Positions 1 to 64,000 of a stretch of DNA of 64,000 nucleotides are shown here, piece by piece. The translations under genes and the position numbers were made by a program. The stretch comes from Scleromatobacter humisilvae (GTDB taxonomy: Bacteria > Pseudomonadota > Gammaproteobacteria > Burkholderiales > Burkholderiaceae_C). Position 1 is the first letter of the stretch, and every line of letters begins with the position of its first letter. The notes below the pieces were generated by a model. The model ran no database searches. It was not told where the DNA came from and saw only the letters and a program-made list of their open reading frames with translations. The stretch spans positions 1-64,000 of the forward strand of contig NZ_JAJLJH010000010.1 in assembly GCF_023231945.1 (NCBI RefSeq). The letters are read 5' to 3'.

Positions 1-125
1 GCCCCCCCCTCCCGTGGGGGGGGGGGCCCCGCCCCCGCCCCCCGGGGGGGCCGGCCCCCCCCCCCCCGCCCCCGCCCCCGCGCGGGCGCCGGGGCGCGGG
101 TGGCCCCGCGCCGCGGGGGGGCGGG
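1..125. other. Low-complexity G/C homopolymer edge, probably unreliable sequence
   Basis: The first ~125 bases consist almost only of runs of C and G, with no A and only a few T. This is unlike the rest of the window, which is GC-rich but complex. It lies in the 3' part of the PBP2 gene, and no stop codon can be read in it. It looks like a contig end with sequencing or consensus errors rather than a real Pro/Gly/Ala-rich tail, although a low-complexity tail cannot be excluded. Confidence 0.6.
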
Positions 126-2265
126 CGCCCCGCGACGCGCTCGCCGCACTGGCGGCCGTGGCCGCGCGCTCGGCCGCCGTGGGCGCGCTCGCGCCGCTGG
201 CGGCCTCGAACGCGGCGACGGCGCTGGCCGCTCCGGCGAGGTTGTCGGCGCCTTCCAGCGGCGTGCCCACCGAATCGTCGGCGCTCGGCGCGTGGTTGGT
301 GCCCAGGCGGATGTTGGTGGCCTGCGCGACCGGCACGCCCGGCTCGAGCGGCGGCCCGCCCGCGTTGCCGCCCTGCACGGCGGCGATGTCCTTGTCGGTC
401 GGGTAGATGCCCTTGATCCAGTAGTCCAGCACCCGGCGCGCGATCGGCGCGGCGGAGTCGGCGCCCCAGCCGGCGTTCTCCAGCACCATGGCCACGGCGA
501 TCGTCGGGTGGTCGGCGGGCGCGAACGCGATGAACAGCGCGTTGTCGCGCAGATGCTCGGCGAGCTTGGACGCGCTGTATTTCTCGTTGGCCTTGATGCC
601 CACGACCTGCGCCGTGCCGGTCTTGCCGCCCGACAGGTAGCCCGCGCCCGCGAACGCCTTGGCGCCGGTGCCTTCCCTGTTGACGCCCACCATCGCGTTG
701 CGGATCACGTCGACGAACTCGGGCTTGAGCGCCAGCGGCGTCAGCGGCTCGGGCGCGACGGGGCGGCGCGCGCCGGAGACGACGTCGACGATGTCGCGCA
801 CCAGGTGCGGCGTGTGGCGCTGGCCGCCGGTCGACAGCGTGGCCAGCGCGTTGGCCAGCTGCGTGATGGTGAAGCTGTTGTAGCCCTGGCCGATGCCCAG
901 CGAGATCGTCTCGCCGGCGTACCAGCGCTGCTGCTCGGCCCGCTTGTAGGCCTTGCGCTTCCACTCGGTGGACGGCAGCACGCCGCGCAGCTCGCCCTCG
1001 ATGTCGATGCCGGTGGCCTGCCCGAAGCCGAACGGCTGCATGAAGCCGGCGATCGAGTCGACGCCCAGGTCGTTGGCCAGCATGAAGTAGTAGACGTCGC
1101 ACGAGATGACGATCGAGCGGTACATGTCGACGAAGCCGTGGCCCTCGGGCTTGTCGTCGCGGAACGTGTGGTTGCCGAACGTGAAGTGGCCGGGATCCTG
1201 CATGCCCCACTGCGGCGTGCGCTTGCCCAGCGTCAGCGCGGCCAGCGCCATGTAGGGCTTGTACGTGGAGCCCGGCGCGTAGGTGCCGCGGATCGCGCGA
1301 TTGAGCAGCGGCTTGTCGATCGACTCGTTGAGATCCTTCCAGTTGTCCGCGTCGATGCCGTCGACGAACAGGTTAGGGTCGAACGTCGGCTTGGAGACGA
1401 ACGCGAGCACCTCCCCGTTGCGCGGATCGATGGCCACCAGCGCGCCGCGGCGGTCGCCGTACAGGTCCTCGACCATCGCCTGCAGCTTGATGTCGATCGA
1501 CAGCTGCAGCGTGTTGCCCGGCGTGGCCGGCTTGCTCGCGAGCTGGCGCACGGCGCGGCCGCCGGCCGAGGTCTCGATCTGCTCGAAACCGGTGGTGCCG
1601 TGCAGCTCGGACTCGTAGCTCTGCTCCAGCCCCAGCTTGCCGATGTATTCGGTGCCGCGGTAGTTGGCCTGGTCCTCGTCCGACCAGTCGTCGATGATCT
1701 TCTGCTTTTCTTCCTGGTTGATGCGGCCGATGTAGCCCACGAGGTGGCTCGCGAGCTCGCCGTGCGGATAGTTGCGGAACAGCCGCGCCTTGATCTCGAC
1801 GCCCGGGAAGCGGAAGCGCTGCGCGACGAAGCGCGCCACCTCCTCGTCGGTCAGCTTGGTGCGGATCGGCACCGACTCGAAGCTCTTGCCCTCGGCGGCG
1901 AGGCGCGCGAAGCGCTTGCGGTCGCGCGGCGTCACCTCGATCACCTTGGCGATCTCGTCGATCGTGGCCTCCAGGTCGGACACCTTGGACGGCGTGATCT
2001 CGAGCGTGTAGGCCGGATAGTTGGTGGCCATCACGACGCCGTTGCGGTCGACGATCAACCCGCGGTTGGGCACGATGGGCACGACGCCGATGCGATTGGC
2101 CTCGGCCTGCGCCTGCAGGTCGTCGTGACGCACCACCTGCAGCACGAACCAGCGGAACACGAGCACGCCGAAGCACAGCAGCACGAACGCCGCCGCGGCG
2201 ATCGTGCGCGCGCGGAAGCGATCGAGTTCGACCTCGATGTTCCTCAGCTCGGTCAAGGATTTCAT
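1..2265 (-). CDS. mrdA: Penicillin-binding protein 2 (peptidoglycan DD-transpeptidase MrdA), 3' end missing
   Basis: PBP2 is the inner-membrane transpeptidase of the elongasome that cross-links lateral-wall peptidoglycan. The frame starts at the ATG at 2265 and stays open to the window edge (about 755 codons). A cytoplasmic stub and one membrane segment (about residues 18-40) are followed by the PBP dimerisation region. The transpeptidase motifs are all visible: STYK with the nucleophile Ser near 333, SCD near 388 and KTGTAQ near 548. The family is usually about 630-700 residues, so everything past ~residue 640 is a non-catalytic Ala/Pro/Ser-rich tail that runs into the doubtful G/C-only edge. 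The gene follows mreBCD on the same strand, as in many proteobacteria, and rodA would be expected beyond the edge. Function is very secure; the C-terminus is not. Confidence 0.93.
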   Translation of the reverse strand, partial: MKSLTELRNIEVELDRFRARTIAAAAFVLLCFGVLVFRWFVLQVVRHDDLQAQAEANRIGVVPIVPNRGLIVDRNGVVMATNYPAYTLEITPSKVSDLEATIDEIAKVIEVTPRDRKRFARLAAEGKSFESVPIRTKLTDEEVARFVAQRFRFPGVEIKARLFRNYPHGELASHLVGYIGRINQEEKQKIIDDWSDEDQANYRGTEYIGKLGLEQSYESELHGTTGFEQIETSAGGRAVRQLASKPATPGNTLQLSIDIKLQAMVEDLYGDRRGALVAIDPRNGEVLAFVSKPTFDPNLFVDGIDADNWKDLNESIDKPLLNRAIRGTYAPGSTYKPYMALAALTLGKRTPQWGMQDPGHFTFGNHTFRDDKPEGHGFVDMYRSIVISCDVYYFMLANDLGVDSIAGFMQPFGFGQATGIDIEGELRGVLPSTEWKRKAYKRAEQQRWYAGETISLGIGQGYNSFTITQLANALATLSTGGQRHTPHLVRDIVDVVSGARRPVAPEPLTPLALKPEFVDVIRNAMVGVNREGTGAKAFAGAGYLSGGKTGTAQVVGIKANEKYSASKLAEHLRDNALFIAFAPADHPTIAVAMVLENAGWGADSAAPIARRVLDYWIKGIYPTDKDIAAVQGGNAGGPPLEPGVPVAQATNIRLGTNHAPSADDSVGTPLEGADNLAGAASAVAAFEAASGASAPTAAERAATAASAASASRGARPPAARGHPRPGARAGAGAGGGGPAPPGGGGGAPPPTGGGG

Positions 2266-2267
2266 GC

Positions 2268-2345
2268 CCCCACGCTCGCTGGCGCTCGCTGCCCCCCGAG
2301 GGGGCGCTCCGCGAGCGGCCCGGCAAAGCCGGCTCCGCCGCTCCC
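2268..2345. repeat. Dispersed GC-rich palindromic element between mreD and mrdA
   Basis: Just upstream of the mrdA start is a short GC-rich block with a perfect hairpin (GCCCCC, CGA loop, GGGGGC at 2291-2305), followed by GAGCGGCC and an imperfect palindrome around CCGGCAAAGCCGG. Related blocks lie at 7256-7335 and 50529-50615. It looks like a member of the short intergenic repeats common in Burkholderiales. It probably folds in the mre-mrd transcript, but a role is not shown. Confidence 0.5.
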
Positions 2346-2428
2346 TCGAACTTCCAATTGAAGCGCGCGAGCGGCAGCGCCGGTGGGGTTCCTTGCGGAC
2401 ATCGCAGCTTTCGGCAACCGGTGGTGGC

Positions 2429-2950
2429 TCACAGGGGGCGGTTCTCGTCGCGGTCAGGCGCGCGGCGCTGCGGGGCGAGCAGCAGCCACGACACCACGGG
2501 CCACAGCAGCGCCTCGAACAGCGGCGCCAGCAGCATCGTCCAGCCGGGGAAGCTGCCGCTGGACAGCAGCCGCACGACCAGCGACACCGCGTGCGCCACG
2601 ATGAACACCGGCAGGATCTGCAGCGCCTGCTCCGCCAGGCTGAACCAGTTCAGGCGGCGGTGCATCGTGATCGCGAGGTAGCTCAGCAGCGTGTACGCCT
2701 GCGCGTGCTGGCCCAGCACGGCGCCCTGGTGCACGTCCATCAGCAGGCCGAAGAAGAAGGCGGCGCCGATGCCGACGCGGCGCGGCTGGTGCACGTTCCA
2801 GAACACGAGGACGAGCGCGAGCATGTCCGGCATGGCCGCGATGCGGCCCAGCGGCATCATGTTGAACAGCAGTGCCGCGAACAGCGAGAACCAGAGGAAC
2901 AGGGGGTTGACCGGCAGCAGGAGCTGATCGGCGCCGCGCGGCATGATCAC
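2429..2950 (-). CDS. mreD: Rod shape-determining protein MreD
   Basis: MreD is a small polytopic inner-membrane protein of the elongasome that works with MreC to organise lateral-wall synthesis. The 173-residue product is very hydrophobic, with about five membrane segments and the MreD-typical loop MDVHQGAVLGQHA. The frame opens with a GTG at 2950 that overlaps the mreC stop codon region; an ATG two codons in (2944) is an alternative start. It lies directly downstream of mreC and, after a 163-base gap holding a palindromic repeat, upstream of mrdA. Length and context match the family. Confidence 0.93.
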   Translation of the reverse strand: MIMPRGADQLLLPVNPLFLWFSLFAALLFNMMPLGRIAAMPDMLALVLVFWNVHQPRRVGIGAAFFFGLLMDVHQGAVLGQHAQAYTLLSYLAITMHRRLNWFSLAEQALQILPVFIVAHAVSLVVRLLSSGSFPGWTMLLAPLFEALLWPVVSWLLLAPQRRAPDRDENRPL

Positions 2951-3870
2951 TTCTTGGTCCCCTTGATCGCCTTCTGGCCCTTGGGCGTGGGCTCGGGCTC
3001 GGGCGCCGGCCGCGCGGGCAGCTGCATGGCCATCGGCTCGAGCACCAGCACGTGGCGCACGCCGTCGGCCGACGCGGTGGGCACGAGCGCGATGCGCGCG
3101 AAGGACGAATCGGCGCGCGGATCCACCTTCACGACCTTGGCCACGTCCAGGCCCGGCGGGTAGATGCCGTCGACGCCGCTGGTCTGCAGCAGGTCGCCCA
3201 CGTGCACGTCGGCGTTGCCGGCCATGAAGCGCAGCTCGAGTGCCGCGCCGTCGGCGCCGAACGCCGCGCTGCGCTGGTGGGTGCGCGTGTTGAGCACGGG
3301 GATCGCGGCCTCCTTGTCGATCAGCAGCGTCACCTCCGACGACAGCGGATAGACGCGCGTGACCTGGCCCAGCACGCCGGCCTCGTCGATCACCGGCGCG
3401 CCCGGCACGACGCCCTGGGACGCGCCGCGGTCGATGAAGATCTTGCGCGAGAACGGATCGCTCGCCTCGTAGAGCACCTCGGCCGCCTGCGACTTCACCG
3501 CCAGCGCCGGCTTCAGGTCGACCAACGCGCGCAGCCGCGTGTTCTCGGCCAGCAGCGTGTCGACGCGCGCGGCCTTGGCCGACTGCGTGGTGAGCGCGAG
3601 CTGGGCCTTGGCGAGGTCGGCCTGCGCCTGGTGCAGGCCGCCCACGTACTCGCCGCCACTGTGCGTGAGCTGCACCGGCACCTCGAGCACGCGCTCCACC
3701 GGCAGCAGCAGCATCGCCAGGCCCGCGCGCAGCGGACGCGTGACCGCGAAGCGGGTGTCGGCCGCCATCAGGAACAGCGCCACCGCGGAGAACACCGCCA
3801 GGCGCGTCAGTGCGGACGGGCCCTGGTGGAAGAACGGCGGTGGACGGCGGTCCAGGGTACCGAGCGGCAT
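2947..3870 (-). CDS. mreC: Rod shape-determining protein MreC
   Basis: MreC is the bitopic periplasmic scaffold of the elongasome and binds PBP2 and MreD. The 307-residue product has a short cytoplasmic start, one membrane segment (about 22-40), a coiled coil (about 75-120, rich in Ala/Leu/Gln) and the two beta-barrel domains (about 125-275), with the family-typical FIDRG and SGVDGIYPPGL stretches. The tail (about 278-307) is Pro/Lys-rich and probably disordered. The stop overlaps the first codons of mreD. mreB lies 141 bases upstream on the same strand. Confidence 0.95.
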   Translation of the reverse strand: MPLGTLDRRPPPFFHQGPSALTRLAVFSAVALFLMAADTRFAVTRPLRAGLAMLLLPVERVLEVPVQLTHSGGEYVGGLHQAQADLAKAQLALTTQSAKAARVDTLLAENTRLRALVDLKPALAVKSQAAEVLYEASDPFSRKIFIDRGASQGVVPGAPVIDEAGVLGQVTRVYPLSSEVTLLIDKEAAIPVLNTRTHQRSAAFGADGAALELRFMAGNADVHVGDLLQTSGVDGIYPPGLDVAKVVKVDPRADSSFARIALVPTASADGVRHVLVLEPMAMQLPARPAPEPEPTPKGQKAIKGTKK

Positions 3871-4011
3871 GGGGTACTCAGCGCGCCGTGGCGTTCAAGC
3901 CGCGGCGGGGGACGAAAGGAAAGGCGTTGGTGTCAGACGAATTATCGCAAGGCAGAGTTCCATGCCTCGTGCGGGAATGCCCCGCCATGAACGGGTGCCC
4001 GCTTGCAACGC

Positions 4012-5407
<1,396 letters not shown>

Positions 5408-5707
5408 ATGCCCTTGACTCCCGAAGACGTCAGCCGCATCGCGCATCTCGCGCGACTGGAGCTGTCGCCCGCCGAGGGATCTGCGATGCAGACCCAGTTG
5501 AACGACTTCTTCAAGATCGTCGAGCAGATGAGCGCCGTCGACACCTCCGGCCTCGAGCCGCTGCACACGCCGCTGTCGGCGATCGGCGATGTCGAGCTGC
5601 GCCTGCGGCCCGACGCCGTCACCGAGACCAACGATCGCGCGGCCAACATGGCCAACGCGCCCGCGGCCGAGGAAGGCCTGTTCCTGGTTCCGAAGGTGAT
5701 CGAATGA
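5408..5707 (+). CDS. gatC: Asp-tRNA(Asn)/Glu-tRNA(Gln) amidotransferase subunit C
   Basis: GatC is the small bridging subunit that stabilises GatA and helps join it to GatB in the tRNA-dependent amidotransferase. This complex makes Gln-tRNA(Gln), and often Asn-tRNA(Asn), from misacylated tRNA. The 99-residue product has the family start ([17 protein letters not shown]) and the C-terminal part rich in Asp/Ala that ends in FLVPKVIE. Its stop overlaps the gatA start by four bases (ATGA), so translation is probably coupled. First gene of the gat operon. Confidence 0.95.
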
Positions 5708-7197
5708 GCGCCGAGCTGCATACCCTCGGCGTCGCCGAGCTCGGCCGCGCGCTGGCCGCGAAGACCGCCTCCAGCGTCGAGGCGACGACGGCGCTGCTCG
5801 CCCGCGCCAAGGCCGACACGCACGGCGCCTTCCTGGTCGTCAACGAGGAGGCCGCGCTCGCGGCCGCGAAAGCCGCCGACGCGAAGCGTGCGTCCGGCGC
5901 ACAGGGCGCGGACCATCCGCTGCTGGGCGTGCCGCTCGCGCACAAGGACATCTTCGTCACGCGCGAGTCCGCGACCACCGCCGGCTCGAAGATGCTCGAG
6001 GGCTACAGGAGCCCGTTCGACGCCACGGTGGTCGCGCGCCTGAACGCGGCGGGCACGGTGTCGCTCGGCAAGCTCAACTGCGACGAGTTCGCGATGGGTT
6101 CGGCCAACGAGAACTCGGCCTACGGCAACGTGCGCAACCCCTGGGACGTCACGCGCGTGCCGGGCGGCTCGTCGGGCGGCACAGCCGCGGCGGTCGCGGC
6201 GCAGCTGGTGCCCGCGGCCACCGGCACCGACACCGGCGGATCGATCCGCCAGCCCGCCAGCTTCACCGGCACCACGGGCATCAAGCCGACCTACGGCGTG
6301 TGCTCTCGCTTCGGCATGATCGCGTTCGCGTCCAGCCTCGACCAGGCCGGCACGATCGCGCATTCGGCCGAGGACTGCGCGCTGTTGCTGTCGGCGATGA
6401 GCGGCTTCGACGAGCGCGACGCCACCAGCGTGCAGCGCCCGCCGCAGGACTTCCACGCGCAGATGCTGCAGGCGCGCGACGGCGCGACCGCGGCCCAACC
6501 GTTGAAGGGCCTGCGCATCGGCCTGCCCAAGGAGTTCTTCCCCGCCGCGCTCGCCGCCGACGTCAGCGGCCGCGTGCGCGAGGCGCTCGCGCAGATGGAG
6601 AAGCTGGGCGCGACGCTGGTCGACGTCTCGCTGCCGCGCACCGAGCTGTCGATCCCCGTGTACTACATCATCGCGCCGGCCGAGGCGAGCTCGAACCTGA
6701 GCCGCTTCGACGGCGTGCGCTACGGCCATCGCGCCGCCCAGTACGGCGACCTGATGGACATGTACAAGAAGTCGCGCTCCGAGGCCTTCGGCCCGGAGGT
6801 CAAGCGCCGGATCATGATCGGCACCTACGTGCTGAGCCACGGCTACTACGACGCCTACTACCTGCAGGCGCAGAAGCTGCGCCGCATGATCGCCGACGAC
6901 TTCCAGGCCTGCTTCAAGCAGTGCGACCTGATCGCCGGCCCGGTGGCGCCGACGGTGGCGTGGAAGCTCGGCGAACAGGGCGACGATCCGGTCAAGGCCT
7001 ACCTCGCCGACATCTTCACGCTGCCCGGCTCGCTCGCCGGCCTGCCCGGCATGAGCGTGCCGGCCGGCCTCGGCGAAGGCGGCATGCCGGTCGGCCTGCA
7101 GCTGCTGGGCAACTACTTCGCCGAAGGCACGCTGCTGCACGCGGCGCACGCGCTGCAGATGGCCACCGACTTCCACCAGCAACGCCCGAAGGCCTGA
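5704..7197 (+). CDS. gatA: Asp-tRNA(Asn)/Glu-tRNA(Gln) amidotransferase subunit A
   Basis: GatA is the glutaminase subunit: it releases ammonia from glutamine and passes it to GatB. The 497-residue protein belongs to the amidase-signature family. The catalytic Lys (about K81 in HKD), cis-Ser (S156 in GGSSGG) and nucleophile Ser (S180 in [10 protein letters not shown]) are all present with the usual spacing. The start at 5704 is set by the ATGA overlap with gatC and by the family N-terminus; the open frame continues upstream to 5323 without similarity. Next comes a DNA methyltransferase gene after only 13 bases, before gatB, which is unusual. Confidence 0.97.
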
Positions 7198-7210
7198 TCA
7201 ACGCCCGCCG

Positions 7211-8254
7211 ATGAACGACCGCGCCAATCCCCTCGCCCTGCTGCCGAAGGCCATCGGCCGGCGAGCGCTCGGCCGCTCCGGAGCGAGCCGGCCTGAGCCC
7301 CTCGGGGGCGGGGAGCGGAGCGAGCCAGGTCGTCATGACGTGCGCGGCGGCGTGGTCGCGGGCGATTGCCTCGACGTGCTGCGCTCCATGCCGGCCGAAC
7401 GCGTCGACCTGATCGTTACCTCCCCACCGTATGCCGACCAGCGCGCATCGACCTACGGCGGCGTCACGCCGGACGACTACGTCGCGTGGTTCCTGCCGCG
7501 CGCCGAGCAGTTCGCGCGCGTGCTCAAGCCCACCGGCTCGCTGGTGATCAACATCAAGGAAAAGGTGGTCGACGGCGAGCGCCATACCTACGTCCTCGAG
7601 CTGATCCTCGCGATGAAGAAGCAGGGCTGGCTGTGGACGGAGGAGTATGTCTGGCACAAGCGCAACTGCTTTCCCGGCAAGTGGCCCAACCGCTTCCGCG
7701 ACGCGTGGGAGCGCTGCCTGCACTTCACGCGCGAGAAGCGCTTCAAGATGAACCAGGACGCCGTGATGGTGCCCATGGGCGACTGGGCGACGACGCGCCT
7801 GAGGACGCTCGGCGCCAACGACGTCGTGCGCCACGACTCGCGCGTGGGCAACGCCTTCGGCAAGAACATCGCCAACTGGCAGGGCCGCGATCGCGCCTAC
7901 CCCACCAACGTGCTGCACCTGGCCACCGAGTGCGGCAACAAGGGCCACAGCGCCGCGTTCCCGCACGCGTTGCCGCGCTGGTTCATCGAGCTGTTCACCG
8001 ACCCGGGCGACACCGTGCTGGACCCGTTCGCCGGCTCCGGCACCACGCTCGCCGCGGCGCTCGAACTCGGGCGCAACGCGATCGGCATTGAACTCGCGCC
8101 CGCGTACGTCACGCGTTGCCGGCAGACGCTGGCCACCGCGCACGAGGCCGCGCAGGCGCTCGCGCGTGCGGCGGCCGTCACTGAACAAGAACTCATCTCT
8201 CCGCGTCGTGGCACGGCCACGGCCAAAGTTTCCAAGGACAGCGTCCCACTATGA
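7211..8254 (+). CDS. Solo site-specific DNA methyltransferase (beta-type motif order) inside the gat operon
   Basis: The 347-residue protein transfers a methyl group from SAM to a base in DNA. Motif IV is TSPPY (S71-P72-P73-Y74) and motif I is DPFAGSGTT (from D271). Catalytic motif first, target-recognition region in the middle and SAM site last is the beta-class order. TSPPY is most frequent in N4-cytosine enzymes but also occurs in N6-adenine enzymes, so the modified base is uncertain. There is no endonuclease gene nearby. It starts 13 bases after gatA and its stop overlaps the gatB start by four bases, so it is co-expressed with the amidotransferase. Residues ~16-42 are low-complexity Gly/Arg/Pro and are encoded by a dispersed GC-rich repeat; the conserved domain only begins near residue 44. 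Enzyme class is secure; target and role are unknown. Confidence 0.9.
7256..7335. repeat. Dispersed GC-rich palindromic repeat inside the methyltransferase coding start
   Basis: This block contains a CCCCTCGGGGG hairpin and the 20-mer GCGCTCGGCCGCTCCGGAGC (7265-7284). The same 20-mer occurs in inverted orientation at 50575-50594, at the 3' end of a GGDEF gene. A looser relative lies at 2268-2345. Here the element is read through in frame and gives the methyltransferase a Gly/Arg/Pro-rich N-terminal extension. This suggests a mobile or self-spreading intergenic element captured by a coding sequence. Confidence 0.6.
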
Positions 8255-9705
8255 GCACCCTCATTCGCGGCTACGAAGTCGTGATCGGCTTCGAGACCCA
8301 CACGCAACTGTCGACGGTCAGCAAGATCTTCTCGGGTGCGTCGACGCATTTCGGCGCGGAGCCGAACACGCAGGCCTCGGCCGTCGACCTGGCGCTGCCC
8401 GGCACGCTGCCCGTGCTGAACCGCGGCGCCGTCGAACGCGCGATCCGCCTCGGCCTCGCGCTCAATGCGACGATCGCGCCGCTATCGATCTTCGCGCGCA
8501 AGAACTATTTCTATCCCGACCTGCCCAAGGGCTACCAGATCAGCCAGTACGAGATCCCCGTCGTGCAGGGCGGCACGGTGCCGTTCATGCACGACGGCGA
8601 GCTGCGCACGCTGCGCCTGACGCGCGCGCACCTCGAGGAGGACGCCGGCAAGTCGGTGCACGAGGGCCACGCCAACATGTCGGGCATCGACCTGAACCGC
8701 GCCGGCACGCCGCTGCTGGAGATCGTCACCGAGCCCGACATGCGCTCGTCGACCGAGGCCGTCGACTACGCGAAGGCGCTGCACGCGCTGGTGCAGTGGC
8801 TGGACATCTGCGACGGCAACATGCAGGAAGGCTCGTTCCGCTGCGACGCCAACGTGTCGGTGCGCCGCCCCGGCCAGCCCTTCGGCACGCGCCGCGAGAT
8901 CAAGAACCTCAACAGCTTCCGCCACCTGCAGCAGGCGATCGACTACGAGATCAACTGGCAGATCAGCGAGCTGGAGGACGGCCGCCCCATCGTGCAGGCC
9001 ACCGTGCTGTTCGACCCCGACACCGGCGAGACCCGCATGATGCGCACCAAGGAAGACGCGCAGGACTACCGCTACTTCCCCGACCCCGACCTGCCGCCGC
9101 TGGTGATCTCGCGCGAGTGGGTGGAGAAGGTGCGCGCCGAGATGCCCGAGCTGCCGCGCGCGATGGCCGAGCGCTTCGTCAAGGCCGACGGCCTGGCCGA
9201 ATACGACGCGGCGATGATGACGCAGTCGCTCGCGTTCGCCCGCTTCTACGAGGCCGCGCGCGACGCCGGCGCGCCGGCCAAGCTGGTCGCCAACTGGACG
9301 ATGGGCGAGATCGCGCGCCGCCTCAACAACGACAACCTGACCATCGTCGAGAGCCCGGTCGACGCCGCGCTGCTGGCCGCGCTGATCAAGCGCATCCAGG
9401 ACGGCACGATCTCCAACAACGCCGCGCGCCAGGTGTTCGACGCGCTGTGGACGCGCGAGAAGGGCACGGCCGGCAACGTCGACGCCCTGATCGACACGCT
9501 GGGCCTCCGGCAGATGAACGACTCGAGCGAGCTCGAGGCCATCATCGACGGCGTGCTCGCGGCCAACCAGAAGTCGGTCGAGGAATTCCGCGGCGGCAAG
9601 GACAAGGCCTTCCAGGCGCTCGTCGGCCAGGCGATGAAGGCCAGCAAGGGCAAGGCCAACCCGGCGCAGGTCAACGAGATGCTGAAGAAGAAGCTGGGCG
9701 TCTGA
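8251..9705 (+). CDS. gatB: Asp-tRNA(Asn)/Glu-tRNA(Gln) amidotransferase subunit B
   Basis: GatB is the kinase/amidotransferase subunit. It binds the misacylated tRNA, activates the side-chain carboxylate with ATP and transfers ammonia supplied by GatA. The 484-residue product has the GatB N-terminal signature ([10 protein letters not shown]), the cradle domain with the [18 protein letters not shown] stretch, and the C-terminal YqeY-like tail domain (about 335-484, ending KKKLGV). The ATG overlaps the methyltransferase stop (ATGA), so its translation is coupled to that gene. The gene ends six bases before a convergent AraC-type regulator. Confidence 0.97.
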
Positions 9706-9711
9706 GGTCGC

Positions 9712-10653
9712 TCAGGCCGCGCCGGGCACCAGGCTCGGCAGCGGCGTCGCACCGTCGCGCCCGTAGTGGCGCGGCGCGACGCCCATCACGCGCTTGAACG
9801 CGGTGCTGAACGCGCTCTCCGATTCGTAGCCGAGTGCGGGCGCCAGCCGCGAGATCGGCTCGCCCGAGTTGGCGAGCCTGTCGGCCGCGAGGATCATGCG
9901 CCAGCGCGTCAGGTAGTCCATCGGCGACGCGCCGACGACGCGCTTGAACTTCAGCGCGAAGCTCGAGCGCGACATGGCCGCGCGTTCCGCCAGCGACGCG
10001 ATCGTCCAGCGCCTGCCAGGCTCGGCGTGCATCGCGGTCATCGCCGCGCTCATCTGGCGGTCGGCGAGCGCGAACAGCCAGCCGACGCCCGGCCGGGACT
10101 CGTCCTTCAGGTGCAGCCGCAACGCCTGCACCAGCAGCATCGTGGCGAGCTGCTGCGCGATGATCTCGCCGCCGGGCTGCGGCTCGCGCAGCTCCAGCAT
10201 CAGCCGCTCGACCGACCAGCGCATCGCCGCCTTGTCCGACTCCGAGCGCAGGTGCACGATGGGCGGCAGCGAGGCGAGCAGGATCTCGGCGTGGCGCCCC
10301 CCGAACGCGAAATGGCCGCCGATGCTGGAGCAGCTGCCGCCGCCGTTGAGGACACGCGTGCGGCCCATCAGCGGCAGGCGCAACAGCTCGTAGCCGTCGA
10401 CCGCCGGCAGCGACAGGTCGCTCGCGAGCTTGAACGGCCGCCCGTGCGGCAGCAGGTAGCAGTCGCCGGCGCTGACGCGGATCGGCTCGGGCTCGCCCTC
10501 CATCGCCAGCCAGCAGCCGCCGGAAATGATGGCCTGGAACTTGATGCCCTCGTGCTTGCCGAACGAGATCGACCAGTCGCCGCCGTGATCGACACCGCCG
10601 GACATGAAGCTGCGCGGCCGCAGCAGCGAGAGGACGTCGGACAGCGGATCCAT
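9712..10653 (-). CDS. AraC-family transcriptional regulator with N-terminal cupin domain
   Basis: The 313-residue protein begins at the ATG at 10653 (MDPLSDVLSLLRP). An N-terminal cupin ligand domain of the AraC-binding type (about 1-190, including the SAGDCYLLPHGRPF stretch) is followed by two helix-turn-helix motifs (about 210-300, with WTIASLAERAAMSRSSF and ISRLAPALGYESESAF). The protein is divergent from an NAD-dependent sugar-epimerase-like gene with a 99-base shared control region. That layout suggests that this neighbour is a target. The open frame continues far upstream without similarity. Confidence 0.9.
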   Translation of the reverse strand: MDPLSDVLSLLRPRSFMSGGVDHGGDWSISFGKHEGIKFQAIISGGCWLAMEGEPEPIRVSAGDCYLLPHGRPFKLASDLSLPAVDGYELLRLPLMGRTRVLNGGGSCSSIGGHFAFGGRHAEILLASLPPIVHLRSESDKAAMRWSVERLMLELREPQPGGEIIAQQLATMLLVQALRLHLKDESRPGVGWLFALADRQMSAAMTAMHAEPGRRWTIASLAERAAMSRSSFALKFKRVVGASPMDYLTRWRMILAADRLANSGEPISRLAPALGYESESAFSTAFKRVMGVAPRHYGRDGATPLPSLVPGAA

Positions 10654-10752
10654 GGTCGGCCTGGACGAATGCGAAGAAATCGCGGATCGAGAAGCATGGA
10701 TTGTATCGATCGAGGCTCCTAAAGTGCCTCCCAGCCACCCAAGGAGCAACCC

Positions 10753-11640
10753 ATGCGAGTCTTCCTCACCGGCGCCACCGGATTCATCGGCAGCGCCCTC
10801 ATTCCCGAACTGCTGCGGCACGGCCACCAGGTGCTGGGCCTGGCGCGATCGGACGACGGCGCGCGGGCCCTGCGCGCGCTGGGCGCGGAGGCGCTGCGCG
10901 GCGACCTCGAGGACCAGGCCGCGCTGCGCCGCGGCGCCGGGCAAGCCGACGGCGTCGTCCACTGCGGCTTCATCCACGACTTCACGAAGTTCGCCGAGAA
11001 CTGCGCGATCGACCGCCGCGCCATCGAGACCTTCGGCGAGGTGCTGGCCGGCAGCACGCGACCGCTCGTCGTGACCGCAGGCATTCCGGCACTGCCCGGC
11101 AAGGTCACCACCGAGGCCGACGCGGTGCCGACCGACCACCCGATGCCGCGCGTGTCCGAGCAGGCCGCGCTGGCGCTGGCCGAGCGCGGCGTGCACGCGG
11201 CGGTCGTCCGCTTGCCGCAGGTGCACGACCGCGACAAGTCCGGCCTGATCCCTTACTTCATCGCGGTCGCGAGGCAGAAGGGTGTGTCGGCCTATGTCGA
11301 CGAAGGCTTGAATCGCTTCGCCGCCGCGCACCGGCTGTCGACGCCGTCGCTCTATCGCCTCGCGCTGGAGAAGGGCACGGCGGGTTCGCGCTTCCACGCG
11401 GTCGAGGAGGAAGGCATCACGATGAAGGCGATCGCCGAGGCCATCGGGCGCGGGCTGAAGGTACCGGTGATCTCCGTGCCGGCCGGCGAGGCCATGGCGC
11501 ACTTCGGCACGATGGGACACTTCGCCACCCTCAGCAACCCGGCATCGAGCGCGCTCACCCGGCAGCGCCTCGGCTGGAACCCTGGCACGCATCCCGGCCT
11601 GATCGACGACCTCGATCACTCGACCGCGTACGCGGCCTGA
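10753..11640 (+). CDS. NAD(P)-dependent short-chain dehydrogenase/epimerase-like protein
   Basis: This 295-residue cytoplasmic protein has an extended-SDR Rossmann fold with GATGFIG at residues 7-13. The usual YxxxK active-site pair is not seen where expected; the region reads RVSEQAALAL instead, as in some atypical SDRs, so the reaction may be unusual or the protein may mainly bind nucleotide. The substrate is unknown. An AGGAG ribosome site lies just before the ATG. It is divergent from an AraC-type regulator, which probably controls it, and convergent with the pyrE operon seven bases away. Confidence 0.8.
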   Translation: MRVFLTGATGFIGSALIPELLRHGHQVLGLARSDDGARALRALGAEALRGDLEDQAALRRGAGQADGVVHCGFIHDFTKFAENCAIDRRAIETFGEVLAGSTRPLVVTAGIPALPGKVTTEADAVPTDHPMPRVSEQAALALAERGVHAAVVRLPQVHDRDKSGLIPYFIAVARQKGVSAYVDEGLNRFAAAHRLSTPSLYRLALEKGTAGSRFHAVEEEGITMKAIAEAIGRGLKVPVISVPAGEAMAHFGTMGHFATLSNPASSALTRQRLGWNPGTHPGLIDDLDHSTAYAA

Positions 11641-11647
11641 GCCGGGC

Positions 11648-12127
11648 TCAGAGCGGCGCGCCGCTGGCCGCGTTGATGGCCCGGCGCGCCTCGGCCTGGA
11701 AACCGACCGGGTCGTTGATGCCGACCAGGCGCAGGTCCTCGCTGCCGGTGCCGCGGATCGTCAGCGTGCCGTAGCCGCTCATGCGTTGCCACAGGCTCTG
11801 GTCGACGTCGAGGCTTTCGACGCGATTGAGCATCACCGTCGACGTGTGGCGGCTCACGAGGCCGGTCTGCAGCACGAGGTAGCGCGGCGTCAGCTTGACG
11901 AGCATGGCGCCCCGGCGCAGCAGCGCGCTGCCGACGAACCACACGAACATCAGGCCGCCGAAGCCCGCGACGGCGTAGCCGGCCTGGTCCTGGCGCAGCA
12001 GGCCCCAGCCCGCGAGCGCGAGGCCGATCAGGCCCAGGAACACGCGCGGCCAGAGCGCCCACCACGACATGCGCGCCTCGCGCAGGACCGTCTCGCCGGT
12101 GGACGGATCGTTCGATTGCAGCGTCAT
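11648..12127 (-). CDS. Membrane protein with bacterial PH domain
   Basis: The 159-residue protein has two close membrane segments (about 24-45 and 48-68) followed by a cytoplasmic bacterial pleckstrin-homology domain (about 70-145), as in small YdbS-like proteins. The function of this family is not settled. I start it at the ATG at 12127 (MTLQSNDPS). It lies one base after the stop of a small secreted-protein gene and downstream of pyrE on the same strand, so the three may form one transcript. Confidence 0.75.
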   Translation of the reverse strand: MTLQSNDPSTGETVLREARMSWWALWPRVFLGLIGLALAGWGLLRQDQAGYAVAGFGGLMFVWFVGSALLRRGAMLVKLTPRYLVLQTGLVSRHTSTVMLNRVESLDVDQSLWQRMSGYGTLTIRGTGSEDLRLVGINDPVGFQAEARRAINAASGAPL

Positions 12128-12128
12128 G

Positions 12129-12482
12129 TCAGTTGGCCTTCTGCTGCGGCGCGTCGCCCGGCAGCGCGTCGGAGTAGAGGAAGCATTGCAGCGTCTCGTC
12201 GCCACGCGTGAACGTCATCGTGCGCTCCTTGGTGACGACGTTGATCGCGTCCTTCTTGTTGACGTAGCGCGCTTCGCGGCCGCCGGGCACGCGCCGCACC
12301 GTCCAGTCGTGGCCCTCGAAGTGCAGCTGGCCCTCGCGCGGCGTCAGCTCGGCGGTCAGCAGGCGGCGACCGGTGCACTGGTAGCTCACGGTCATGGCCT
12401 GCGCGCCGACGGCGGCGAGGGCCAGCGTGGCCAGCATCGCCATCCGGATGGCGCGAAGCGAACAAACGGGGCGATAGGTCAT
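12129..12482 (-). CDS. Small secreted protein, possibly MliC-like lysozyme-inhibitor fold
   Basis: The 117-residue product has a hydrophobic signal segment (about 13-29, cleavage likely after AVGAQA). The mature part is about 88 residues, with one Cys near its start (SYQCTG) and one near its end (ETLQCFLYS), and a conserved-looking RRVPGGREARYVNKKDA region. Two terminal cysteines, a small beta-rich core and ARY in the middle resemble the MliC family of periplasmic C-type lysozyme inhibitors, but the match is loose. It sits 14 bases after pyrE and one base before the PH-domain gene. A generic periplasmic hypothetical protein is the alternative. Confidence 0.5.
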   Translation of the reverse strand: MTYRPVCSLRAIRMAMLATLALAAVGAQAMTVSYQCTGRRLLTAELTPREGQLHFEGHDWTVRRVPGGREARYVNKKDAINVVTKERTMTFTRGDETLQCFLYSDALPGDAPQQKAN

Positions 12483-12496
12483 GGCGGCCCTCTTTG

Positions 12497-13180
12497 TCAG
12501 GCGTCGATGCCGTAGCGGGCACGGTAGGCGGCGACGGCGTCCTTGCTGGCCGCCAGCGCCGGGTCGCCGGTGGTGGCGAGCAGCTGCATCAGGTCGGCCA
12601 GCGTCGCGATCGCGATCACCTGCAGCCCCAGCGTCTGCTCCACGTACTGCACGCCCGAGCGGCGATCCTCGCCGTCGTCGCGCGCGCGTTCCTGCCGGTC
12701 CATCGTGATGGCCACGCCCACCGGCTCGGCGCCGGCGGCGCGGATCAGGTCCGCGGCCTCGCGCTTGGAGGCGCCGTCGGTGATGACGTCGTCGATGATC
12801 ATCACGCGGCCCTTGACCGCCGCGCCGACCAGCGTGCCGCCCTCGCCGTGCGCCTTGGCCTCCTTGCGGTTGTACGCATAGCCGACGTTCTTGCCGTGCT
12901 TCGCGAGCCCGATGGCCACCGCCGCGGCCAGCGTGATGCCCTTGTAGGCCGGGCCGAACAGCATGTCGAACTCGACGCCCGACGCGAGCAGCCGACGTGC
13001 ATAGAATTCGCCCAGGCGCATGAGCTTCATGCCGTCGTCGAAGAACCCGGTGTTGAAGAAGTAGGGCGACTTGCGTCCTGCCTTCGTCGTGAAATCACCG
13101 AACCGAAGAACACCGGCCTCCACCGAGAACTGGACGAATTCCTGCGCGAGCAGGTCGTTGGTGGGCGCAGCAGCAGTCAT
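12497..13180 (-). CDS. pyrE: Orotate phosphoribosyltransferase
   Basis: PyrE joins orotate to PRPP to give orotidine monophosphate, the penultimate step of UMP synthesis; pyrF, the next step, lies at the right end of this window. The 227-residue protein shows the PRPP-binding loop (VMIIDDVITDGAS), the orotate-site stretch GRKSPYFFNTG and FGPAYKGI. I choose the ATG at 13180 (MTAAAPTNDLL), which fits the family length. That start shares the bases CATG with the start of the oppositely oriented exonuclease III gene. Two small genes for envelope proteins follow on the same strand. Confidence 0.95.
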   Translation of the reverse strand: MTAAAPTNDLLAQEFVQFSVEAGVLRFGDFTTKAGRKSPYFFNTGFFDDGMKLMRLGEFYARRLLASGVEFDMLFGPAYKGITLAAAVAIGLAKHGKNVGYAYNRKEAKAHGEGGTLVGAAVKGRVMIIDDVITDGASKREAADLIRAAGAEPVGVAITMDRQERARDDGEDRRSGVQYVEQTLGLQVIAIATLADLMQLLATTGDPALAASKDAVAAYRARYGIDA

Positions 13181-14000
13181 GGAGGTAGCCTTGGGATTTC
13201 GCCTGGTGACATTGAACCTGAACGGGATCCGTTCGGCCCACAACAAGGGTTTCCTGGCGTGGGCGGAGACGATGAAGGCCGATTGTATGGGCGTGCAGGA
13301 GGTCAAGGCGCAGCACGAGCACGTGCACGAGACCTTCGACACCCTCGACGGCATGGCCGGCCGCTTCCACTACGCCGTCAAGAAGGGCTACTCGGGCGTC
13401 GGCCTCTACAGCCGCGTCGCGCCCACCGAGGTCGTGACCGGCTTCGGCGACGCCCAGTTCGACGAGGAGGGCCGCTACGTCGAGTTCCGCTTCGACAAGC
13501 CGTCCGACGGCCTGAAGCACCCGTTCGACAAGCTGAGCATCATCAGCTGCTACTTCCCGAGCGGCTCGTCCGGCGAGGAACGCCAGGCCGCCAAGTTCCG
13601 CTTCCTCGACCTGATCTACCCGCACCTGATGGCGCTCAAGGGCCAGCGCGAGTTCATCCTCGTGGGCGACATCAACATCGCGCACAAGCCCATCGACCTG
13701 AAGAACTGGAAGGGCAACCAGAAGAACTCCGGCTTCCTGCCCGAGGAACGCGAGTGGATGACGAAGCTGCTGACCGACGGCGGCCTGGTCGACGTGTTCC
13801 GCGCCTTGAACGACAAGGAGGAGCAGTACACGTGGTGGAGCAACCGCGGCCAGGCCTGGGCGAAGAACGTGGGCTGGCGCCTCGACTACCACCTCGCCAC
13901 GCCGGGCGTCGCGGCGCTGGCGCGCAAGGAGCACATCCACATCGACTCGCGCTTCAGCGACCATGCGCCGTTGACGATCGACTACGACTTCACGCTGTAG
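13179..14000 (+). CDS. xth: Exodeoxyribonuclease III (AP endonuclease family)
   Basis: This enzyme cuts DNA at abasic sites and removes 3'-blocked ends in base-excision repair. The product is about 273 residues from the ATG at 13179. The family motifs are present: VTLNLNGIRSA, the metal-binding Glu in VQEVKA (about E41), GDINIAHKPIDLKNW, RLDYHLAT and the final SDHAPL catalytic Asp-His. The true start may be the TTG at 13191 (LGFRLVTLNLNG), because most family members begin right at that motif. The ATG at 13179 overlaps the pyrE start codon on the other strand, so the promoters of both genes must lie inside each other's coding region. Confidence 0.93.
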   Translation: MEVALGFRLVTLNLNGIRSAHNKGFLAWAETMKADCMGVQEVKAQHEHVHETFDTLDGMAGRFHYAVKKGYSGVGLYSRVAPTEVVTGFGDAQFDEEGRYVEFRFDKPSDGLKHPFDKLSIISCYFPSGSSGEERQAAKFRFLDLIYPHLMALKGQREFILVGDINIAHKPIDLKNWKGNQKNSGFLPEEREWMTKLLTDGGLVDVFRALNDKEEQYTWWSNRGQAWAKNVGWRLDYHLATPGVAALARKEHIHIDSRFSDHAPLTIDYDFTL

Positions 14001-14005
14001 CCGCC

Positions 14006-14386
14006 TCACTCGACCCGTTCGACCCACTGCGCGCGAGACGGCCCCGGCTCGAACGGCTCCGCGAAGTACTGCGTCTCGCGGGTCACGCGGTCGCCGTCGA
14101 ATTCCATGATGCTGACGACGCGGAAGGGCCGCTCGCCGTAGCGCATCTCGAGTTCGCTGACCCAGAGCCCGCCCGTGCCGAGCACGCGCCGCACCGTGAA
14201 GCGCTTGGCGTCGGGCTGCGCCATGCGCGAGGCCTGGATGTGCCCGCGGCCGCGGATGCGCTCGCCCGACTGCGGGTACTCGAGCATGGCGTGCTCGTCG
14301 TAGATCTCGTGCTCCGCCGCGAAATCGTCGGCGTCGGAGGCCGCCCAATGCCGCTGCAAGGCGGCGCGGATGTCATCGTCGTGCAT
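14006..14386 (-). CDS. NTF2-like / SnoaL-like domain protein
   Basis: The 126-residue soluble protein has a cone-shaped NTF2-like fold, judged from its start (DIRAALQRHWAASDADDFAAE), the EYPQSGERIRGRGHI segment and the ending TRETQYFAEPFEPG. Proteins of this family are small isomerases, hydrolases or ligand binders; the sequence alone does not tell the substrate. It lies 57 bases downstream of an epoxide-hydrolase-like gene on the same strand, so they may be co-transcribed and act on related compounds. Confidence 0.75.
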   Translation of the reverse strand: MHDDDIRAALQRHWAASDADDFAAEHEIYDEHAMLEYPQSGERIRGRGHIQASRMAQPDAKRFTVRRVLGTGGLWVSELEMRYGERPFRVVSIMEFDGDRVTRETQYFAEPFEPGPSRAQWVERVE

Positions 14387-14443
14387 CGGAGGCCTCCGTC
14401 GCGGGGATGGCCTCCAGTGTGCACCGCTTGTCGATGTGCCGGG

Positions 14444-15487
14444 TCAGGCCTTGAGCGCCGCGACGTCGAGCACCGCCTGCGCGAACTCGCGCGGCGCCTC
14501 CTGCGGCAGGTCGTGGCCGATGCCGCCCGTGATCACGCGGTAGTTGTACGGCCCCGTGAACTTCGCGCGGAACGCCGCGTCGCCCGTGAAGTGCGGCGCG
14601 CCGTTGGCGTCGCCCTCGAGCACGATCGTCGGCACCGCGATCGCCGGGCCGGCGGCGAGGCGGCGTTCGAGCTCGTCGTAACGCGCCTCGCCTTCGGCCA
14701 GGCTCTGGCGCCAGCGGTAGTTGTGGATCACGACGTCGACGTGGTCGGGGTTGTCGAACGACGCCGCGCTGCGGTCGAACTCGGCGTCGCTGAAGGCCCA
14801 CTTCGGCGAAGCCGTCCTCCAGATCAGCTTGTTGAAGTCGTGCCGGTTCTTTTCGTAGCCGGCCCGGCCGTGCTCCGTCGCGAAGTAGAACTGATACCAC
14901 CAGGCGTATTCGGCCGCCGGGGGCAGCGGCGCCCTGATCGCCTCGCGGTTGTTGATCAGGTAGCCGCTGACCGACACCAGCCCGACGACGCGCTCGGGGA
15001 ACATCGCCGCGATGATGTCGGCCGTGCGCGCGCCCCAGTCGAACGCGCCGAAGACGGCCTTGCGGATCTGAAGCGCATCCATCAGCGCGAGGATGTCGAG
15101 CGCCACCGCGGCCTGCTGGCCGTTGCGCATCGTCGCCGCCGACAGGAAGCGCGTCGTGCCGTGCCCGCGCAGGTGCGGCACGATGACTCGATATCCCGCC
15201 GCGGCGAGGCGCGGCGCGACGTCGGCGAAGCTGTGGATGTCGTACGGCCAGCCGTGCAGCAGGATCGCGACGGGGCCGTCCGCGGGCCCCAGCTCCGCGT
15301 AGCCGACGTTCAGCAGGCCGGCATCGACCTGGCGCAGCGGCCCGAAGCCGGCCAGCGTGCCTGTCGGTGACGGCGCGGCCTGCGCCAGGGCCGTCGCGGG
15401 AAGCGCGAGCTGTGCCGCCGCGACGCCGAGGCCGAGGGCGGCGGTGCCGAGGAAGAGGCGGCGCGTGGGCTGGGGCAGCGGGGTCAT
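14444..15487 (-). CDS. Exported alpha/beta hydrolase of the epoxide-hydrolase type
   Basis: The 347-residue protein starts at 15487 with a signal of Tat type (TRRLFLG followed by a hydrophobic stretch and ALA-QA, about 1-36), so it probably acts in the periplasm. The core is an alpha/beta-hydrolase with the HGWP oxyanion motif and an Asp nucleophile in FDWGART (about D150), plus a late GIGHDLP catalytic His. Asp as nucleophile with HGxP points to epoxide hydrolases; haloacetate or haloalkane dehalogenases are the alternative. It is divergent from a LysR regulator, with a clear LysR box between them. Confidence 0.85.
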
Positions 15488-15563
15488 GGCGGAACTCCTT
15501 GAAGCGATGACCGCATGGTGCGCCCGCGGACACGATCGAACAAGAGCAACTAAGATCACGCTT

Positions 15564-15582
15564 CGTTGCCTTGCGGGCAACG
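15564..15582. promoter_or_regulatory. Probable LysR-type regulator binding site
   Basis: A perfect inverted repeat CGTTGCC-TTGCG-GGCAACG lies between the divergent LysR and hydrolase genes. It contains the T-N11-A core (T15567 to A15579) expected of LysR recognition sites, and it sits 21 bases before the regulator start. Autoregulation and control of the hydrolase are inferred from the position. Confidence 0.65.
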
Positions 15583-15602
15583 CCAACCTGACGGGGCACG
15601 AG

Positions 15603-16535
15603 ATGCGCGAGATCAACCAGCAACGCCTGCGCTACTTCCGCGAAGTGCTCGCGCACGGCACGATCCGCGGCGCCGCCGACGCGCTCAACACGGCGCCGTC
15701 CGTGATCACGCGCCAGATCCGCCTGCTGGAGGACGAGCTCGACACGCGCCTGTTCGAGCGCGAGCCGCGCGGCGTGCGGCCGACCGAGGCCGCGGCGCAC
15801 CTGCTCGAGTTCTGGCGCGACTACCGCGCGCACCAGGAGCAGCTCGAAGATCGCCTGCAGTCCCTGCGCGGCCTGCGGTCGGGCCAGGTGCGGCTGGCGA
15901 TCAGCGAGGGCTTCGTCGACGTGCTGGTCGACCAGGTGCTGGCCGCGTTCTGCGCCAAGTTCCCCGGGCTCGACATCGCCGTCGACACGCTGTCGGCCGA
16001 CGCCCTCGTGCGCGACGTCGCCGAAGGCCGCGCGCACATCGGCCTCGCGTACAACCCGCCGCCGCACGCCGCCATCGAGCGGCGCGCGAGCTGCCGCCAG
16101 CCCGTCGTGCTGATGGCGCGGCCGGATCATCCGCTCGTCGCGCGGGGCACACCGGCCAGGGTCGCCGACCTGCTCGCGCAGCCACTCGCGCTGATGCCGG
16201 GCTCGTTCGGCATCGGGCAGGCGGTCGACATGCTGGCGCACGCCGAGGGCGTCGACATCCGCCCCGCGCTCACCACCAACTCGCTGTCCGCGCTCAAGCG
16301 CATCGCGGCCACGGGCAACTTCGTCGCGCTGATCGGCGAGTTCGCGGCGCATCGCGAGGTCGCCGCCGGCGAGCTGGCGGTCGTGCCGGTCGACCACGCG
16401 CTGTTCCGCAACATCCATGCCCGCGTGCTGGTGCGCGCCGGCCGTCCGCTGGCGGCGGCGCCGAGCGAGTTGCTGGCGTGGATCCTGCGCGAGATGACGA
16501 TGTTCAAGGCCGCGCGCAAGCCCCGCGCGCGCTGA
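15603..16535 (+). CDS. LysR-family transcriptional regulator
   Basis: The 310-residue protein has the LysR winged helix-turn-helix at residues 1-62 ([20 protein letters not shown]) and a periplasmic-binding-protein-like effector domain (about 90-300). I choose the ATG at 15603 because the family N-terminus begins there; the open frame upstream is unconserved. It is divergent from the epoxide-hydrolase-like gene, its likely target. The final 32 bases overlap the 3' end of the convergent membrane-protein gene. Confidence 0.92.
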
Positions 16536-17064
16536 CGCTCGTCAGTTTCTGCGTGATCCTGAACGCGCCGACGAGGCCCCCGGCGCTGATGGCGATCGGG
16601 ATCGCGAGCGGCCAGGACGGCTGCAGGATCAGCACGACGTCCGCGATCGCCAGCACGCCGAACGCGCCCGCCCAGACGACGGCGACGAGGCGGTTGAGCC
16701 GCAGGAACGCCGGCGTGTCCGCGCGCTCGGGCGTCACGCGGGCGCGCGCGATCGCCAGCGTGAACGGACGCCCCACGGCTGCGCCGGCCAGCACCAGCAG
16801 CATCAGGCTGCCGTCGACGACCAGCCGCACAAGGCCGACCGACCACGCGACGTCCGTCACGAGCGAGGCGCAAACCGCGAGCGCGCCGAACAGCAGCGCG
16901 GTGCCGGCCTCCAGCTCGTTGACCTCGCGCGCGCCGCGCAGCCGCCCGCGCACGAGCAGCGCGACGGCCACCGCGCAGCCGGCGCACAGTGCGGGCACGA
17001 CGCCCAGCAGGTGTTCGCCGACGAGGAAGGCGACGAACGGCGAGAACGCGAGCAGCCAAGCCAT
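16504..17064 (-). CDS. Hypothetical polytopic membrane protein
   Basis: The 186-residue protein is nearly all hydrophobic, with about six membrane segments and an Arg-rich loop (about 42-50). I do not recognise a family or a catalytic motif. It begins two bases after the stop of an alpha/beta-hydrolase gene on the same strand, so the two are probably co-transcribed and repressed together by the divergent TetR protein. Its end overlaps the LysR gene by 32 bases, tail to tail. Confidence 0.7.
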
Positions 17065-17066
17065 GA

Positions 17067-18263
17067 TCAGCGGCCTGCGGCGAAGACGTCGTCCATCCAG
17101 GCCGTGCACTCCTGCGCGAGGCGCAGGCGGTTGGCGACCTGCACGTGGCCGTCGGCGCCGCTGGCCGCGTCCAGCAGCACGAAGCGCTTGTTCGTCGAAC
17201 GGATGCCCGCGTGCCACGCGTGCGCCTGCGCGGCGAACACCGGCGAGTCGCCGCTGCCGAGGATCGACAGGAAGGGCACGCTGACGCGCGACGGATCGGC
17301 CTTCATGCCGGCGGTGCGCGCGACGAGCTCGTCGAGGTTGGCCGCGCCGACCTTCCAGAACATCGTCTCGCGGCTGCGCAACGTGGCGGCCGTGGGCGGT
17401 TTCGCGCCGGGACGCGCGGCCGCGGCCAGGCCGGCCTGCACGGACAGCGCGAACAGCTGCGCCGGCTCGGGGAACGGCGTGCTGGCCATCACGGTGGCGA
17501 AGCGCGTGTCGTGACCCGCGGCGCGGGCGACGAAATAGCCGCCCAGGCTCAGGCCCAGCAGCGCGAGGCGACCGGGCCGCGCGCAGAATCGTTCGACGAG
17601 CAGGTCGGTCACCGCGGCGATCGGCTTCTCGGCCTCGACCGGCCAGTGCAGCCCTTGCGCCGCCGTGTTGCCCTGGCCGGGCAGGTCGGCGATCGCCACC
17701 GAGAAGCCGCGCTCGAGCAGGTTGCGGCCGACGGTCAGGAACAGGTCCTCGAAGCACGTGTCGGCGCCGCCGATCACCAGCACCACCGGCGCGTCGCGGT
17801 CGGCGTTCTGCAGGAACACGCCGGGCAGCGACGCGCCTTCCCATGGCACCTGGAAGAAGGTCGCGGGCAGCTGCAGCTCGTCCATCGCCCTGGCAAACGC
17901 GCGCTGGTGCTTCGCGTAGCTGGCGCCGAACGCCGCGCCGCGCGGCGACGCGAACTGCCACGACGAGCGATACGCCGCGAATGCCTTCAGGCGCGCCTCG
18001 CCGGCGTTGCGCCGCGCGCCGCGCGCGAGCCAGTCGTCGGCCTCGGCGTCCAGCAGCTCGCCCTGCGCGGCGAAGGCGCGCACCCAGCTGTCGCCGTCGC
18101 CGTCGACGATCCGCGAGGCGACGTGGAACGCCTGCCCGACATCGAGCCCGCCGGCGGGCCCCCAGCCGAGCGCGGCGACGAAGAACAGATCCATGTCCTC
18201 GTCGTCGAAGCGGTACTTCATGGCGAGGCGTTGGGCGGGCTTGGCGGCAGGGGCTTGTTGCAT
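17067..18263 (-). CDS. Alpha/beta hydrolase (FrsA / dihydropseudooxynicotine-hydrolase-like)
   Basis: The 398-residue protein has a helical N-terminal region (about 1-125) and an alpha/beta-hydrolase core with the nucleophile Ser in GLSLGGYF (about S239) and a late catalytic Asp/His region (SILGSGDSP, DGHVQ). This two-part layout matches hydrolases acting on C-C or ester bonds, such as the FrsA/2,6-dihydropseudooxynicotine hydrolase group. The substrate is unknown. I choose the ATG at 18263, which is preceded by GAGGAA; a TTG at 18278 is possible. It is divergent from a TetR regulator and followed by a membrane-protein gene. Confidence 0.82.
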   Translation of the reverse strand: MQQAPAAKPAQRLAMKYRFDDEDMDLFFVAALGWGPAGGLDVGQAFHVASRIVDGDGDSWVRAFAAQGELLDAEADDWLARGARRNAGEARLKAFAAYRSSWQFASPRGAAFGASYAKHQRAFARAMDELQLPATFFQVPWEGASLPGVFLQNADRDAPVVLVIGGADTCFEDLFLTVGRNLLERGFSVAIADLPGQGNTAAQGLHWPVEAEKPIAAVTDLLVERFCARPGRLALLGLSLGGYFVARAAGHDTRFATVMASTPFPEPAQLFALSVQAGLAAAARPGAKPPTAATLRSRETMFWKVGAANLDELVARTAGMKADPSRVSVPFLSILGSGDSPVFAAQAHAWHAGIRSTNKRFVLLDAASGADGHVQVANRLRLAQECTAWMDDVFAAGR

Positions 18264-18301
18264 GGCTTCCTCTTGCAATATCGAGTCAGTGATGAAATCA
18301 T

Positions 18302-18334
18302 ATGAGTAAAGCTCATGTTCTGAAACTCACGTTC
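18302..18334. promoter_or_regulatory. Candidate TetR operator in the divergent control region
   Basis: The 84-base gap between the hydrolase and TetR genes is AT-richer than its surroundings. It contains an inverted repeat ATGAG-TAAAG-CTCAT (18302-18316) and two direct copies of CTCA(T/C)GTTC (18312-18320 and 18326-18334) five bases apart. Position and symmetry fit a repressor site, but no footprint or known consensus supports it. Confidence 0.4.
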
Positions 18335-18347
18335 CACAGGCCTCGCA

Positions 18348-19031
18348 ATGGCTCAAAAAGCATCGAAGAATCAACAGGTTGCGCGTCGCCAGCCGCGCCA
18401 GGAGCGGGCGCTGGAAAAGGTGGGGCTCATGTTGGAGGCCGCGACGCGCATCCTCGACAAGCAGGGCCTGGCGGGCCTGACCACCAACCGCGTCGCCGAG
18501 GTCGCGGGCGTCAGCATCGGCACCGTCTACCAATACTTCAACGACAAGTCCGAGCTGCTGGACGCGCTCGCCGAGCGCGAGGTGCAGGCGTTGTCGGACG
18601 CGGTGCTGGCCGCGTTGACCGGCCCCGCGCCGACCGAGGCCGGCGGCCGCGTGCGCGCCGTGGTGCGCGCGGTGCTGCAGGCCTACGGCGGCCGCACCGG
18701 CGTGCACAGGCTGCTGGTCGAGCACCTGCTCGCCACGCGCGGCGCGACACCGTTGCCCGGCATGCGTGAGGCGGTCGTCCAGATGATGAGCCAGGACGGC
18801 ATCGTCGGCTTCGACCAACGCGTGCGCGCGCTCGCGCCGGCCGACGCGTTCGTGCTGACGCACTCGGTGGGCGGTGTCGTGCGCGCGCTGCTCGCCGCGC
18901 CGGACCGCTTCGACGGCGCGCAGCGCGAAGCGATCGAGGACGCTCTGGTGCGGCTGGTCGTGACGGTGATGGATCGCGACGACACGGCCGCTGCGCGGGA
19001 CCGACGCGCAGCAGCCGTCGAGATGCCGTGA
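18348..19031 (+). CDS. TetR-family transcriptional regulator
   Basis: The 227-residue protein has a basic start, then the TetR helix-turn-helix (about 30-76, with VAEVAGVSIGTVYQYFNDKSELL) and a helical ligand-binding C-terminal domain with no assigned ligand. It is divergent from the alpha/beta-hydrolase and membrane-protein genes, which are the probable targets. Its stop abuts the stop of the convergent tandem-GGDEF gene, leaving no room for a terminator between them. Confidence 0.92.
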   Translation: MAQKASKNQQVARRQPRQERALEKVGLMLEAATRILDKQGLAGLTTNRVAEVAGVSIGTVYQYFNDKSELLDALAEREVQALSDAVLAALTGPAPTEAGGRVRAVVRAVLQAYGGRTGVHRLLVEHLLATRGATPLPGMREAVVQMMSQDGIVGFDQRVRALAPADAFVLTHSVGGVVRALLAAPDRFDGAQREAIEDALVRLVVTVMDRDDTAAARDRRAAAVEMP

Positions 19032-20162
19032 TCAGATCGACGCGGCGTGCACGCGATTGCGCGCGTGGTCGACCTTGGCGCGCATGGCCTCGTCGGACGC
19101 GGCGATCATCAATGCCCGCAAGGTCCCGCCCGCGCCGCCGCTCGCCACGCCCACGGTGACGGTCATCACCGATGCCGTCTTCGATCCGGCATGGTCGATC
19201 GCCAGGGCCTGCACGCAGGCGCGCAGCCGCTCCGCCGCGACGCGCGACTCTTCATGCCCCGCCCCGGCCAGCACGACGACCAGTTCCTCGCCGCCCTTGC
19301 GAAACACCAGGTCCGCGTCGCGCGAGCATCCGCGGACGGCCGCGGCAACGCGGCGCAGCGCCTCGTCGCCGGCGGCGTCGCCATGCAGGTGGTTGTAGTC
19401 GCCGAAATGGTCGATGTCGATGAAGGCGACCGCCGCCGCGGCGAAGCGCGGATCCGATCCGTCGACGACGACGTCGAGCACCTCGTCGAGCGCGAGGCGG
19501 TTGCGCAGGCCGGTCAACGCGTCGGTGCGCGCGTCGTCGCGCAACGCTCGATTGCGCTCCTGGAGCTCCACGATGATCGAGGCAAGTTCGCGCCGGGCGG
19601 TCACGATCTTGCGCGTGTCGTCGTCGAACACGACGGCGCCATCGCGGCCTCGCGCCTTCGCGGCGTACATGGCGACATCCACCGCCTTCAGGAGCTCGTC
19701 GTTCGTGGGCGCCGGAAAGGTCGCGAGGCCGACAGACATCGTCAGGTTCTCGACGGCGTGTTGACCGCAGACGATGGGCGCGCGCAACAGCTCCGCGCAA
19801 CGGACGATCCTGCGCCGCGCCTCGGCCATGTCCACCCCCGGCAGCAGCACGAAGAACTCGTCGCCCCCGACCCGCGCTGCCCAGGCGGGACTGCCGAATT
19901 CGGCTCGAAGCCGATCGGCGACGGCCTGAAGGACCTCGTCGCCCGTCGCGTGCCCGTGGCGATCGTTGATCTGCTTGAAATGATCGACATCGATCATCGC
20001 CGCCACGCCGGTGACGCCTGCGGCGCGCGCTTCCCGAAGACGCTCCCCCATCACGTGGCGGTTCGGCAGCCCGGTGAGTCCATCGACGAATGCGCGCCGC
20101 ACGCGTTCGTCATCGAACGATTCGCGTCGTCCAAACAGCCTCGCCCACAACCTGTCCAGCAT
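19032..20162 (-). CDS. Protein with two tandem GGDEF domains (diguanylate cyclase)
   Basis: Diguanylate cyclases make c-di-GMP from two GTP. This 376-residue soluble protein has two GGDEF domains and no obvious sensor domain. The first (about 24-185) has intact DVDHFKQIND and GGDEF (99-103) but lacks the RxxD inhibitory site before it (SPAW). The second (about 212-370) has RDAD (281-284), a good inhibitory site, but a degenerate signature GGEEL (290-294) and DIDHFGDYNH in place of the usual FK..ND. The first half is therefore probably the catalyst and the second a c-di-GMP-binding regulator or dimer partner. I choose the ATG at 20162; the upstream open frame is unconserved. Convergent with TetR, divergent from a GH13 gene. 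Confidence 0.88.
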   Translation of the reverse strand: MLDRLWARLFGRRESFDDERVRRAFVDGLTGLPNRHVMGERLREARAAGVTGVAAMIDVDHFKQINDRHGHATGDEVLQAVADRLRAEFGSPAWAARVGGDEFFVLLPGVDMAEARRRIVRCAELLRAPIVCGQHAVENLTMSVGLATFPAPTNDELLKAVDVAMYAAKARGRDGAVVFDDDTRKIVTARRELASIIVELQERNRALRDDARTDALTGLRNRLALDEVLDVVVDGSDPRFAAAAVAFIDIDHFGDYNHLHGDAAGDEALRRVAAAVRGCSRDADLVFRKGGEELVVVLAGAGHEESRVAAERLRACVQALAIDHAGSKTASVMTVTVGVASGGAGGTLRALMIAASDEAMRAKVDHARNRVHAASI

Positions 20163-20295
20163 TCCGTTGCCTCCCCGCCGCGATTGTCGCCGCAGGCCCG
20201 AAAGCGCGCCGCACGCGATCCCGGAGACGCCGTGAGGTTCGCCTGGGCCTGTCGGCCGCGCTTCAAGGACTAAACTCGATCGCCCAGGAGGCCCG

Positions 20296-21612
20296 ATGTC
20301 CCTGCTTCGCCGCCAGTTCCTCTCGCTGTTCGCCAGCACGTCGACGCTCGCCATGCGCACCGCCCAAGCCGATTCGCCGCCGCCCGCCATGCCGCACGTG
20401 CCCTGGTCGCGCCAGGCCGCGATCTACGAGCTCAACGTCCGCCAGCACACGGCCGACGGCACGCTGAAGGCTGCGGCGGCCGACCTGCCGCGCCTCAAGG
20501 GCATGGGCGTCGACATCGTCTGGCTGATGCCGATCCAGCCGATCGGCGTCGTGAATCGCAAGGGCACGCTGGGCAGCTACTACTCGATCCGCGACTACGT
20601 GGCCGTCAACCCGGAATTCGGCACGCTGGCCGACGCGCGCGCGTTCGTGCAGGCGGCGCACGCGCAGGGCATGAGGGTCATCCTCGACTGGGTGGCCAAC
20701 CACACGGCGTTCGACCATCCATGGACGCGCGATCACAAGGACTGGTACAAGCTCGACGCGCACGGCGAGATCTTCCCCGTCACGTTCAACGCGGGCTCGC
20801 CGAACGAGGAGCACTGGTCGGACGTCACCGCGCTGAACTACGACGCGCCCGCGCTGCGCGACGCGATGATCGCGGCGATGCAGTTCTGGCTGCGCGAGAC
20901 CGATCTCGACGGCTTCCGATGCGACGTCGCGAGCCTGGTGCCGACGCCGTTCTGGGAGCGCGCGCGGCGCGAGCTCGACGCGGTCAAGCCGATGTTCATG
21001 CTGGCCGAGTCCGACGCCGTCGACCTGCATCGCAGCGCGTTCGACATGACCTACAGCTGGGACCTGGCGCGACTGTTCCACGAGATCGGCCAGGGCAAGG
21101 CCGGCGCCGCGGAGCTGCGCGCATGGGCCGCGAAGGAGCCGCACGGCTTCCCGCCCTCGGCCTACCGCATGCGCTTCACGACCAACCACGACTTCAACTC
21201 GTGGAACGGCACCGACGCCGAGCTCTATGGCGACAACTACTTGCCGCTGGCGGTCCTCACGTTCACGCTGCCCGGCATGCCGCTGATCTACGGCGGCCAG
21301 GAGGCGCGGCTGACGAAGCGCCTCGAGTTCTTCGAGAAGGACGCCGTCGACTGGAAGACGCGCGAGCTGCAGCCGTTCTACACGCGGCTGCTCGCGTTGA
21401 AGCACGCGCATCCGGCGCTGGCCAACGGCCAGTACGGCGGCGCGATGACGATGCTCGATGTCGGCAACGAGCGGCTGTTCGCGTTCAGGCGCGCGCTCGG
21501 CGCGGACAGCGTCAGCGTCGTCGTCAACGTGACCGCGTCGGAACAGGCGCTGCGCCTGGGCGCCGACGACCGCAAGCTGCCGGCGCACGGCTGGCTGGTC
21601 GAACCGGCATGA
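20296..21612 (+). CDS. Exported alpha-amylase-family glycoside hydrolase (GH13)
   Basis: The 438-residue protein has an N-terminal signal with a twin-arginine-like start (LLRRQFLSLFA, about 1-25) and a GH13 barrel. The GH13 catalytic residues are visible: nucleophile D210 (GFRCDVAS), acid/base E238 (LAESD) and D299 (TNHD), together with early VDIVWLMPIQP and DWVANHT stretches. It probably cleaves or transfers alpha-glucosidic bonds in the periplasm; the exact specificity cannot be read. The gene has a strong AGGAGG site. Its stop overlaps the start of an arylamine N-acetyltransferase gene by four bases, an odd pairing. Confidence 0.9.
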   Translation: MSLLRRQFLSLFASTSTLAMRTAQADSPPPAMPHVPWSRQAAIYELNVRQHTADGTLKAAAADLPRLKGMGVDIVWLMPIQPIGVVNRKGTLGSYYSIRDYVAVNPEFGTLADARAFVQAAHAQGMRVILDWVANHTAFDHPWTRDHKDWYKLDAHGEIFPVTFNAGSPNEEHWSDVTALNYDAPALRDAMIAAMQFWLRETDLDGFRCDVASLVPTPFWERARRELDAVKPMFMLAESDAVDLHRSAFDMTYSWDLARLFHEIGQGKAGAAELRAWAAKEPHGFPPSAYRMRFTTNHDFNSWNGTDAELYGDNYLPLAVLTFTLPGMPLIYGGQEARLTKRLEFFEKDAVDWKTRELQPFYTRLLALKHAHPALANGQYGGAMTMLDVGNERLFAFRRALGADSVSVVVNVTASEQALRLGADDRKLPAHGWLVEPA

Positions 21613-22454
21613 GCACGGTCGCGCCGATCGACGTGCGCGAGCTCGACCTCGACGCGTATCGCCGGCGCATCGGCTTCGCGGGCGCGCTCGCGCCAACGCG
21701 CGATTGCCTCGAGCGCCTGATCCTCGATCACGCCACCGCGATCCCGTTCGACAACATCGAGGTGCTCGCGCGCCGCGTGCCCAGGCTCGACGTCGCCGGC
21801 CTTCAGGACAAGATGGTGCGCCAGCGCCGCGGCGGCTACTGCTTCGAGCAGAACACGCTGTTCCGCGCCGTGCTGCAGGCCGTCGGCTTCGACGTGCAAC
21901 CGATGGAGGCGCGCATTCGCTCGGGCGTCGCGGCCGACGTGGTGACGGCGCGCACGCATCTGGCCACGCGCGTCGTGCTCGATGGCGTCGCGCACATGGT
22001 GGACGTCGGCTGCAGCACCGTCGCCCCGCTCGCGCCGCTGGTGCTCGCCCGCCGCGACACGCAGGCCGCGGGCAGCGGCTTCTACCGCTTCGTCGATGTC
22101 GGCGACGAGCTGCTGCTGCAGACGCTGGCCGCGGGCGTCTGGACCGACTGCTACCAGCTGATGCCCACCGCGCCGCACGCGATCGATGGCGAGATGGGCA
22201 ACTGGTTCGTCGCGACGCATCCGAAGTCGATGCTGGCCCACAACCTGCTGCTGGGCCGCGCGATCGAGGGCGGCCGCCTGCGCCTGTTCAACCGGCGGCT
22301 GTCGGCGTTCCAGCCGCAGCACGCCGCACCGGTCGAACGCGAGCTGCACGCGCGTGCGGAGTTCGCCGACGTGCTCGCCGACGGCTTCGGCCTGGACGTC
22401 GCGTCGGCCGATCTCGACGCGGTGATGGCGGCCCTCGACAAGCTGCCGGCGTGA
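21609..22454 (+). CDS. Arylamine N-acetyltransferase
   Basis: NAT enzymes transfer acetyl (or another acyl) from CoA to aromatic amines and hydrazines. The 281-residue protein has the thiol-protease-like triad at C78 (RRGGYCFEQN), H117 (RTHLATRV) and D132 (MVDVGCST), with spacing like that of characterised bacterial NATs. The N-terminal PFDNIEVL stretch is typical. It starts in the ATGA overlap with the amylase gene, and a large LuxR-type regulator gene starts four bases after its stop, so all three may be one transcript. Confidence 0.93.
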   Translation: MSTVAPIDVRELDLDAYRRRIGFAGALAPTRDCLERLILDHATAIPFDNIEVLARRVPRLDVAGLQDKMVRQRRGGYCFEQNTLFRAVLQAVGFDVQPMEARIRSGVAADVVTARTHLATRVVLDGVAHMVDVGCSTVAPLAPLVLARRDTQAAGSGFYRFVDVGDELLLQTLAAGVWTDCYQLMPTAPHAIDGEMGNWFVATHPKSMLAHNLLLGRAIEGGRLRLFNRRLSAFQPQHAAPVERELHARAEFADVLADGFGLDVASADLDAVMAALDKLPA

Positions 22455-22458
22455 CGCG

Positions 22459-25050
22459 ATGGAGCTCGTCGAGCGCGACGCCGCCCTGCTGACGTTCGAG
22501 CGCCAGCTCGCGGCGGCGCGGCTGGGCGGCGGCCACGTGCTGCTGGTCAGCGGCGAGGCCGGCATCGGCAAGACGACGCTGCTCAAGGCCTTTGCCGAAC
22601 GGCGCGGCGACGCGGCGTTGTGGTGGGGCGCGTGCGACTCGCTCGAGACGCCGCATCCGCTCGCGCCGCTGCACGACATCGCCCGCGGCACCGACGCCGC
22701 CTTCCGCGCGCTGCTGCAGCCGGGCCAGGCGCGCGCCGAGCTGTTCGAGGCGGTGCTGACGACGCTGCAGCGCAGCCGGCAGCCGGTGCTCGCCGTCTTC
22801 GAGGACGTGCACTGGGCCGACGACGCCACGCTGGACCTGCTGAAGTTCCTCGGCCGCCGCATCGACCGCGTGCCCTGCCTGCTGGTGCTGTCGTGGCGCG
22901 ACGACGAGGTGTCGGCGGCGCATCCGCTGCGCCGCCTGCTGGGCGAACTGTCGTCCAGCCTGGTCACGCGGCTCGCGCTGGAGCCGTTGTCGCCCGCCGC
23001 CGTCGCGCGGCTCGCGAGCGCGGCGATGCGATCGGCCAGCGGCCTGCATGCGCTCACGCGCGGCAACCCGTTGTTCGTGAGCGAACTGCTGCGACACGGT
23101 GCCGACGGCGTGCCGCATGGCGTGCAGGACCTGGTGCTCGCGCGTTTCGCGCGTCTCGGTGCGGAGGCGCAAGCCGTCGTGCGGCTGGCGTCGACCGTGC
23201 CCACGCGCATCGAGGGCGCCCTGATCGAAGCGCTGCTGGCGCCGCCCGCGGCGGTGCTCGACGAGTGCCTGAACTGCGGCCTGCTCAACGCGGCCGACGA
23301 TAGCTATTTCTTCCGCCACGAACTGGTGCGCGTGGCGATCGAGGCGTCGCTGTCGCCGCCGGTCGCGCGCGCGCTGCACGCCGACGTGCTGCGCGCGCTC
23401 GAGCGGCCGGGCCACGCCGCCGTCTCGCTCGCGCGGCGCGTGCATCACGCCGTGCGCGCGGGCGACGCGCGCGCGGTGGCCAGGCTCGCGCCGGAGGCGG
23501 CCGCCCAGGCGCTGCAGCGCGGCGCGCACGCCGAGGCGGCGGCGCACTACCGCACCGCGCTGGAACATGGCGAGCCGGGCGACGCCGTCGGCGACTGGCT
23601 CGCCGCCTGCGCACGCGAGTGCCGTCTCACGAACCGGCTCGACGACGCGATCGCCGCGCACGGCCAGCTGTCCGACTGGCATCGGACCCATCCCGACCCG
23701 CGCCGCGAGGCCGTCAACCTGAGCGGGCTCGCGCTGGCCCAGGTGCTCGCGCTGCGCAACGCCGAGGCCGACGCGGCCAGCCTGCGCGCCATCGCGATGC
23801 TGGAGGCACTGCCGCCCGGGCCCGAGCTGGCTCGCGCCTACCGCGTCGAGGCGCAGCTGCGCATGCTCAATCGCGATTGCGAGGCGGCCGTCGCATGGGC
23901 CGGCAAGGCCATCACGCTGGCCGAGCGCTTCGGCGAGCGCGAGATCCTCGCCGAGGCGGTCGGCACGCTGGGCACCGCGACGCTGTTCCTCGACTACGAC
24001 GCCGGCTGCGCGCACCTGCAGCGCGCGCTCGGTCTCGCGCTGGCGGACGGCCTGCACGGCCTGGCCGCGAACACGCACAGCAACCTCGGCTCCGGCTCGG
24101 GCGAGGTCTGGCGGCTGCGCGAGGCGCAAGAGCACCTGAAAGCCGCGATTGCGTTCTCGCAGCAGCACGAGATCGACTTCTACCGCCAGTATTCCGTCGC
24201 CTGGCTGGCGCTGTGCGAACTGCACCTGGGCCAGTGGGACGACGCGCGCGAGCACGCGCTCGACATCGTCGCGCAGGCCGCGTCGCCCAGCACCAGCCGC
24301 GTGATGGCGCTGGCCGCGCTGGGCCGGCTGCAGGCGCGCCGCGGCGAGCCCGAGGCCGCGGCGACGCTGGCCGCCGCGCTCGAGCTGGCCCTGGCCAGCG
24401 GCACGCTGCAACGCGTCGCGCCCGTGCGCTGCGCGCGCGCGGAGGCCGCCTGGCTGCGCGGCGACATGGCGGGCGTGGTCGCCGAGGCCCGATCCGCGCT
24501 GGCCCAGGCCCAGGCGCATCGCCATCCGTGGTTCAGCGGCGAGCTGGCCCAGTGGCTGCGCCGCGCGGGCGTCCCGGTCGACGTTCCCGCCGCCTGCGCC
24601 GAGCCGCACGCGCTGCTGATGCGCGGCCAGTGGCGCGCGGCCGCCGACGCCTGGGCCGCGATCGGCGCGCCATTCGAGCAGGCGCTGGCGCTGTCCGAAG
24701 GCGACGACGCGGCGCGCCTCGAGGCCCTTGCGATGCTGGACGACCTCGGCGCCCAGGCCGCCGCGGACCCGCTGCGCAAGTCGCTGCGCGTCGCCGGCGT
24801 GCGCGGCATCCCGCGCGGCGCCCGCGCCTCGACGCAGACCAATCCGCACCAGCTCACCGACCGCGAGCGCGAGGTGCTCGAGCTGCTGTGCGGCGGACTG
24901 CGCAACTCCGAGATCGCCGAGCGCCTGTGCCGCTCGGTGCGCACGGTCGACCACCACGTCGCGGCATCCTTCGCGAAGCTGGGCGTCAACACGCGCGCCG
25001 AGGCCATCGCCGTCGCGGAGCGCACCGGCATCGCCCCCAAGAATAGGTAG
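22459..25050 (+). CDS. Large ATPase-containing LuxR-family regulator (LAL/MalT-like)
   Basis: The 863-residue protein has an N-terminal AAA-type ATPase with Walker A GEAGIGKTT (about 32-40) and Walker B (VFEDVHWADD, about 113-122), then a long helical TPR-like region (about 300-750), and a C-terminal LuxR helix-turn-helix (about 795-860, with LTDREREVLELLCGGLRNSE). This is the architecture of ATP-dependent, ligand-sensing activators of the LAL/MalT type. The ligand is unknown. It follows the amylase and acetyltransferase genes and precedes a small DUF4242 gene, which are candidate targets. Confidence 0.9.
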   Translation: MELVERDAALLTFERQLAAARLGGGHVLLVSGEAGIGKTTLLKAFAERRGDAALWWGACDSLETPHPLAPLHDIARGTDAAFRALLQPGQARAELFEAVLTTLQRSRQPVLAVFEDVHWADDATLDLLKFLGRRIDRVPCLLVLSWRDDEVSAAHPLRRLLGELSSSLVTRLALEPLSPAAVARLASAAMRSASGLHALTRGNPLFVSELLRHGADGVPHGVQDLVLARFARLGAEAQAVVRLASTVPTRIEGALIEALLAPPAAVLDECLNCGLLNAADDSYFFRHELVRVAIEASLSPPVARALHADVLRALERPGHAAVSLARRVHHAVRAGDARAVARLAPEAAAQALQRGAHAEAAAHYRTALEHGEPGDAVGDWLAACARECRLTNRLDDAIAAHGQLSDWHRTHPDPRREAVNLSGLALAQVLALRNAEADAASLRAIAMLEALPPGPELARAYRVEAQLRMLNRDCEAAVAWAGKAITLAERFGEREILAEAVGTLGTATLFLDYDAGCAHLQRALGLALADGLHGLAANTHSNLGSGSGEVWRLREAQEHLKAAIAFSQQHEIDFYRQYSVAWLALCELHLGQWDDAREHALDIVAQAASPSTSRVMALAALGRLQARRGEPEAAATLAAALELALASGTLQRVAPVRCARAEAAWLRGDMAGVVAEARSALAQAQAHRHPWFSGELAQWLRRAGVPVDVPAACAEPHALLMRGQWRAAADAWAAIGAPFEQALALSEGDDAARLEALAMLDDLGAQAAADPLRKSLRVAGVRGIPRGARASTQTNPHQLTDREREVLELLCGGLRNSEIAERLCRSVRTVDHHVAASFAKLGVNTRAEAIAVAERTGIAPKNR

Positions 25051-25157
25051 CCGCGGCGCGCAATCTGGGCAGGCTCGCCGTTGCCGCGTCAAGTGCGGCG
25101 GCGTAGTCTCGATGCCACGGTCAAGACCGACCGCACCCATCAACCCAGGAGTCCGCC

Positions 25158-25433
25158 ATGCCCCGCTTCCTCGTCGAACGCACCTTCCCCGATGGCCTGC
25201 ACATCCCCGTCGACGCGCAGGGCGCGGACGTCTGCATGAGCGTCGTCGGCACCAACGCGAAGAGCGGCGTCACGTGGGTCCATTCGTACGTGACGCAGGA
25301 CCTGAAGAAGACGTTCTGCATCTACGACGCGCCCACGCCCGACGCGATCCGCGAGACCGCCCGCAACAACAACCTGCCGATCGACTCGATCACGGCGGTG
25401 AGCGTGCTGGATCCGTACTTCTATCGCGGATGA
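25158..25433 (+). CDS. DUF4242 small protein (SCO4226-like)
   Basis: The 91-residue protein begins MPRFLVERTFPDGL and contains VTWVHSYVTQDLKKTFCIYDAP, both typical of the DUF4242 family, a small ferredoxin-like fold. One member from Streptomyces (SCO4226) binds nickel; whether this one does is not known. It has its own 107-base upstream region and an AGGAG site, and follows the LuxR-type regulator on the same strand. A role as a direct target of that regulator is a guess from position. Confidence 0.8.
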   Translation: MPRFLVERTFPDGLHIPVDAQGADVCMSVVGTNAKSGVTWVHSYVTQDLKKTFCIYDAPTPDAIRETARNNNLPIDSITAVSVLDPYFYRG

Positions 25434-25449
25434 GACATCGGTCGGGCGA

Positions 25450-25812
25450 CTACTTCGTCGCGCTGCCCGCGCGGCGCGCGGCCAGGTAGCGCGCGACGTC
25501 GTCGAAGCTCACGCGGCCCGCATGCGCGGTGTCGATCGCGTCGAAGTGGTTGGCGATCCAGCCGAAGCCGCCGGCCTGCGCCTCCGCGCGCGACAGCGTG
25601 CCGCGGTGCGCGGTGTCGGCCGCGTCGAAGCTGGCGTGCAGGTGGGCCAGGGCGTCGGAATCCAGTGCCGCGCCGACCGACGCCGGACGGACGCGTCCCT
25701 CGGCCTGCGCCGCCTGCTGCGCGGCCGCCGGCGGCCTGCCGGGATCGAGGAAGGGCCCGGCCTGCGCGGACGCGGCGGCGAGCAGCGCGAGGATGGCGAG
25801 GACGTTGCGCAT
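25450..25812 (-). CDS. Small secreted EF-hand protein
   Basis: The 120-residue protein has a signal peptide (MRNVLAILALLAAASAQA) and two EF-hand-like loops (about 63-74 in FDAADTAHRGTLSRAEA and about 89-100 in FDAIDTAHAGRVSFDDV). The loops keep the Asp, Thr/Ser and Gly positions but have Ala-His where Asn-Gly or Lys-Asp is common, so calcium affinity may be low. Its ATG overlaps the last base of the stop of the S10 peptidase gene, so the two are translated together. Confidence 0.75.
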   Translation of the reverse strand: MRNVLAILALLAAASAQAGPFLDPGRPPAAAQQAAQAEGRVRPASVGAALDSDALAHLHASFDAADTAHRGTLSRAEAQAGGFGWIANHFDAIDTAHAGRVSFDDVARYLAARRAGSATK

Positions 25813-27374
25813 CAGGGAGCTCCCGTCGCCGAGGCGTAGAACGCGGCCAGCTCGGCCTTCATCAACGGGCGCGAGCCGTCGTCGAGGTAGGTCATGTGGC
25901 CGCCCGGATGGAAATGCAGCGTGACCGGCGCGCCCGTGCCCAGGCGCGCGACGTCCAGCTCGGTCTGGTGGAACGGCGTGATCAGGTCGTGCTCGCCGCC
26001 GATGAACAACACCTTCAGCGACGGATCGAGCAGGAGGGCGCTGCTCAGGTCGGGCACGACGTCGGGCAGCGCGTGGCTGCCGTGCGCGAAGTTCCAGTCG
26101 TTGATGGTGGCGTCGTTCGACACCAGGTAGGTCGACGGATTCGTGTAGCCGAGCGTCGGCAGCAAGGACTTGATCGCGGACACGAAGCCGGGCGCGACGA
26201 AGGTGTCCGAAGGCTCGTCGTCGGCGTCGAGCGGGGAGCCCACCGCCGCCGACACCCGGCCGTCGTACACGCCCAGCGTGGTGCCGGCGATCAGGTGGTG
26301 GCGGAAGGTGTCGTAGTCCATGTCGAACTGCGTGTCCCACTGCGCCGTTGGCAGGCCGGTGAAGGCGACGAGCGCCGCGATGTGGCCGGCGGGCGGCAGC
26401 GTGGCGCTCGCGAGCCAGGTGGCGGCGTCGGGCGCGTAGGTGGAGTCGGCGTAGCTGCGGACGGTGGCGAGGTCGGCCTGCAGGTCGGCGGTCGCGCCCG
26501 TCGCCAGGTGGTACCACTCGCCGACCGCGGCATAACTCGGGAGGAAGCCCGCGCAGTTGACGGTGGGCTTGCCGCCCACCACCGAGCAGTTGCTGTTGTA
26601 GTCGACGATGGAGGACTGTTCGACCACGCCGTTGACGCGCCGCCCGGCGGTCTCGAGCAGGCGCGCGAGCACCGGCACGCGCGTGGTGCCGTACGACTCG
26701 CCGTACAGGAACAGCGGCGAGGCCGTGCGGCCGTTGACCGCGAGCCAGCGCTGGACGAAGTCGCGCAGCACGCCGGCGTCGGCGTCGACGCCCCAGTAGG
26801 TCTGGTTGGTGTGCGGCGCGATCGCCTCCGACAGCCCGGTGCCGACCGCGTCGACGAACACGAGGTCGGTCGTGTCGATCAGGCTGTCCGCGTTGTCGAC
26901 GTACGGGAAGGGCACGGTCTGCGTGGTGGCCGGCACGCCGGTGACCAGGCGCTTGGGCGCGAACGAGCCCAGGTGCAGCCAGATCGTGGCCGAGCCCGGT
27001 CCGCCGTTGAAGAAGAACGTGACGGGCCGCGTCGCCGCCGCGGCGCCGTCGGCCGTGTAGGCGACGTAGAAGATCGAGGCCTCGGGCGCCTGGCTCGTCG
27101 CATCCAGCGCCGACAGGTGGCCCACGGTCGCGGTGTAGGCGATGGCCGTGCCGTCGAGCGTCAGCGAGGCGTGCGTCGTGGCGGTGGTCTCGTTGGGGGA
27201 CGACAGCGACGCCGACGCGGTCCCCGAGTACTGGTTCGGATCGAGGAACGGGTTCGTGACGGGGCCGCTGCCACCGCTGCCACCGCCACCACCGCCGCAG
27301 GCCGCGAGCGCGGCGAACAGCGCGAGCGCGGCCACGCCGCGGGCGTCTCGCAGGACGGACTGGATCGTGGACAT
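25812..27374 (-). CDS. S10-family serine carboxypeptidase-like lipoprotein
   Basis: The 520-residue protein starts at 27374 with a signal and lipobox (ALAAC), followed by a Gly-rich linker, so it is probably membrane-anchored in the periplasm or outer membrane. The S10 fold is shown by FFFNGGPGSATIWLHLGSFA, the nucleophile Ser in GESYGTTR, the Asp in FIGGEHDLITPF and the His in HPGGHMTY. Such enzymes trim C-terminal residues from peptides at acidic to neutral pH. It is coupled to the EF-hand gene by a one-base stop/start overlap. The partner and substrates are unknown. Confidence 0.88.
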   Translation of the reverse strand: MSTIQSVLRDARGVAALALFAALAACGGGGGGSGGSGPVTNPFLDPNQYSGTASASLSSPNETTATTHASLTLDGTAIAYTATVGHLSALDATSQAPEASIFYVAYTADGAAAATRPVTFFFNGGPGSATIWLHLGSFAPKRLVTGVPATTQTVPFPYVDNADSLIDTTDLVFVDAVGTGLSEAIAPHTNQTYWGVDADAGVLRDFVQRWLAVNGRTASPLFLYGESYGTTRVPVLARLLETAGRRVNGVVEQSSIVDYNSNCSVVGGKPTVNCAGFLPSYAAVGEWYHLATGATADLQADLATVRSYADSTYAPDAATWLASATLPPAGHIAALVAFTGLPTAQWDTQFDMDYDTFRHHLIAGTTLGVYDGRVSAAVGSPLDADDEPSDTFVAPGFVSAIKSLLPTLGYTNPSTYLVSNDATINDWNFAHGSHALPDVVPDLSSALLLDPSLKVLFIGGEHDLITPFHQTELDVARLGTGAPVTLHFHPGGHMTYLDDGSRPLMKAELAAFYASATGAP

Positions 27375-27562
27375 CGATTCCTTTCGCACCCGCCGCGGTG
27401 TCGTCGAGCTGCCACCGCGGCCTTCGCTTGGTCGTGGAACCATTGTGGCGCATCGCGGCGAACGCTCCGGGACGGCGCGGTTCCGCCCGCTTTTCCGGCC
27501 TCCGCCGTCATGCCGGCTGACTATGCTCGATGGCTTCGCCCCAACTTCTCCGGAGCCGCCCG

Positions 27563-28249
27563 ATGACCTTCGCCCTCGCCCGCCCCTGGCTCGTCGCCGC
27601 CCTCGCCGTCGCCGGCCTGTCCGTCGCGGGCCCCGCCGCGGCCGTCGAGGCCTACGTGGCCACCGGCTTCCCGTACGCGCTGGTGGGCATCGCCCAGCCG
27701 ATCAACAGCGCGTTCGCCGTGCGCGCGGACTTCGGCTCGATCGCCCATCACAACTACAGCGGCACGACCGCCGACAACGACTTCAAGGGCAACATCGACT
27801 ACAAGCGCGGCGCGCTGCTGGGCGACTGGTTCGTCCTGAACGGAGGCTTTCGCCTCAGCGCCGGCGCCACCTTCAACCAGGCCAAGGCGACGATGACGGC
27901 GTCCTCGCACGACGGCAAGATCTCTCTCGGCGGCGTGCAGTACGACGCGCCCTCGTCGCTTTACTACGTGCAGTCCGACCTGTCGTTCCCGAAGGCCGCG
28001 CCCTACCTCGGGCTGGGCTGGGGACACCACCAGAGCACGCCGGGCCTGTCGTTCAACCTCGACCTCGGCGCGTCCATCGGCACCGCCAAGGCGACGCCGC
28101 TGAAGGCCTCGCCGGCACTGGCCAGCGAGCTGGCGCTCGACTCGCAGGGCGCGAGCGACCTGCAGCAGGAGAACCGCGACTTCCAGGACGAGGTCCACAA
28201 GTTCAAGGCGATCCCGCAGCTGACGATCGGCCTCGGCTACCGCTTCTGA
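27563..28249 (+). CDS. Outer-membrane beta-barrel protein, function unknown
   Basis: The 228-residue protein has a signal peptide (about 1-27, cleavage after PAAAVEA or close by) and alternating beta-strand-like segments. It ends in LTIGLGYRF, the C-terminal aromatic typical of outer-membrane barrels. A helical insert rich in Asp/Gln (about 185-205) precedes the last strands. I do not recognise a precise family. I start it at 27563 (MTFALARPW); an in-frame ATG at 27530 is possible but adds unconserved residues. Its end overlaps mgsA, on the other strand, by 13 bases. Confidence 0.75.
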
Positions 28250-28644
28250 GCGGCCTCGCGCGCGAGCCGCGCGTCGAGTTCCTCCGCGAGCGCCTTCATC
28301 ACGTGGCGCGCGCTCGACTCGTTGGTGGCGCAGACCACGTCGTGGACGTCGCACGCGCGCACCAGGGCGTTGATGTCGGGCTCGTGCGGCTGCGGCGTCA
28401 TCGGGTCGCGCAGGAAGATCACCGCGTCGACCCGGCCTTCGGCCAGGCGCGCGCCGATCTGCAGGTCGCCGCCCAGCGGGCCGCTCAGAAGCCGCTCCAC
28501 CTCGATGCCGGCCTCGGCGATCAGGCGCGAGCCCGTGGTGCCGGTGGCCATCACGTGGCAACGCGATAGAAACGGCGCGAAGTCCCGCGCCAGCGTGACC
28601 ATCAGGTCCTTCTTGGCGTCGTGCGCGATCAGGGCGATGTGCAT
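28237..28644 (-). CDS. mgsA: Methylglyoxal synthase
   Basis: MgsA converts dihydroxyacetone phosphate to methylglyoxal and phosphate, a bypass of lower glycolysis used when phosphate is short. The 135-residue product keeps the active-site residues of the E. coli enzyme with constant offset: H8, D60 (GGDLQIG), D80, H87 and D90, plus the phosphate loop ATGTTGSR (33-40). Length is slightly shorter than E. coli MgsA because the N-terminal extension is missing. It runs convergent with the outer-membrane protein gene. Confidence 0.93.
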
Positions 28645-28761
28645 CGCGCGATCATAAGCACCGCGGGTTACGGCGTCCCATCAATCGCATGCCCCATCAC
28701 GAGGCGTGGAATCGCCGGACGCGGCCGCCACTCGCAACAAAACGTATACGGCACAAACGAC

Positions 28762-28786
28762 AAAGCGTGGGTCGAGCCCACGCTTT
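28762..28786 (-). terminator. Perfect hairpin, probable terminator of the KGG gene
   Basis: A perfect 10-bp stem (AAAGCGTGGG / CCCACGCTTT) with a five-base loop lies 63 bases downstream of the KGG-protein stop, read on the minus strand. On that strand it is followed by a T-rich but not pure T stretch (TGTCGTTTGTG). It separates this gene from mgsA, also on the minus strand. Confidence 0.6.
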
Positions 28787-28848
28787 GCGGTAGCGTTTGC
28801 AGCAAACCAGGCCGGCGAGCCCGCGGGTCGCGGGCCGCCGGGCCGGGA

Positions 28849-29142
28849 TCAGCTCAGGGACGAGTCGCCCTTGGGCGAGGTGTTGGCGGCGTTCGCGGCG
28901 TTGCGCGACGCGTTGTTGGCGTGGCGCTTGGAGCCGGCCGCACGCGCCTCTTCCGACGTGAACTGGTGCGCATTGCCGCTGGCATGCGCCGCGCGGCCAC
29001 CCTGGCTGGCGATCTCGCGCTGGCGCTCGCGATCCATGCCGGCGAAACCGCGACCGCCGCTCGGCTGGCCACCCTGCTGGCCTTGTGCGCCAGCCTGGTT
29101 TTGCTGGTCATGACGGCCGGTTTGATCGTGTTGGGAAGTCAT
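28849..29142 (-). CDS. KGG-type stress-induced hydrophilic protein
   Basis: The 97-residue protein is very hydrophilic and Gln/Gly/Ala-rich. It has the KGG/con-10-like repeat region GFAGMDRERQREIASQGGRA followed by AHQFTSEEARAAGSKR, typical of small general-stress or desiccation proteins such as GsiB/YciG relatives. I start at the ATG at 29142, preceded by GGAG; the upstream frame is unconserved. It has its own upstream region (29143-29384, no other feature seen) and a hairpin terminator. Confidence 0.8.
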   Translation of the reverse strand: MTSQHDQTGRHDQQNQAGAQGQQGGQPSGGRGFAGMDRERQREIASQGGRAAHASGNAHQFTSEEARAAGSKRHANNASRNAANAANTSPKGDSSLS

Positions 29143-29384
29143 TGCTGGTACTCCGAAAGGTTTGGTCCGCCGCCCCATGCGACAGGATTTATCGGACCCG
29201 TTAGCGCCAGGAGCACCCAGGTCACGCCCGACAGGGGCAACGCACATACCTCCCCCGGGCACTTCCCCCTAAGGTCGAGCTGCAAACCCGCTTGAAATGG
29301 ACGCAACGCACCATCGCGGCGCATTTCTCGCGACACCGCGCGGTGCCGGCCACACACTCGCGAAGCGGCCGTCTTTGCCGAAAA

Positions 29385-30257
29385 TCAGCCGGCCAGCGGC
29401 GGCCCGAAGCGCACGTCGGGCTTGGGCGCGCGGGCGTAGAGCCCCTGCACGCGCGGGATGTTGGCCGCGATCACGCGCAGCCGGTCCGGATTGGACGGAT
29501 GATCCGACAGGAAGGCGGGCGGCGCGCCGCGGCTGGCCGCTTCCATCTTGCGCCACAGCGAGATCGCCGCCTGCGGCTGGTAGCCCGCGCGCGCCGCGAG
29601 CTCCAGGCCGATCAGGTCGGCCTCGGTCTCGTCGTCGCGGCTGTACTTGAGCGACAGCAACTGCCCGCCCATGCCAGCCACCTGGCGGCTCGCGTTGCTC
29701 CATCCGAACAGGCCCGCCAGCAGCGCGATCGTGCCCTGCGTGGCCACTTGCTTGCCGATCTGCGCGCGGCCGTGCTCGCGCAGCGCGTGGGTCATCTCGT
29801 GGCCCATCACCATCGCGACCTCGTCGTCGGACAGCTGCAGCTTGCTCAGGATGCCCCAGTAGAACGCGATCTTGCCGCCCGGCATGCAGAACGCGTTGAC
29901 CTGCGGCGAGTTGATCAGGTTGACCTCCCACTGCCAGCCGATCGCGCGCTCGTTCCACATGCCGGCGAACGGCCGCAGGCGCGTCGAGATCATCACGAGC
30001 CGGCGCAGCTGCACGTTCTCGGGCGTGGCCAGGCGATGTTCGGCGCGCGCCTGCGCCAGCATGTCGCGATAGCCACGCGCGGCCTCGGCCTCGATCTGGG
30101 CGGCCGGCACCAGCGACTCGAAGTTCGAGCGCGGGCCGACCTGCACGCCCTCGCGCTGCGCCAGGGCGGCCGTGGCGGGCAGCACCAGCAGCGCGCCGGC
30201 GGCGGCCGTCGTGAGCAGCCGGCGGCGGCCGGCGTCGATGGGGGGAGGCGTGTTCAA
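29385..30257 (-). CDS. Exported M48-family metalloprotease
   Basis: The 290-residue protein has a Tat-like signal (GRRRLLTTAAA, cleavage near ALAQ, about 1-34) and an M48 zinc-peptidase domain with HEMTH (H153, E154, H157) and the third ligand in ETEADLIG (about E212). BepA/LoiP-type periplasmic proteases with this layout degrade or help assemble outer-membrane proteins. There is no TPR region, so it is closer to LoiP. It is preceded on the same strand by an AmpG-like permease gene after 58 bases. Confidence 0.9.
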   Translation of the reverse strand: MNTPPPIDAGRRRLLTTAAAGALLVLPATAALAQREGVQVGPRSNFESLVPAAQIEAEAARGYRDMLAQARAEHRLATPENVQLRRLVMISTRLRPFAGMWNERAIGWQWEVNLINSPQVNAFCMPGGKIAFYWGILSKLQLSDDEVAMVMGHEMTHALREHGRAQIGKQVATQGTIALLAGLFGWSNASRQVAGMGGQLLSLKYSRDDETEADLIGLELAARAGYQPQAAISLWRKMEAASRGAPPAFLSDHPSNPDRLRVIAANIPRVQGLYARAPKPDVRFGPPLAG

Positions 30258-30315
30258 GGTCGGAGGGGACGGTTCGCTCTCGCAGATGACTGCGATCCCG
30301 CGCGATTCAAGAGGT

Positions 30316-31893
30316 TCAGCGGCGCGCGTCCAGCGCGTCGATCGGTTTCCACAAGGCCTTGAGCCACACCAGGGACGGCACGCCCATCGCGATGGCCACC
30401 AGGAAGAACGCCGGCCAGCCGATCGCCTCGGCCAGCACGCCCGCCAGCGGGCCGATCCAGACGCGGCCGACCGACTGGAACGCCGACAGCAGCGCGAACT
30501 GCGTGGCGCTGAAGCGCTGGTTGGTCAGGCTCATGAGGAACGCGAGGAAGGCCGCGGTGCCCATGCCGCTGGCCAGGTTCTCACTGGCCACTGCCATCAG
30601 CAGGCCGCCGTCCACCAGCGTCGGATGCACCAGCTTGACGAAGCCGAAGTCGAACGCGGGGATCGTCAACCCCGGCAGCTGGCCCTTGCCGTGCACCGCG
30701 AGCCACCAGAACGCGAGGCTGCTGGACATCTGCAGCAGCCCGAACAGCAGCAGCGACCACACCAGCCGCAGCCGCAGCATGATCAGGCCGCCCAGCAGCG
30801 CGCCGAACACCGTCAGCAGCAGGCCGATCAGCTTGTTGACGACGCCGACCTCCGCCGGCCCGAACGCCATGCCCTTGAGCAGGAAGGGCGTGAGCAGCGA
30901 CAGCTGGAACGCGTCGGTCAGCTTGTAGAACACGATGAAGCCGAGAAAGCTCCAGGCGCGCGGCTGGCTGAAGTAGGACTCGAGGCCGGACAGCAGCGTC
31001 TCGAAGCGGGCACGCCGGGCCGCGAAGCCGGCCAGCGGCAGCGTCACCGCGAGCCCGAGCAGCAGCGCGAGCAGGTCGATCCACTTGGCCTGCAGCGAGC
31101 CCTTGGCCACGGCGTCGCCGAACCAGGGCGACAGCAGCCAGCCGGCGATCGCGCCGCCGAAGCGCTGCGTCAGCCAGACGCCCACGCCCACGGCCACCAG
31201 CACCGCGAGGAAGCCGACGAGGTCCTGCCGGATCGGCCCGCGCGACGCGTCGCGCACGCGCGCGGGCGGTTGCGCGAGGCGCGGCAGCGCCAACGCGGAG
31301 AAGACGGCGAGCCCGGCCATGATCGCTGCCATCAGCCGGTAGACGGCGGGCCAGGTCATGCCGATGCCGTCGACGCTGTCCGTCCAGATCAGGGCGACGC
31401 CGCCGGACAGGATCATCGCGAGGCGATAGCCCATCACCGCCAGCGACGCGCCGATGCCGCGCTCGCGCGCGGGCAGCAGGTCGACGCGGTAAGCATCGAC
31501 GACGATGTCCTGCGACGCGCTGACGAACGCTACGCCCACGCCGAGTGCGGCGAACAGCGGCAGCGCGACTTTCGGCGAGATGTCGGCCAGCACGAACAGC
31601 GCGAGCGCCAGCAGCGCCTGCGTGAAGACGATCCAGCCGCGCCGGCGTCCGAGCAGCGGCAGGTCGACGCGATCCATCAGCGGCGCCCACAGGAACTTGA
31701 ACGTGTACGGGATGCCGATCAGCGTGAGGAAGCCGATCGCCGCGAAGTCGAGCCCGTCCATCGTGAGCCAGGCCTGCATCGCCAGGCCGGTCAGCGCGAG
31801 CGGCAGGCCGGAGGCGAAGCCGAGCACGAGGACGGCAAAGGCGCGGTGGAGCGCGGCCAGCGGGCTCGCGCCGGTCGGTTCGGGGGCGGTCAT
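30316..31893 (-). CDS. AmpG-like muropeptide permease (major facilitator)
   Basis: The 525-residue protein has about 14 membrane segments. It has the AmpG-type start (VLVLGFASGLPLALTG), FLWAPLMDR and FVSASQDIVVDAYRVD, typical of permeases that import anhydro-muropeptides for cell-wall recycling. No beta-lactamase gene is near. The gene lies 42 bases downstream of a secreted TPR-protein gene and upstream of an M48 protease gene, all on the minus strand, so envelope maintenance is a plausible shared theme. Confidence 0.85.
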   Translation of the reverse strand: MTAPEPTGASPLAALHRAFAVLVLGFASGLPLALTGLAMQAWLTMDGLDFAAIGFLTLIGIPYTFKFLWAPLMDRVDLPLLGRRRGWIVFTQALLALALFVLADISPKVALPLFAALGVGVAFVSASQDIVVDAYRVDLLPARERGIGASLAVMGYRLAMILSGGVALIWTDSVDGIGMTWPAVYRLMAAIMAGLAVFSALALPRLAQPPARVRDASRGPIRQDLVGFLAVLVAVGVGVWLTQRFGGAIAGWLLSPWFGDAVAKGSLQAKWIDLLALLLGLAVTLPLAGFAARRARFETLLSGLESYFSQPRAWSFLGFIVFYKLTDAFQLSLLTPFLLKGMAFGPAEVGVVNKLIGLLLTVFGALLGGLIMLRLRLVWSLLLFGLLQMSSSLAFWWLAVHGKGQLPGLTIPAFDFGFVKLVHPTLVDGGLLMAVASENLASGMGTAAFLAFLMSLTNQRFSATQFALLSAFQSVGRVWIGPLAGVLAEAIGWPAFFLVAIAMGVPSLVWLKALWKPIDALDARR

Positions 31894-31935
31894 CGGGCTA
31901 TTGTCGTCGGAGCGGTCCGCAGGTCGCGGCGACGT

Positions 31936-33393
31936 TCAATGCGCCGCCACCTTGGCGGCGAGCTGGCGCTGCTCCACGTCGACGGCGTCGGCTTCGTCGT
32001 ACGTCGCCGGGCAGACGGCGGCCGCCTCCTCGAGCAGGTGGCCCGCGGCCCCGTCCTGGCCGCGGGCCAGGCGCAGTTCCGCGCTGTAGTAGTCCGCTTC
32101 GCATCGCTGGCCCTTGCGCAGCCGGTCGGTCGGCGCGGCGTCCGCTTCGGCCAGCGCAGCCTCGAGCGTCGATTGGCCCTGCATGAGCGTGACCAGCGTG
32201 TCGACCCACGCATGCGGTGCGTGCGCCGGCACGAGCCGGGCGAGCTCGGCGCCCGCGGCTGCCTCATCCGCCGGACGCGCCCGCATTCGCACGACGAACA
32301 GCCGGAGCGAGGCGTAGGGGCTGGCGCCCGGCTCGACGGCTCGCTCGCGATAGGCGTCGACCAGTTGCGCGAACGGGCCGTCGTCCCGCTGCAGGCGCGC
32401 GAGCCTGACTGCTATCAGAAAGTCGGGGTCGATGGCCAGCGCGCGCTTGTACTCGCTGATGGCACCGGCGATGTCGTGCTTGTGCTCGAGGACGTCGGCG
32501 AGCGTGCTGTGCCCGTCGGCGATGCTGGCTTTCGAGACGCTGGTCTCGATGGCCCGGTTCGCGTCGGCGAAGGCCTGGTCCAGTTGGCCCAGCGACACTT
32601 CCGCGCCCGCTCGCCAGTTCCATCCGGCCGAATAGTCCGGCGCCAAGCGCACCACGGCATCGAACTGCGCCCGCGCACGCTCGAACTCGTGTACCTCGAT
32701 CAGCATCTGGCCGTATTGCAGATGCGTGGGCACGTCGTCCGGCGCGAACTGCAGCGCGCGGTCGAAGTCCTTCTCCGCGCGGTCGTACTGGCGCTGCTCC
32801 TGGTAGATCGTCGCTCGCCGGAAATAGCCGATGCCCTGCGTGGGATCGAGTTGCAATGCGCGGTCCAGATCGGCCAGCGCGGCCGCCACCTGACCGTGAT
32901 CGGCGTGGTATCGCGCCCAGCCACGATCGAACAAGGCGTCGGAGTCCGTGGGGTCGATGTCGAGCGCCTCGCTGGCCGCAACGATCGCCTCGGCCGGCCG
33001 CCGCACCTGGATCAGCGCCCCGGCACGAATGACCAGCGCGATCTCGCGCAATCGGCGATCGAACGTGGAATCGGCGAGCAAAGGTTCGCTGTCCGCGAGC
33101 ATCGCGGGAAAGTCCGCCAGCTGATCGTCCGCCTGCAGGCGCAGGAAGCGCGCGCCGATGGCCGTGGGATGCCCTGCCAGGATGACATCCAGGCGCCGGC
33201 GCTTTTCGTCCAGCGACTGGCCGTTGAAATCCTTCAGTTCCTCCGCGCTCATGCCGGTGTCCCCCAAGGGCACCCGATCGTCCGCAGGATCCGGCTGCCC
33301 GGCCTGCAGGTCGGCGGCCCCAGACGGGCCGCTCGCGGCCAGCACCGCGGCCAGCAGCCAGGCTCCCCAAGCCGAAGTGCGGCGAGTTCTCAT
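31936..33393 (-). CDS. Secreted TPR-repeat protein, copy A (485 residues)
   Basis: This 485-residue protein has a signal peptide (about 1-27) and a solenoid of TPR repeats (about 100-330, e.g. ALADLDRALQLDPTQGIGYF). The C-terminal part holds two cysteines shared with copy B (GQRCEADYY and AVCPATY), probably a disulfide in the periplasm. Copy B at 34379-35836 has exactly the same length and clear similarity throughout (e.g. RFLRLQADD, LADFP.MLADSE). A slipin gene sits between them. The 35 bases from the start codon upstream are nearly identical to those of copy B. Function unknown; a scaffold or chaperone for envelope proteins is a guess. Confidence 0.8.
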   Translation of the reverse strand: MRTRRTSAWGAWLLAAVLAASGPSGAADLQAGQPDPADDRVPLGDTGMSAEELKDFNGQSLDEKRRRLDVILAGHPTAIGARFLRLQADDQLADFPAMLADSEPLLADSTFDRRLREIALVIRAGALIQVRRPAEAIVAASEALDIDPTDSDALFDRGWARYHADHGQVAAALADLDRALQLDPTQGIGYFRRATIYQEQRQYDRAEKDFDRALQFAPDDVPTHLQYGQMLIEVHEFERARAQFDAVVRLAPDYSAGWNWRAGAEVSLGQLDQAFADANRAIETSVSKASIADGHSTLADVLEHKHDIAGAISEYKRALAIDPDFLIAVRLARLQRDDGPFAQLVDAYRERAVEPGASPYASLRLFVVRMRARPADEAAAGAELARLVPAHAPHAWVDTLVTLMQGQSTLEAALAEADAAPTDRLRKGQRCEADYYSAELRLARGQDGAAGHLLEEAAAVCPATYDEADAVDVEQRQLAAKVAAH

Positions 33394-33425
33394 GATGTCC
33401 TCCCGAGACGGATCGTCGTCCGACC
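33391..33425 (-). promoter_or_regulatory. Conserved leader of TPR copy A
   Basis: The 35 bases from the start codon upstream (on the minus strand, including a GGGAGGAC ribosome site) match those of TPR copy B (35834-35868) with only two differences. This is more conserved than the proteins themselves. It is likely a shared 5' leader, possibly a translational control site. Confidence 0.5.
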
Positions 33426-33528
33426 AGGCATTGTCGTCGTCGCGATCGCCGCACGTTCCTTATGCGTTTCATACGCGACCGCGCCAACACTGGAGGCCAA
33501 CCAACCGCAAAGAAATCGAGGTTCGACC

Positions 33529-34308
33529 ATGTTTCCCGTCATCGCTCTCATCCTGGTCGCGCTGCTGTCCGGCCTGCGCATCGCGCAGGAGTACCAGCGC
33601 GGCGTCATCCTGCGCCTCGGCCGCTACGTCGGCCTGCGCGGGCCCGGCCTGTACTGGATCATTCCCTTCGGCATCGAGCGCGCGACGACGATCGACGTCC
33701 GCACGCTGACCGTCTCGGCCGAGCAGCAGGAGACCATCACGCGCGACAGCGTCACGATCAAGGTCAACGCCGTGCTGTGGTACCGCATCGTCGACGCGGC
33801 GCGCTCGGTGATCGAGGTCGCGGACGCGCACGCCGCCGTCTACCAGCTCGCGCTGACCGGCCTGCGCAACATCATCGGCCAGCACGACCTCGACGAAGTG
33901 CTGCAGCAGCGCGACAAGATCAACGAGTTGCTTCGCGACAGCATCGCCGCCTCCACCGAAGTCTGGGGACTCGAGGTCCAGCGCTTCGAGATGAAGGACG
34001 TCGAGCTCCCCGCCGCGATGCAGCAGGTGATGGCGATGCAGGCCGAGGCGATCCGCGAGAAGCGCGCGCGCCTGATCAAGGCGGAAGCCGAGTCCGAGGC
34101 ATCGATCAAGCTGTCCGCGGCCGCCGCGCAGATGATGCAGAACCCGGCGGCGCTGGAGCTGCGGCGCATGCAGATGATCTCCGAGGTCGGTGCGGAGAAC
34201 AACAGCACCACCGTGCTGATGATTCCGTCGGACTTCGTGTCGCTGGCGCAGACGTTGAACCAGGTGCTCGGCCAGCAGGGGCGGGGCTCGACGTCGGCTG
34301 CAGCCTGA
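33529..34308 (+). CDS. Slipin (SPFH/band-7 stomatin-like membrane protein)
   Basis: The 259-residue protein has an N-terminal membrane segment (about 1-18), an SPFH domain (about 19-180, with EYQRGVILRLGRYVG and GPGLYWIIPF) and a coiled C-terminal part (about 185-240). Slipins form oligomeric rings in membrane microdomains and usually regulate membrane proteases, often with an NfeD partner encoded next door. No NfeD gene is here. I start it at 33529; the open frame runs back thousands of bases without similarity. It lies between the two secreted TPR paralogues, divergent from copy A and convergent with copy B. Confidence 0.93.
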   Translation: MFPVIALILVALLSGLRIAQEYQRGVILRLGRYVGLRGPGLYWIIPFGIERATTIDVRTLTVSAEQQETITRDSVTIKVNAVLWYRIVDAARSVIEVADAHAAVYQLALTGLRNIIGQHDLDEVLQQRDKINELLRDSIAASTEVWGLEVQRFEMKDVELPAAMQQVMAMQAEAIREKRARLIKAEAESEASIKLSAAAAQMMQNPAALELRRMQMISEVGAENNSTTVLMIPSDFVSLAQTLNQVLGQQGRGSTSAAA

Positions 34309-34378
34309 TCGCCAGCCCGATCGGACGGTGAATCGTCGCGGCGTCCTGCGCGCGATCAGCCGGCCGAGTCTCGTGCGC

Positions 34379-35836
34379 TCAGTGCGACGGCGACTGCGCG
34401 GCGAGCCGCTGCCGCTCCGCGGCCACTGCCTGAGCCTCGATGTACGTCGAAGGGCAGACCGAGTGCGCCTCCTCGAGCAGGCCGCTCGCCGCCTCGCGCT
34501 GCCCGTGCAACAGCAGTCGTTCCGCGGCGAAGTAGTCGGCCTCGCATCGGTGCCCTGCCCGCAGGCGGTCCGTGTCCGCCGCATCGGCCTCGACCAGCGT
34601 CGCGGCCAGCGTGGTTCGTCCCAGCACCAGGTCGACCAACGTGTCACCCCACTCGTGCGGCTGATGCGGCGTGGCCAGCGATGCGAGTTCGGCGGTCGCC
34701 GCGGCTTCGGCGGCGGGATCGACATGCACTTGCAGGATGAACAGATAGAGCAGCGTGTACGGATTGGAATCCGGCCACGTCACCTGCCCGCGGAATGTCT
34801 GGATGGCTTGCGGCAGTTGGCCGGAAAACCATTGCATTTGTCCCACGCTTTTTGCGATCCTGTGATCGTCGGTGAACGCCAGCACGCTCTGGAATTCGCG
34901 GGCTGCACCGGCGAAGTCCGACTTCTTCCATAGTGCCGTCGCCAGGTACGAGTGCGCGTTGGCCAGGTCGCTGTCGGTGCCGCCCAACGCCATGGCCTCG
35001 CGGGCGTCGGCCACCACGTCGTCGAAGCGCTTGAGCACGAGGTGCGCGTGCTCGCGCCCGACCCACGCTGACGGATCGCCCGGCCGCAGGCGCAGGGCGA
35101 CCTCGAACTGGGCCAGCGCGGCCTCGGGGGCACCGCGCTCGATCAACAGCACGCCATATTCCCGCCGTGCGGGCTCGTCCTCCGGCACGAGTTGCACGGC
35201 CCGCTCGTAGTCCTGGGCGGCGCGATCCAGGGCGCCGCGCGACGCCAGAACGACCGCGCGCCGGTAGCGTCCGACGCCCTCGTCGGGCTCGAGCTGCAAC
35301 GCGCGGTCCAGGTCCGCGAGGGCGTCGTCCGTCCGGTCTTGATCCACCTGGTAGCGCGCCCAGCCGCGCGCGAACCAGGCATTCGAATCCGTTGGGACGA
35401 TCTCGATCGCCTGGCTGGCCAGCGGGATCGCCTCAGCCGCTCGCTGCGCCTGGATCAAGGCCTCGGCACGCGTGACCAGCACGATCTTGCGCAGCCGACG
35501 GTCGATCGCGGAATCCGCCAGGACAAGCTCGCTGTCCGCGAGCATGCCCGGAAAATCCGCCAAAGCGTCGTCCGCCTGCAAGCGCAGAAAGCGCACGCCG
35601 GTGGCCTGGGGCCGCAGCGCCAGGATGGCGTCGGCGCGTCGGCGGCGTTCGGCGGGAGGCTGGCGCTGGAACTCGTCGAGTTCGTCCGGCCGCATGCCGG
35701 TGTCGTCCAGGACCACGACATCGGCGCGCAGAGCCGGCACCCCGGCCTGCAGGTCGACGGCCCACGACGATCCGCTCGCGGCCAGCAGCGCCACCAGCAG
35801 CCAGGCTCTCCAGGCCCATGCGTGGCGAGTCTTCAT
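34379..35836 (-). CDS. Secreted TPR-repeat protein, copy B (485 residues)
   Basis: Paralogue of the protein at 31936-33393 with the same length. It has a signal peptide (about 1-27), N-terminal DDTGMRPDELDEF motif region, TPR solenoid (about 100-330, e.g. ALADLDRALQLEPDEGVGRY) and two conserved C-terminal cysteines (GHRCEADYF, SVCPSTY). By eye it keeps roughly half its residues relative to copy A, so the duplication is old or divergence fast. I choose the ATG at 35836 by alignment with copy A. The stop lies 70 bases from the end of the convergent slipin gene. Function unknown. Confidence 0.8.
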   Translation of the reverse strand: MKTRHAWAWRAWLLVALLAASGSSWAVDLQAGVPALRADVVVLDDTGMRPDELDEFQRQPPAERRRRADAILALRPQATGVRFLRLQADDALADFPGMLADSELVLADSAIDRRLRKIVLVTRAEALIQAQRAAEAIPLASQAIEIVPTDSNAWFARGWARYQVDQDRTDDALADLDRALQLEPDEGVGRYRRAVVLASRGALDRAAQDYERAVQLVPEDEPARREYGVLLIERGAPEAALAQFEVALRLRPGDPSAWVGREHAHLVLKRFDDVVADAREAMALGGTDSDLANAHSYLATALWKKSDFAGAAREFQSVLAFTDDHRIAKSVGQMQWFSGQLPQAIQTFRGQVTWPDSNPYTLLYLFILQVHVDPAAEAAATAELASLATPHQPHEWGDTLVDLVLGRTTLAATLVEADAADTDRLRAGHRCEADYFAAERLLLHGQREAASGLLEEAHSVCPSTYIEAQAVAAERQRLAAQSPSH

Positions 35837-35868
35837 GATGTCCTCCCGAGGCGGATCGTCGTCCGCCC
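35834..35868 (-). promoter_or_regulatory. Conserved leader of TPR copy B
   Basis: Counterpart of the element at 33391-33425, with the same ribosome site and spacing to the start codon and two mismatches in 35 bases. The similarity fades beyond 35868, toward the promoter. Confidence 0.5.
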
Positions 35869-36022
35869 GATTGTTGTCAGCGCCATGCGCGCGACGGCCA
35901 TGTTGCCAGACGCGCGCGTCGCCGCAAGGCGCTGCGCCGGCGCGCGCCACCGGGAAAGCCGCCTGTGCGCGCCGCGCGACCGCTGCTAGCCTGATCGACC
36001 ATGCGGCGCATCCGCCGCAAGG

Positions 36023-36412
36023 ATGGCCGCCATGCTCAAGTCGATCCTCGTCGTCGTCGGCAGCTACATGCTGTCGATCGTCCTCGTGTTGTGCAGCGAT
36101 CCGCTGCTGTCGGCGCTCTTCCCCGGCGACTTCGTGCACGGCCGGGTGCCGTCGCAGACAGCGCTCCTGGCCAGCACGGCGCTGTTCATCGCCATCTCGA
36201 TCCTGTGCGCCTGGCTCTGCGCCCGCTTCGCGCCCGCGCCAAAGTCCCGCCATGTGCTGGCGTTCATGATCCTGGGCGAGCTCCTGGGCATCGCCTCGAC
36301 GATCCCGAACTGGAACACCGGCTGGCCGCACTGGTACTGGTTGTCGTGGCTCCTGTCGTGGCCGCTGAGCTGCTTCGTGGGGCTCAGGATCGAGCAGCGT
36401 CGAGGTCGCTGA
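36023..36412 (+). CDS. Hypothetical four-helix membrane protein
   Basis: The 129-residue protein has about four membrane segments (about 8-28, 46-66, 78-95, 105-124) and no motif I recognise. Start codons at 36023 and 36032 (MLKSILVVVGSYML) are both possible. It is divergent from TPR copy B, with about 186 bases between them. The three tryptophans in TGWPHWYWLSWLL are notable but not diagnostic. Confidence 0.55.
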   Translation: MAAMLKSILVVVGSYMLSIVLVLCSDPLLSALFPGDFVHGRVPSQTALLASTALFIAISILCAWLCARFAPAPKSRHVLAFMILGELLGIASTIPNWNTGWPHWYWLSWLLSWPLSCFVGLRIEQRRGR

Positions 36413-36514
36413 GGTGGGCGGCCTGTGCATGCGAATGCCGCCGACGATCGAGGCGCGACGTCGAGAGAGGCCGGGTAGATTGCAGGACCTTCTGTCCGGC
36501 CGACTGGAGACGAT

Positions 36515-36808
36515 ATGAGGCCTAACGCGTCGAACAATACTGCGGCAGTCACAGGCATCGGCGCGACGACAGCCGGCTACCTGCTTGGCCCGCTTGCCGA
36601 CCGACACGACGCGTCCGGCAGCGTTTGCCTCTGCGTCCTGGTGCTGATGATCGCGGTGCCCGCCTACTACTTCGTATTCGGCGTCAAGAAGGAGGACATG
36701 GAGGGAAACTGGATGTTCGAGCCGTCGCTGATCAAGCGCATTGCCTTGTTCCTTGCAGGAGCCATCGCAATGGCGTTCGTGCTCTCGCTCGCGCACCTGC
36801 TTCCATGA
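36515..36808 (+). CDS. Hypothetical small membrane protein
   Basis: The 97-residue protein has two or three membrane segments (about 13-27, 38-55 and 74-95) separated by a charged loop (GVKKEDMEGNW). No family recognised. It follows another small membrane protein gene on the same strand by 102 bases and is followed by a hairpin repeat. Its reality rests on length, start context and hydrophobic pattern only. Confidence 0.45.
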   Translation: MRPNASNNTAAVTGIGATTAGYLLGPLADRHDASGSVCLCVLVLMIAVPAYYFVFGVKKEDMEGNWMFEPSLIKRIALFLAGAIAMAFVLSLAHLLP

Positions 36809-37288
36809 CTGTGGCTAACCATCGGATGGCAGATCCCGGTAGGGCGGGTTGGCCGAAGGCGTAACCCGCCCTGCAAGTACCGCTTGGCGGCAGCCGATTC
36901 ACACGGGCCGATTGCCGCAACGGGTCGCCAGCCGCCGATCGCGACGCGGGAAGCGGTCGCCTCGCCACCCTCCCGGACCCAACGGCCAAGCCGCTCTCGC
37001 CGCCGCGCCGGGATGACCGGTTCAAACGAACGCCAATCGCCCCGCACGCCACTTCGGCGCCGACCTCGGCCGCTGCAGCGTCCTCGCTCCGATCCGCGAA
37101 AGTGCCCCTCGGAGCGCGAAAGTTGGTTCTCGGACGGGATCGATGCCCCAAAAAGGTACGGCGATGGCGCTCGGAGCTCCGTCGACGCCTCCTCGAGCAG
37201 GAAATTTCCCGCTCGGACAGGGCGCAGCGGGGCCGTCAGCAGCCGGCGTGGGTGCCACGCCAGGGAATTCCGCCCCGAGAACCTGCCG
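36809..37288. other. 480-base stretch with no recognisable gene
   Basis: Apart from the hairpin at 36841-36872, I see no gene here. Open frames on both strands are unconserved in look and run into neighbouring genes. The base use at about 37080-37240 (runs such as AAAAAGG, GAAATTTCCC) is less GC-biased than the coding regions around. It could be a decayed gene or a spacer between two convergent transcription units. Confidence 0.5.
36841..36872. repeat. Widespread-type hairpin repeat
   Basis: AGGGCGGGTT and AACCCGCCCT form a perfect 10-bp stem, with a nested GCC-GAA-GGC hairpin in the loop. Elements of this form (GGGCGGGTT...AACCCGCC) are scattered through many proteobacterial genomes as REP-like repeats. 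It lies 33 bases after the stop of the small membrane-protein gene and may also act as a transcript end. Confidence 0.6.
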
Positions 37289-39118
37289 TCACTGCGTCGC
37301 CGGCCGCCTTGCCGCGTCGATGTCGAGGAACCGCCAGTACCCGTTGACGAAGGGGTTGGCCGGATAGCCCTCCAGCCACGGCTGCGTCAGCACCAGCCGC
37401 ACGCGGTGCAGGTGCGTCTTCATCGGCATGTAGGCGAGCAGCAGCTTCTGCGCCTGCGCGATCGCGGCCTGGCGCTCGGGGCCGTCGGGCAGTTCCTGGA
37501 CGCGGCGGAAGTCGGCGTTGTACTCGGGCAGGTCGAAGCGCGACCAGTTGCCCTCGCCCTTGCTCGGGCCGTAGGCCAGCGCGAGCAGGTCTTCGGGGTC
37601 GGGCTCGTCGGAGGAGCCGCCCAGCGTCCACATCTGCAGCTTGCCGGCGCGCGCCTGCTTCATCTGCTCGGGCCAGGGCCGGCGCTCGAAGACGATGCGG
37701 ATGCCGATCGCCTCCATCTTCTTCTGCCACAGCTCGTTCAACTGGCGCGACGAGGTGTCCGGCTGCGTGGCCATGTGCAGCACCAGCGCGCCGCCGTTCG
37801 GGCGCTCGCGGTAGCCGTCGCCGTTGACGTCGACGTAGCCGTACAGATCGAGCAGCGCCCGCGCGCGCACCGGGTCGTAGTCGCTCATGTTGGTGCGCAG
37901 CGACGGGTCGTAGCCGGCGACGAGCGGCGCGACCAGCCCCTGCGCGGGAATCGCCAGCGGCTTGCGCAGCAGGCGGATCTCCTCGGCGTTGTCGTAGCCA
38001 AGCGCAATCGCGCGGCGCAGCGCCACGCGCTCGGGCGTGTAGCCGCCGACGACCGGGTCGTCCATGTTGAAGTACGTGTAGGTCACGTCGGGCTGCGACA
38101 CCAGGTGCAGCCGCATGCCGCGCTTCGCGAGGTTGGGCGCGAGGCGCCCGCCGGGCGCGGCGTCGGGGGCGAACTCATAAGGCACCAACGTGAGATCGAA
38201 CGCGCCGCCGACGTAGGCGAGCCACGAGGGCTGCGGCTCCTCGATGATGGACACCTCCACGCGGTCGATCATCGGCTCGCGCCGTCCGTGCAGCCGCGCG
38301 GCGGTGGCCTGGCCGTCGGCGTCGCCGGCGTCGGGCTGCTCGTCGTAGAACTCGTCGCGAAAGCGCGGGTTGCGTTCCAGCGCGATGAACGACGAGCGCC
38401 GCCACTGCACCAGCCGGTACGGGCCGGTGCCCACCGGGTGCTCCATGATCGCGTCGCCGTAGGTCTCGGCCACCTCGCGCGCGATCGCGCCGGCGTAGAT
38501 CGACTCGGCGAGCTTGAGCGGGAAGCGCGGGCTCGGATGGCCGAAGCGGATGCGCAGCGTGTAGCGGTCGACCACCGCCAGGCCCTCGACCGGCGAGTCG
38601 TAATCGAACGGCTGGTCGCGGCTCAGCGCGCGCTCGCGCAGCGCCTGCAGGCCGAGGATGTCGTCGGCCAGCAGGTCGGCATAGGCCACGCTGTGCAGGC
38701 GCGGGTCGAAGTGGCGCCGCAGCGAGTAGGCGTAGTCGGCAGCGGTCAGCTCGCGGACGCGGCCGTGGAAGGCGGGGTCGTCGGCGAAGAAGATGCCGGG
38801 GCGGATCTTCAGCGTGAGCTCGCGGAAGTCGGCCGACATCTGCGGCAGCGCCGCCGCCGTGGCCACGCGCAGGCGGGCCGGGCGCGCCAGCAGGTCGTAG
38901 CGCAGGGGCGGCTCGATGATGTTGTCGATGATCTCGCGCGAGTAGGCGTCGGGCGTCTGCGCCGGGTCGAACCCGGTCTCGGCGCGCTCCAGCGAATAGC
39001 GCAACACCTTGTGCGGCGCGGGCGCCTGGGCGAACGCGGACGCGGCGGCCAGGCCCCCGGCAAGCGCAACGGCGGCGAGCGGCCAGCAACGACGGATCGA
39101 CGAGCGCACGGGCGACAC
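37289..39118 (-). CDS. Extracellular solute-binding protein of a peptide ABC importer
   Basis: This ~609-residue protein has a signal peptide (hydrophobic WPLAAVALAGGLAAASAFA) and a peptide/nickel-type solute-binding domain (SBP family 5), with GTGPYRLVQWRR and RRAIALGYDN as typical stretches. It would deliver peptides or a similar ligand to the permeases encoded on the other strand. Start is uncertain: I use the GTG at 39118, preceded by AAGG, but the GTG at 39109 or an earlier codon (to 39220) is possible. It is divergent from the permease-ATPase operon, with about 100 bases between them, rather than in line with it as is usual. Confidence 0.9.
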   Translation of the reverse strand: MSPVRSSIRRCWPLAAVALAGGLAAASAFAQAPAPHKVLRYSLERAETGFDPAQTPDAYSREIIDNIIEPPLRYDLLARPARLRVATAAALPQMSADFRELTLKIRPGIFFADDPAFHGRVRELTAADYAYSLRRHFDPRLHSVAYADLLADDILGLQALRERALSRDQPFDYDSPVEGLAVVDRYTLRIRFGHPSPRFPLKLAESIYAGAIAREVAETYGDAIMEHPVGTGPYRLVQWRRSSFIALERNPRFRDEFYDEQPDAGDADGQATAARLHGRREPMIDRVEVSIIEEPQPSWLAYVGGAFDLTLVPYEFAPDAAPGGRLAPNLAKRGMRLHLVSQPDVTYTYFNMDDPVVGGYTPERVALRRAIALGYDNAEEIRLLRKPLAIPAQGLVAPLVAGYDPSLRTNMSDYDPVRARALLDLYGYVDVNGDGYRERPNGGALVLHMATQPDTSSRQLNELWQKKMEAIGIRIVFERRPWPEQMKQARAGKLQMWTLGGSSDEPDPEDLLALAYGPSKGEGNWSRFDLPEYNADFRRVQELPDGPERQAAIAQAQKLLLAYMPMKTHLHRVRLVLTQPWLEGYPANPFVNGYWRFLDIDAARRPATQ

Positions 39119-39222
39119 GAAGCCTTGTGGTGAAGTTGACGCTGCCGGGAAAACGCACTGGATCCAGGCGACTGCGGAGTCTACAACCCCTAAACTCGCG
39201 ACTTCCGCGGTTCGTCCCACCG

Positions 39223-40161
39223 ATGTTCGCCTACCTCCTCCGACGGCTCTGGCAGATGATCCCCACGCTCCTGGGCGTGGTGCTGCTCGTCTTCTTCCTG
39301 TTCCGAAAGTTCGGCATGGATCCGGCGCAGACGCTCGCCGGCCTCGACGCGACGCCGCGCCAGATCGCGGAGATCCGCCAGCAGCTCGGGCTGGGCGAGC
39401 CGTGGTGGGTGCAGTTGTGGCTGTTCGTCAAGGGTATCGTCACCTTCGACTGGGGCCGCAGCTGGGCGACCAACGAGACCATCGCGCACCTGATGGCCAC
39501 GCGGCTGCCGGCCACGCTCACGGTGACGATCCCGATCCTCGTCCTCGACACGCTGATCGCGATCCCGATCGCACTCGGCGTGGCCTACGCGCGCGGCTCG
39601 CTGACCGACCGCGCGATCATGGTGGGCACGACGGTGGCGCTGTCGATCTCGTTCCTCGTCTACGTGATCGTCGGCCAGTACGTGTTCGGCTTCCAGCTCG
39701 GGTGGTTCCCGGTGCAGGGCTGGAGCGACAGCACCTGGACCAACCTCGGCGTCTACGCGCCGCTGCCGGTGCTGCTCGCGGTGCTGGTGGGGCTGTCGCC
39801 GCAGACGCGCCTGTACCGCAGCTACTTCCTCGACGAGCTGGGCCACGACTACGTGCGCACCGCGCGCGCCAAGGGCCTGACCGAGCCGGCCGTGCTGTTC
39901 CGCCACGTGCTGCGCAACGCGCTGATCCCCATCCTCACCAACGTCGGCCTCGCGCTGCCGGGCGTGCTGATCGGCTCGTTCCTGATCGAGGTCTATTTCT
40001 CGATCCCCGGCATCGGCCGCGAGGTGCTGCTGGCCGTCAATCGCAGCGACTATCCGGTGATCCAGGCCGTGACGATCTACGTGGCGATGCTGACGATGCT
40101 GGCCAATCTCGCCGTCGACCTGTCGTATCGCGCGGTCGATCCGCGGGTCGTGCTGCGATGA
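39223..40161 (+). CDS. Peptide ABC importer permease, DppB/OppB type
   Basis: The 312-residue protein has about six membrane segments and the binding-protein-dependent permease signature (YVRTARAKGLTEPAVLFRHV). The start (MFAYLLRRLWQMIPTLLGV) is the usual one for DppB-type subunits. Its stop overlaps the start of the next permease gene by four bases. It is the first gene of the permease-permease-ATPase operon and divergent from the binding-protein gene. Confidence 0.93.
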   Translation: MFAYLLRRLWQMIPTLLGVVLLVFFLFRKFGMDPAQTLAGLDATPRQIAEIRQQLGLGEPWWVQLWLFVKGIVTFDWGRSWATNETIAHLMATRLPATLTVTIPILVLDTLIAIPIALGVAYARGSLTDRAIMVGTTVALSISFLVYVIVGQYVFGFQLGWFPVQGWSDSTWTNLGVYAPLPVLLAVLVGLSPQTRLYRSYFLDELGHDYVRTARAKGLTEPAVLFRHVLRNALIPILTNVGLALPGVLIGSFLIEVYFSIPGIGREVLLAVNRSDYPVIQAVTIYVAMLTMLANLAVDLSYRAVDPRVVLR

Positions 40162-41242
40162 GTGGCACCGACACGCCAGACTTCGCGCCGACGCTGATCC
40201 CGGTGCTGGCCGAGCCGCTGCCGGCGCGCCGCGCCGACGGCGTCTGGCGCTCGGCCTGGCGGCGCTTCCGGCGCGACGGCGTGGGCGTCGTGTCGCTGGC
40301 GATCGTCGTCGCGTACGCGTTGTTGATCGCCTGCACCGGCAGCGGGCTGGTCGCGCGCCACTGGCAGGACGAGGTCGGCGTGCCCGACGCCCGGCCGACG
40401 TTCCTGGGACCCGGCGTGCCCGAGCAGCCCGTCGTCGCGCTGCCCGCGACGGCCGCCTCGTCGGCCCGGGTCGACATCGCCGACGTCGACCCGCTCGCGC
40501 CGCGCTACCGCGAGTGGGACGCGCGCGCCGCGAAGGATCACGCGCAGGCGCGGCCGCTCGCCGCGACGCTGCCGTTCGGCGGCGACCGGCTCGGGCGCGA
40601 CGTGCTGGCCAAGGCGCTCAAGGGCACGCAGATCTCGGTGTCGGTGGGCGTGCTCGCGGCCATCGTGGCCACGCTGATCGGCGCGTCGCTGGGCGCGATC
40701 GCGGGCTTCTTCGGCGGGCGCGTCGGCGACCTCGTCGAGTGGGTCTACAACGTGCTGACCGCGGTGCCGGAGATCCTGCTGTTCTTCGCCTTCGCGGCGG
40801 TGTTCGGGCGCGGCATCTCGACGCTGGTGCTGATCATGGGCCTGACCGGCTGGACCGGCCAGTACCGCCAGGTGCGCGCCGAGTTCATCAAGCATTCGCG
40901 GCGCGAATACGTGCTCGCGGCGGAGGCGATCGGCGCCGGCGCCGGCGCGCGCATGTTCCGCCACATCCTGCCCAACGTGAGCCACGTGATCCTGGCGCGC
41001 ATGTCGCTGCTGGTCGTCAACTTCATCAAGGCCGAGGTGATCCTGTCCTACCTCGGGCTGGGCGTGAGGACCGACCAGGTGAGCTGGGGCACGATGCTGG
41101 CCGAGTCGCAGAGCGAGCTGATCCTGGGCCACTGGTGGCAGCTGGCGGCCGCGACGATCGCGATGGCGGTGTTCGTCACGGCCTTCTCGCTGATGGCGGA
41201 CGCGTGGCGCGATGCCCTGGATCCTCGCTTGCGAGGCATGCG

Positions 41243-41246
<4 letters not shown>
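40158..41246 (+). CDS. Peptide ABC importer permease, DppC/OppC/YejE type
   Basis: The 362-residue protein has about six membrane segments, an N-terminal cytoplasmic stretch of about 40 residues, and a large periplasmic loop between the first and second segments (about 68-165). That loop is typical of YejE-like subunits. The permease signature is EYVLAAEAIGAGAGARMFRH. It overlaps both neighbours by four bases, so the whole operon is translationally coupled. Confidence 0.93.
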
Positions 41247-42989
<1,743 letters not shown>

Positions 42990-43009
<20 letters not shown>

Positions 43010-44039
43010 ACGACCACGTGGTCAGCGCCAGCGCCTGGCCGCCGCTGATCGTCGCGTGCAGCGTCACCGTGTAGGTGCCGGCGGCCAGCGGGCTGACGGG
43101 GACGAGCACCGCGAAGTCGGACGCGAGTTCCGCGTCGGCCGACACCCCGCTGCCGCTGACGCCCGGGCCCGCGATCACGATGCTGGGCAAGGTCGTGCCG
43201 GCCGCGTTGGCGATGGCCCACTGGGTGATCGCGACCGTGCCGCCCGCGACCACGTCCTGGTTGCGGAAGCCGACGACCACCGGCGTGCCCGCGGTCGCAT
43301 TGGGCAGCAGCGCCGTCGACACGCGCGGGCTCTCGTTGGACACGTGGAAGGTACCGTGCGCGACGGTGGCGCCGCTGTACGGATAGGCGACAATCGCGCC
43401 CGACGGCGGGATCTGCTTCGAGCCGCCGCCGTTCAGCGGCGAGGCCATGTCGATCGTGCACATGCCCGCCGCGGCACCGCTGCCGAAGCCGAAGCCGACG
43501 TCGGTGACGCGGCTCAGCATCGAGGCGGCGTGGTAGACGGTGTCGAGCAGGTCGCCGACGCAATCGCTGCTGGCCGACGACGAGCCGATGTCGCCGATCA
43601 CCTCGGTGGCGTACGAGTAGTCGTAGCCCGCGTTCTGCATGCGCACGAACGGGTTGGCGCCGCTGAAGTCGGCCAGGCCGGACGTCTCGTCGTGCGCCGA
43701 GTCGGCGCTGTTGTAGCCGTTGACGGTCAGGTAGTTCGCGTGGTCCAGCGCGGAGGTGTCGAGCGCCGTCGACTGCGCCAGCAGGCCGGCACCGGCGCCC
43801 TGGCGCACGGCGTTGAGCTGGTTGAAGGCGGCGAGCCGGCGCGCATCGGTGTAGGTGGCGGCGGCCACGCTGGTCTGCAGCGTGCCGTTGGTGCCGACCG
43901 CCGGCGCCTGGGTCGGCGGGGCCGGCGCGGGCGGCGGCGGGGCGGGCGAATCGCCGCCGCCGCCCCCACCGCAGGCAACGAGAGTGGAGGCCGCGGCCAG
44001 GGCGAACAGGACTTTGAGTGAATGCATCGACGACGACAA
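42990..44039 (-). CDS. CAP-domain (SCP/PR1) lipoprotein
   Basis: The 349-residue protein has a lipobox (TLVAC) after a short signal, then a Gly/Pro-rich linker (about 24-48). A CAP domain follows (about 65-205, with FNQLNAVRQGAGAG and DHANYLTVNGYNSADSAHDE). The C-terminal part (about 215-349) looks like an immunoglobulin-like beta domain. Bacterial CAP proteins are secreted and of mostly unknown activity. Its start may be the ATG at 44039 or the one at 44027 (MHSLKVLFAL). Confidence 0.82.
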
Positions 44040-44244
44040 GCAGGGGGATGAGCGGGCGCACGCATGCGGGCGCCGCGCTGCCGGCCTGCATTTTCGCCGC
44101 TCGACAGGCCCGTCCCGTCACATTTACTCGACGTTTCCATTTCGCGTGCATGCGCCGCGTGCCAACAATGTCCGATCGATGGAACTGTTGCACCACGGTC
44201 GAGTCCACCGTCGACTTCCCGCAAAACCGAATGGAGACCGAGAC

Positions 44245-44913
44245 ATGAAGAACTGGCTGGCCGAGAACAAGGGCTTCATCGTGTTCGTGCTGTGCCTGGG
44301 CGTGTTCCGCACGGCCGTCGCCGACTGGAACCCGATCCCGTCCGGCTCCATGCGGCCCACGCTGCTCGAAGGCGACGTCGTCTTCGTCAACCGGCTCGCC
44401 TACAACGTCAAGCTGCCGTTCACCGACATCGTCGTCGCGCCGCTGGGCGATCCGCAGCGCGGGGACATCGTCACCTTCTCGTCGCCGCGCGACGGCACGC
44501 GGCTGATCAAGCGCATCGTCGGCGTGCCGGGCGACCGCATCGAGATGCATGGCGACAAGCTCACCGTCAACGGCGTCGTCGCCCGCTACGACGCCACCTG
44601 GGCCGCGCCCGACCCGGTCGCGCCGGGCCGCACGCTGGAGTCGGTGCACGCCACCGAGCACCTGGCCGGCAGCGAGCGCGCCGTGCAGTTCCTGCCGCAG
44701 GTGCGCGCGCGGCGCGACATGGCGCCGCTGACGGTGCCGCCCGGCCACTACTTCATGCTGGGCGACAATCGCGACAACAGCGAGGACTCGCGCTACATCG
44801 GCGTCGTGCCCCGCGAGCTGCTGATCGGCAAGGCCAACCACATCGTGGTGTCGGCCGACATCCTCGATCACTGGCACCCGCGGCTGGACCGCGTCGGCAA
44901 GTCGCTCGATTGA
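44245..44913 (+). CDS. lepB: Signal peptidase I
   Basis: This inner-membrane serine protease removes signal peptides from exported proteins. The 222-residue product has one N-terminal membrane segment (about 9-26), catalytic Ser35 (IPSGSMRPT) and catalytic Lys89 (RLIKRIVG), plus the GDNRDNSEDSR box. It lacks the extra N-terminal membrane segment of E. coli LepB and is not in a lepA-rnc context, so it is probably a second, accessory peptidase. Its stop overlaps a TTG that starts the following glycosyltransferase frame. Confidence 0.92.
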   Translation: MKNWLAENKGFIVFVLCLGVFRTAVADWNPIPSGSMRPTLLEGDVVFVNRLAYNVKLPFTDIVVAPLGDPQRGDIVTFSSPRDGTRLIKRIVGVPGDRIEMHGDKLTVNGVVARYDATWAAPDPVAPGRTLESVHATEHLAGSERAVQFLPQVRARRDMAPLTVPPGHYFMLGDNRDNSEDSRYIGVVPRELLIGKANHIVVSADILDHWHPRLDRVGKSLD

Positions 44914-46202
44914 ACCTTCCCAACCCGCGTCCCCACGTCCTGGTCGTCGCCGTCGGCACCGCCGGCGACCTTTATCCGTTCCTGCGCATCGCGACGGCGC
45001 TGCGCTCGCGCGGTCATCGCGTCACGCTGCTGGCGCCGCCGGTGCATGCCGACGTCGTGGCGCGCGCCGGGCTGCCGTTCCGGCCGCTGGGCACCGTCGA
45101 GGCGTTCCACGCGGCGATGGACCATCCCGACGTCTGGCACCCGAGCAAGGGCTTTCGCGTGCTGTGGGAGAGCATGCGCGGCAACGAGGACCTGCTGCCC
45201 GACATCGTCGCGACGCTGCCGGCCGACGAGCCCGTCGTCATGCTCGCCCATCCGCTCGCGCTGCTCGGCGCCGCGCTGGCGCGGGCGCGCCGGCCGGGTC
45301 TGCGCATCGTCGCCGCGTGGCTGGCGCCGGCCAACCTGCGCACGGTGCACGATCCGATGACCTTCGGGCCACTGCCCATGCCGCGCTGGGTGCCGCTCGC
45401 CTGGCGACGCTGGCTGTGGCGGCGCGTCGACGCCGGCGTCGTCGATCCGGTGACCGTGGCCGACGTCAACGCGATGCACGCCCGCTACGGCCTGGCGCCG
45501 ATCCGCCATTTCATCGAGCACCTGCAGGGCGTCTCCGACGCCCACCTGACGCTGTTCCCGCCCTGGTTCACGCCGACGGCGCCGGACTGGCCGCGGCCGC
45601 TGTCCGAGGGCGTGTTCGCGCTCCATGACCCGCACGTCGAGGCCGCGCTGCCGCCCGAACTCGAACAGTTCCTGGACGACGGCAGCGCGCCGTTGATCCT
45701 CACGCCCGGCAGCGGCAACCGCCAGGCGGATCGCTGGCTCGCGCGCGCCGTGCAAGCCGCGCAGCGAGTGGGCCGGCGCGCCGTGCTGCTGACGCCGCAT
45801 CGCGCGCAGGTGCCCGCCGCGCTGCCGCGCGACATGCTGTGGCTGCCGTACGTGGCGCTGCGCACGCTGCTGCCGCGCAGCGCGGCGCTGGTGCACCACG
45901 GCGGCATCGGCACCACCGCCGAGGCGCTGCGCGCCGGCGTGCCGCAGGTCATCGTGCCGCTGGCGTACGACCAGTTCGACAACGCCGCCCGCGTGGTGGC
46001 GCTGGGCGCCGGGGCGAAGGTCGCGGGCGGCGCCGCCGGGGCGCGTCCGCGCGCGCTCGCGGCCGCGCTGTGCCGCTTGCTGGCGTCGGAGGCGATCCGC
46101 GCCGGCTGCGCCCGCGCCGCGGCGCGCTGCGCGGCGGACGCGGCACACGACCTGGGCGCCCAGGTCGAGCGGCTGCTCGAACTCGCGCCGCCGGCGGCAT
46201 AA
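44910..46202 (+). CDS. UDP-glycosyltransferase-like protein (GT1 type)
   Basis: The ~430-residue protein has the GT-B fold of macrolide/sterol-type glycosyltransferases: an N-terminal VVAVGTAGDLYPFLRIATAL and a C-terminal donor-binding region with LVHHGGIGTTAEALRAGVP and the PLAYDQFDNA stretch. It transfers a sugar from a nucleotide donor to a small-molecule or lipid acceptor, which cannot be named. No ATG is near the family start, so I use the TTG at 44910, in a TTGA overlap with lepB. Confidence 0.85.
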   Translation: MNLPNPRPHVLVVAVGTAGDLYPFLRIATALRSRGHRVTLLAPPVHADVVARAGLPFRPLGTVEAFHAAMDHPDVWHPSKGFRVLWESMRGNEDLLPDIVATLPADEPVVMLAHPLALLGAALARARRPGLRIVAAWLAPANLRTVHDPMTFGPLPMPRWVPLAWRRWLWRRVDAGVVDPVTVADVNAMHARYGLAPIRHFIEHLQGVSDAHLTLFPPWFTPTAPDWPRPLSEGVFALHDPHVEAALPPELEQFLDDGSAPLILTPGSGNRQADRWLARAVQAAQRVGRRAVLLTPHRAQVPAALPRDMLWLPYVALRTLLPRSAALVHHGGIGTTAEALRAGVPQVIVPLAYDQFDNAARVVALGAGAKVAGGAAGARPRALAAALCRLLASEAIRAGCARAAARCAADAAHDLGAQVERLLELAPPAA

Positions 46203-46315
46203 AGCCGCATTTCGGCGCTGCGCGCGCCGCAAGCGCGAATTGTTTGGGGAATCCTCGGCTCCGGACCGGATCGTCGAGGCTCAATCGCGCCCAGAATCCT
46301 CCGATAAACACTCCG

Positions 46316-48502
46316 ATGCCCCTTCAAAACCTTCGCCGGAGCGGCCGCGGCCGCCTCCCGCCACTGGCTGTCCACGCCGCGCCACGTCGCGCGTCGGGCA
46401 TCGCCATGGCCGCGGCGGCGGGCATCCTGCTGGCCCTGCAACTGCTGCTGGCGCGGCCCGCCCGGGCCGATGCCGCGTCGGCCCCGGCCCAGCCGTCCGC
46501 CGCGCTGCCGGCCGACGAACTCGGCCGCCTGCAATTCGTCGGCCGCGCACAGCCCGAGATCGCCACGGTGGAGCTGCTGCGCTACGCCTCCACGCTGCGC
46601 GTCGACGATCCCCGCTATCTCGAGACGCTGCTGGAGGTGGGCTCCGAGTACGTCGGACTGAACCGCAGCGAGCAGGTCGAGCAGATCGCCGCCCGCATCG
46701 AGGCCTTGTCCGAGCGCGTGCCGCTGGCCCGGCCGTCGGCCATGCTGCTGCGCGGCCAGTGGATGCAGTCGCACGGCGAGGTCAGCAAGGCCGAGCGCCA
46801 GATCATCGAGGCCTCGGCGCTGCTGCCGGCCAGTCCGCCGGACTACCTGCGGCTGCGCTTGTTGATGAGCTCCGCCTTCGTGAAGAACCGCGGCGGCCAC
46901 TACGACGAGGCCATGATGCGCTACAACCAGGCGCTCAAGCTGGCCGACCAGACCGGGCCGATGTGGCGCCGGATCGACCTGCGCACGCTGATCGCCGGCG
47001 TGCTGTTCGACGCCGGCCAGACCGACAAGGCCGCCGAGCTCGCGCGCGAGCAGATGCGGCTGGCGACCGACTCGGCCGACGAATACGGCATCTCCGCGGC
47101 CTACACCACGCGCGCCATCCAGGGCAGCCGCGGAGAGGACTCCGGCACCGTGCTGGCCGACTGGCGCGCTGCCCTCGAACACGCGCGCCGCGGCGGCAAC
47201 CGGCACCAGATCGCCGTCGGCATGGCCAACATCGCCGACTACTACCTCACGCACGGCGACTTCCGGACCGCCTACGACCTGTCGCAGCGGGCGCTGCCGC
47301 CGGCCCTCGAGGCCAACGACCTGCCCGCGCAGAGCGTGGCGCTCGCCAACACCGGCCTGGCGCTGATCGGCATGAAGCGCAAGGACGAGGGCCTGCCGAT
47401 GGTGCGCGAGTCCGCCAGCATCGACGAGCGCTCGGGCACGGCGACGAACCTGTCCGACTCGCAGTTCGAGCTGGGCGGCTACCTGGAGCGCGCCGGCTAT
47501 CTCGACGACGCGCTGGTCGCCTACCACCAGTACCGCCAGATGTCCGACGAGCTCAACCAGCAGGATCGCCAGCGCGCGCTGATCGAGCTGCAGGAGAGCT
47601 TCGCCAACGAGAGCCGCCAGCACGAGCTGGACATGCTCTCGCGCGAAGGCAAGCTGAAGGACGAGGAGATCCGCCACCACGAGCTGCAGATCAAGCAGTG
47701 GACGGCCGCGGGCGTCGCCTGCCTGCTGCTGCTGGCCGTCGTGGCCGTGCTCGCGCGCCGGCTGCGCGTGCGCAACCAGATGCTGTCGGTCAGCAACGAG
47801 CAGCTGCGCCTGCAGGCCGAGATCGACCCGCTCACCGGCCTGTCGAACCGCCATCACCTGCAGACCGTGATGGCCGAGCGCCCGGGCCGCGGCCTCGAGG
47901 GCACGCTGTATCTGCTCGACGTCGACCACTTCAAGCAGATCAACGACCAGTGCGGCCACGCCGGCGGCGACACCGTGCTGGTGGAGATCGCGCGCCGGCT
48001 GCGCCACGTGCTGCGCGACGACGACCTGGTCGTGCGCTGGGGTGGCGAGGAATTCCTGGTGCTGGTGCGCCCGCTGCCGCAGCTCGAGGCCGAAGCGCTC
48101 GCGCAGCGCCTGCTGTGCGCGCTCGCCGACGCCCCGGTGCTTCACGAAGGCCGGCCGGTGCCGGTGTCGGCATCGATCGGCTTCGGGCTGTTCCCGCTGC
48201 GCACGTCCACGCCGCAGGCCGACCTCGACGTCAACTGGGAGCGCGCGATCTCGCTGGTCGACACCGCGATGTACATGGCCAAGGCGCACGGCCGCAACGG
48301 CGCCTGCAGCATCCTGCGGGTCGACGCCGCGAACACGGGCGACGTCGAGGAGATCATCGCGCAGCTGGAGAAATCGGTGCGCGACGGGCGCGTCGAGCTG
48401 CGCTTCCAGCACGGGCCCGCGGTGCGCGGCGCGCTGACGACGATCCCGCGCGCGCCCGAGCCCCGGCATGCGCCGGCGACGGGCGCGGAGGTGGCGTCGT
48501 GA
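46316..48502 (+). CDS. TPR-repeat membrane diguanylate cyclase, first of a tandem pair
   Basis: The 728-residue protein has a membrane or signal segment (about 29-50), periplasmic TPR repeats (about 70-430), a coiled stretch, one membrane segment (about 462-480), and a cytoplasmic GGDEF domain (about 500-665). The active signature GGEEF, DVDHFKQIND and an inhibitory RDDD site are all present, so it should make c-di-GMP under product control. This layout senses something outside through TPRs. Its stop overlaps the start of the second TPR-GGDEF gene by one base. Confidence 0.9.
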   Translation: MPLQNLRRSGRGRLPPLAVHAAPRRASGIAMAAAAGILLALQLLLARPARADAASAPAQPSAALPADELGRLQFVGRAQPEIATVELLRYASTLRVDDPRYLETLLEVGSEYVGLNRSEQVEQIAARIEALSERVPLARPSAMLLRGQWMQSHGEVSKAERQIIEASALLPASPPDYLRLRLLMSSAFVKNRGGHYDEAMMRYNQALKLADQTGPMWRRIDLRTLIAGVLFDAGQTDKAAELAREQMRLATDSADEYGISAAYTTRAIQGSRGEDSGTVLADWRAALEHARRGGNRHQIAVGMANIADYYLTHGDFRTAYDLSQRALPPALEANDLPAQSVALANTGLALIGMKRKDEGLPMVRESASIDERSGTATNLSDSQFELGGYLERAGYLDDALVAYHQYRQMSDELNQQDRQRALIELQESFANESRQHELDMLSREGKLKDEEIRHHELQIKQWTAAGVACLLLLAVVAVLARRLRVRNQMLSVSNEQLRLQAEIDPLTGLSNRHHLQTVMAERPGRGLEGTLYLLDVDHFKQINDQCGHAGGDTVLVEIARRLRHVLRDDDLVVRWGGEEFLVLVRPLPQLEAEALAQRLLCALADAPVLHEGRPVPVSASIGFGLFPLRTSTPQADLDVNWERAISLVDTAMYMAKAHGRNGACSILRVDAANTGDVEEIIAQLEKSVRDGRVELRFQHGPAVRGALTTIPRAPEPRHAPATGAEVAS

Positions 48503-50634
48503 TGCGCGCGCGCGGCGTCGTGCTGGCCGTCGTCCTCGCGTTCGGCGCGAGCGCCGCGTGCGCGGCCGGCCCGGCGCGCGCCGATGCGAGCGGGCTGGTC
48601 GAGCTGATCGACAACCTCGTGCGCCGCGGCGACGAGACGCCGCAGACCGCGATCGACTCCATCACCGAGCTGTCCAGCACGGACGCCGCGGGCTCGCCGC
48701 TGCTGCGCCGCACCGCGATCGCCAGCGTCGGCATCGTCGAGGCGCGCAACGGCCTCAACGCCGAGGCGATGCAGCAGGTCGCGGCGCTGGGGGCGCTCGG
48801 CAGGTCCGACCCGCTGGCGGAGGCCGACGCCCACCTGGTGCGCGCCGAGATCGAGGTCAACGGCGGCCACAACGAGGCCTCGTACCAGCAGGCGCGCGCG
48901 GCCCTCTCCACCTTCGCCGAGCTGTGCGCGCCCAACGCGAGACCGGCCAGCGACTGCGACTATCGCGAATGGTGGCGCGCGCTGGATCTCGCGCAGCGCG
49001 GCGCCGCCGACCAGGGCAACTCCGTCGTGGCGGCGTCCTACGCACAGACCATGGTCGACGTCGCTCACCGCGCGGGCGACCGTCCGCGCGAGGCGATCTC
49101 GCTGGGCATCGGCGCGCTGCAGGCGGAGGCCAACGCCGATTCGGTCACCGCGAACCGGCTGATGGCGCAGGCGCAGCACGTCGCGCGGATGGACGGCTCT
49201 CCCTGGGTCCAGGTGCGCGTGGCGGTGCTCGGCGGCCTGCTGCACTTCAGGCGCCAGCAGCCCGAGGCCGTGCAGCGCGACTACGAGGCCGCACTCGTCG
49301 CCGCCAACGCCGCCGGACTGAAGCGCCCGGCGATGCTGCTGCGCGCCAACCTGGCCGACGCCTACATCCACGAGGGCCGTCCAGCCGACGCCCTCGCCGC
49401 GATCGACCTCGCGCTGCCGGTGGCCAAGCAGCACCGCGACTTCCGCACCGAGCGCCTGCTGCTGCACAACGCCACGCTGGCCAAGCTGGCGCTGCACCGC
49501 GTCGCCGAGGCGAAGGTCGAGATGGCCCACGTGCTGGAGCTGTGGCAGAAGGACACCGGCCCCGGCCAGCGCCAGGAGGCCTTGCGCGAGTTCAGCGACG
49601 CGCTCGCCAAGGCGGGCGACACCGCCGGCGCGATCGACCTGTTCCACAAGGAAGATGCGCTGTCCAAGGAGATCCGCGCCGCCAACAAGGCCGCGGCCGA
49701 GGCGGAGCTGCGCGCGCGCTACGACCAGGATTCGCAGAAGCGCCGCATCGAGCTGCTGGGGCGCGACAACCTGCTGAAGTCGGCCGAGCTGGCCAACCAG
49801 TCGCTCACGCGCCGGCTGTGGATGTTCGCCGGCGCCGCGCTGGTGCTGCTGGGCGTGCTGGCGCTGATGATGTATCGCCGCATGCGCGAGCTCAATCGCA
49901 CGCTGGTCAAGCACGAGGCGCTGCTGCGCGCGCACAGCGAGCGCGACGCGCTGACGGGCCTGGCCAACCGGCGCCAGTTCCGCGAGGTGATGCGCGTGCG
50001 CGGCGGCGAGCGGGCCTTCAAGGGCGCGCTGCTGATGGTGGACGTCGACCACTTCAAGCGCGTCAACGACCACTACGGCCACGCCGCGGGCGACCGCGTG
50101 CTGGTGGAGGTCGCGCGCCGGCTCAGCGCCGCGATGCGCGGCGACGACCTGGTGGCGCGCTGGGGCGGCGAGGAGTTCCTCGTGTTCGCGCCCAACGTCG
50201 ACGGCGCCGAGCTCGACCTGCTCGCCGAGCGAGTGCGCCTGGCGATGAACCAGGCGCCGGTGATGCTGGACAACGGCACGGCCATCGAGACGACCGTGTC
50301 GATCGGCTACGCCGCCTTCCCGCTGCCGGCCAGCCACGTGCAGGTCACGTGGGAGCAGGCGGTCAACCTGGCCGACCTGTCGCTCTACACCGCCAAGAAC
50401 CAGGGCCGCAACTGCGCCGTCGGCATCGTCCGCACCACGGCGGTCAGCAGCGAGGCGCTGCGCGAGGTCGAGGCCGACATCGCGCAGGCGCGCCACGACG
50501 GCCGCGTCACGCTGCGCGTGTCACCTGAGCCCCCGGCCGCCGACGGCGGCCACCCCCCGAGAGGGGCCGGCCTTGCTCCGGAGCGGCCGAGCGCGGCGGC
50601 CGGGAGCTTGCGCCCTTCGCTGGACCTGACCTGA
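48502..50634 (+). CDS. TPR-repeat membrane diguanylate cyclase, second of a tandem pair
   Basis: The 710-residue protein has a signal peptide (about 1-27), TPR-like helical repeats (about 30-400), a membrane segment (about 440-460) and a GGDEF domain (about 480-640) with GGEEF, DVDHFKRVND and the inhibitory site RGDD. It is a distant paralogue of its upstream partner and translated with it. The last ~37 residues are Pro/Gly/Ala-rich and encoded by a dispersed GC-rich repeat; the natural end is probably near residue 674 (VTLRVS). Confidence 0.9.
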   Translation: MRARGVVLAVVLAFGASAACAAGPARADASGLVELIDNLVRRGDETPQTAIDSITELSSTDAAGSPLLRRTAIASVGIVEARNGLNAEAMQQVAALGALGRSDPLAEADAHLVRAEIEVNGGHNEASYQQARAALSTFAELCAPNARPASDCDYREWWRALDLAQRGAADQGNSVVAASYAQTMVDVAHRAGDRPREAISLGIGALQAEANADSVTANRLMAQAQHVARMDGSPWVQVRVAVLGGLLHFRRQQPEAVQRDYEAALVAANAAGLKRPAMLLRANLADAYIHEGRPADALAAIDLALPVAKQHRDFRTERLLLHNATLAKLALHRVAEAKVEMAHVLELWQKDTGPGQRQEALREFSDALAKAGDTAGAIDLFHKEDALSKEIRAANKAAAEAELRARYDQDSQKRRIELLGRDNLLKSAELANQSLTRRLWMFAGAALVLLGVLALMMYRRMRELNRTLVKHEALLRAHSERDALTGLANRRQFREVMRVRGGERAFKGALLMVDVDHFKRVNDHYGHAAGDRVLVEVARRLSAAMRGDDLVARWGGEEFLVFAPNVDGAELDLLAERVRLAMNQAPVMLDNGTAIETTVSIGYAAFPLPASHVQVTWEQAVNLADLSLYTAKNQGRNCAVGIVRTTAVSSEALREVEADIAQARHDGRVTLRVSPEPPAADGGHPPRGAGLAPERPSAAAGSLRPSLDLT
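50529..50615. repeat. Dispersed GC-rich palindromic repeat at the 3' end of a GGDEF gene
   Basis: This block shares an exact 20-mer (50575-50594, inverted) with the repeat inside the methyltransferase gene and contains a CCCCCCGAGAGGGG hairpin. It is read in frame as the C-terminal tail of the diguanylate cyclase and lies where a transcript end would be expected. Confidence 0.6.
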
Positions 50635-50676
50635 GGAGCCAGGCAGCGTTCGGGCGGCAGGGATAATCGCCCACCT

Positions 50677-51918
50677 ATGTCGAATGCCGATCTCCCTTCC
50701 CACTGCGACGTCCTCGTGGTCGGCGCCGGTCCCGCCGGCGCTGCCTGCGCCCTGTGGCTCGCGCGCGCCGGCGTCGATGTCGTGCTCGTCGATCAACACG
50801 ATTTCCCGCGCGACAAGGTCTGCGGCGACGGCCTGATCCCCGATGCCCACCACGCGCTGCGGCGCCTGGGCGTGTACGACGAGGTGATGGCCGCGGCCGA
50901 GGCCTCGCGCCACGTGGCCTGCATCGGCCCGCGCGGCGGACGCATCGACGTCCCCGGCACCGTGGCCGTGCTGCCGCGGCGCGAGCTGGACGACATCGTC
51001 TGCCGCGCCGCCGTGCGCGCTGGCGCGAAGCTGCGCACGCCGTGGCGCTTCGAGGCGGCGGTCGTCGAGGGCGACGTGGTCGTCGGCGCGCGGCTGAAGC
51101 AGGGCGACGTCGTTCGCGAGACGCGCGCGCGCTGGGTCGTGCTGGCCACCGGCGCCGTGCCGCAGGCGCTGCAGGCGGCCGACATGTGCAAGCGCCGCAC
51201 GCCCAGCGGCATCGCGCTGCGCGGCTACGTGAAGAACGACGCGATGGTCGGCAGGATCAAGGCGCTCGAGGTGGTCTGGCACAAGAGCCTGACCCCGGGC
51301 TATGGCTGGATCTTCCCGGCACCCGGCGGCCGCTTCAACATCGGCGTGGGCATCGCGCACAGCCATCCCGCGCGCGACGGCGAGCCCGCGAAGATGAAGG
51401 ACGTCAACCTGCGCAAGGTCTTCGAGGCCTTCTGCGCCCACTACGAGCCGGCGCGCGAGCTGATGCGCACCGGCACGCTCGAGGGCGACCTCAAGGGCGC
51501 GCCGCTGCGCTGCTCGCTGGCCGGCGCGCGCTACAGCCGGCCCGGGCTGCTGGTCACCGGCGAGGCCGCGGGTAGCACGTACTCGTTCACCGGCGAGGGC
51601 ATCGGCAAGGCCTACGAGACGGGCCTGCTCGCCGCCGAGACGCTGCTGGCCGCGCCCGGCGGCGTGCCGGCGGGCACGGCCGACGACGTACGCACGCGCT
51701 ATGAGGCCGCGCTCGCCGCGCTGCAGCCGCGCTTCGATCTCTACGAACGCGCCAACCGCGTCAACGCCCATCCCTGGCTGGCCGACCTGCTGATCTGGCG
51801 CGCCCGGAAGAGCGAACGCCTGCTGCGCCGCATGGCGGGCGTGCTGGAGGAGACCAGCAATCCCGGCAACCTGGTGAGCGTGCGCGGCATCGTGCGAGTG
51901 TTGTTTCCGGGCGCCTGA
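50677..51918 (+). CDS. FAD-dependent oxidoreductase of the geranylgeranyl-reductase family
   Basis: The 413-residue protein begins with an FAD-binding Rossmann motif (VLVVGAGPAGAACALWLARAG, GxGxxG near 16-21), has the family-typical PRDKVCGDGL (about 45-54) and the second FAD motif region (LLVTGEAAGSTYSFTGEGIG). Members reduce isoprenoid double bonds of chlorophyll, archaeal lipids or quinone-type compounds, or hydroxylate aromatics; the substrate here is not clear. It has its own start region after the tandem GGDEF genes. Confidence 0.85.
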   Translation: MSNADLPSHCDVLVVGAGPAGAACALWLARAGVDVVLVDQHDFPRDKVCGDGLIPDAHHALRRLGVYDEVMAAAEASRHVACIGPRGGRIDVPGTVAVLPRRELDDIVCRAAVRAGAKLRTPWRFEAAVVEGDVVVGARLKQGDVVRETRARWVVLATGAVPQALQAADMCKRRTPSGIALRGYVKNDAMVGRIKALEVVWHKSLTPGYGWIFPAPGGRFNIGVGIAHSHPARDGEPAKMKDVNLRKVFEAFCAHYEPARELMRTGTLEGDLKGAPLRCSLAGARYSRPGLLVTGEAAGSTYSFTGEGIGKAYETGLLAAETLLAAPGGVPAGTADDVRTRYEAALAALQPRFDLYERANRVNAHPWLADLLIWRARKSERLLRRMAGVLEETSNPGNLVSVRGIVRVLFPGA

Positions 51919-51977
51919 CGGCACGCAGCGAGGATCGACACGCGCCATCCGAATTTGGCGGCGCGTATGCTTGGGGC

Positions 51978-52757
51978 ATGTGTCAACTGCTCGGCATGAA
52001 CGCCAACACGCCGACCGACGCGATGTTCAGCTTCACGGGGCTGGCCACGCGGGCGGACGAGCACAAGGACGGCTTCGGCATCGCCTTCTTCGAGGATCGC
52101 GGCCTGCGGCTGTTCGTCGACCAGCACAGCGCGCGCCATTCGCCGGTGGCGGAGCTGGTCAAGGGCTACCCGATCCGCTCGGACAACATCGTCGCCCACA
52201 TCCGCAAGGCCACGCAGGGCCGCATCGCGCTGGAGAACACGCATCCGTTCATGCGCGAGCTGTGGGGCCGCTACTGGGTCTTCGCGCACAACGGCGACCT
52301 GAAGGACTTCCGCCCGCGCCTGCACGCCACCTTCCGCCCGGTGGGCGAGACCGACAGCGAGCACGCGTTCTGCTGGCTGATGCAGGAGATCGCCAAGGCC
52401 CATGCGGGCATGCCGGCGATCGAGGAGCTGTCCAACACGCTGTCCGAGCTGCTGCCGCAGCTGCATCGCCACGGCACGTTCAACATGCTGCTGTCCAACG
52501 GGCAGGCGCTGTGGGCGCACTGCTCCACGAACCTGCACTACGTCGTGCGCGAGCACCCGTTCGGCGCGCCGGTGCTGGCCGACAAGGACGTGATGGTCGA
52601 CTTCGCCGCCCACACCGGCCCGGGCGACCGCGTCGCCATCGTCGCCACCGAGCCGCTGACGCGCAACGAGCCCTGGCAGGCGATGCGCGCCGGGCAGCTG
52701 ATGACGTTCACCTGCGGCGAGGTCGCGACGCGGCAGTGCGCGGAGATGGCACGCTAG
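51978..52757 (+). CDS. Class II glutamine amidotransferase domain protein (YafJ-like)
   Basis: The 259-residue protein begins MCQLLGMN, with Cys2 as N-terminal nucleophile after Met removal, as in class II (Ntn-type) amidotransferases. The glutamine-binding features HIRKATQG and FAHNGDL follow. It lacks a synthase domain, like YafJ/EgtC. It probably hydrolyses a gamma-glutamyl compound or has a partner enzyme. Function unknown in most genomes. Confidence 0.88.
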   Translation: MCQLLGMNANTPTDAMFSFTGLATRADEHKDGFGIAFFEDRGLRLFVDQHSARHSPVAELVKGYPIRSDNIVAHIRKATQGRIALENTHPFMRELWGRYWVFAHNGDLKDFRPRLHATFRPVGETDSEHAFCWLMQEIAKAHAGMPAIEELSNTLSELLPQLHRHGTFNMLLSNGQALWAHCSTNLHYVVREHPFGAPVLADKDVMVDFAAHTGPGDRVAIVATEPLTRNEPWQAMRAGQLMTFTCGEVATRQCAEMAR

Positions 52758-52782
52758 GAATGCCTCCCGGCAGGCGACAGGT

Positions 52783-52810
52783 CCGGCACCGCGAGCAAGG
52801 TCGGTGCCGG
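52783..52810 (+). terminator. Possible terminator hairpin after the amidotransferase gene
   Basis: CCGGCACCG and CGGTGCCGG form a 9-bp perfect stem with a ten-base loop, 25 bases after the stop. No T run follows, so intrinsic termination is unsure. Confidence 0.35.
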
Positions 52811-52963
52811 CGGGAGTGCGTCGGCCTGGAAACGGCGGCTGCCCGGAGGCTTGCGGGCGCGGGGAGTCTTGATCGTGACGGCCGCCAGCGACTCGTTGCG
52901 GTCGCCTGGCGCCTCCGGCTTGATCGACTAATATTTGCCGCCAGGAAACAACGGGAATGGTGC

Positions 52964-53845
52964 ATGTCGATCATCGGAAAGCTCAGGTCCTTGCCGCGCA
53001 TCCTGCGGCATACCCAGAAGCGCGTGGACGACAACGCGCTGCTGCTGGGCCGACTCGCGAGCGACATGGTGCGTTCGAAGAAGAACCTCCACGAGGCGGA
53101 GTTCCGCGTGTTCTCCCAGTTCGGCGACGACGGCATCATCCAGTGGCTCGTGCACAACCTCGAGTTTCCCGACAAGACGTTTGTCGAGTTCGGTGTGGAG
53201 GACTATCTCGAGTCCAACACCCGCTTCCTGCTGGTCAACAACAACTGGTCAGGGCTGGCGATGGATGGCTCGGCGGCCAACATCGAGCGAATCAAGTCGT
53301 CGGACTACTTCTGGCGCCACAGCCTGCGCGCGGAGGTGGCGTTCATCGACGCCGAGAATGTCGACCGGTTCCTGCCGGCTGAGCCCATCGGGATCCTGCA
53401 CATCGACATCGACGGCATGGACTACTGGGTGTGGAAGGCGACCACCAGCGCTCCGGTCGTATGCATCATCGAGTTCAACAGCGTCTTCGGAAGCGAGCGG
53501 GCGATCACCGTGCCGTACGATCCCGCCTTCCAGCGCGGCAAGGCGCATCACTCGTTTCTGTACGGGGGCGCGTCGCTGCTTGCCTTGTGTGACCTGGCCG
53601 CGCAGAAGGGCTACGCCTTCATCGGCTGCAACAGCGCAGGGAACAACGCGTACTTCGTGCGTCGCGACAAGCTGAACGACACCGTGCGAGAGACGACTGC
53701 GGAGGCGGGGTTCGTGGAATCGAAGTTCCGCGAGAGCCGGGACGGCGCGGGTCGCCTGAACTACCTCGAGGGCACCCAGCGTCTGGAAGCCATCCGCGGG
53801 CTGCCGGTCTACAACGTTCGGACTGGCCACGTCGAGCCGCTCTGA
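52964..53845 (+). CDS. FkbM-like hypothetical protein, possibly acquired
   Basis: The 293-residue protein has a Rossmann-type methyltransferase-like core: FSQFGDDGIIQWLV, TFVEFGVEDYLESNTRFLL and NWSGLAMDGSAANIE, then HIDIDGMDYWVW. This pattern is seen in proteins of surface-polysaccharide clusters that resemble FkbM-type SAM methyltransferases, but catalysis is not proven. Its upstream bases and early codons are visibly less GC-biased than neighbours (e.g. TAATATTTGCC before the start), and no glycan genes surround it. I see it as a likely transferred single gene. Start set at 52964 by the natural MSIIGKLRSLP beginning. Confidence 0.65.
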   Translation: MSIIGKLRSLPRILRHTQKRVDDNALLLGRLASDMVRSKKNLHEAEFRVFSQFGDDGIIQWLVHNLEFPDKTFVEFGVEDYLESNTRFLLVNNNWSGLAMDGSAANIERIKSSDYFWRHSLRAEVAFIDAENVDRFLPAEPIGILHIDIDGMDYWVWKATTSAPVVCIIEFNSVFGSERAITVPYDPAFQRGKAHHSFLYGGASLLALCDLAAQKGYAFIGCNSAGNNAYFVRRDKLNDTVRETTAEAGFVESKFRESRDGAGRLNYLEGTQRLEAIRGLPVYNVRTGHVEPL

Positions 53846-53923
53846 CACCGTGAGCGACGACGGAACACCCCTCCGCGCTTCGAATCGAGTTCCGCACCTC
53901 ATCCCGCGACAGCCTCGCCGAAG

Positions 53924-53941
53924 ATGAGAACCATTCGCATT
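53924..53941 (+). promoter_or_regulatory. Probable Fur box
   Basis: ATGAGAACCATTCGCATT lies directly upstream of the FMN-binding-protein gene. Its complement AATGCGAATGGTTCTCAT is close to the AATGCGAATGATTATCATT form of Fur sites seen in Gram-negative bacteria. A possible -10 (TAAAAT, 53941-53946) overlaps its end, so Fur binding would block transcription when iron is plentiful. An ATG inside the box (53924) is in frame with the gene but is unlikely to be the start. Confidence 0.62.
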
Positions 53942-53968
53942 AAAATGGGGCTCAACCTCCGGATCCCC

Positions 53969-54544
53969 ATGACTAGGCATCGCTGGCTCTCCCTTCCTTC
54001 CGGCGCGAACGCGCTCGCGGGCACGCTGCTCGCGGCCGCCGTGCCGGCCAGCGTCTGCGCGGCCACCTACGGCACCGCCGACGACGTCGCCCATCGCGCG
54101 TTCAAGTCGGCGACGGCCTTCGCCGACGTGCTGGTCGCGCCCTCGCCCGAGGACGCCGCCGCGCTGGCCGCGCCCGGTGCCGCGCCGCACGGCGCGATGC
54201 GCACGATCGAGGCGCGCCAGGGGGACGCGGTGCTGGGCCGCGTGCTGGTCGACTCGGTCGTCGGCAAGTTCGAGCAGATCGACTACGCCGTCGCGCTCGA
54301 TGCGAGCGGCAAGGTGCTGGCCGTCGAGATCCTGGCCTACCGCGAGGGCCACGGCGGCGAGGTGCGCATGCCCGGCTGGCGCAACCAGTTCGTGGGCAAG
54401 ACGGCGGCCGATCCGCTGCGCATCGGCTCGGACATCGCCAACATCAGCGGCGCCACGCTCAGCTGCACGCACGTCACCGAGGGCGTGCATCGCCTGGTTG
54501 CCTGGGCCGCCAGGCATCCGATCGGCGTGAAGGCCGCGGCGTGA
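53969..54544 (+). CDS. Exported FMN-binding-domain protein, target of flavinylation
   Basis: The ~191-residue protein has a signal peptide (about 9-31) and an FMN-binding domain of the NqrC/RnfG type (about 85-175). The flavinylation motif is SGAT at 160-163 within DIANISGATLS, so FMN should be covalently attached to Thr163. It would carry electrons outside the cytoplasm. I choose the ATG at 53969 because the signal peptide follows directly and because the earlier ATG (53924) falls inside the Fur box; 53945 is another option. The gene encoding its modifying enzyme, ApbE, follows after about 22 bases. Iron-regulated expression is inferred from the Fur box. Confidence 0.85.
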   Translation: MTRHRWLSLPSGANALAGTLLAAAVPASVCAATYGTADDVAHRAFKSATAFADVLVAPSPEDAAALAAPGAAPHGAMRTIEARQGDAVLGRVLVDSVVGKFEQIDYAVALDASGKVLAVEILAYREGHGGEVRMPGWRNQFVGKTAADPLRIGSDIANISGATLSCTHVTEGVHRLVAWAARHPIGVKAAA

Positions 54545-54566
54545 CGCGCTCGAAGGCGGCCACGCC

Positions 54567-55388
<822 letters not shown>

Positions 55389-55392
55389 CGGC

Positions 55393-55905
55393 ATGAACCT
55401 CGACGACGACGCCCCCCTCGTCGCCCACGGCCAGGGCCGGCGCGCGCGGCACGCACTGGTCTGGGGCTGCGTCCTGCTGATGGCGACGGGCGTCGCCTGG
55501 CTGCTCGGCCACGACGTCTGGCTTCAACAGACACCGTTCGGCCCGCAGCCGCATCCGATGGTGGCCTGGCTGCTGCGCGCGCACGGCGCGATCGCCTGGT
55601 GCACGACGCTGGTGGGCGGCGTCGTCTGGCAGGTGCACGTGCGCCCGGCGTGGCGCGCGGTGCGACGCCGCCGTCGAGCGCACCGGCGCCGCGTCGGCTC
55701 GGCGCGCGCCATCCGCCACGGCCGCGCGCGCACCGTCAGCGGCGTGGCGATGGTGGGCGCGCTGGCCGTGCTGCTCGGCTCGGCCATCGGCCTGCAGTAC
55801 GCGCCGGAAGAGGCGCACGCGTGGCTGTCGGTGACGCACTGGGTGCTGGGCCTCGCGCTGGCCATCGCGTTGCTGTGGCACTGGATTGCCCGGCTACGCC
55901 ACTGA
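55393..55905 (+). CDS. Four-helix His-rich membrane protein of the flavinylation module
   Basis: The 170-residue protein has four membrane segments (about 21-39, 56-80, 113-135, 145-166) with histidines placed in or at them (H20, H40, H64, H82, H149, H163). Helix positions and paired His suggest a b-type haem or quinone site, as in membrane partners of flavin-based extracytoplasmic electron transfer. An Arg-rich loop (about 84-113) marks the cytoplasmic side. I do not recognise an exact family. It starts four bases after apbE, so the three genes form one operon. Confidence 0.7.
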   Translation: MNLDDDAPLVAHGQGRRARHALVWGCVLLMATGVAWLLGHDVWLQQTPFGPQPHPMVAWLLRAHGAIAWCTTLVGGVVWQVHVRPAWRAVRRRRRAHRRRVGSARAIRHGRARTVSGVAMVGALAVLLGSAIGLQYAPEEAHAWLSVTHWVLGLALAIALLWHWIARLRH

Positions 55906-55950
55906 GGCCGCCCGGCGGAGAATGCAGCGATCCACGTCAACGTCCGCGCC

Positions 55951-57663
55951 ATGACCGCTTCCGACCTGCCGACACCCGACTTCAGCCGCTTCCCGCGCCA
56001 CGCCGACCTGACGGCCCTGTTGCAAGCCTACGCGGCCGCGCGCCCCGACGTCGTCGAACTGCGCTCGATCGGCAGGAGCCACGAAGGGCGCGACATCTGG
56101 CTGCTGGTGCTGACGCGCAGGTCCACCGGCGCCGACACGACCAAGCCCGCGTTCTGGATCGACGGCAACATCCACGCCGCCGAACTCACCGCGTGCACCG
56201 CGGCGCTCTACTACCTGCACCACGTGCTGTCCAACGAGGCGACCGACACGCGCCTGGCGCACCTGCTCGACACCCGCGTCGTCTACCTCGTGCCGCGCCT
56301 GAATCCCGACGGCGCCGAACTCGCGCTGGCCGACGTGCCGCGCTTCATCCGTTCGTCCACGCGCGGCTACCCGTTCGACGAGGAGCCCCCCGACGGCATG
56401 ACGATGGAGGACGTCGACGGCGACGGCCGCGTGCTCTACATGCGCATCGCCGATCCGCACGGCACGTACAGGAAGCATCCGCAGGAGCCGCGCCTGATGG
56501 TCGCGCGCGAGCCGGGCGAGATCGGCGGCGAGTATTTCCGCGTCATCCCCGAAGGCACGATCAAGGCCTGGGACGGCGTGAACGTGCGCGTCAACCGCGA
56601 CCGCGAGGGACTGGACCTGAACCGCAACTTCCCGTCGCTGTGGCGCCAGGAGTTCGAGCAGGTCGGCGCCGGCCCGTATCCGACCAGCGAGCCCGAGGTG
56701 CGCACGATGGTGGACTTCTGCGTCGCGCATCCCAACATCGGCGCGGCGGTCAGCTTCCACACGCACAGCGGCGTGATCCTGCGGCCGATGGGCACGACGT
56801 CCGACGACGACATGACACCGGAGGATCTCTGGATGATCAAGCGCCTGTCGGACATCGGCGCGAACCTCACGGGGTATCCGGCCATCAGTGGCTTCCACGA
56901 CTTCAAGTACCACCCGAAGGAAGTCATCACCGGTACGCAGGACTGGCTCTACGAGCACCAGGGCGCGCTGTGCTGGACGGTCGAGATCTGGGCGCCGAAC
57001 AAGGAAGCCGGCATCGACAAGTACGACTGGATCCACTGGTACCGCGACCATCCGCCCGAGGACGACCTGAAGCTGCTGAAGTGGAGCGACGAGCAGTGCG
57101 GCGGCAAGGCGCACGTCGACTGGAAGCCCTTCGTTCATCCGCAGCTGGGCCCGGTCGAGATCGGCGGCTGGGATCGCATGAACTTCTGGCGCAACCCGCC
57201 GCCGCAGCTGCGAGAGCGCGAGGCCGCGCGCTTTCCGGCCTGGCTGACGCAGCTCGCCTTGTCGCTGCCGAAACTCGAGATCCTGCAGGCGACCTGCGAG
57301 CCCGTCGGCCACTCCGGCGACGGTGACACCTGGCGCGTGCGACTGGCGGTCGGCAACGCGGGATACCTGCCGGCGTATGTGACGCATCGGGCGAAGGAGC
57401 GCCAGGTCGTGCGCGGCACCGTCTTCGAGATCGCGCTGCCTGAGGGCGCGACGCTGGTCAGCGGCAAGGCGCGCGAGGTCGGCGCGCATCTCGAGGGCCA
57501 CGCGCCGCGCAGCTCGCTTCAGGCCTTCCTGCCCGATCGCGACGTCACCGCCGACCGCGCCCTGCAGGAATGGATCGTGCGCGGCACCAAGGGCGGCGTC
57601 GTCACCGTGGACGCGCGCGCCGATCGCGCCGGCGCGGTGCGCGCATCGATCACGCTGGGCTGA
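55951..57663 (+). CDS. M14-family zinc carboxypeptidase
   Basis: The 570-residue protein has an M14 peptidase domain: zinc ligands H75 and E78 in GNIHAAE, substrate-binding DLNRNFP, a third zinc ligand His in SFHTHSG and the general-base Glu in CWTVEIWAPN. A C-terminal beta domain (about 440-570) follows. No signal peptide is seen, so it is probably cytoplasmic. It begins 45 bases after the flavinylation operon but shows no functional link to it. Confidence 0.9.
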   Translation: MTASDLPTPDFSRFPRHADLTALLQAYAAARPDVVELRSIGRSHEGRDIWLLVLTRRSTGADTTKPAFWIDGNIHAAELTACTAALYYLHHVLSNEATDTRLAHLLDTRVVYLVPRLNPDGAELALADVPRFIRSSTRGYPFDEEPPDGMTMEDVDGDGRVLYMRIADPHGTYRKHPQEPRLMVAREPGEIGGEYFRVIPEGTIKAWDGVNVRVNRDREGLDLNRNFPSLWRQEFEQVGAGPYPTSEPEVRTMVDFCVAHPNIGAAVSFHTHSGVILRPMGTTSDDDMTPEDLWMIKRLSDIGANLTGYPAISGFHDFKYHPKEVITGTQDWLYEHQGALCWTVEIWAPNKEAGIDKYDWIHWYRDHPPEDDLKLLKWSDEQCGGKAHVDWKPFVHPQLGPVEIGGWDRMNFWRNPPPQLREREAARFPAWLTQLALSLPKLEILQATCEPVGHSGDGDTWRVRLAVGNAGYLPAYVTHRAKERQVVRGTVFEIALPEGATLVSGKAREVGAHLEGHAPRSSLQAFLPDRDVTADRALQEWIVRGTKGGVVTVDARADRAGAVRASITLG

Positions 57664-57733
57664 GCGCGCGCCGCGCGACAATGTCGCCGCGGCCCGCCGC
57701 CGCCCCCATCACTTCCCGGAAAGAAGTCCCGCC

Positions 57734-58114
57734 ATGTTGATGTTCCTCGTCGTTGTCCTGATCGTCCTGCTGGTGACGGTCGTCCCCGTGATGATCGCCG
57801 CGCGCATCGTCGGCGCGCGCCGCACCGGGTTCTGGGCGAGCCTGCTGGCCATCATCGTGTCGTCGCTGATCGTGGGCGTGGCCGTGCACATGTTCCGCAA
57901 CAGCGGCCTGCTCGCCTTCTTCGTGGCGCCGCTCGGGTTCATGCTGATCCTCGACACCACCTACCTGCGCGGGCTGCTGATGGTGATCCTGCAGTACCTG
58001 TTCGCCGGCCTGATCGCCGTGATCCTGCTGTTCACCGCGCTCGGCTCGGCGCTGCACGTCAAGGAGATGATGCGCCACGTGCCGATCGACACGGGGCCGG
58101 TTCAATCCGTCTGA
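57734..58114 (+). CDS. Hypothetical small membrane protein
   Basis: The 126-residue protein is highly hydrophobic, with about four membrane segments (about 3-22, 33-52, 58-75, 83-105) and a short hydrophilic tail. No family recognised. It has an upstream region of 70 bases after the M14 gene and ends 13 bases before the convergent yiaA-like gene. Confidence 0.6.
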   Translation: MLMFLVVVLIVLLVTVVPVMIAARIVGARRTGFWASLLAIIVSSLIVGVAVHMFRNSGLLAFFVAPLGFMLILDTTYLRGLLMVILQYLFAGLIAVILLFTALGSALHVKEMMRHVPIDTGPVQSV

Positions 58115-58127
58115 CGCGGCGCGCGGC

Positions 58128-58535
58128 TCAGTGCGTCGCCGCGGCGGCGTGCGAGTCGCGCACGTTCTTCTGGATCGCGATCGTCGCGAACAGCGCCAGC
58201 AGGAAGGCCATGCCGTAGAAGCCCTTTTCGGACAGCGCGAGCTTGGCGTTGTAGAGGCCGATCGCCATCAGCGTGATCGTGACCGCCATCGAGAACCAGC
58301 ACAGTGCCGTGTACAGGCCGGTGACGGGCACGCCCTCGAGCTTGTCGCGCACGGTCTTCTGCAGGGACACCGCGGCGAACAGGCCGTACAGAAGCAACGT
58401 GAGGTAGTAGCCCTTCTCGTTCAACTGCATGTCGGTGTTCCACAGGCCGAACAGGTAGGCGCCGGCGCCGGCCAGCAGGGCCGTCCAGGAGGCGCCGACG
58501 AAGGCGGCGGTCGGCTTGTGCGGGTTCGTGTTCAT
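58128..58535 (-). CDS. YiaA/YiaB-family inner-membrane protein
   Basis: The 135-residue protein has four membrane segments arranged as two similar YiaAB repeats: NEKGYYLTLLLYGLFAAVSL and SEKGFYGMAFLLALFATIAI, each followed by QK(T/N)VRD. This doubled helix-pair structure defines the YiaA/YiaB family of unknown function. Single-gene unit with an AGGGAG-like site before the ATG. Confidence 0.88.
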   Translation of the reverse strand: MNTNPHKPTAAFVGASWTALLAGAGAYLFGLWNTDMQLNEKGYYLTLLLYGLFAAVSLQKTVRDKLEGVPVTGLYTALCWFSMAVTITLMAIGLYNAKLALSEKGFYGMAFLLALFATIAIQKNVRDSHAAAATH

Positions 58536-58692
58536 GCTGGTTCTCCCTCAAGAAACGTTGGTCTGGAATCGCCGGGCGCTTGGGCGCCTCGGCGTGGGCG
58601 CATTCTCGCCGCGCGCCGGGCCGCCGTTCCACCCTCCGAGGCGGGATTGCGTGAAGTAGCGCATGGCGCCCCTTGAAGGCGCTGCCCTCGCG

Positions 58693-59736
58693 CTATTCGC
58701 CCGGGTATCGCAGGCCGAACTGCGCGCGCATCGTGTCCATCCAGCCGACCAGCGCCACCGTTTCGTCCAGCGGCATGACGGGACTCTCGGCGAGGCCGGC
58801 GCGCAGGCAGCGGTGCACTTCCTCGACCTGGGCCACGTAGCGGTTGCCGCGCCAGGGCCTGTCGATGCCCTCGACCGGTGTCTCCTCCCACGGGCGCGTG
58901 CCGCGCGCGACCCGAAGCTGCTGCGCGGCATAGAACGGCGGCGCGACGTCGATGCGGCCATCGGTGCCCAGCACCGTGGCATGGCACGCGGTGGTCGTGC
59001 GCAGCGAGCACATGCCCTGGCTCAGCGCGCCGCCCGCGTGACGCATGTTGAAGACGGTGTGGATGTCGACGCCGGTCGGCCCGAGCACCGCGTCGGCCTG
59101 CGCGGCGACGATGTCGCCCAGCACGAAGGCCGCGAAGTTCAGCGGATAGATGCCGATGTCCAGCAGCCCGCCGCCACCCAGCTCGGGGGCGAGCGCGCGA
59201 TGGCTCGCCGGCAGGCCGGCGGCCGAGAAGCCGAAGTCCGCCGACACCGCCACCGGCTCGCCGATCGCGCCATCCGCGACGAGCCGCCTGAGTTCGACCA
59301 TCGCCGGCACGTAGCGCATCCACATCGCCTCCATCAGGAAGGCGTCGTGCCGGCGCGCGAGCGCGACGGCCGCTTCGGCCTCGCCCCGGTTCAGCGTGAA
59401 CGGCTTCTCGCACAGCACCGCCTTGCCGGCGGCCAGCGCCAGGCGCATCGAGTCGATGTGATCCGGGTGCGGCGTGCCGATGTAGACGACGTCGACGTCG
59501 GGATCGTCCACCAGCGCCCGGTAGCTGCCGTGCGCGCGCACGGGCTCGTGGATGGTCTCGTGCTGGCGCGGCTGGGCGATGAACGCCCGCGCCTTGCCCA
59601 CGTCGCGCGAGCCGACGGCCACGAGCCGCGCCTCCGGCACGTGCGACAGCGCGCGCGCCAGCTGGTCGGAGATGCCGCCGGCGCCGATCAGGCCCCAGCC
59701 GATGCGCGGTCGCGCGGAAGTCGTCAGTGCTTGCAT
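58693..59736 (-). CDS. Gfo/Idh/MocA-family NAD(P)-dependent oxidoreductase
   Basis: The 347-residue protein has an N-terminal nucleotide-binding domain (GLIGAGGISDQLARAL, about 16-31) and the family motif CEKPFTL with the catalytic Lys (about 109). The C-terminal substrate-binding beta-sheet domain contains GGGGLLDIGIYP. Such enzymes oxidise or reduce sugars, inositols or dihydrodiols (dimeric dihydrodiol dehydrogenase is the closest feel). The substrate is unknown. The yiaA-like gene follows on the same strand after about 160 bases. Confidence 0.9.
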   Translation of the reverse strand: MQALTTSARPRIGWGLIGAGGISDQLARALSHVPEARLVAVGSRDVGKARAFIAQPRQHETIHEPVRAHGSYRALVDDPDVDVVYIGTPHPDHIDSMRLALAAGKAVLCEKPFTLNRGEAEAAVALARRHDAFLMEAMWMRYVPAMVELRRLVADGAIGEPVAVSADFGFSAAGLPASHRALAPELGGGGLLDIGIYPLNFAAFVLGDIVAAQADAVLGPTGVDIHTVFNMRHAGGALSQGMCSLRTTTACHATVLGTDGRIDVAPPFYAAQQLRVARGTRPWEETPVEGIDRPWRGNRYVAQVEEVHRCLRAGLAESPVMPLDETVALVGWMDTMRAQFGLRYPGE

Positions 59737-59767
59737 CGGGCGAGTGTAGTCATCCGGGATGACGACA

Positions 59768-62700
59768 TCACCGCTCCGCGCCCGCCTCGGCCTGCGTCAG
59801 CACGTGCACCAAGGTCTGCCGCAGTCGATCCGCGTCGATCGGCTTGGTGAGGAAGTCGTTCATGCCCGCGGCCATCGCGTCCTCGCGTTCGGAGACGAGC
59901 GCCGCCGCCGTCAGCGCCACGATGGGCAGCGTGTTGCGGTCGTAGCGCTGGCGCAGGCGGCGCGTGACCTCGTGGCCGCTCATGCCGGGCATCTGGACGT
60001 CCATCAGCACGATGTCGAACGGGTCGCCTGCGTGCCAGGCCTCGTCGATCGCGTGAAGCGCGGCGGCGCCGTCGCTGGCCTGGTCGACGATCGCGCCCCA
60101 GCGTTCCAGCAGCGCCACGGCGATCATCATGTTGACGGGGTTGTCCTCGACCATCAACACCCGCGTGCCCTGCAGCGCGTCGAGGCCGGACGTGCTCTCG
60201 TGCTCCTCGAGCTGCTGCGCGGTGACCGCCGGCAGGGGCAGGTCGACCCAGAACGCGCTGCCCTTGCCCGGCTCGCTGTTGACGCCGACGGTGCCGTCCA
60301 TCAGCTTGGCGAGCTCGCTGCAGATCGACAGCCCCAGGCCCGTGCCGCCGACCTTGCGCGTGATCGAGTTGTCGACCTGGCTGAACGGCAGGAACAGCAT
60401 CGAGAGCGCGGCGCCGTCCATGCCCGCGCCGGTGTCGATCACCTCGAAGCGCAGCCGGTGGCCGGCGCCGCGCTGCACGTTGAGCAGGATGCTGCCGGCG
60501 GTGGTGAACTTCAGCGCGTTGGTCAGGTAGTTGGTCAGCACCTGGCGCAGGCGCATCGGGTCGCCCTGCACGTGCTGCGGCACGTCGTCGTCGATGCTCA
60601 CGTAGAGCGTCAGGCCCTTGGTGTCGGCGAGCGCGCCATAGGCCTGCTTGAGCGTGCCGATCAGCGCGCGCAGGTCGAACGCGACGCGGTCGACGATGAG
60701 CTTGCCGGCCTCGATCTTGGACAGGTCGAGGATGTCCGACAGGATCGCCGACAGCGTGTCCGCCGACTCGCAGATCTGCTCGATGTACTGCAGCCGCCGG
60801 CGGTCGTCGACCTCGGGCGTGCGCGCCAGCTGCGCCAGGCCCACCAGCGCGTTGAGCGGCGTGCGGATCTCGTGGCTGGTGTTGGCCAGGAAGGCGCTCT
60901 TGGCGCGGTTGGCGGCCTCCGCCGCGTCGCGCGCGCGGGCCAGCGCCTGCTCGACGAGCCGGCGCTCGGTGACGTCCTCGGCCAGCCAGATCGTGCCGCT
61001 GGCCGGCTGCGCCGGATCGAGCGCCTTGGCGAGCAGGCGGCCGGTGAAGGTCGCGCCGTCGCGGCGCATCATCGGCACCTCGAAGTCGACCTGCTCGCCG
61101 CGCGACAGCGCCGGGCCGACCTCGTCGCTCATCCAGTTGAACGCGTCGTCCGACGGCCACAGCACGCGCTGCTGCTGGTTCTGCAGCGCGCCGCGCGGCC
61201 AGCCGAACATCTCGTCGAAGCGCGCGTTGGTCATCACGATGCGGCGGTCGCGCGTGAAGGAGATGCCCACCAGCGCGTTCTCGAGGATCGCCTCGCGCTC
61301 GCGCCGCGCCTGCTCGGTGGCGGTGACGTCGCGCGCGCTGGTCATCTGGTAGTCGATGTCGTCGATCGTGAAGCGTGCGGCCGACACCAGCATCGAGACG
61401 CGGCGCCGGTCGCGCGTGGTCATCGTTGCGGGGAAGTTCTGCACGGCCTCGTGCTGGTCGAGCATGCGGTAGATGCGATCGCGCTGCGTCGCGTCGGCCC
61501 ACAGCCCGAGCTCGCTGGGCGTGCGGCCGATGACCTCCTCGGCGCGGTAGCCGGTGGTCGCGAGGAAGGTCGGGTTGACCATCGCGTAGCGGCCGCTCGC
61601 GAACTCGGTCAGCGTGATCCAGTCGGGGCTGGTGGAGACGAGGTGCGACAGCAGCGTCTCGCTTCGGCGCACCAGATCTTCCGCGGCGCGGCGCTCGGTG
61701 TCGTCGGTGATGATGGACAGCGTCGCGGCCTCGCCGTCGACGTCCACGCGCACGCTGCTCACACGCACGGTGAGCAGGCGGTCGGCGCCGGGCATCAGCG
61801 TGAACTCGGTCTCGGGCAGGCCCTCGCCGATGGCCAGGCCGTCCAGCCGCTGCACGTGCTCGCGCGCGCGTTCGCGCGACGGGCCGTCCTCGAACAGCGG
61901 CAACAGGTCCTGGCCCAGCAGCGCGCGCAGGTCGACGAAACCGAACAGCGCGACACCCGCGGGGTTGGCATCGAGCACCCGGCCTTCGCGATGCAGCACC
62001 AGCGGCGTCGGAATGCGGCGGAACAGGTCCTGGTAGCGCGTCTCGGTCGACCACAAGGCCTGGCGCGCCTTGACGTCCTGCGTGATGTCGCGCAGCACGC
62101 CCCAGTAGCCCGCGAACTTGCTCGCCTCGTTGGTGCGCGGCTCGGCACTCAGCGTGAAGTGGCGCACCCGGCCCGAGACGTCGGCCCAGCGCAGCGGGAC
62201 GTCACGCATCGGCAGGCGCGCGGCCAGCTCCGAGCGGAAGGCCTCCAGCACCTGGCTGTCGAACATCACGCCGCGCGTCTCCCACAGCAGCTTGCCCATG
62301 CCCGCGTCGACGCCGTGGCGGCGCAGGCCGACGAAGTTGCGCAACTCCTCCTTGGCGCTGAAGCGGATCAGGCGGCCGTTGCCGTCCATCTCCCAGTACG
62401 CGTCGGCGGCAACGGCCAGCAGGCCGAGGAAGCGGCGCTCGCGCTCGTCGGCGCTGCGCAGCGTGCGATCGAGCGTGCGCCCGAGCAGCTCGCCGCCGCC
62501 GAGCGCGATGCCCAGCACCAGCGCGTGCGTCAGCAGCGGCCGCACGAGGTTGAGCGGCGAGACGGTGAGCGGCGCGATGCCGGCCGAGGACAGCCAGTCG
62601 AACGCCATCGCCACCGCGAGCAGCACCAGCATGCCGACGCCGATCGCCGCCGCGAGGATGCCGGCGCGCAGCCCGCCGATCACCGTGAACAGGCACAGGA

Positions 62701-63034
62701 AGACGCCGACGACGGCCAGCGCCGGCGACATCAGTCCCTCGCCCGCGACCGCCGCGGCCACGCCCGACAGCCCGATCGCCGCGCCGATCACGAAAGGGAG
62801 CGCACGCCCCTGCACGCCCGTTCCGGCGTCGCGCCGCAGCGCGAAGGCCACGCCGCCGAGGCCGAGGAACGCGGTGGTCAGCGACAGCCGCGCCACCCAG
62901 TCGAGCGGATGGCCGAACCCCAGGAACATCAGGGCCGACGCGAACGCGACCGCGGCCGTCGCGGCCAGCAGGTGGCGCGTCAGCGACTGGCGCAGGCGAT
63001 GCCTGGCCTCCTTGTTCGGCGTTGGTTCGGCCAT
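59768..63034 (-). CDS. Multi-PAS hybrid sensor histidine kinase with receiver domain
   Basis: This large protein (about 1088 residues from the ATG at 63034, 1113 if from 63109) has N-terminal membrane segments (about six in the first 190 residues). These are followed by four PAS-type sensory domains (about 200-715), a HisKA domain with phospho-acceptor His721 (SHEIRTPLN), an ATPase domain with TGLGLSI, and a receiver domain with phospho-acceptor Asp1012 (DIVLMDVQMPG). It is an inner-membrane kinase with an attached first receiver and must pass phosphate to an external Hpt or regulator, none of which is encoded nearby. I prefer 63034 as start because a palindrome at 63089-63104 lies in the earlier codons. 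Confidence 0.9.
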   Translation of the reverse strand: MAEPTPNKEARHRLRQSLTRHLLAATAAVAFASALMFLGFGHPLDWVARLSLTTAFLGLGGVAFALRRDAGTGVQGRALPFVIGAAIGLSGVAAAVAGEGLMSPALAVVGVFLCLFTVIGGLRAGILAAAIGVGMLVLLAVAMAFDWLSSAGIAPLTVSPLNLVRPLLTHALVLGIALGGGELLGRTLDRTLRSADERERRFLGLLAVAADAYWEMDGNGRLIRFSAKEELRNFVGLRRHGVDAGMGKLLWETRGVMFDSQVLEAFRSELAARLPMRDVPLRWADVSGRVRHFTLSAEPRTNEASKFAGYWGVLRDITQDVKARQALWSTETRYQDLFRRIPTPLVLHREGRVLDANPAGVALFGFVDLRALLGQDLLPLFEDGPSRERAREHVQRLDGLAIGEGLPETEFTLMPGADRLLTVRVSSVRVDVDGEAATLSIITDDTERRAAEDLVRRSETLLSHLVSTSPDWITLTEFASGRYAMVNPTFLATTGYRAEEVIGRTPSELGLWADATQRDRIYRMLDQHEAVQNFPATMTTRDRRRVSMLVSAARFTIDDIDYQMTSARDVTATEQARREREAILENALVGISFTRDRRIVMTNARFDEMFGWPRGALQNQQQRVLWPSDDAFNWMSDEVGPALSRGEQVDFEVPMMRRDGATFTGRLLAKALDPAQPASGTIWLAEDVTERRLVEQALARARDAAEAANRAKSAFLANTSHEIRTPLNALVGLAQLARTPEVDDRRRLQYIEQICESADTLSAILSDILDLSKIEAGKLIVDRVAFDLRALIGTLKQAYGALADTKGLTLYVSIDDDVPQHVQGDPMRLRQVLTNYLTNALKFTTAGSILLNVQRGAGHRLRFEVIDTGAGMDGAALSMLFLPFSQVDNSITRKVGGTGLGLSICSELAKLMDGTVGVNSEPGKGSAFWVDLPLPAVTAQQLEEHESTSGLDALQGTRVLMVEDNPVNMMIAVALLERWGAIVDQASDGAAALHAIDEAWHAGDPFDIVLMDVQMPGMSGHEVTRRLRQRYDRNTLPIVALTAAALVSEREDAMAAGMNDFLTKPIDADRLRQTLVHVLTQAEAGAER

Positions 63035-63088
63035 GTCGGTGTTCTTATGGCGACCCTTTCTCGGCTCGCCCCCCAGACCCCTAGTTTG

Positions 63089-63104
63089 ACTCGAATTCTC
63101 GAGT
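63089..63104. promoter_or_regulatory. Palindrome upstream of the hybrid kinase
   Basis: ACTCGA-ATTC-TCGAGT is a perfect 6-bp inverted repeat with a four-base centre, 55 bases before the chosen kinase start. It may be an operator, or a part of the coding start if the earlier ATG at 63109 is used. Confidence 0.35.
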
Positions 63105-63190
63105 TCCATCCGTTACCGGATGAACTTGGCTGGAAAAACACCTGCTCGGCGCCCGGCCATCGCCGGGCCGGGCATCCGGCGAACCCGGCC

Positions 63191-64000
63191 TCAGCGGACC
63201 GCGGCGATCGCGGCGTTGAGCGCCGCGCGGGTCGAGAGCGCCGCCTGGCGCGCCGCGGCGGCGAAGTCGTCGCCCGCTCCGGCGTACAGGATGGCGCGCG
63301 ACGAGCTCACGATGATCGGCCCGTTCGCTCGCCAGCCCGCCTTGACCGTCGCCTCGATGTCGCCGCCCTGCGCGCCGATGCCCGGGATCAGCAGCGGCAG
63401 CGTCGGCGCGAGCTCGCGCACGCGGGCGAGTTCGGCCGGGAACGTGGCCCCGACCACCAGCGCCAACTGGCCGTTCCTGTTCCAGCTGCCCGCCGCCAGC
63501 TTCGCGATGTGCTCGAACAGCTTGTCACCGTTGGCCAGCACCTGCGCCTGCAGGTCGGAGCCGCCGGGGTTGGAGGTGCGGCACAGCAGGATCAGGCCCT
63601 TGCCGTCGTGCTTCATGTACGGCTCGATCGAGTCGAAGCCCATGAACGGCGACAGCGTCACCGCGTCCGCCTGGTAGCGCACGAAAGCCTCGCGGGCGTA
63701 TTGCTCCGCGGTCGCGCCGATGTCGCCGCGCTTGGCATCGAGGATCACCGGGACGCCCGGCGCGACGCGGCGGATGTAGGCCATCAGCTCCTCGAGCTGG
63801 TCCTCGGCGCGCTGCGCGGCGAAGTAGGCGATCTGCGGCTTGTAGGCCGAGACGACGTCCTTGGTGGCGTCGACGATGCGCGCGCAGAAGTCGAACACCT
63901 TGCCCGCGTCGCCCTTCCACGCGCCGGGAAACTTCGCCGGTTCGGGGTCGAGCCCGACGCACAGCGTGGAGTCGTTGCGCAGCGAGGCGGCTTGCAGGGT
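63191..64000 (-). CDS. pyrF: Orotidine 5'-phosphate decarboxylase, 5' end outside the window
   Basis: PyrF decarboxylates OMP to UMP, the last step of de novo pyrimidine synthesis. About 270 codons are present and the frame is open to the window edge, so only the first few residues are missing. The visible start ([13 protein letters not shown]), the catalytic DAKRGDIG and [14 protein letters not shown] belong to the longer type-2 PyrF group. Its substrate is produced by PyrE, whose gene is 50 kb to the left here. It follows no visible neighbour on the same strand. Confidence 0.95.

Follow-up and report, generated by a model that had tools for sequence, protein, structure and literature searches.

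A pair of predicted periplasmic TPR paralogues with a conserved leader, and a likely bystander slipin, beside AmpG in Scleromatobacter humisilvae

Two genes for tetratricopeptide (TPR) proteins, TPR1 and TPR2, lie on either side of a slipin gene in the 64,000-nucleotide stretch of DNA analyzed here (the window). The explanation we favor, and hold to be reasonably probable, is that the two genes are paralogues whose shared leader has been kept as a constrained ribosome-binding 5'UTR, that the slipin is a separate gene and that the TPR proteins are exported scaffolds. The feature looks like a plain duplication of genes and not like a new envelope system. Features are listed in Table 1.

Table 1. 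Genes and putative expression elements around the TPR pair (positions in the window)
Feature	Position	Strand	Description
M48 metallopeptidase	29385..30257	-	AmpG neighbour here and in G002
AmpG-family muropeptide transporter	30316..31893	-	42 bases downstream of TPR1
GACGACAAT, putative -10-like element of AmpG	31900..31908	-	ends six bases before start codon; leaderless arrangement inferred
TPR1	31936..33393	-	485 aa; signal-peptide-like N-terminus, TPR core, C-terminal segment with C431 and C461
TPR1 leader	33394..33425	-	putative 5'UTR with Shine-Dalgarno GGGAGGA
GACGACAAT, putative -10-like element of TPR1	33430..33438	-	inferred
Slipin (SPFH/Band_7)	33529..34308	+	259 aa; Band_7 PF01145 E 9.8e-37; without NfeD partner
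TPR2	34379..35836	-	485 aa; TPR1 paralogue
TPR2 leader	35837..35868	-	conserved counterpart of TPR1 leader
GACAACAAT, putative -10-like element of TPR2	35870..35878	-	inferred

The lengths and positions that the original prediction had given for the two TPR reading frames were verified, as were their common domain plan and their two C-terminal cysteines. The 485 columns of the protein alignment contain no gap, C431 and C461 are common to both proteins, and the two are diverged, as had been described (51% identity between the proteins, 66% nucleotide identity between the coding sequences). TPR_2 Pfam scores of 93.9 and 66.5 bits, above the cut-off of 27, identify both as TPR proteins, and neither has a lipobox cysteine within its first 30 residues. 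A full-length TPR profile matched the own genome alone in each of three overlapping genome sets, that is, 1 of 60 genomes at E <= 1e-30 and 1 of 299 and 1 of 369 at E <= 1e-25, with up to 26, 5 and 4 candidates scored per genome. Two contig pattern scans for close relatives gave 224 and 138 pattern matches, none of which was confirmed by tblastn; these scans exclude close relatives only, since short motifs had to be matched exactly and the own genome of the window was possibly left out. The pair most likely represents lineage-restricted, fast-evolving periplasmic TPR scaffolds.

The slipin between the TPR genes had been described as lacking an NfeD partner, and this proved correct: the single NfeD match of the genome lies outside the window, at C1:113198, where it adjoins a second slipin (C1:112449-113150). 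By eye, the window slipin has a hydrophobic N-terminus, which is followed by the SPFH/Band_7 domain, as in slipins generally. It is thus a Band_7 protein like the slipin of slipin/NfeD pairs, yet has no adjacent NfeD, in contrast to the other slipin of the same genome. The arrangement had been suggested to be an envelope module. On this reading, a membrane slipin ring would work together with the two TPR proteins as periplasmic scaffolds. Such a module would be in keeping with the physical adjacency of the three genes in this one genome and with the missing NfeD partner, but the slipin is on the plus strand, which makes it divergent with respect to TPR1 and convergent with respect to TPR2, and it therefore shares no operon with them. 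Nor did the TPR-slipin-TPR order recur in the relatives compared, which we take as the refuting outcome that had been foreseen for the module. Slipin matches at E <= 1e-62 were obtained in 3 of 399 family genomes, namely the own genome, G002 and G412. The G002 slipin, 88% identical to that of the window, is kept together with AmpG and the M48 peptidase in a genome from which profile searches did not retrieve the TPR pair, and the G412 slipin (57% identical) has no TPR neighbour by eye among ORFs of at least 150 aa, with only 1.9 kb of contig on one side. G003 has neither a match to the TPR pair nor a slipin match at E <= 1e-62. We consider the module very unlikely and the slipin most likely an independent neighbour. 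In the open literature, slipin, tetratricopeptide, bacteria and operon came up together in what is, by its title, an annotation study of another organism.

Comparison within the genus suggests, from gene order, a variable gene spot next to AmpG-slipin. On the minus strand of the window the order is TPR2, TPR1, AmpG and M48 peptidase, with the slipin opposite between the TPR genes. In G002 (same genus, 93% complete) the locus is otherwise syntenic but lacks both TPR genes: the order is M48-AmpG-slipin, and the gap between AmpG and slipin is about 121 bases versus 1635 in the window. The AmpG gene of G003 (same genus, 100% complete) has different neighbours, whose products look by eye like secreted TonB-C-like and DUF4034-like proteins. 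The G001 contig ends inside AmpG, which makes the locus there uninformative. Beyond the G002 slipin, in the place of TPR2, lies a MORN-repeat ORF (L039:9291-11384, 697 aa, PF02493 E 8.2e-40). Two small predicted proteins upstream of TPR2 in the window (36023-36412 and 36515-36808) had no family match over the cut-off.

Of 36 leader positions, 34 are identical between TPR1 and TPR2. Within the leader, the best window of 35 bases has 33 matches, in agreement with the two differences originally reported, and the claim that the leader is more conserved than the protein also stands, though narrowly, since 35-base windows of the coding sequences reach a maximum of 32 matches (mean 23). The leader ranks first in similarity, with the signal-peptide region close behind (33 of 36 at +28). 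It seems more conserved than the protein probably because the translation-initiation region is constrained while the proteins evolve fast. Its most plausible reading is a short 5'UTR that carries a strong Shine-Dalgarno sequence and putatively lies beneath a -10-like GAC(G/A)ACAAT. If the shared leader were instead a cis-regulatory RNA or operator with special translational control, its rank as the most similar stretch of the pair and the inverted repeat listed in the TPR2 leader would find an explanation. However, folding of the leader RNA was no better than that of shuffles (z 1.41 and -0.92), both leader differences hit one stem pair and by eye break the stem in TPR1, and a search of the 6.27 Mb genome with up to three mismatches allowed, which could have found the leader elsewhere, returned no further copy. 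We regard such an element as quite improbable, and a leader hairpin was rejected because of the folding result. Of the shared control that had been proposed for the two genes, the part concerning expression is plausible, given the common -10-like box and Shine-Dalgarno leader, whereas a structured translational element finds no support in the folding scores.

A recent local conversion had been offered as another cause of the conserved leader. The dS (NG86) between TPR1 and TPR2 is 0.68, which tops the values between the own genome and G002 for AmpG (0.25), M48 peptidase (0.24) and slipin (0.46), and that between the own genome and G003 for AmpG (0.31). By this measure the TPR pair would be older than the species split, and since the paralogue dS exceeds the between-species dS, the genes may have duplicated before the genus arose and been lost elsewhere. 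The pair also appears fast-evolving and of slightly different composition, with a dN/dS of 0.58 versus 0.20-0.23 for AmpG, slipin and M48 peptidase (own genome versus G002) and a GC3 of 0.85-0.86 versus 0.95-0.96 in the comparison genes. Both TPR genes probably come from local duplication; going by this GC3 difference, an alternative origin is that TPR1 and TPR2 may have arrived together. If gene conversion had homogenized the 5' ends of the two genes, synonymous differences should be fewer there, and pS is indeed 0.31 in the first 90 codons versus 0.48 (p 0.008, uncorrected), with p about 0.02 for the first 29, 45 and 62 codons (nested windows, uncorrected) and p 0.058 for codons 1-187 versus 188-373. 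Yet a lower 5' synonymous divergence is also present in two ordinary orthologue pairs, which makes conversion unneeded: over 90 codons it is 0.15 versus 0.23 in AmpG and 0.28 versus 0.38 in slipin, and in either gene the first 29 codons show a slight dip. The pS of the TPR pair in its first 29 codons, 0.25, argues against a recent tract there, and the ungapped similarity of the pair ends at the leader with no extension upstream. We consider conversion unlikely.

GAC(G/A)ACAAT sits immediately above the TPR leader. It has three copies in the window, solely before AmpG, TPR1 and TPR2, where 0.41 would be expected, and 17 copies genome-wide versus 4 for the reversed control. Eight of these 17 copies are not followed by an ORF start in the next 70 bases, and this speaks against the box having a general role. 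A longer form, GACGACAATNNCNNG, chosen after inspection of the sequence, occurs twice in the genome, once at AmpG and once at TPR1, and its control has one copy. A scan against the sigma-70 consensus gave no promoter in the region, so that the -10 role of the box is one that we infer; read in this way, the TPR leader would be a 5'UTR of 26-30 bases carrying the Shine-Dalgarno motif. In the three genus members with the AmpG start covered, including G002 and G003, GACGACAAT lies six bases before the AmpG ATG. Among five non-genus relatives inspected, CTAGAAT is found 6-7 bases before this ATG in four (G020, G014, G010 and G031) and is absent in G024. With a -10-like box so close to the start codon, at a similar position in most relatives inspected, AmpG is possibly on a leaderless mRNA. 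GACGACAAT was also observed in two other loci of the own genome, L070 and L072, at 7 and 6 bases before ORF starts, and these sites could represent a recurrent leaderless promoter form.

Relative to G002, the box element flanks TPR1 on both sides, as if it had been copied upon entry of TPR1. A more specific proposal can be built on this, in which the boxes of AmpG, TPR1 and TPR2 would define one regulon. TPR1 would then have gone in between two copies of the promoter element of AmpG, and the two TPR proteins would be periplasmic adaptors specific to the lineage and expressed along with muropeptide recycling. We think this improbable as a whole, at about the same level as conversion.

The TPR1 and TPR2 proteins are most likely periplasmic TPR binding scaffolds, a putative role assigned from their predicted features. 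Among known systems, NlpI, a lipoprotein TPR adaptor of peptidoglycan hydrolases, is likewise a TPR protein of the exported kind, and residues 288-459 of TPR2 align to positions 95-265 of the NlpI model. In contrast to NlpI, TPR1 and TPR2 are without a lipobox cysteine and are longer, and their scores of 44.6 and 62.7 bits are below the NF008391 (NCBIfam) cut-off of 250. LbcA, the TPR lipoprotein partner of the CtpA protease in Pseudomonas aeruginosa, is also an envelope TPR protein, likened here by its description and as an analogy only; TPR1 and TPR2 differ from it in the missing lipobox, and no CtpA-type protease was among the scanned neighbours. By analogy with the available descriptions of these two proteins, TPR1 and TPR2 may act as adaptors of the NlpI/LbcA type. 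A defence role was rejected, as PADLOC returned one weak 18.7-bit match to TPR1 and none to the other two proteins scanned.

An AlphaFold2 TPR model from a two-sequence alignment had a mean pLDDT of 73. In blocks of ten residues, pLDDT was at least 85 for residues 171-320 and 56-87 for residues 321-485. The 50 PDB fold matches listed were generic TPR superhelices with Z up to 23, which barely covered the C-terminal region; NlpI was absent among them, an absence that carries no weight against an NlpI fold. In a sequence search of the PDB with the C-terminal profile the best match was a ribosomal protein (E 0.019). The same profile matched 12 of 399 family genomes including the own, mostly weakly. 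TPR proteins of the family genomes have a related C-terminal segment around CE...Y and differ from the pair in their N-terminal regions; several of them carry regions that, going by names read by eye, we take to be DUF3857/transglutaminase-like. Eleven of the 12 related C-termini listed were read, the twelfth (with an inner stop) being left out: both cysteines were found in three, and the second cysteine is missing by eye in eight. The 'invariant' cysteines of the C-terminal alignment are partly an artefact, since the three sequences aligned were picked for carrying both. A disulfide between C431 and C461 is possible. Another long protein of the own genome, L055 (G000:C12:90095-90424), has a related C-terminal segment with both cysteines.

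In the sequence of events that we favor, TPR1 and TPR2 would have arisen as paralogues, probably by local duplication, each copy carrying its own short 5'UTR with a strong Shine-Dalgarno sequence below a -10-like box. The leader would have been retained since copying as a constrained translation-initiation region while the proteins diverged fast. Both proteins, judging from the N-terminal segment, would be exported to the periplasm, where the TPR superhelix would end in a C-terminal helical segment whose two cysteines are possibly disulfide-linked, and would most likely, by analogy with NlpI and LbcA, bind proteins or peptides of the periplasm as scaffolds without enzymatic activity. The slipin would be a separate gene that sits by chance in this variable spot upstream of AmpG.

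Plain duplication together with a constrained ribosome-binding leader can yield adjacent genes with a conserved leader, and the locus points to a spot beside AmpG where gene content varies inside a single genus. Should the shared promoter box prove real, the locus would allow a modest test of the way in which the promoter of a gene for cell-wall recycling can take over accessory scaffolds of the periplasm.
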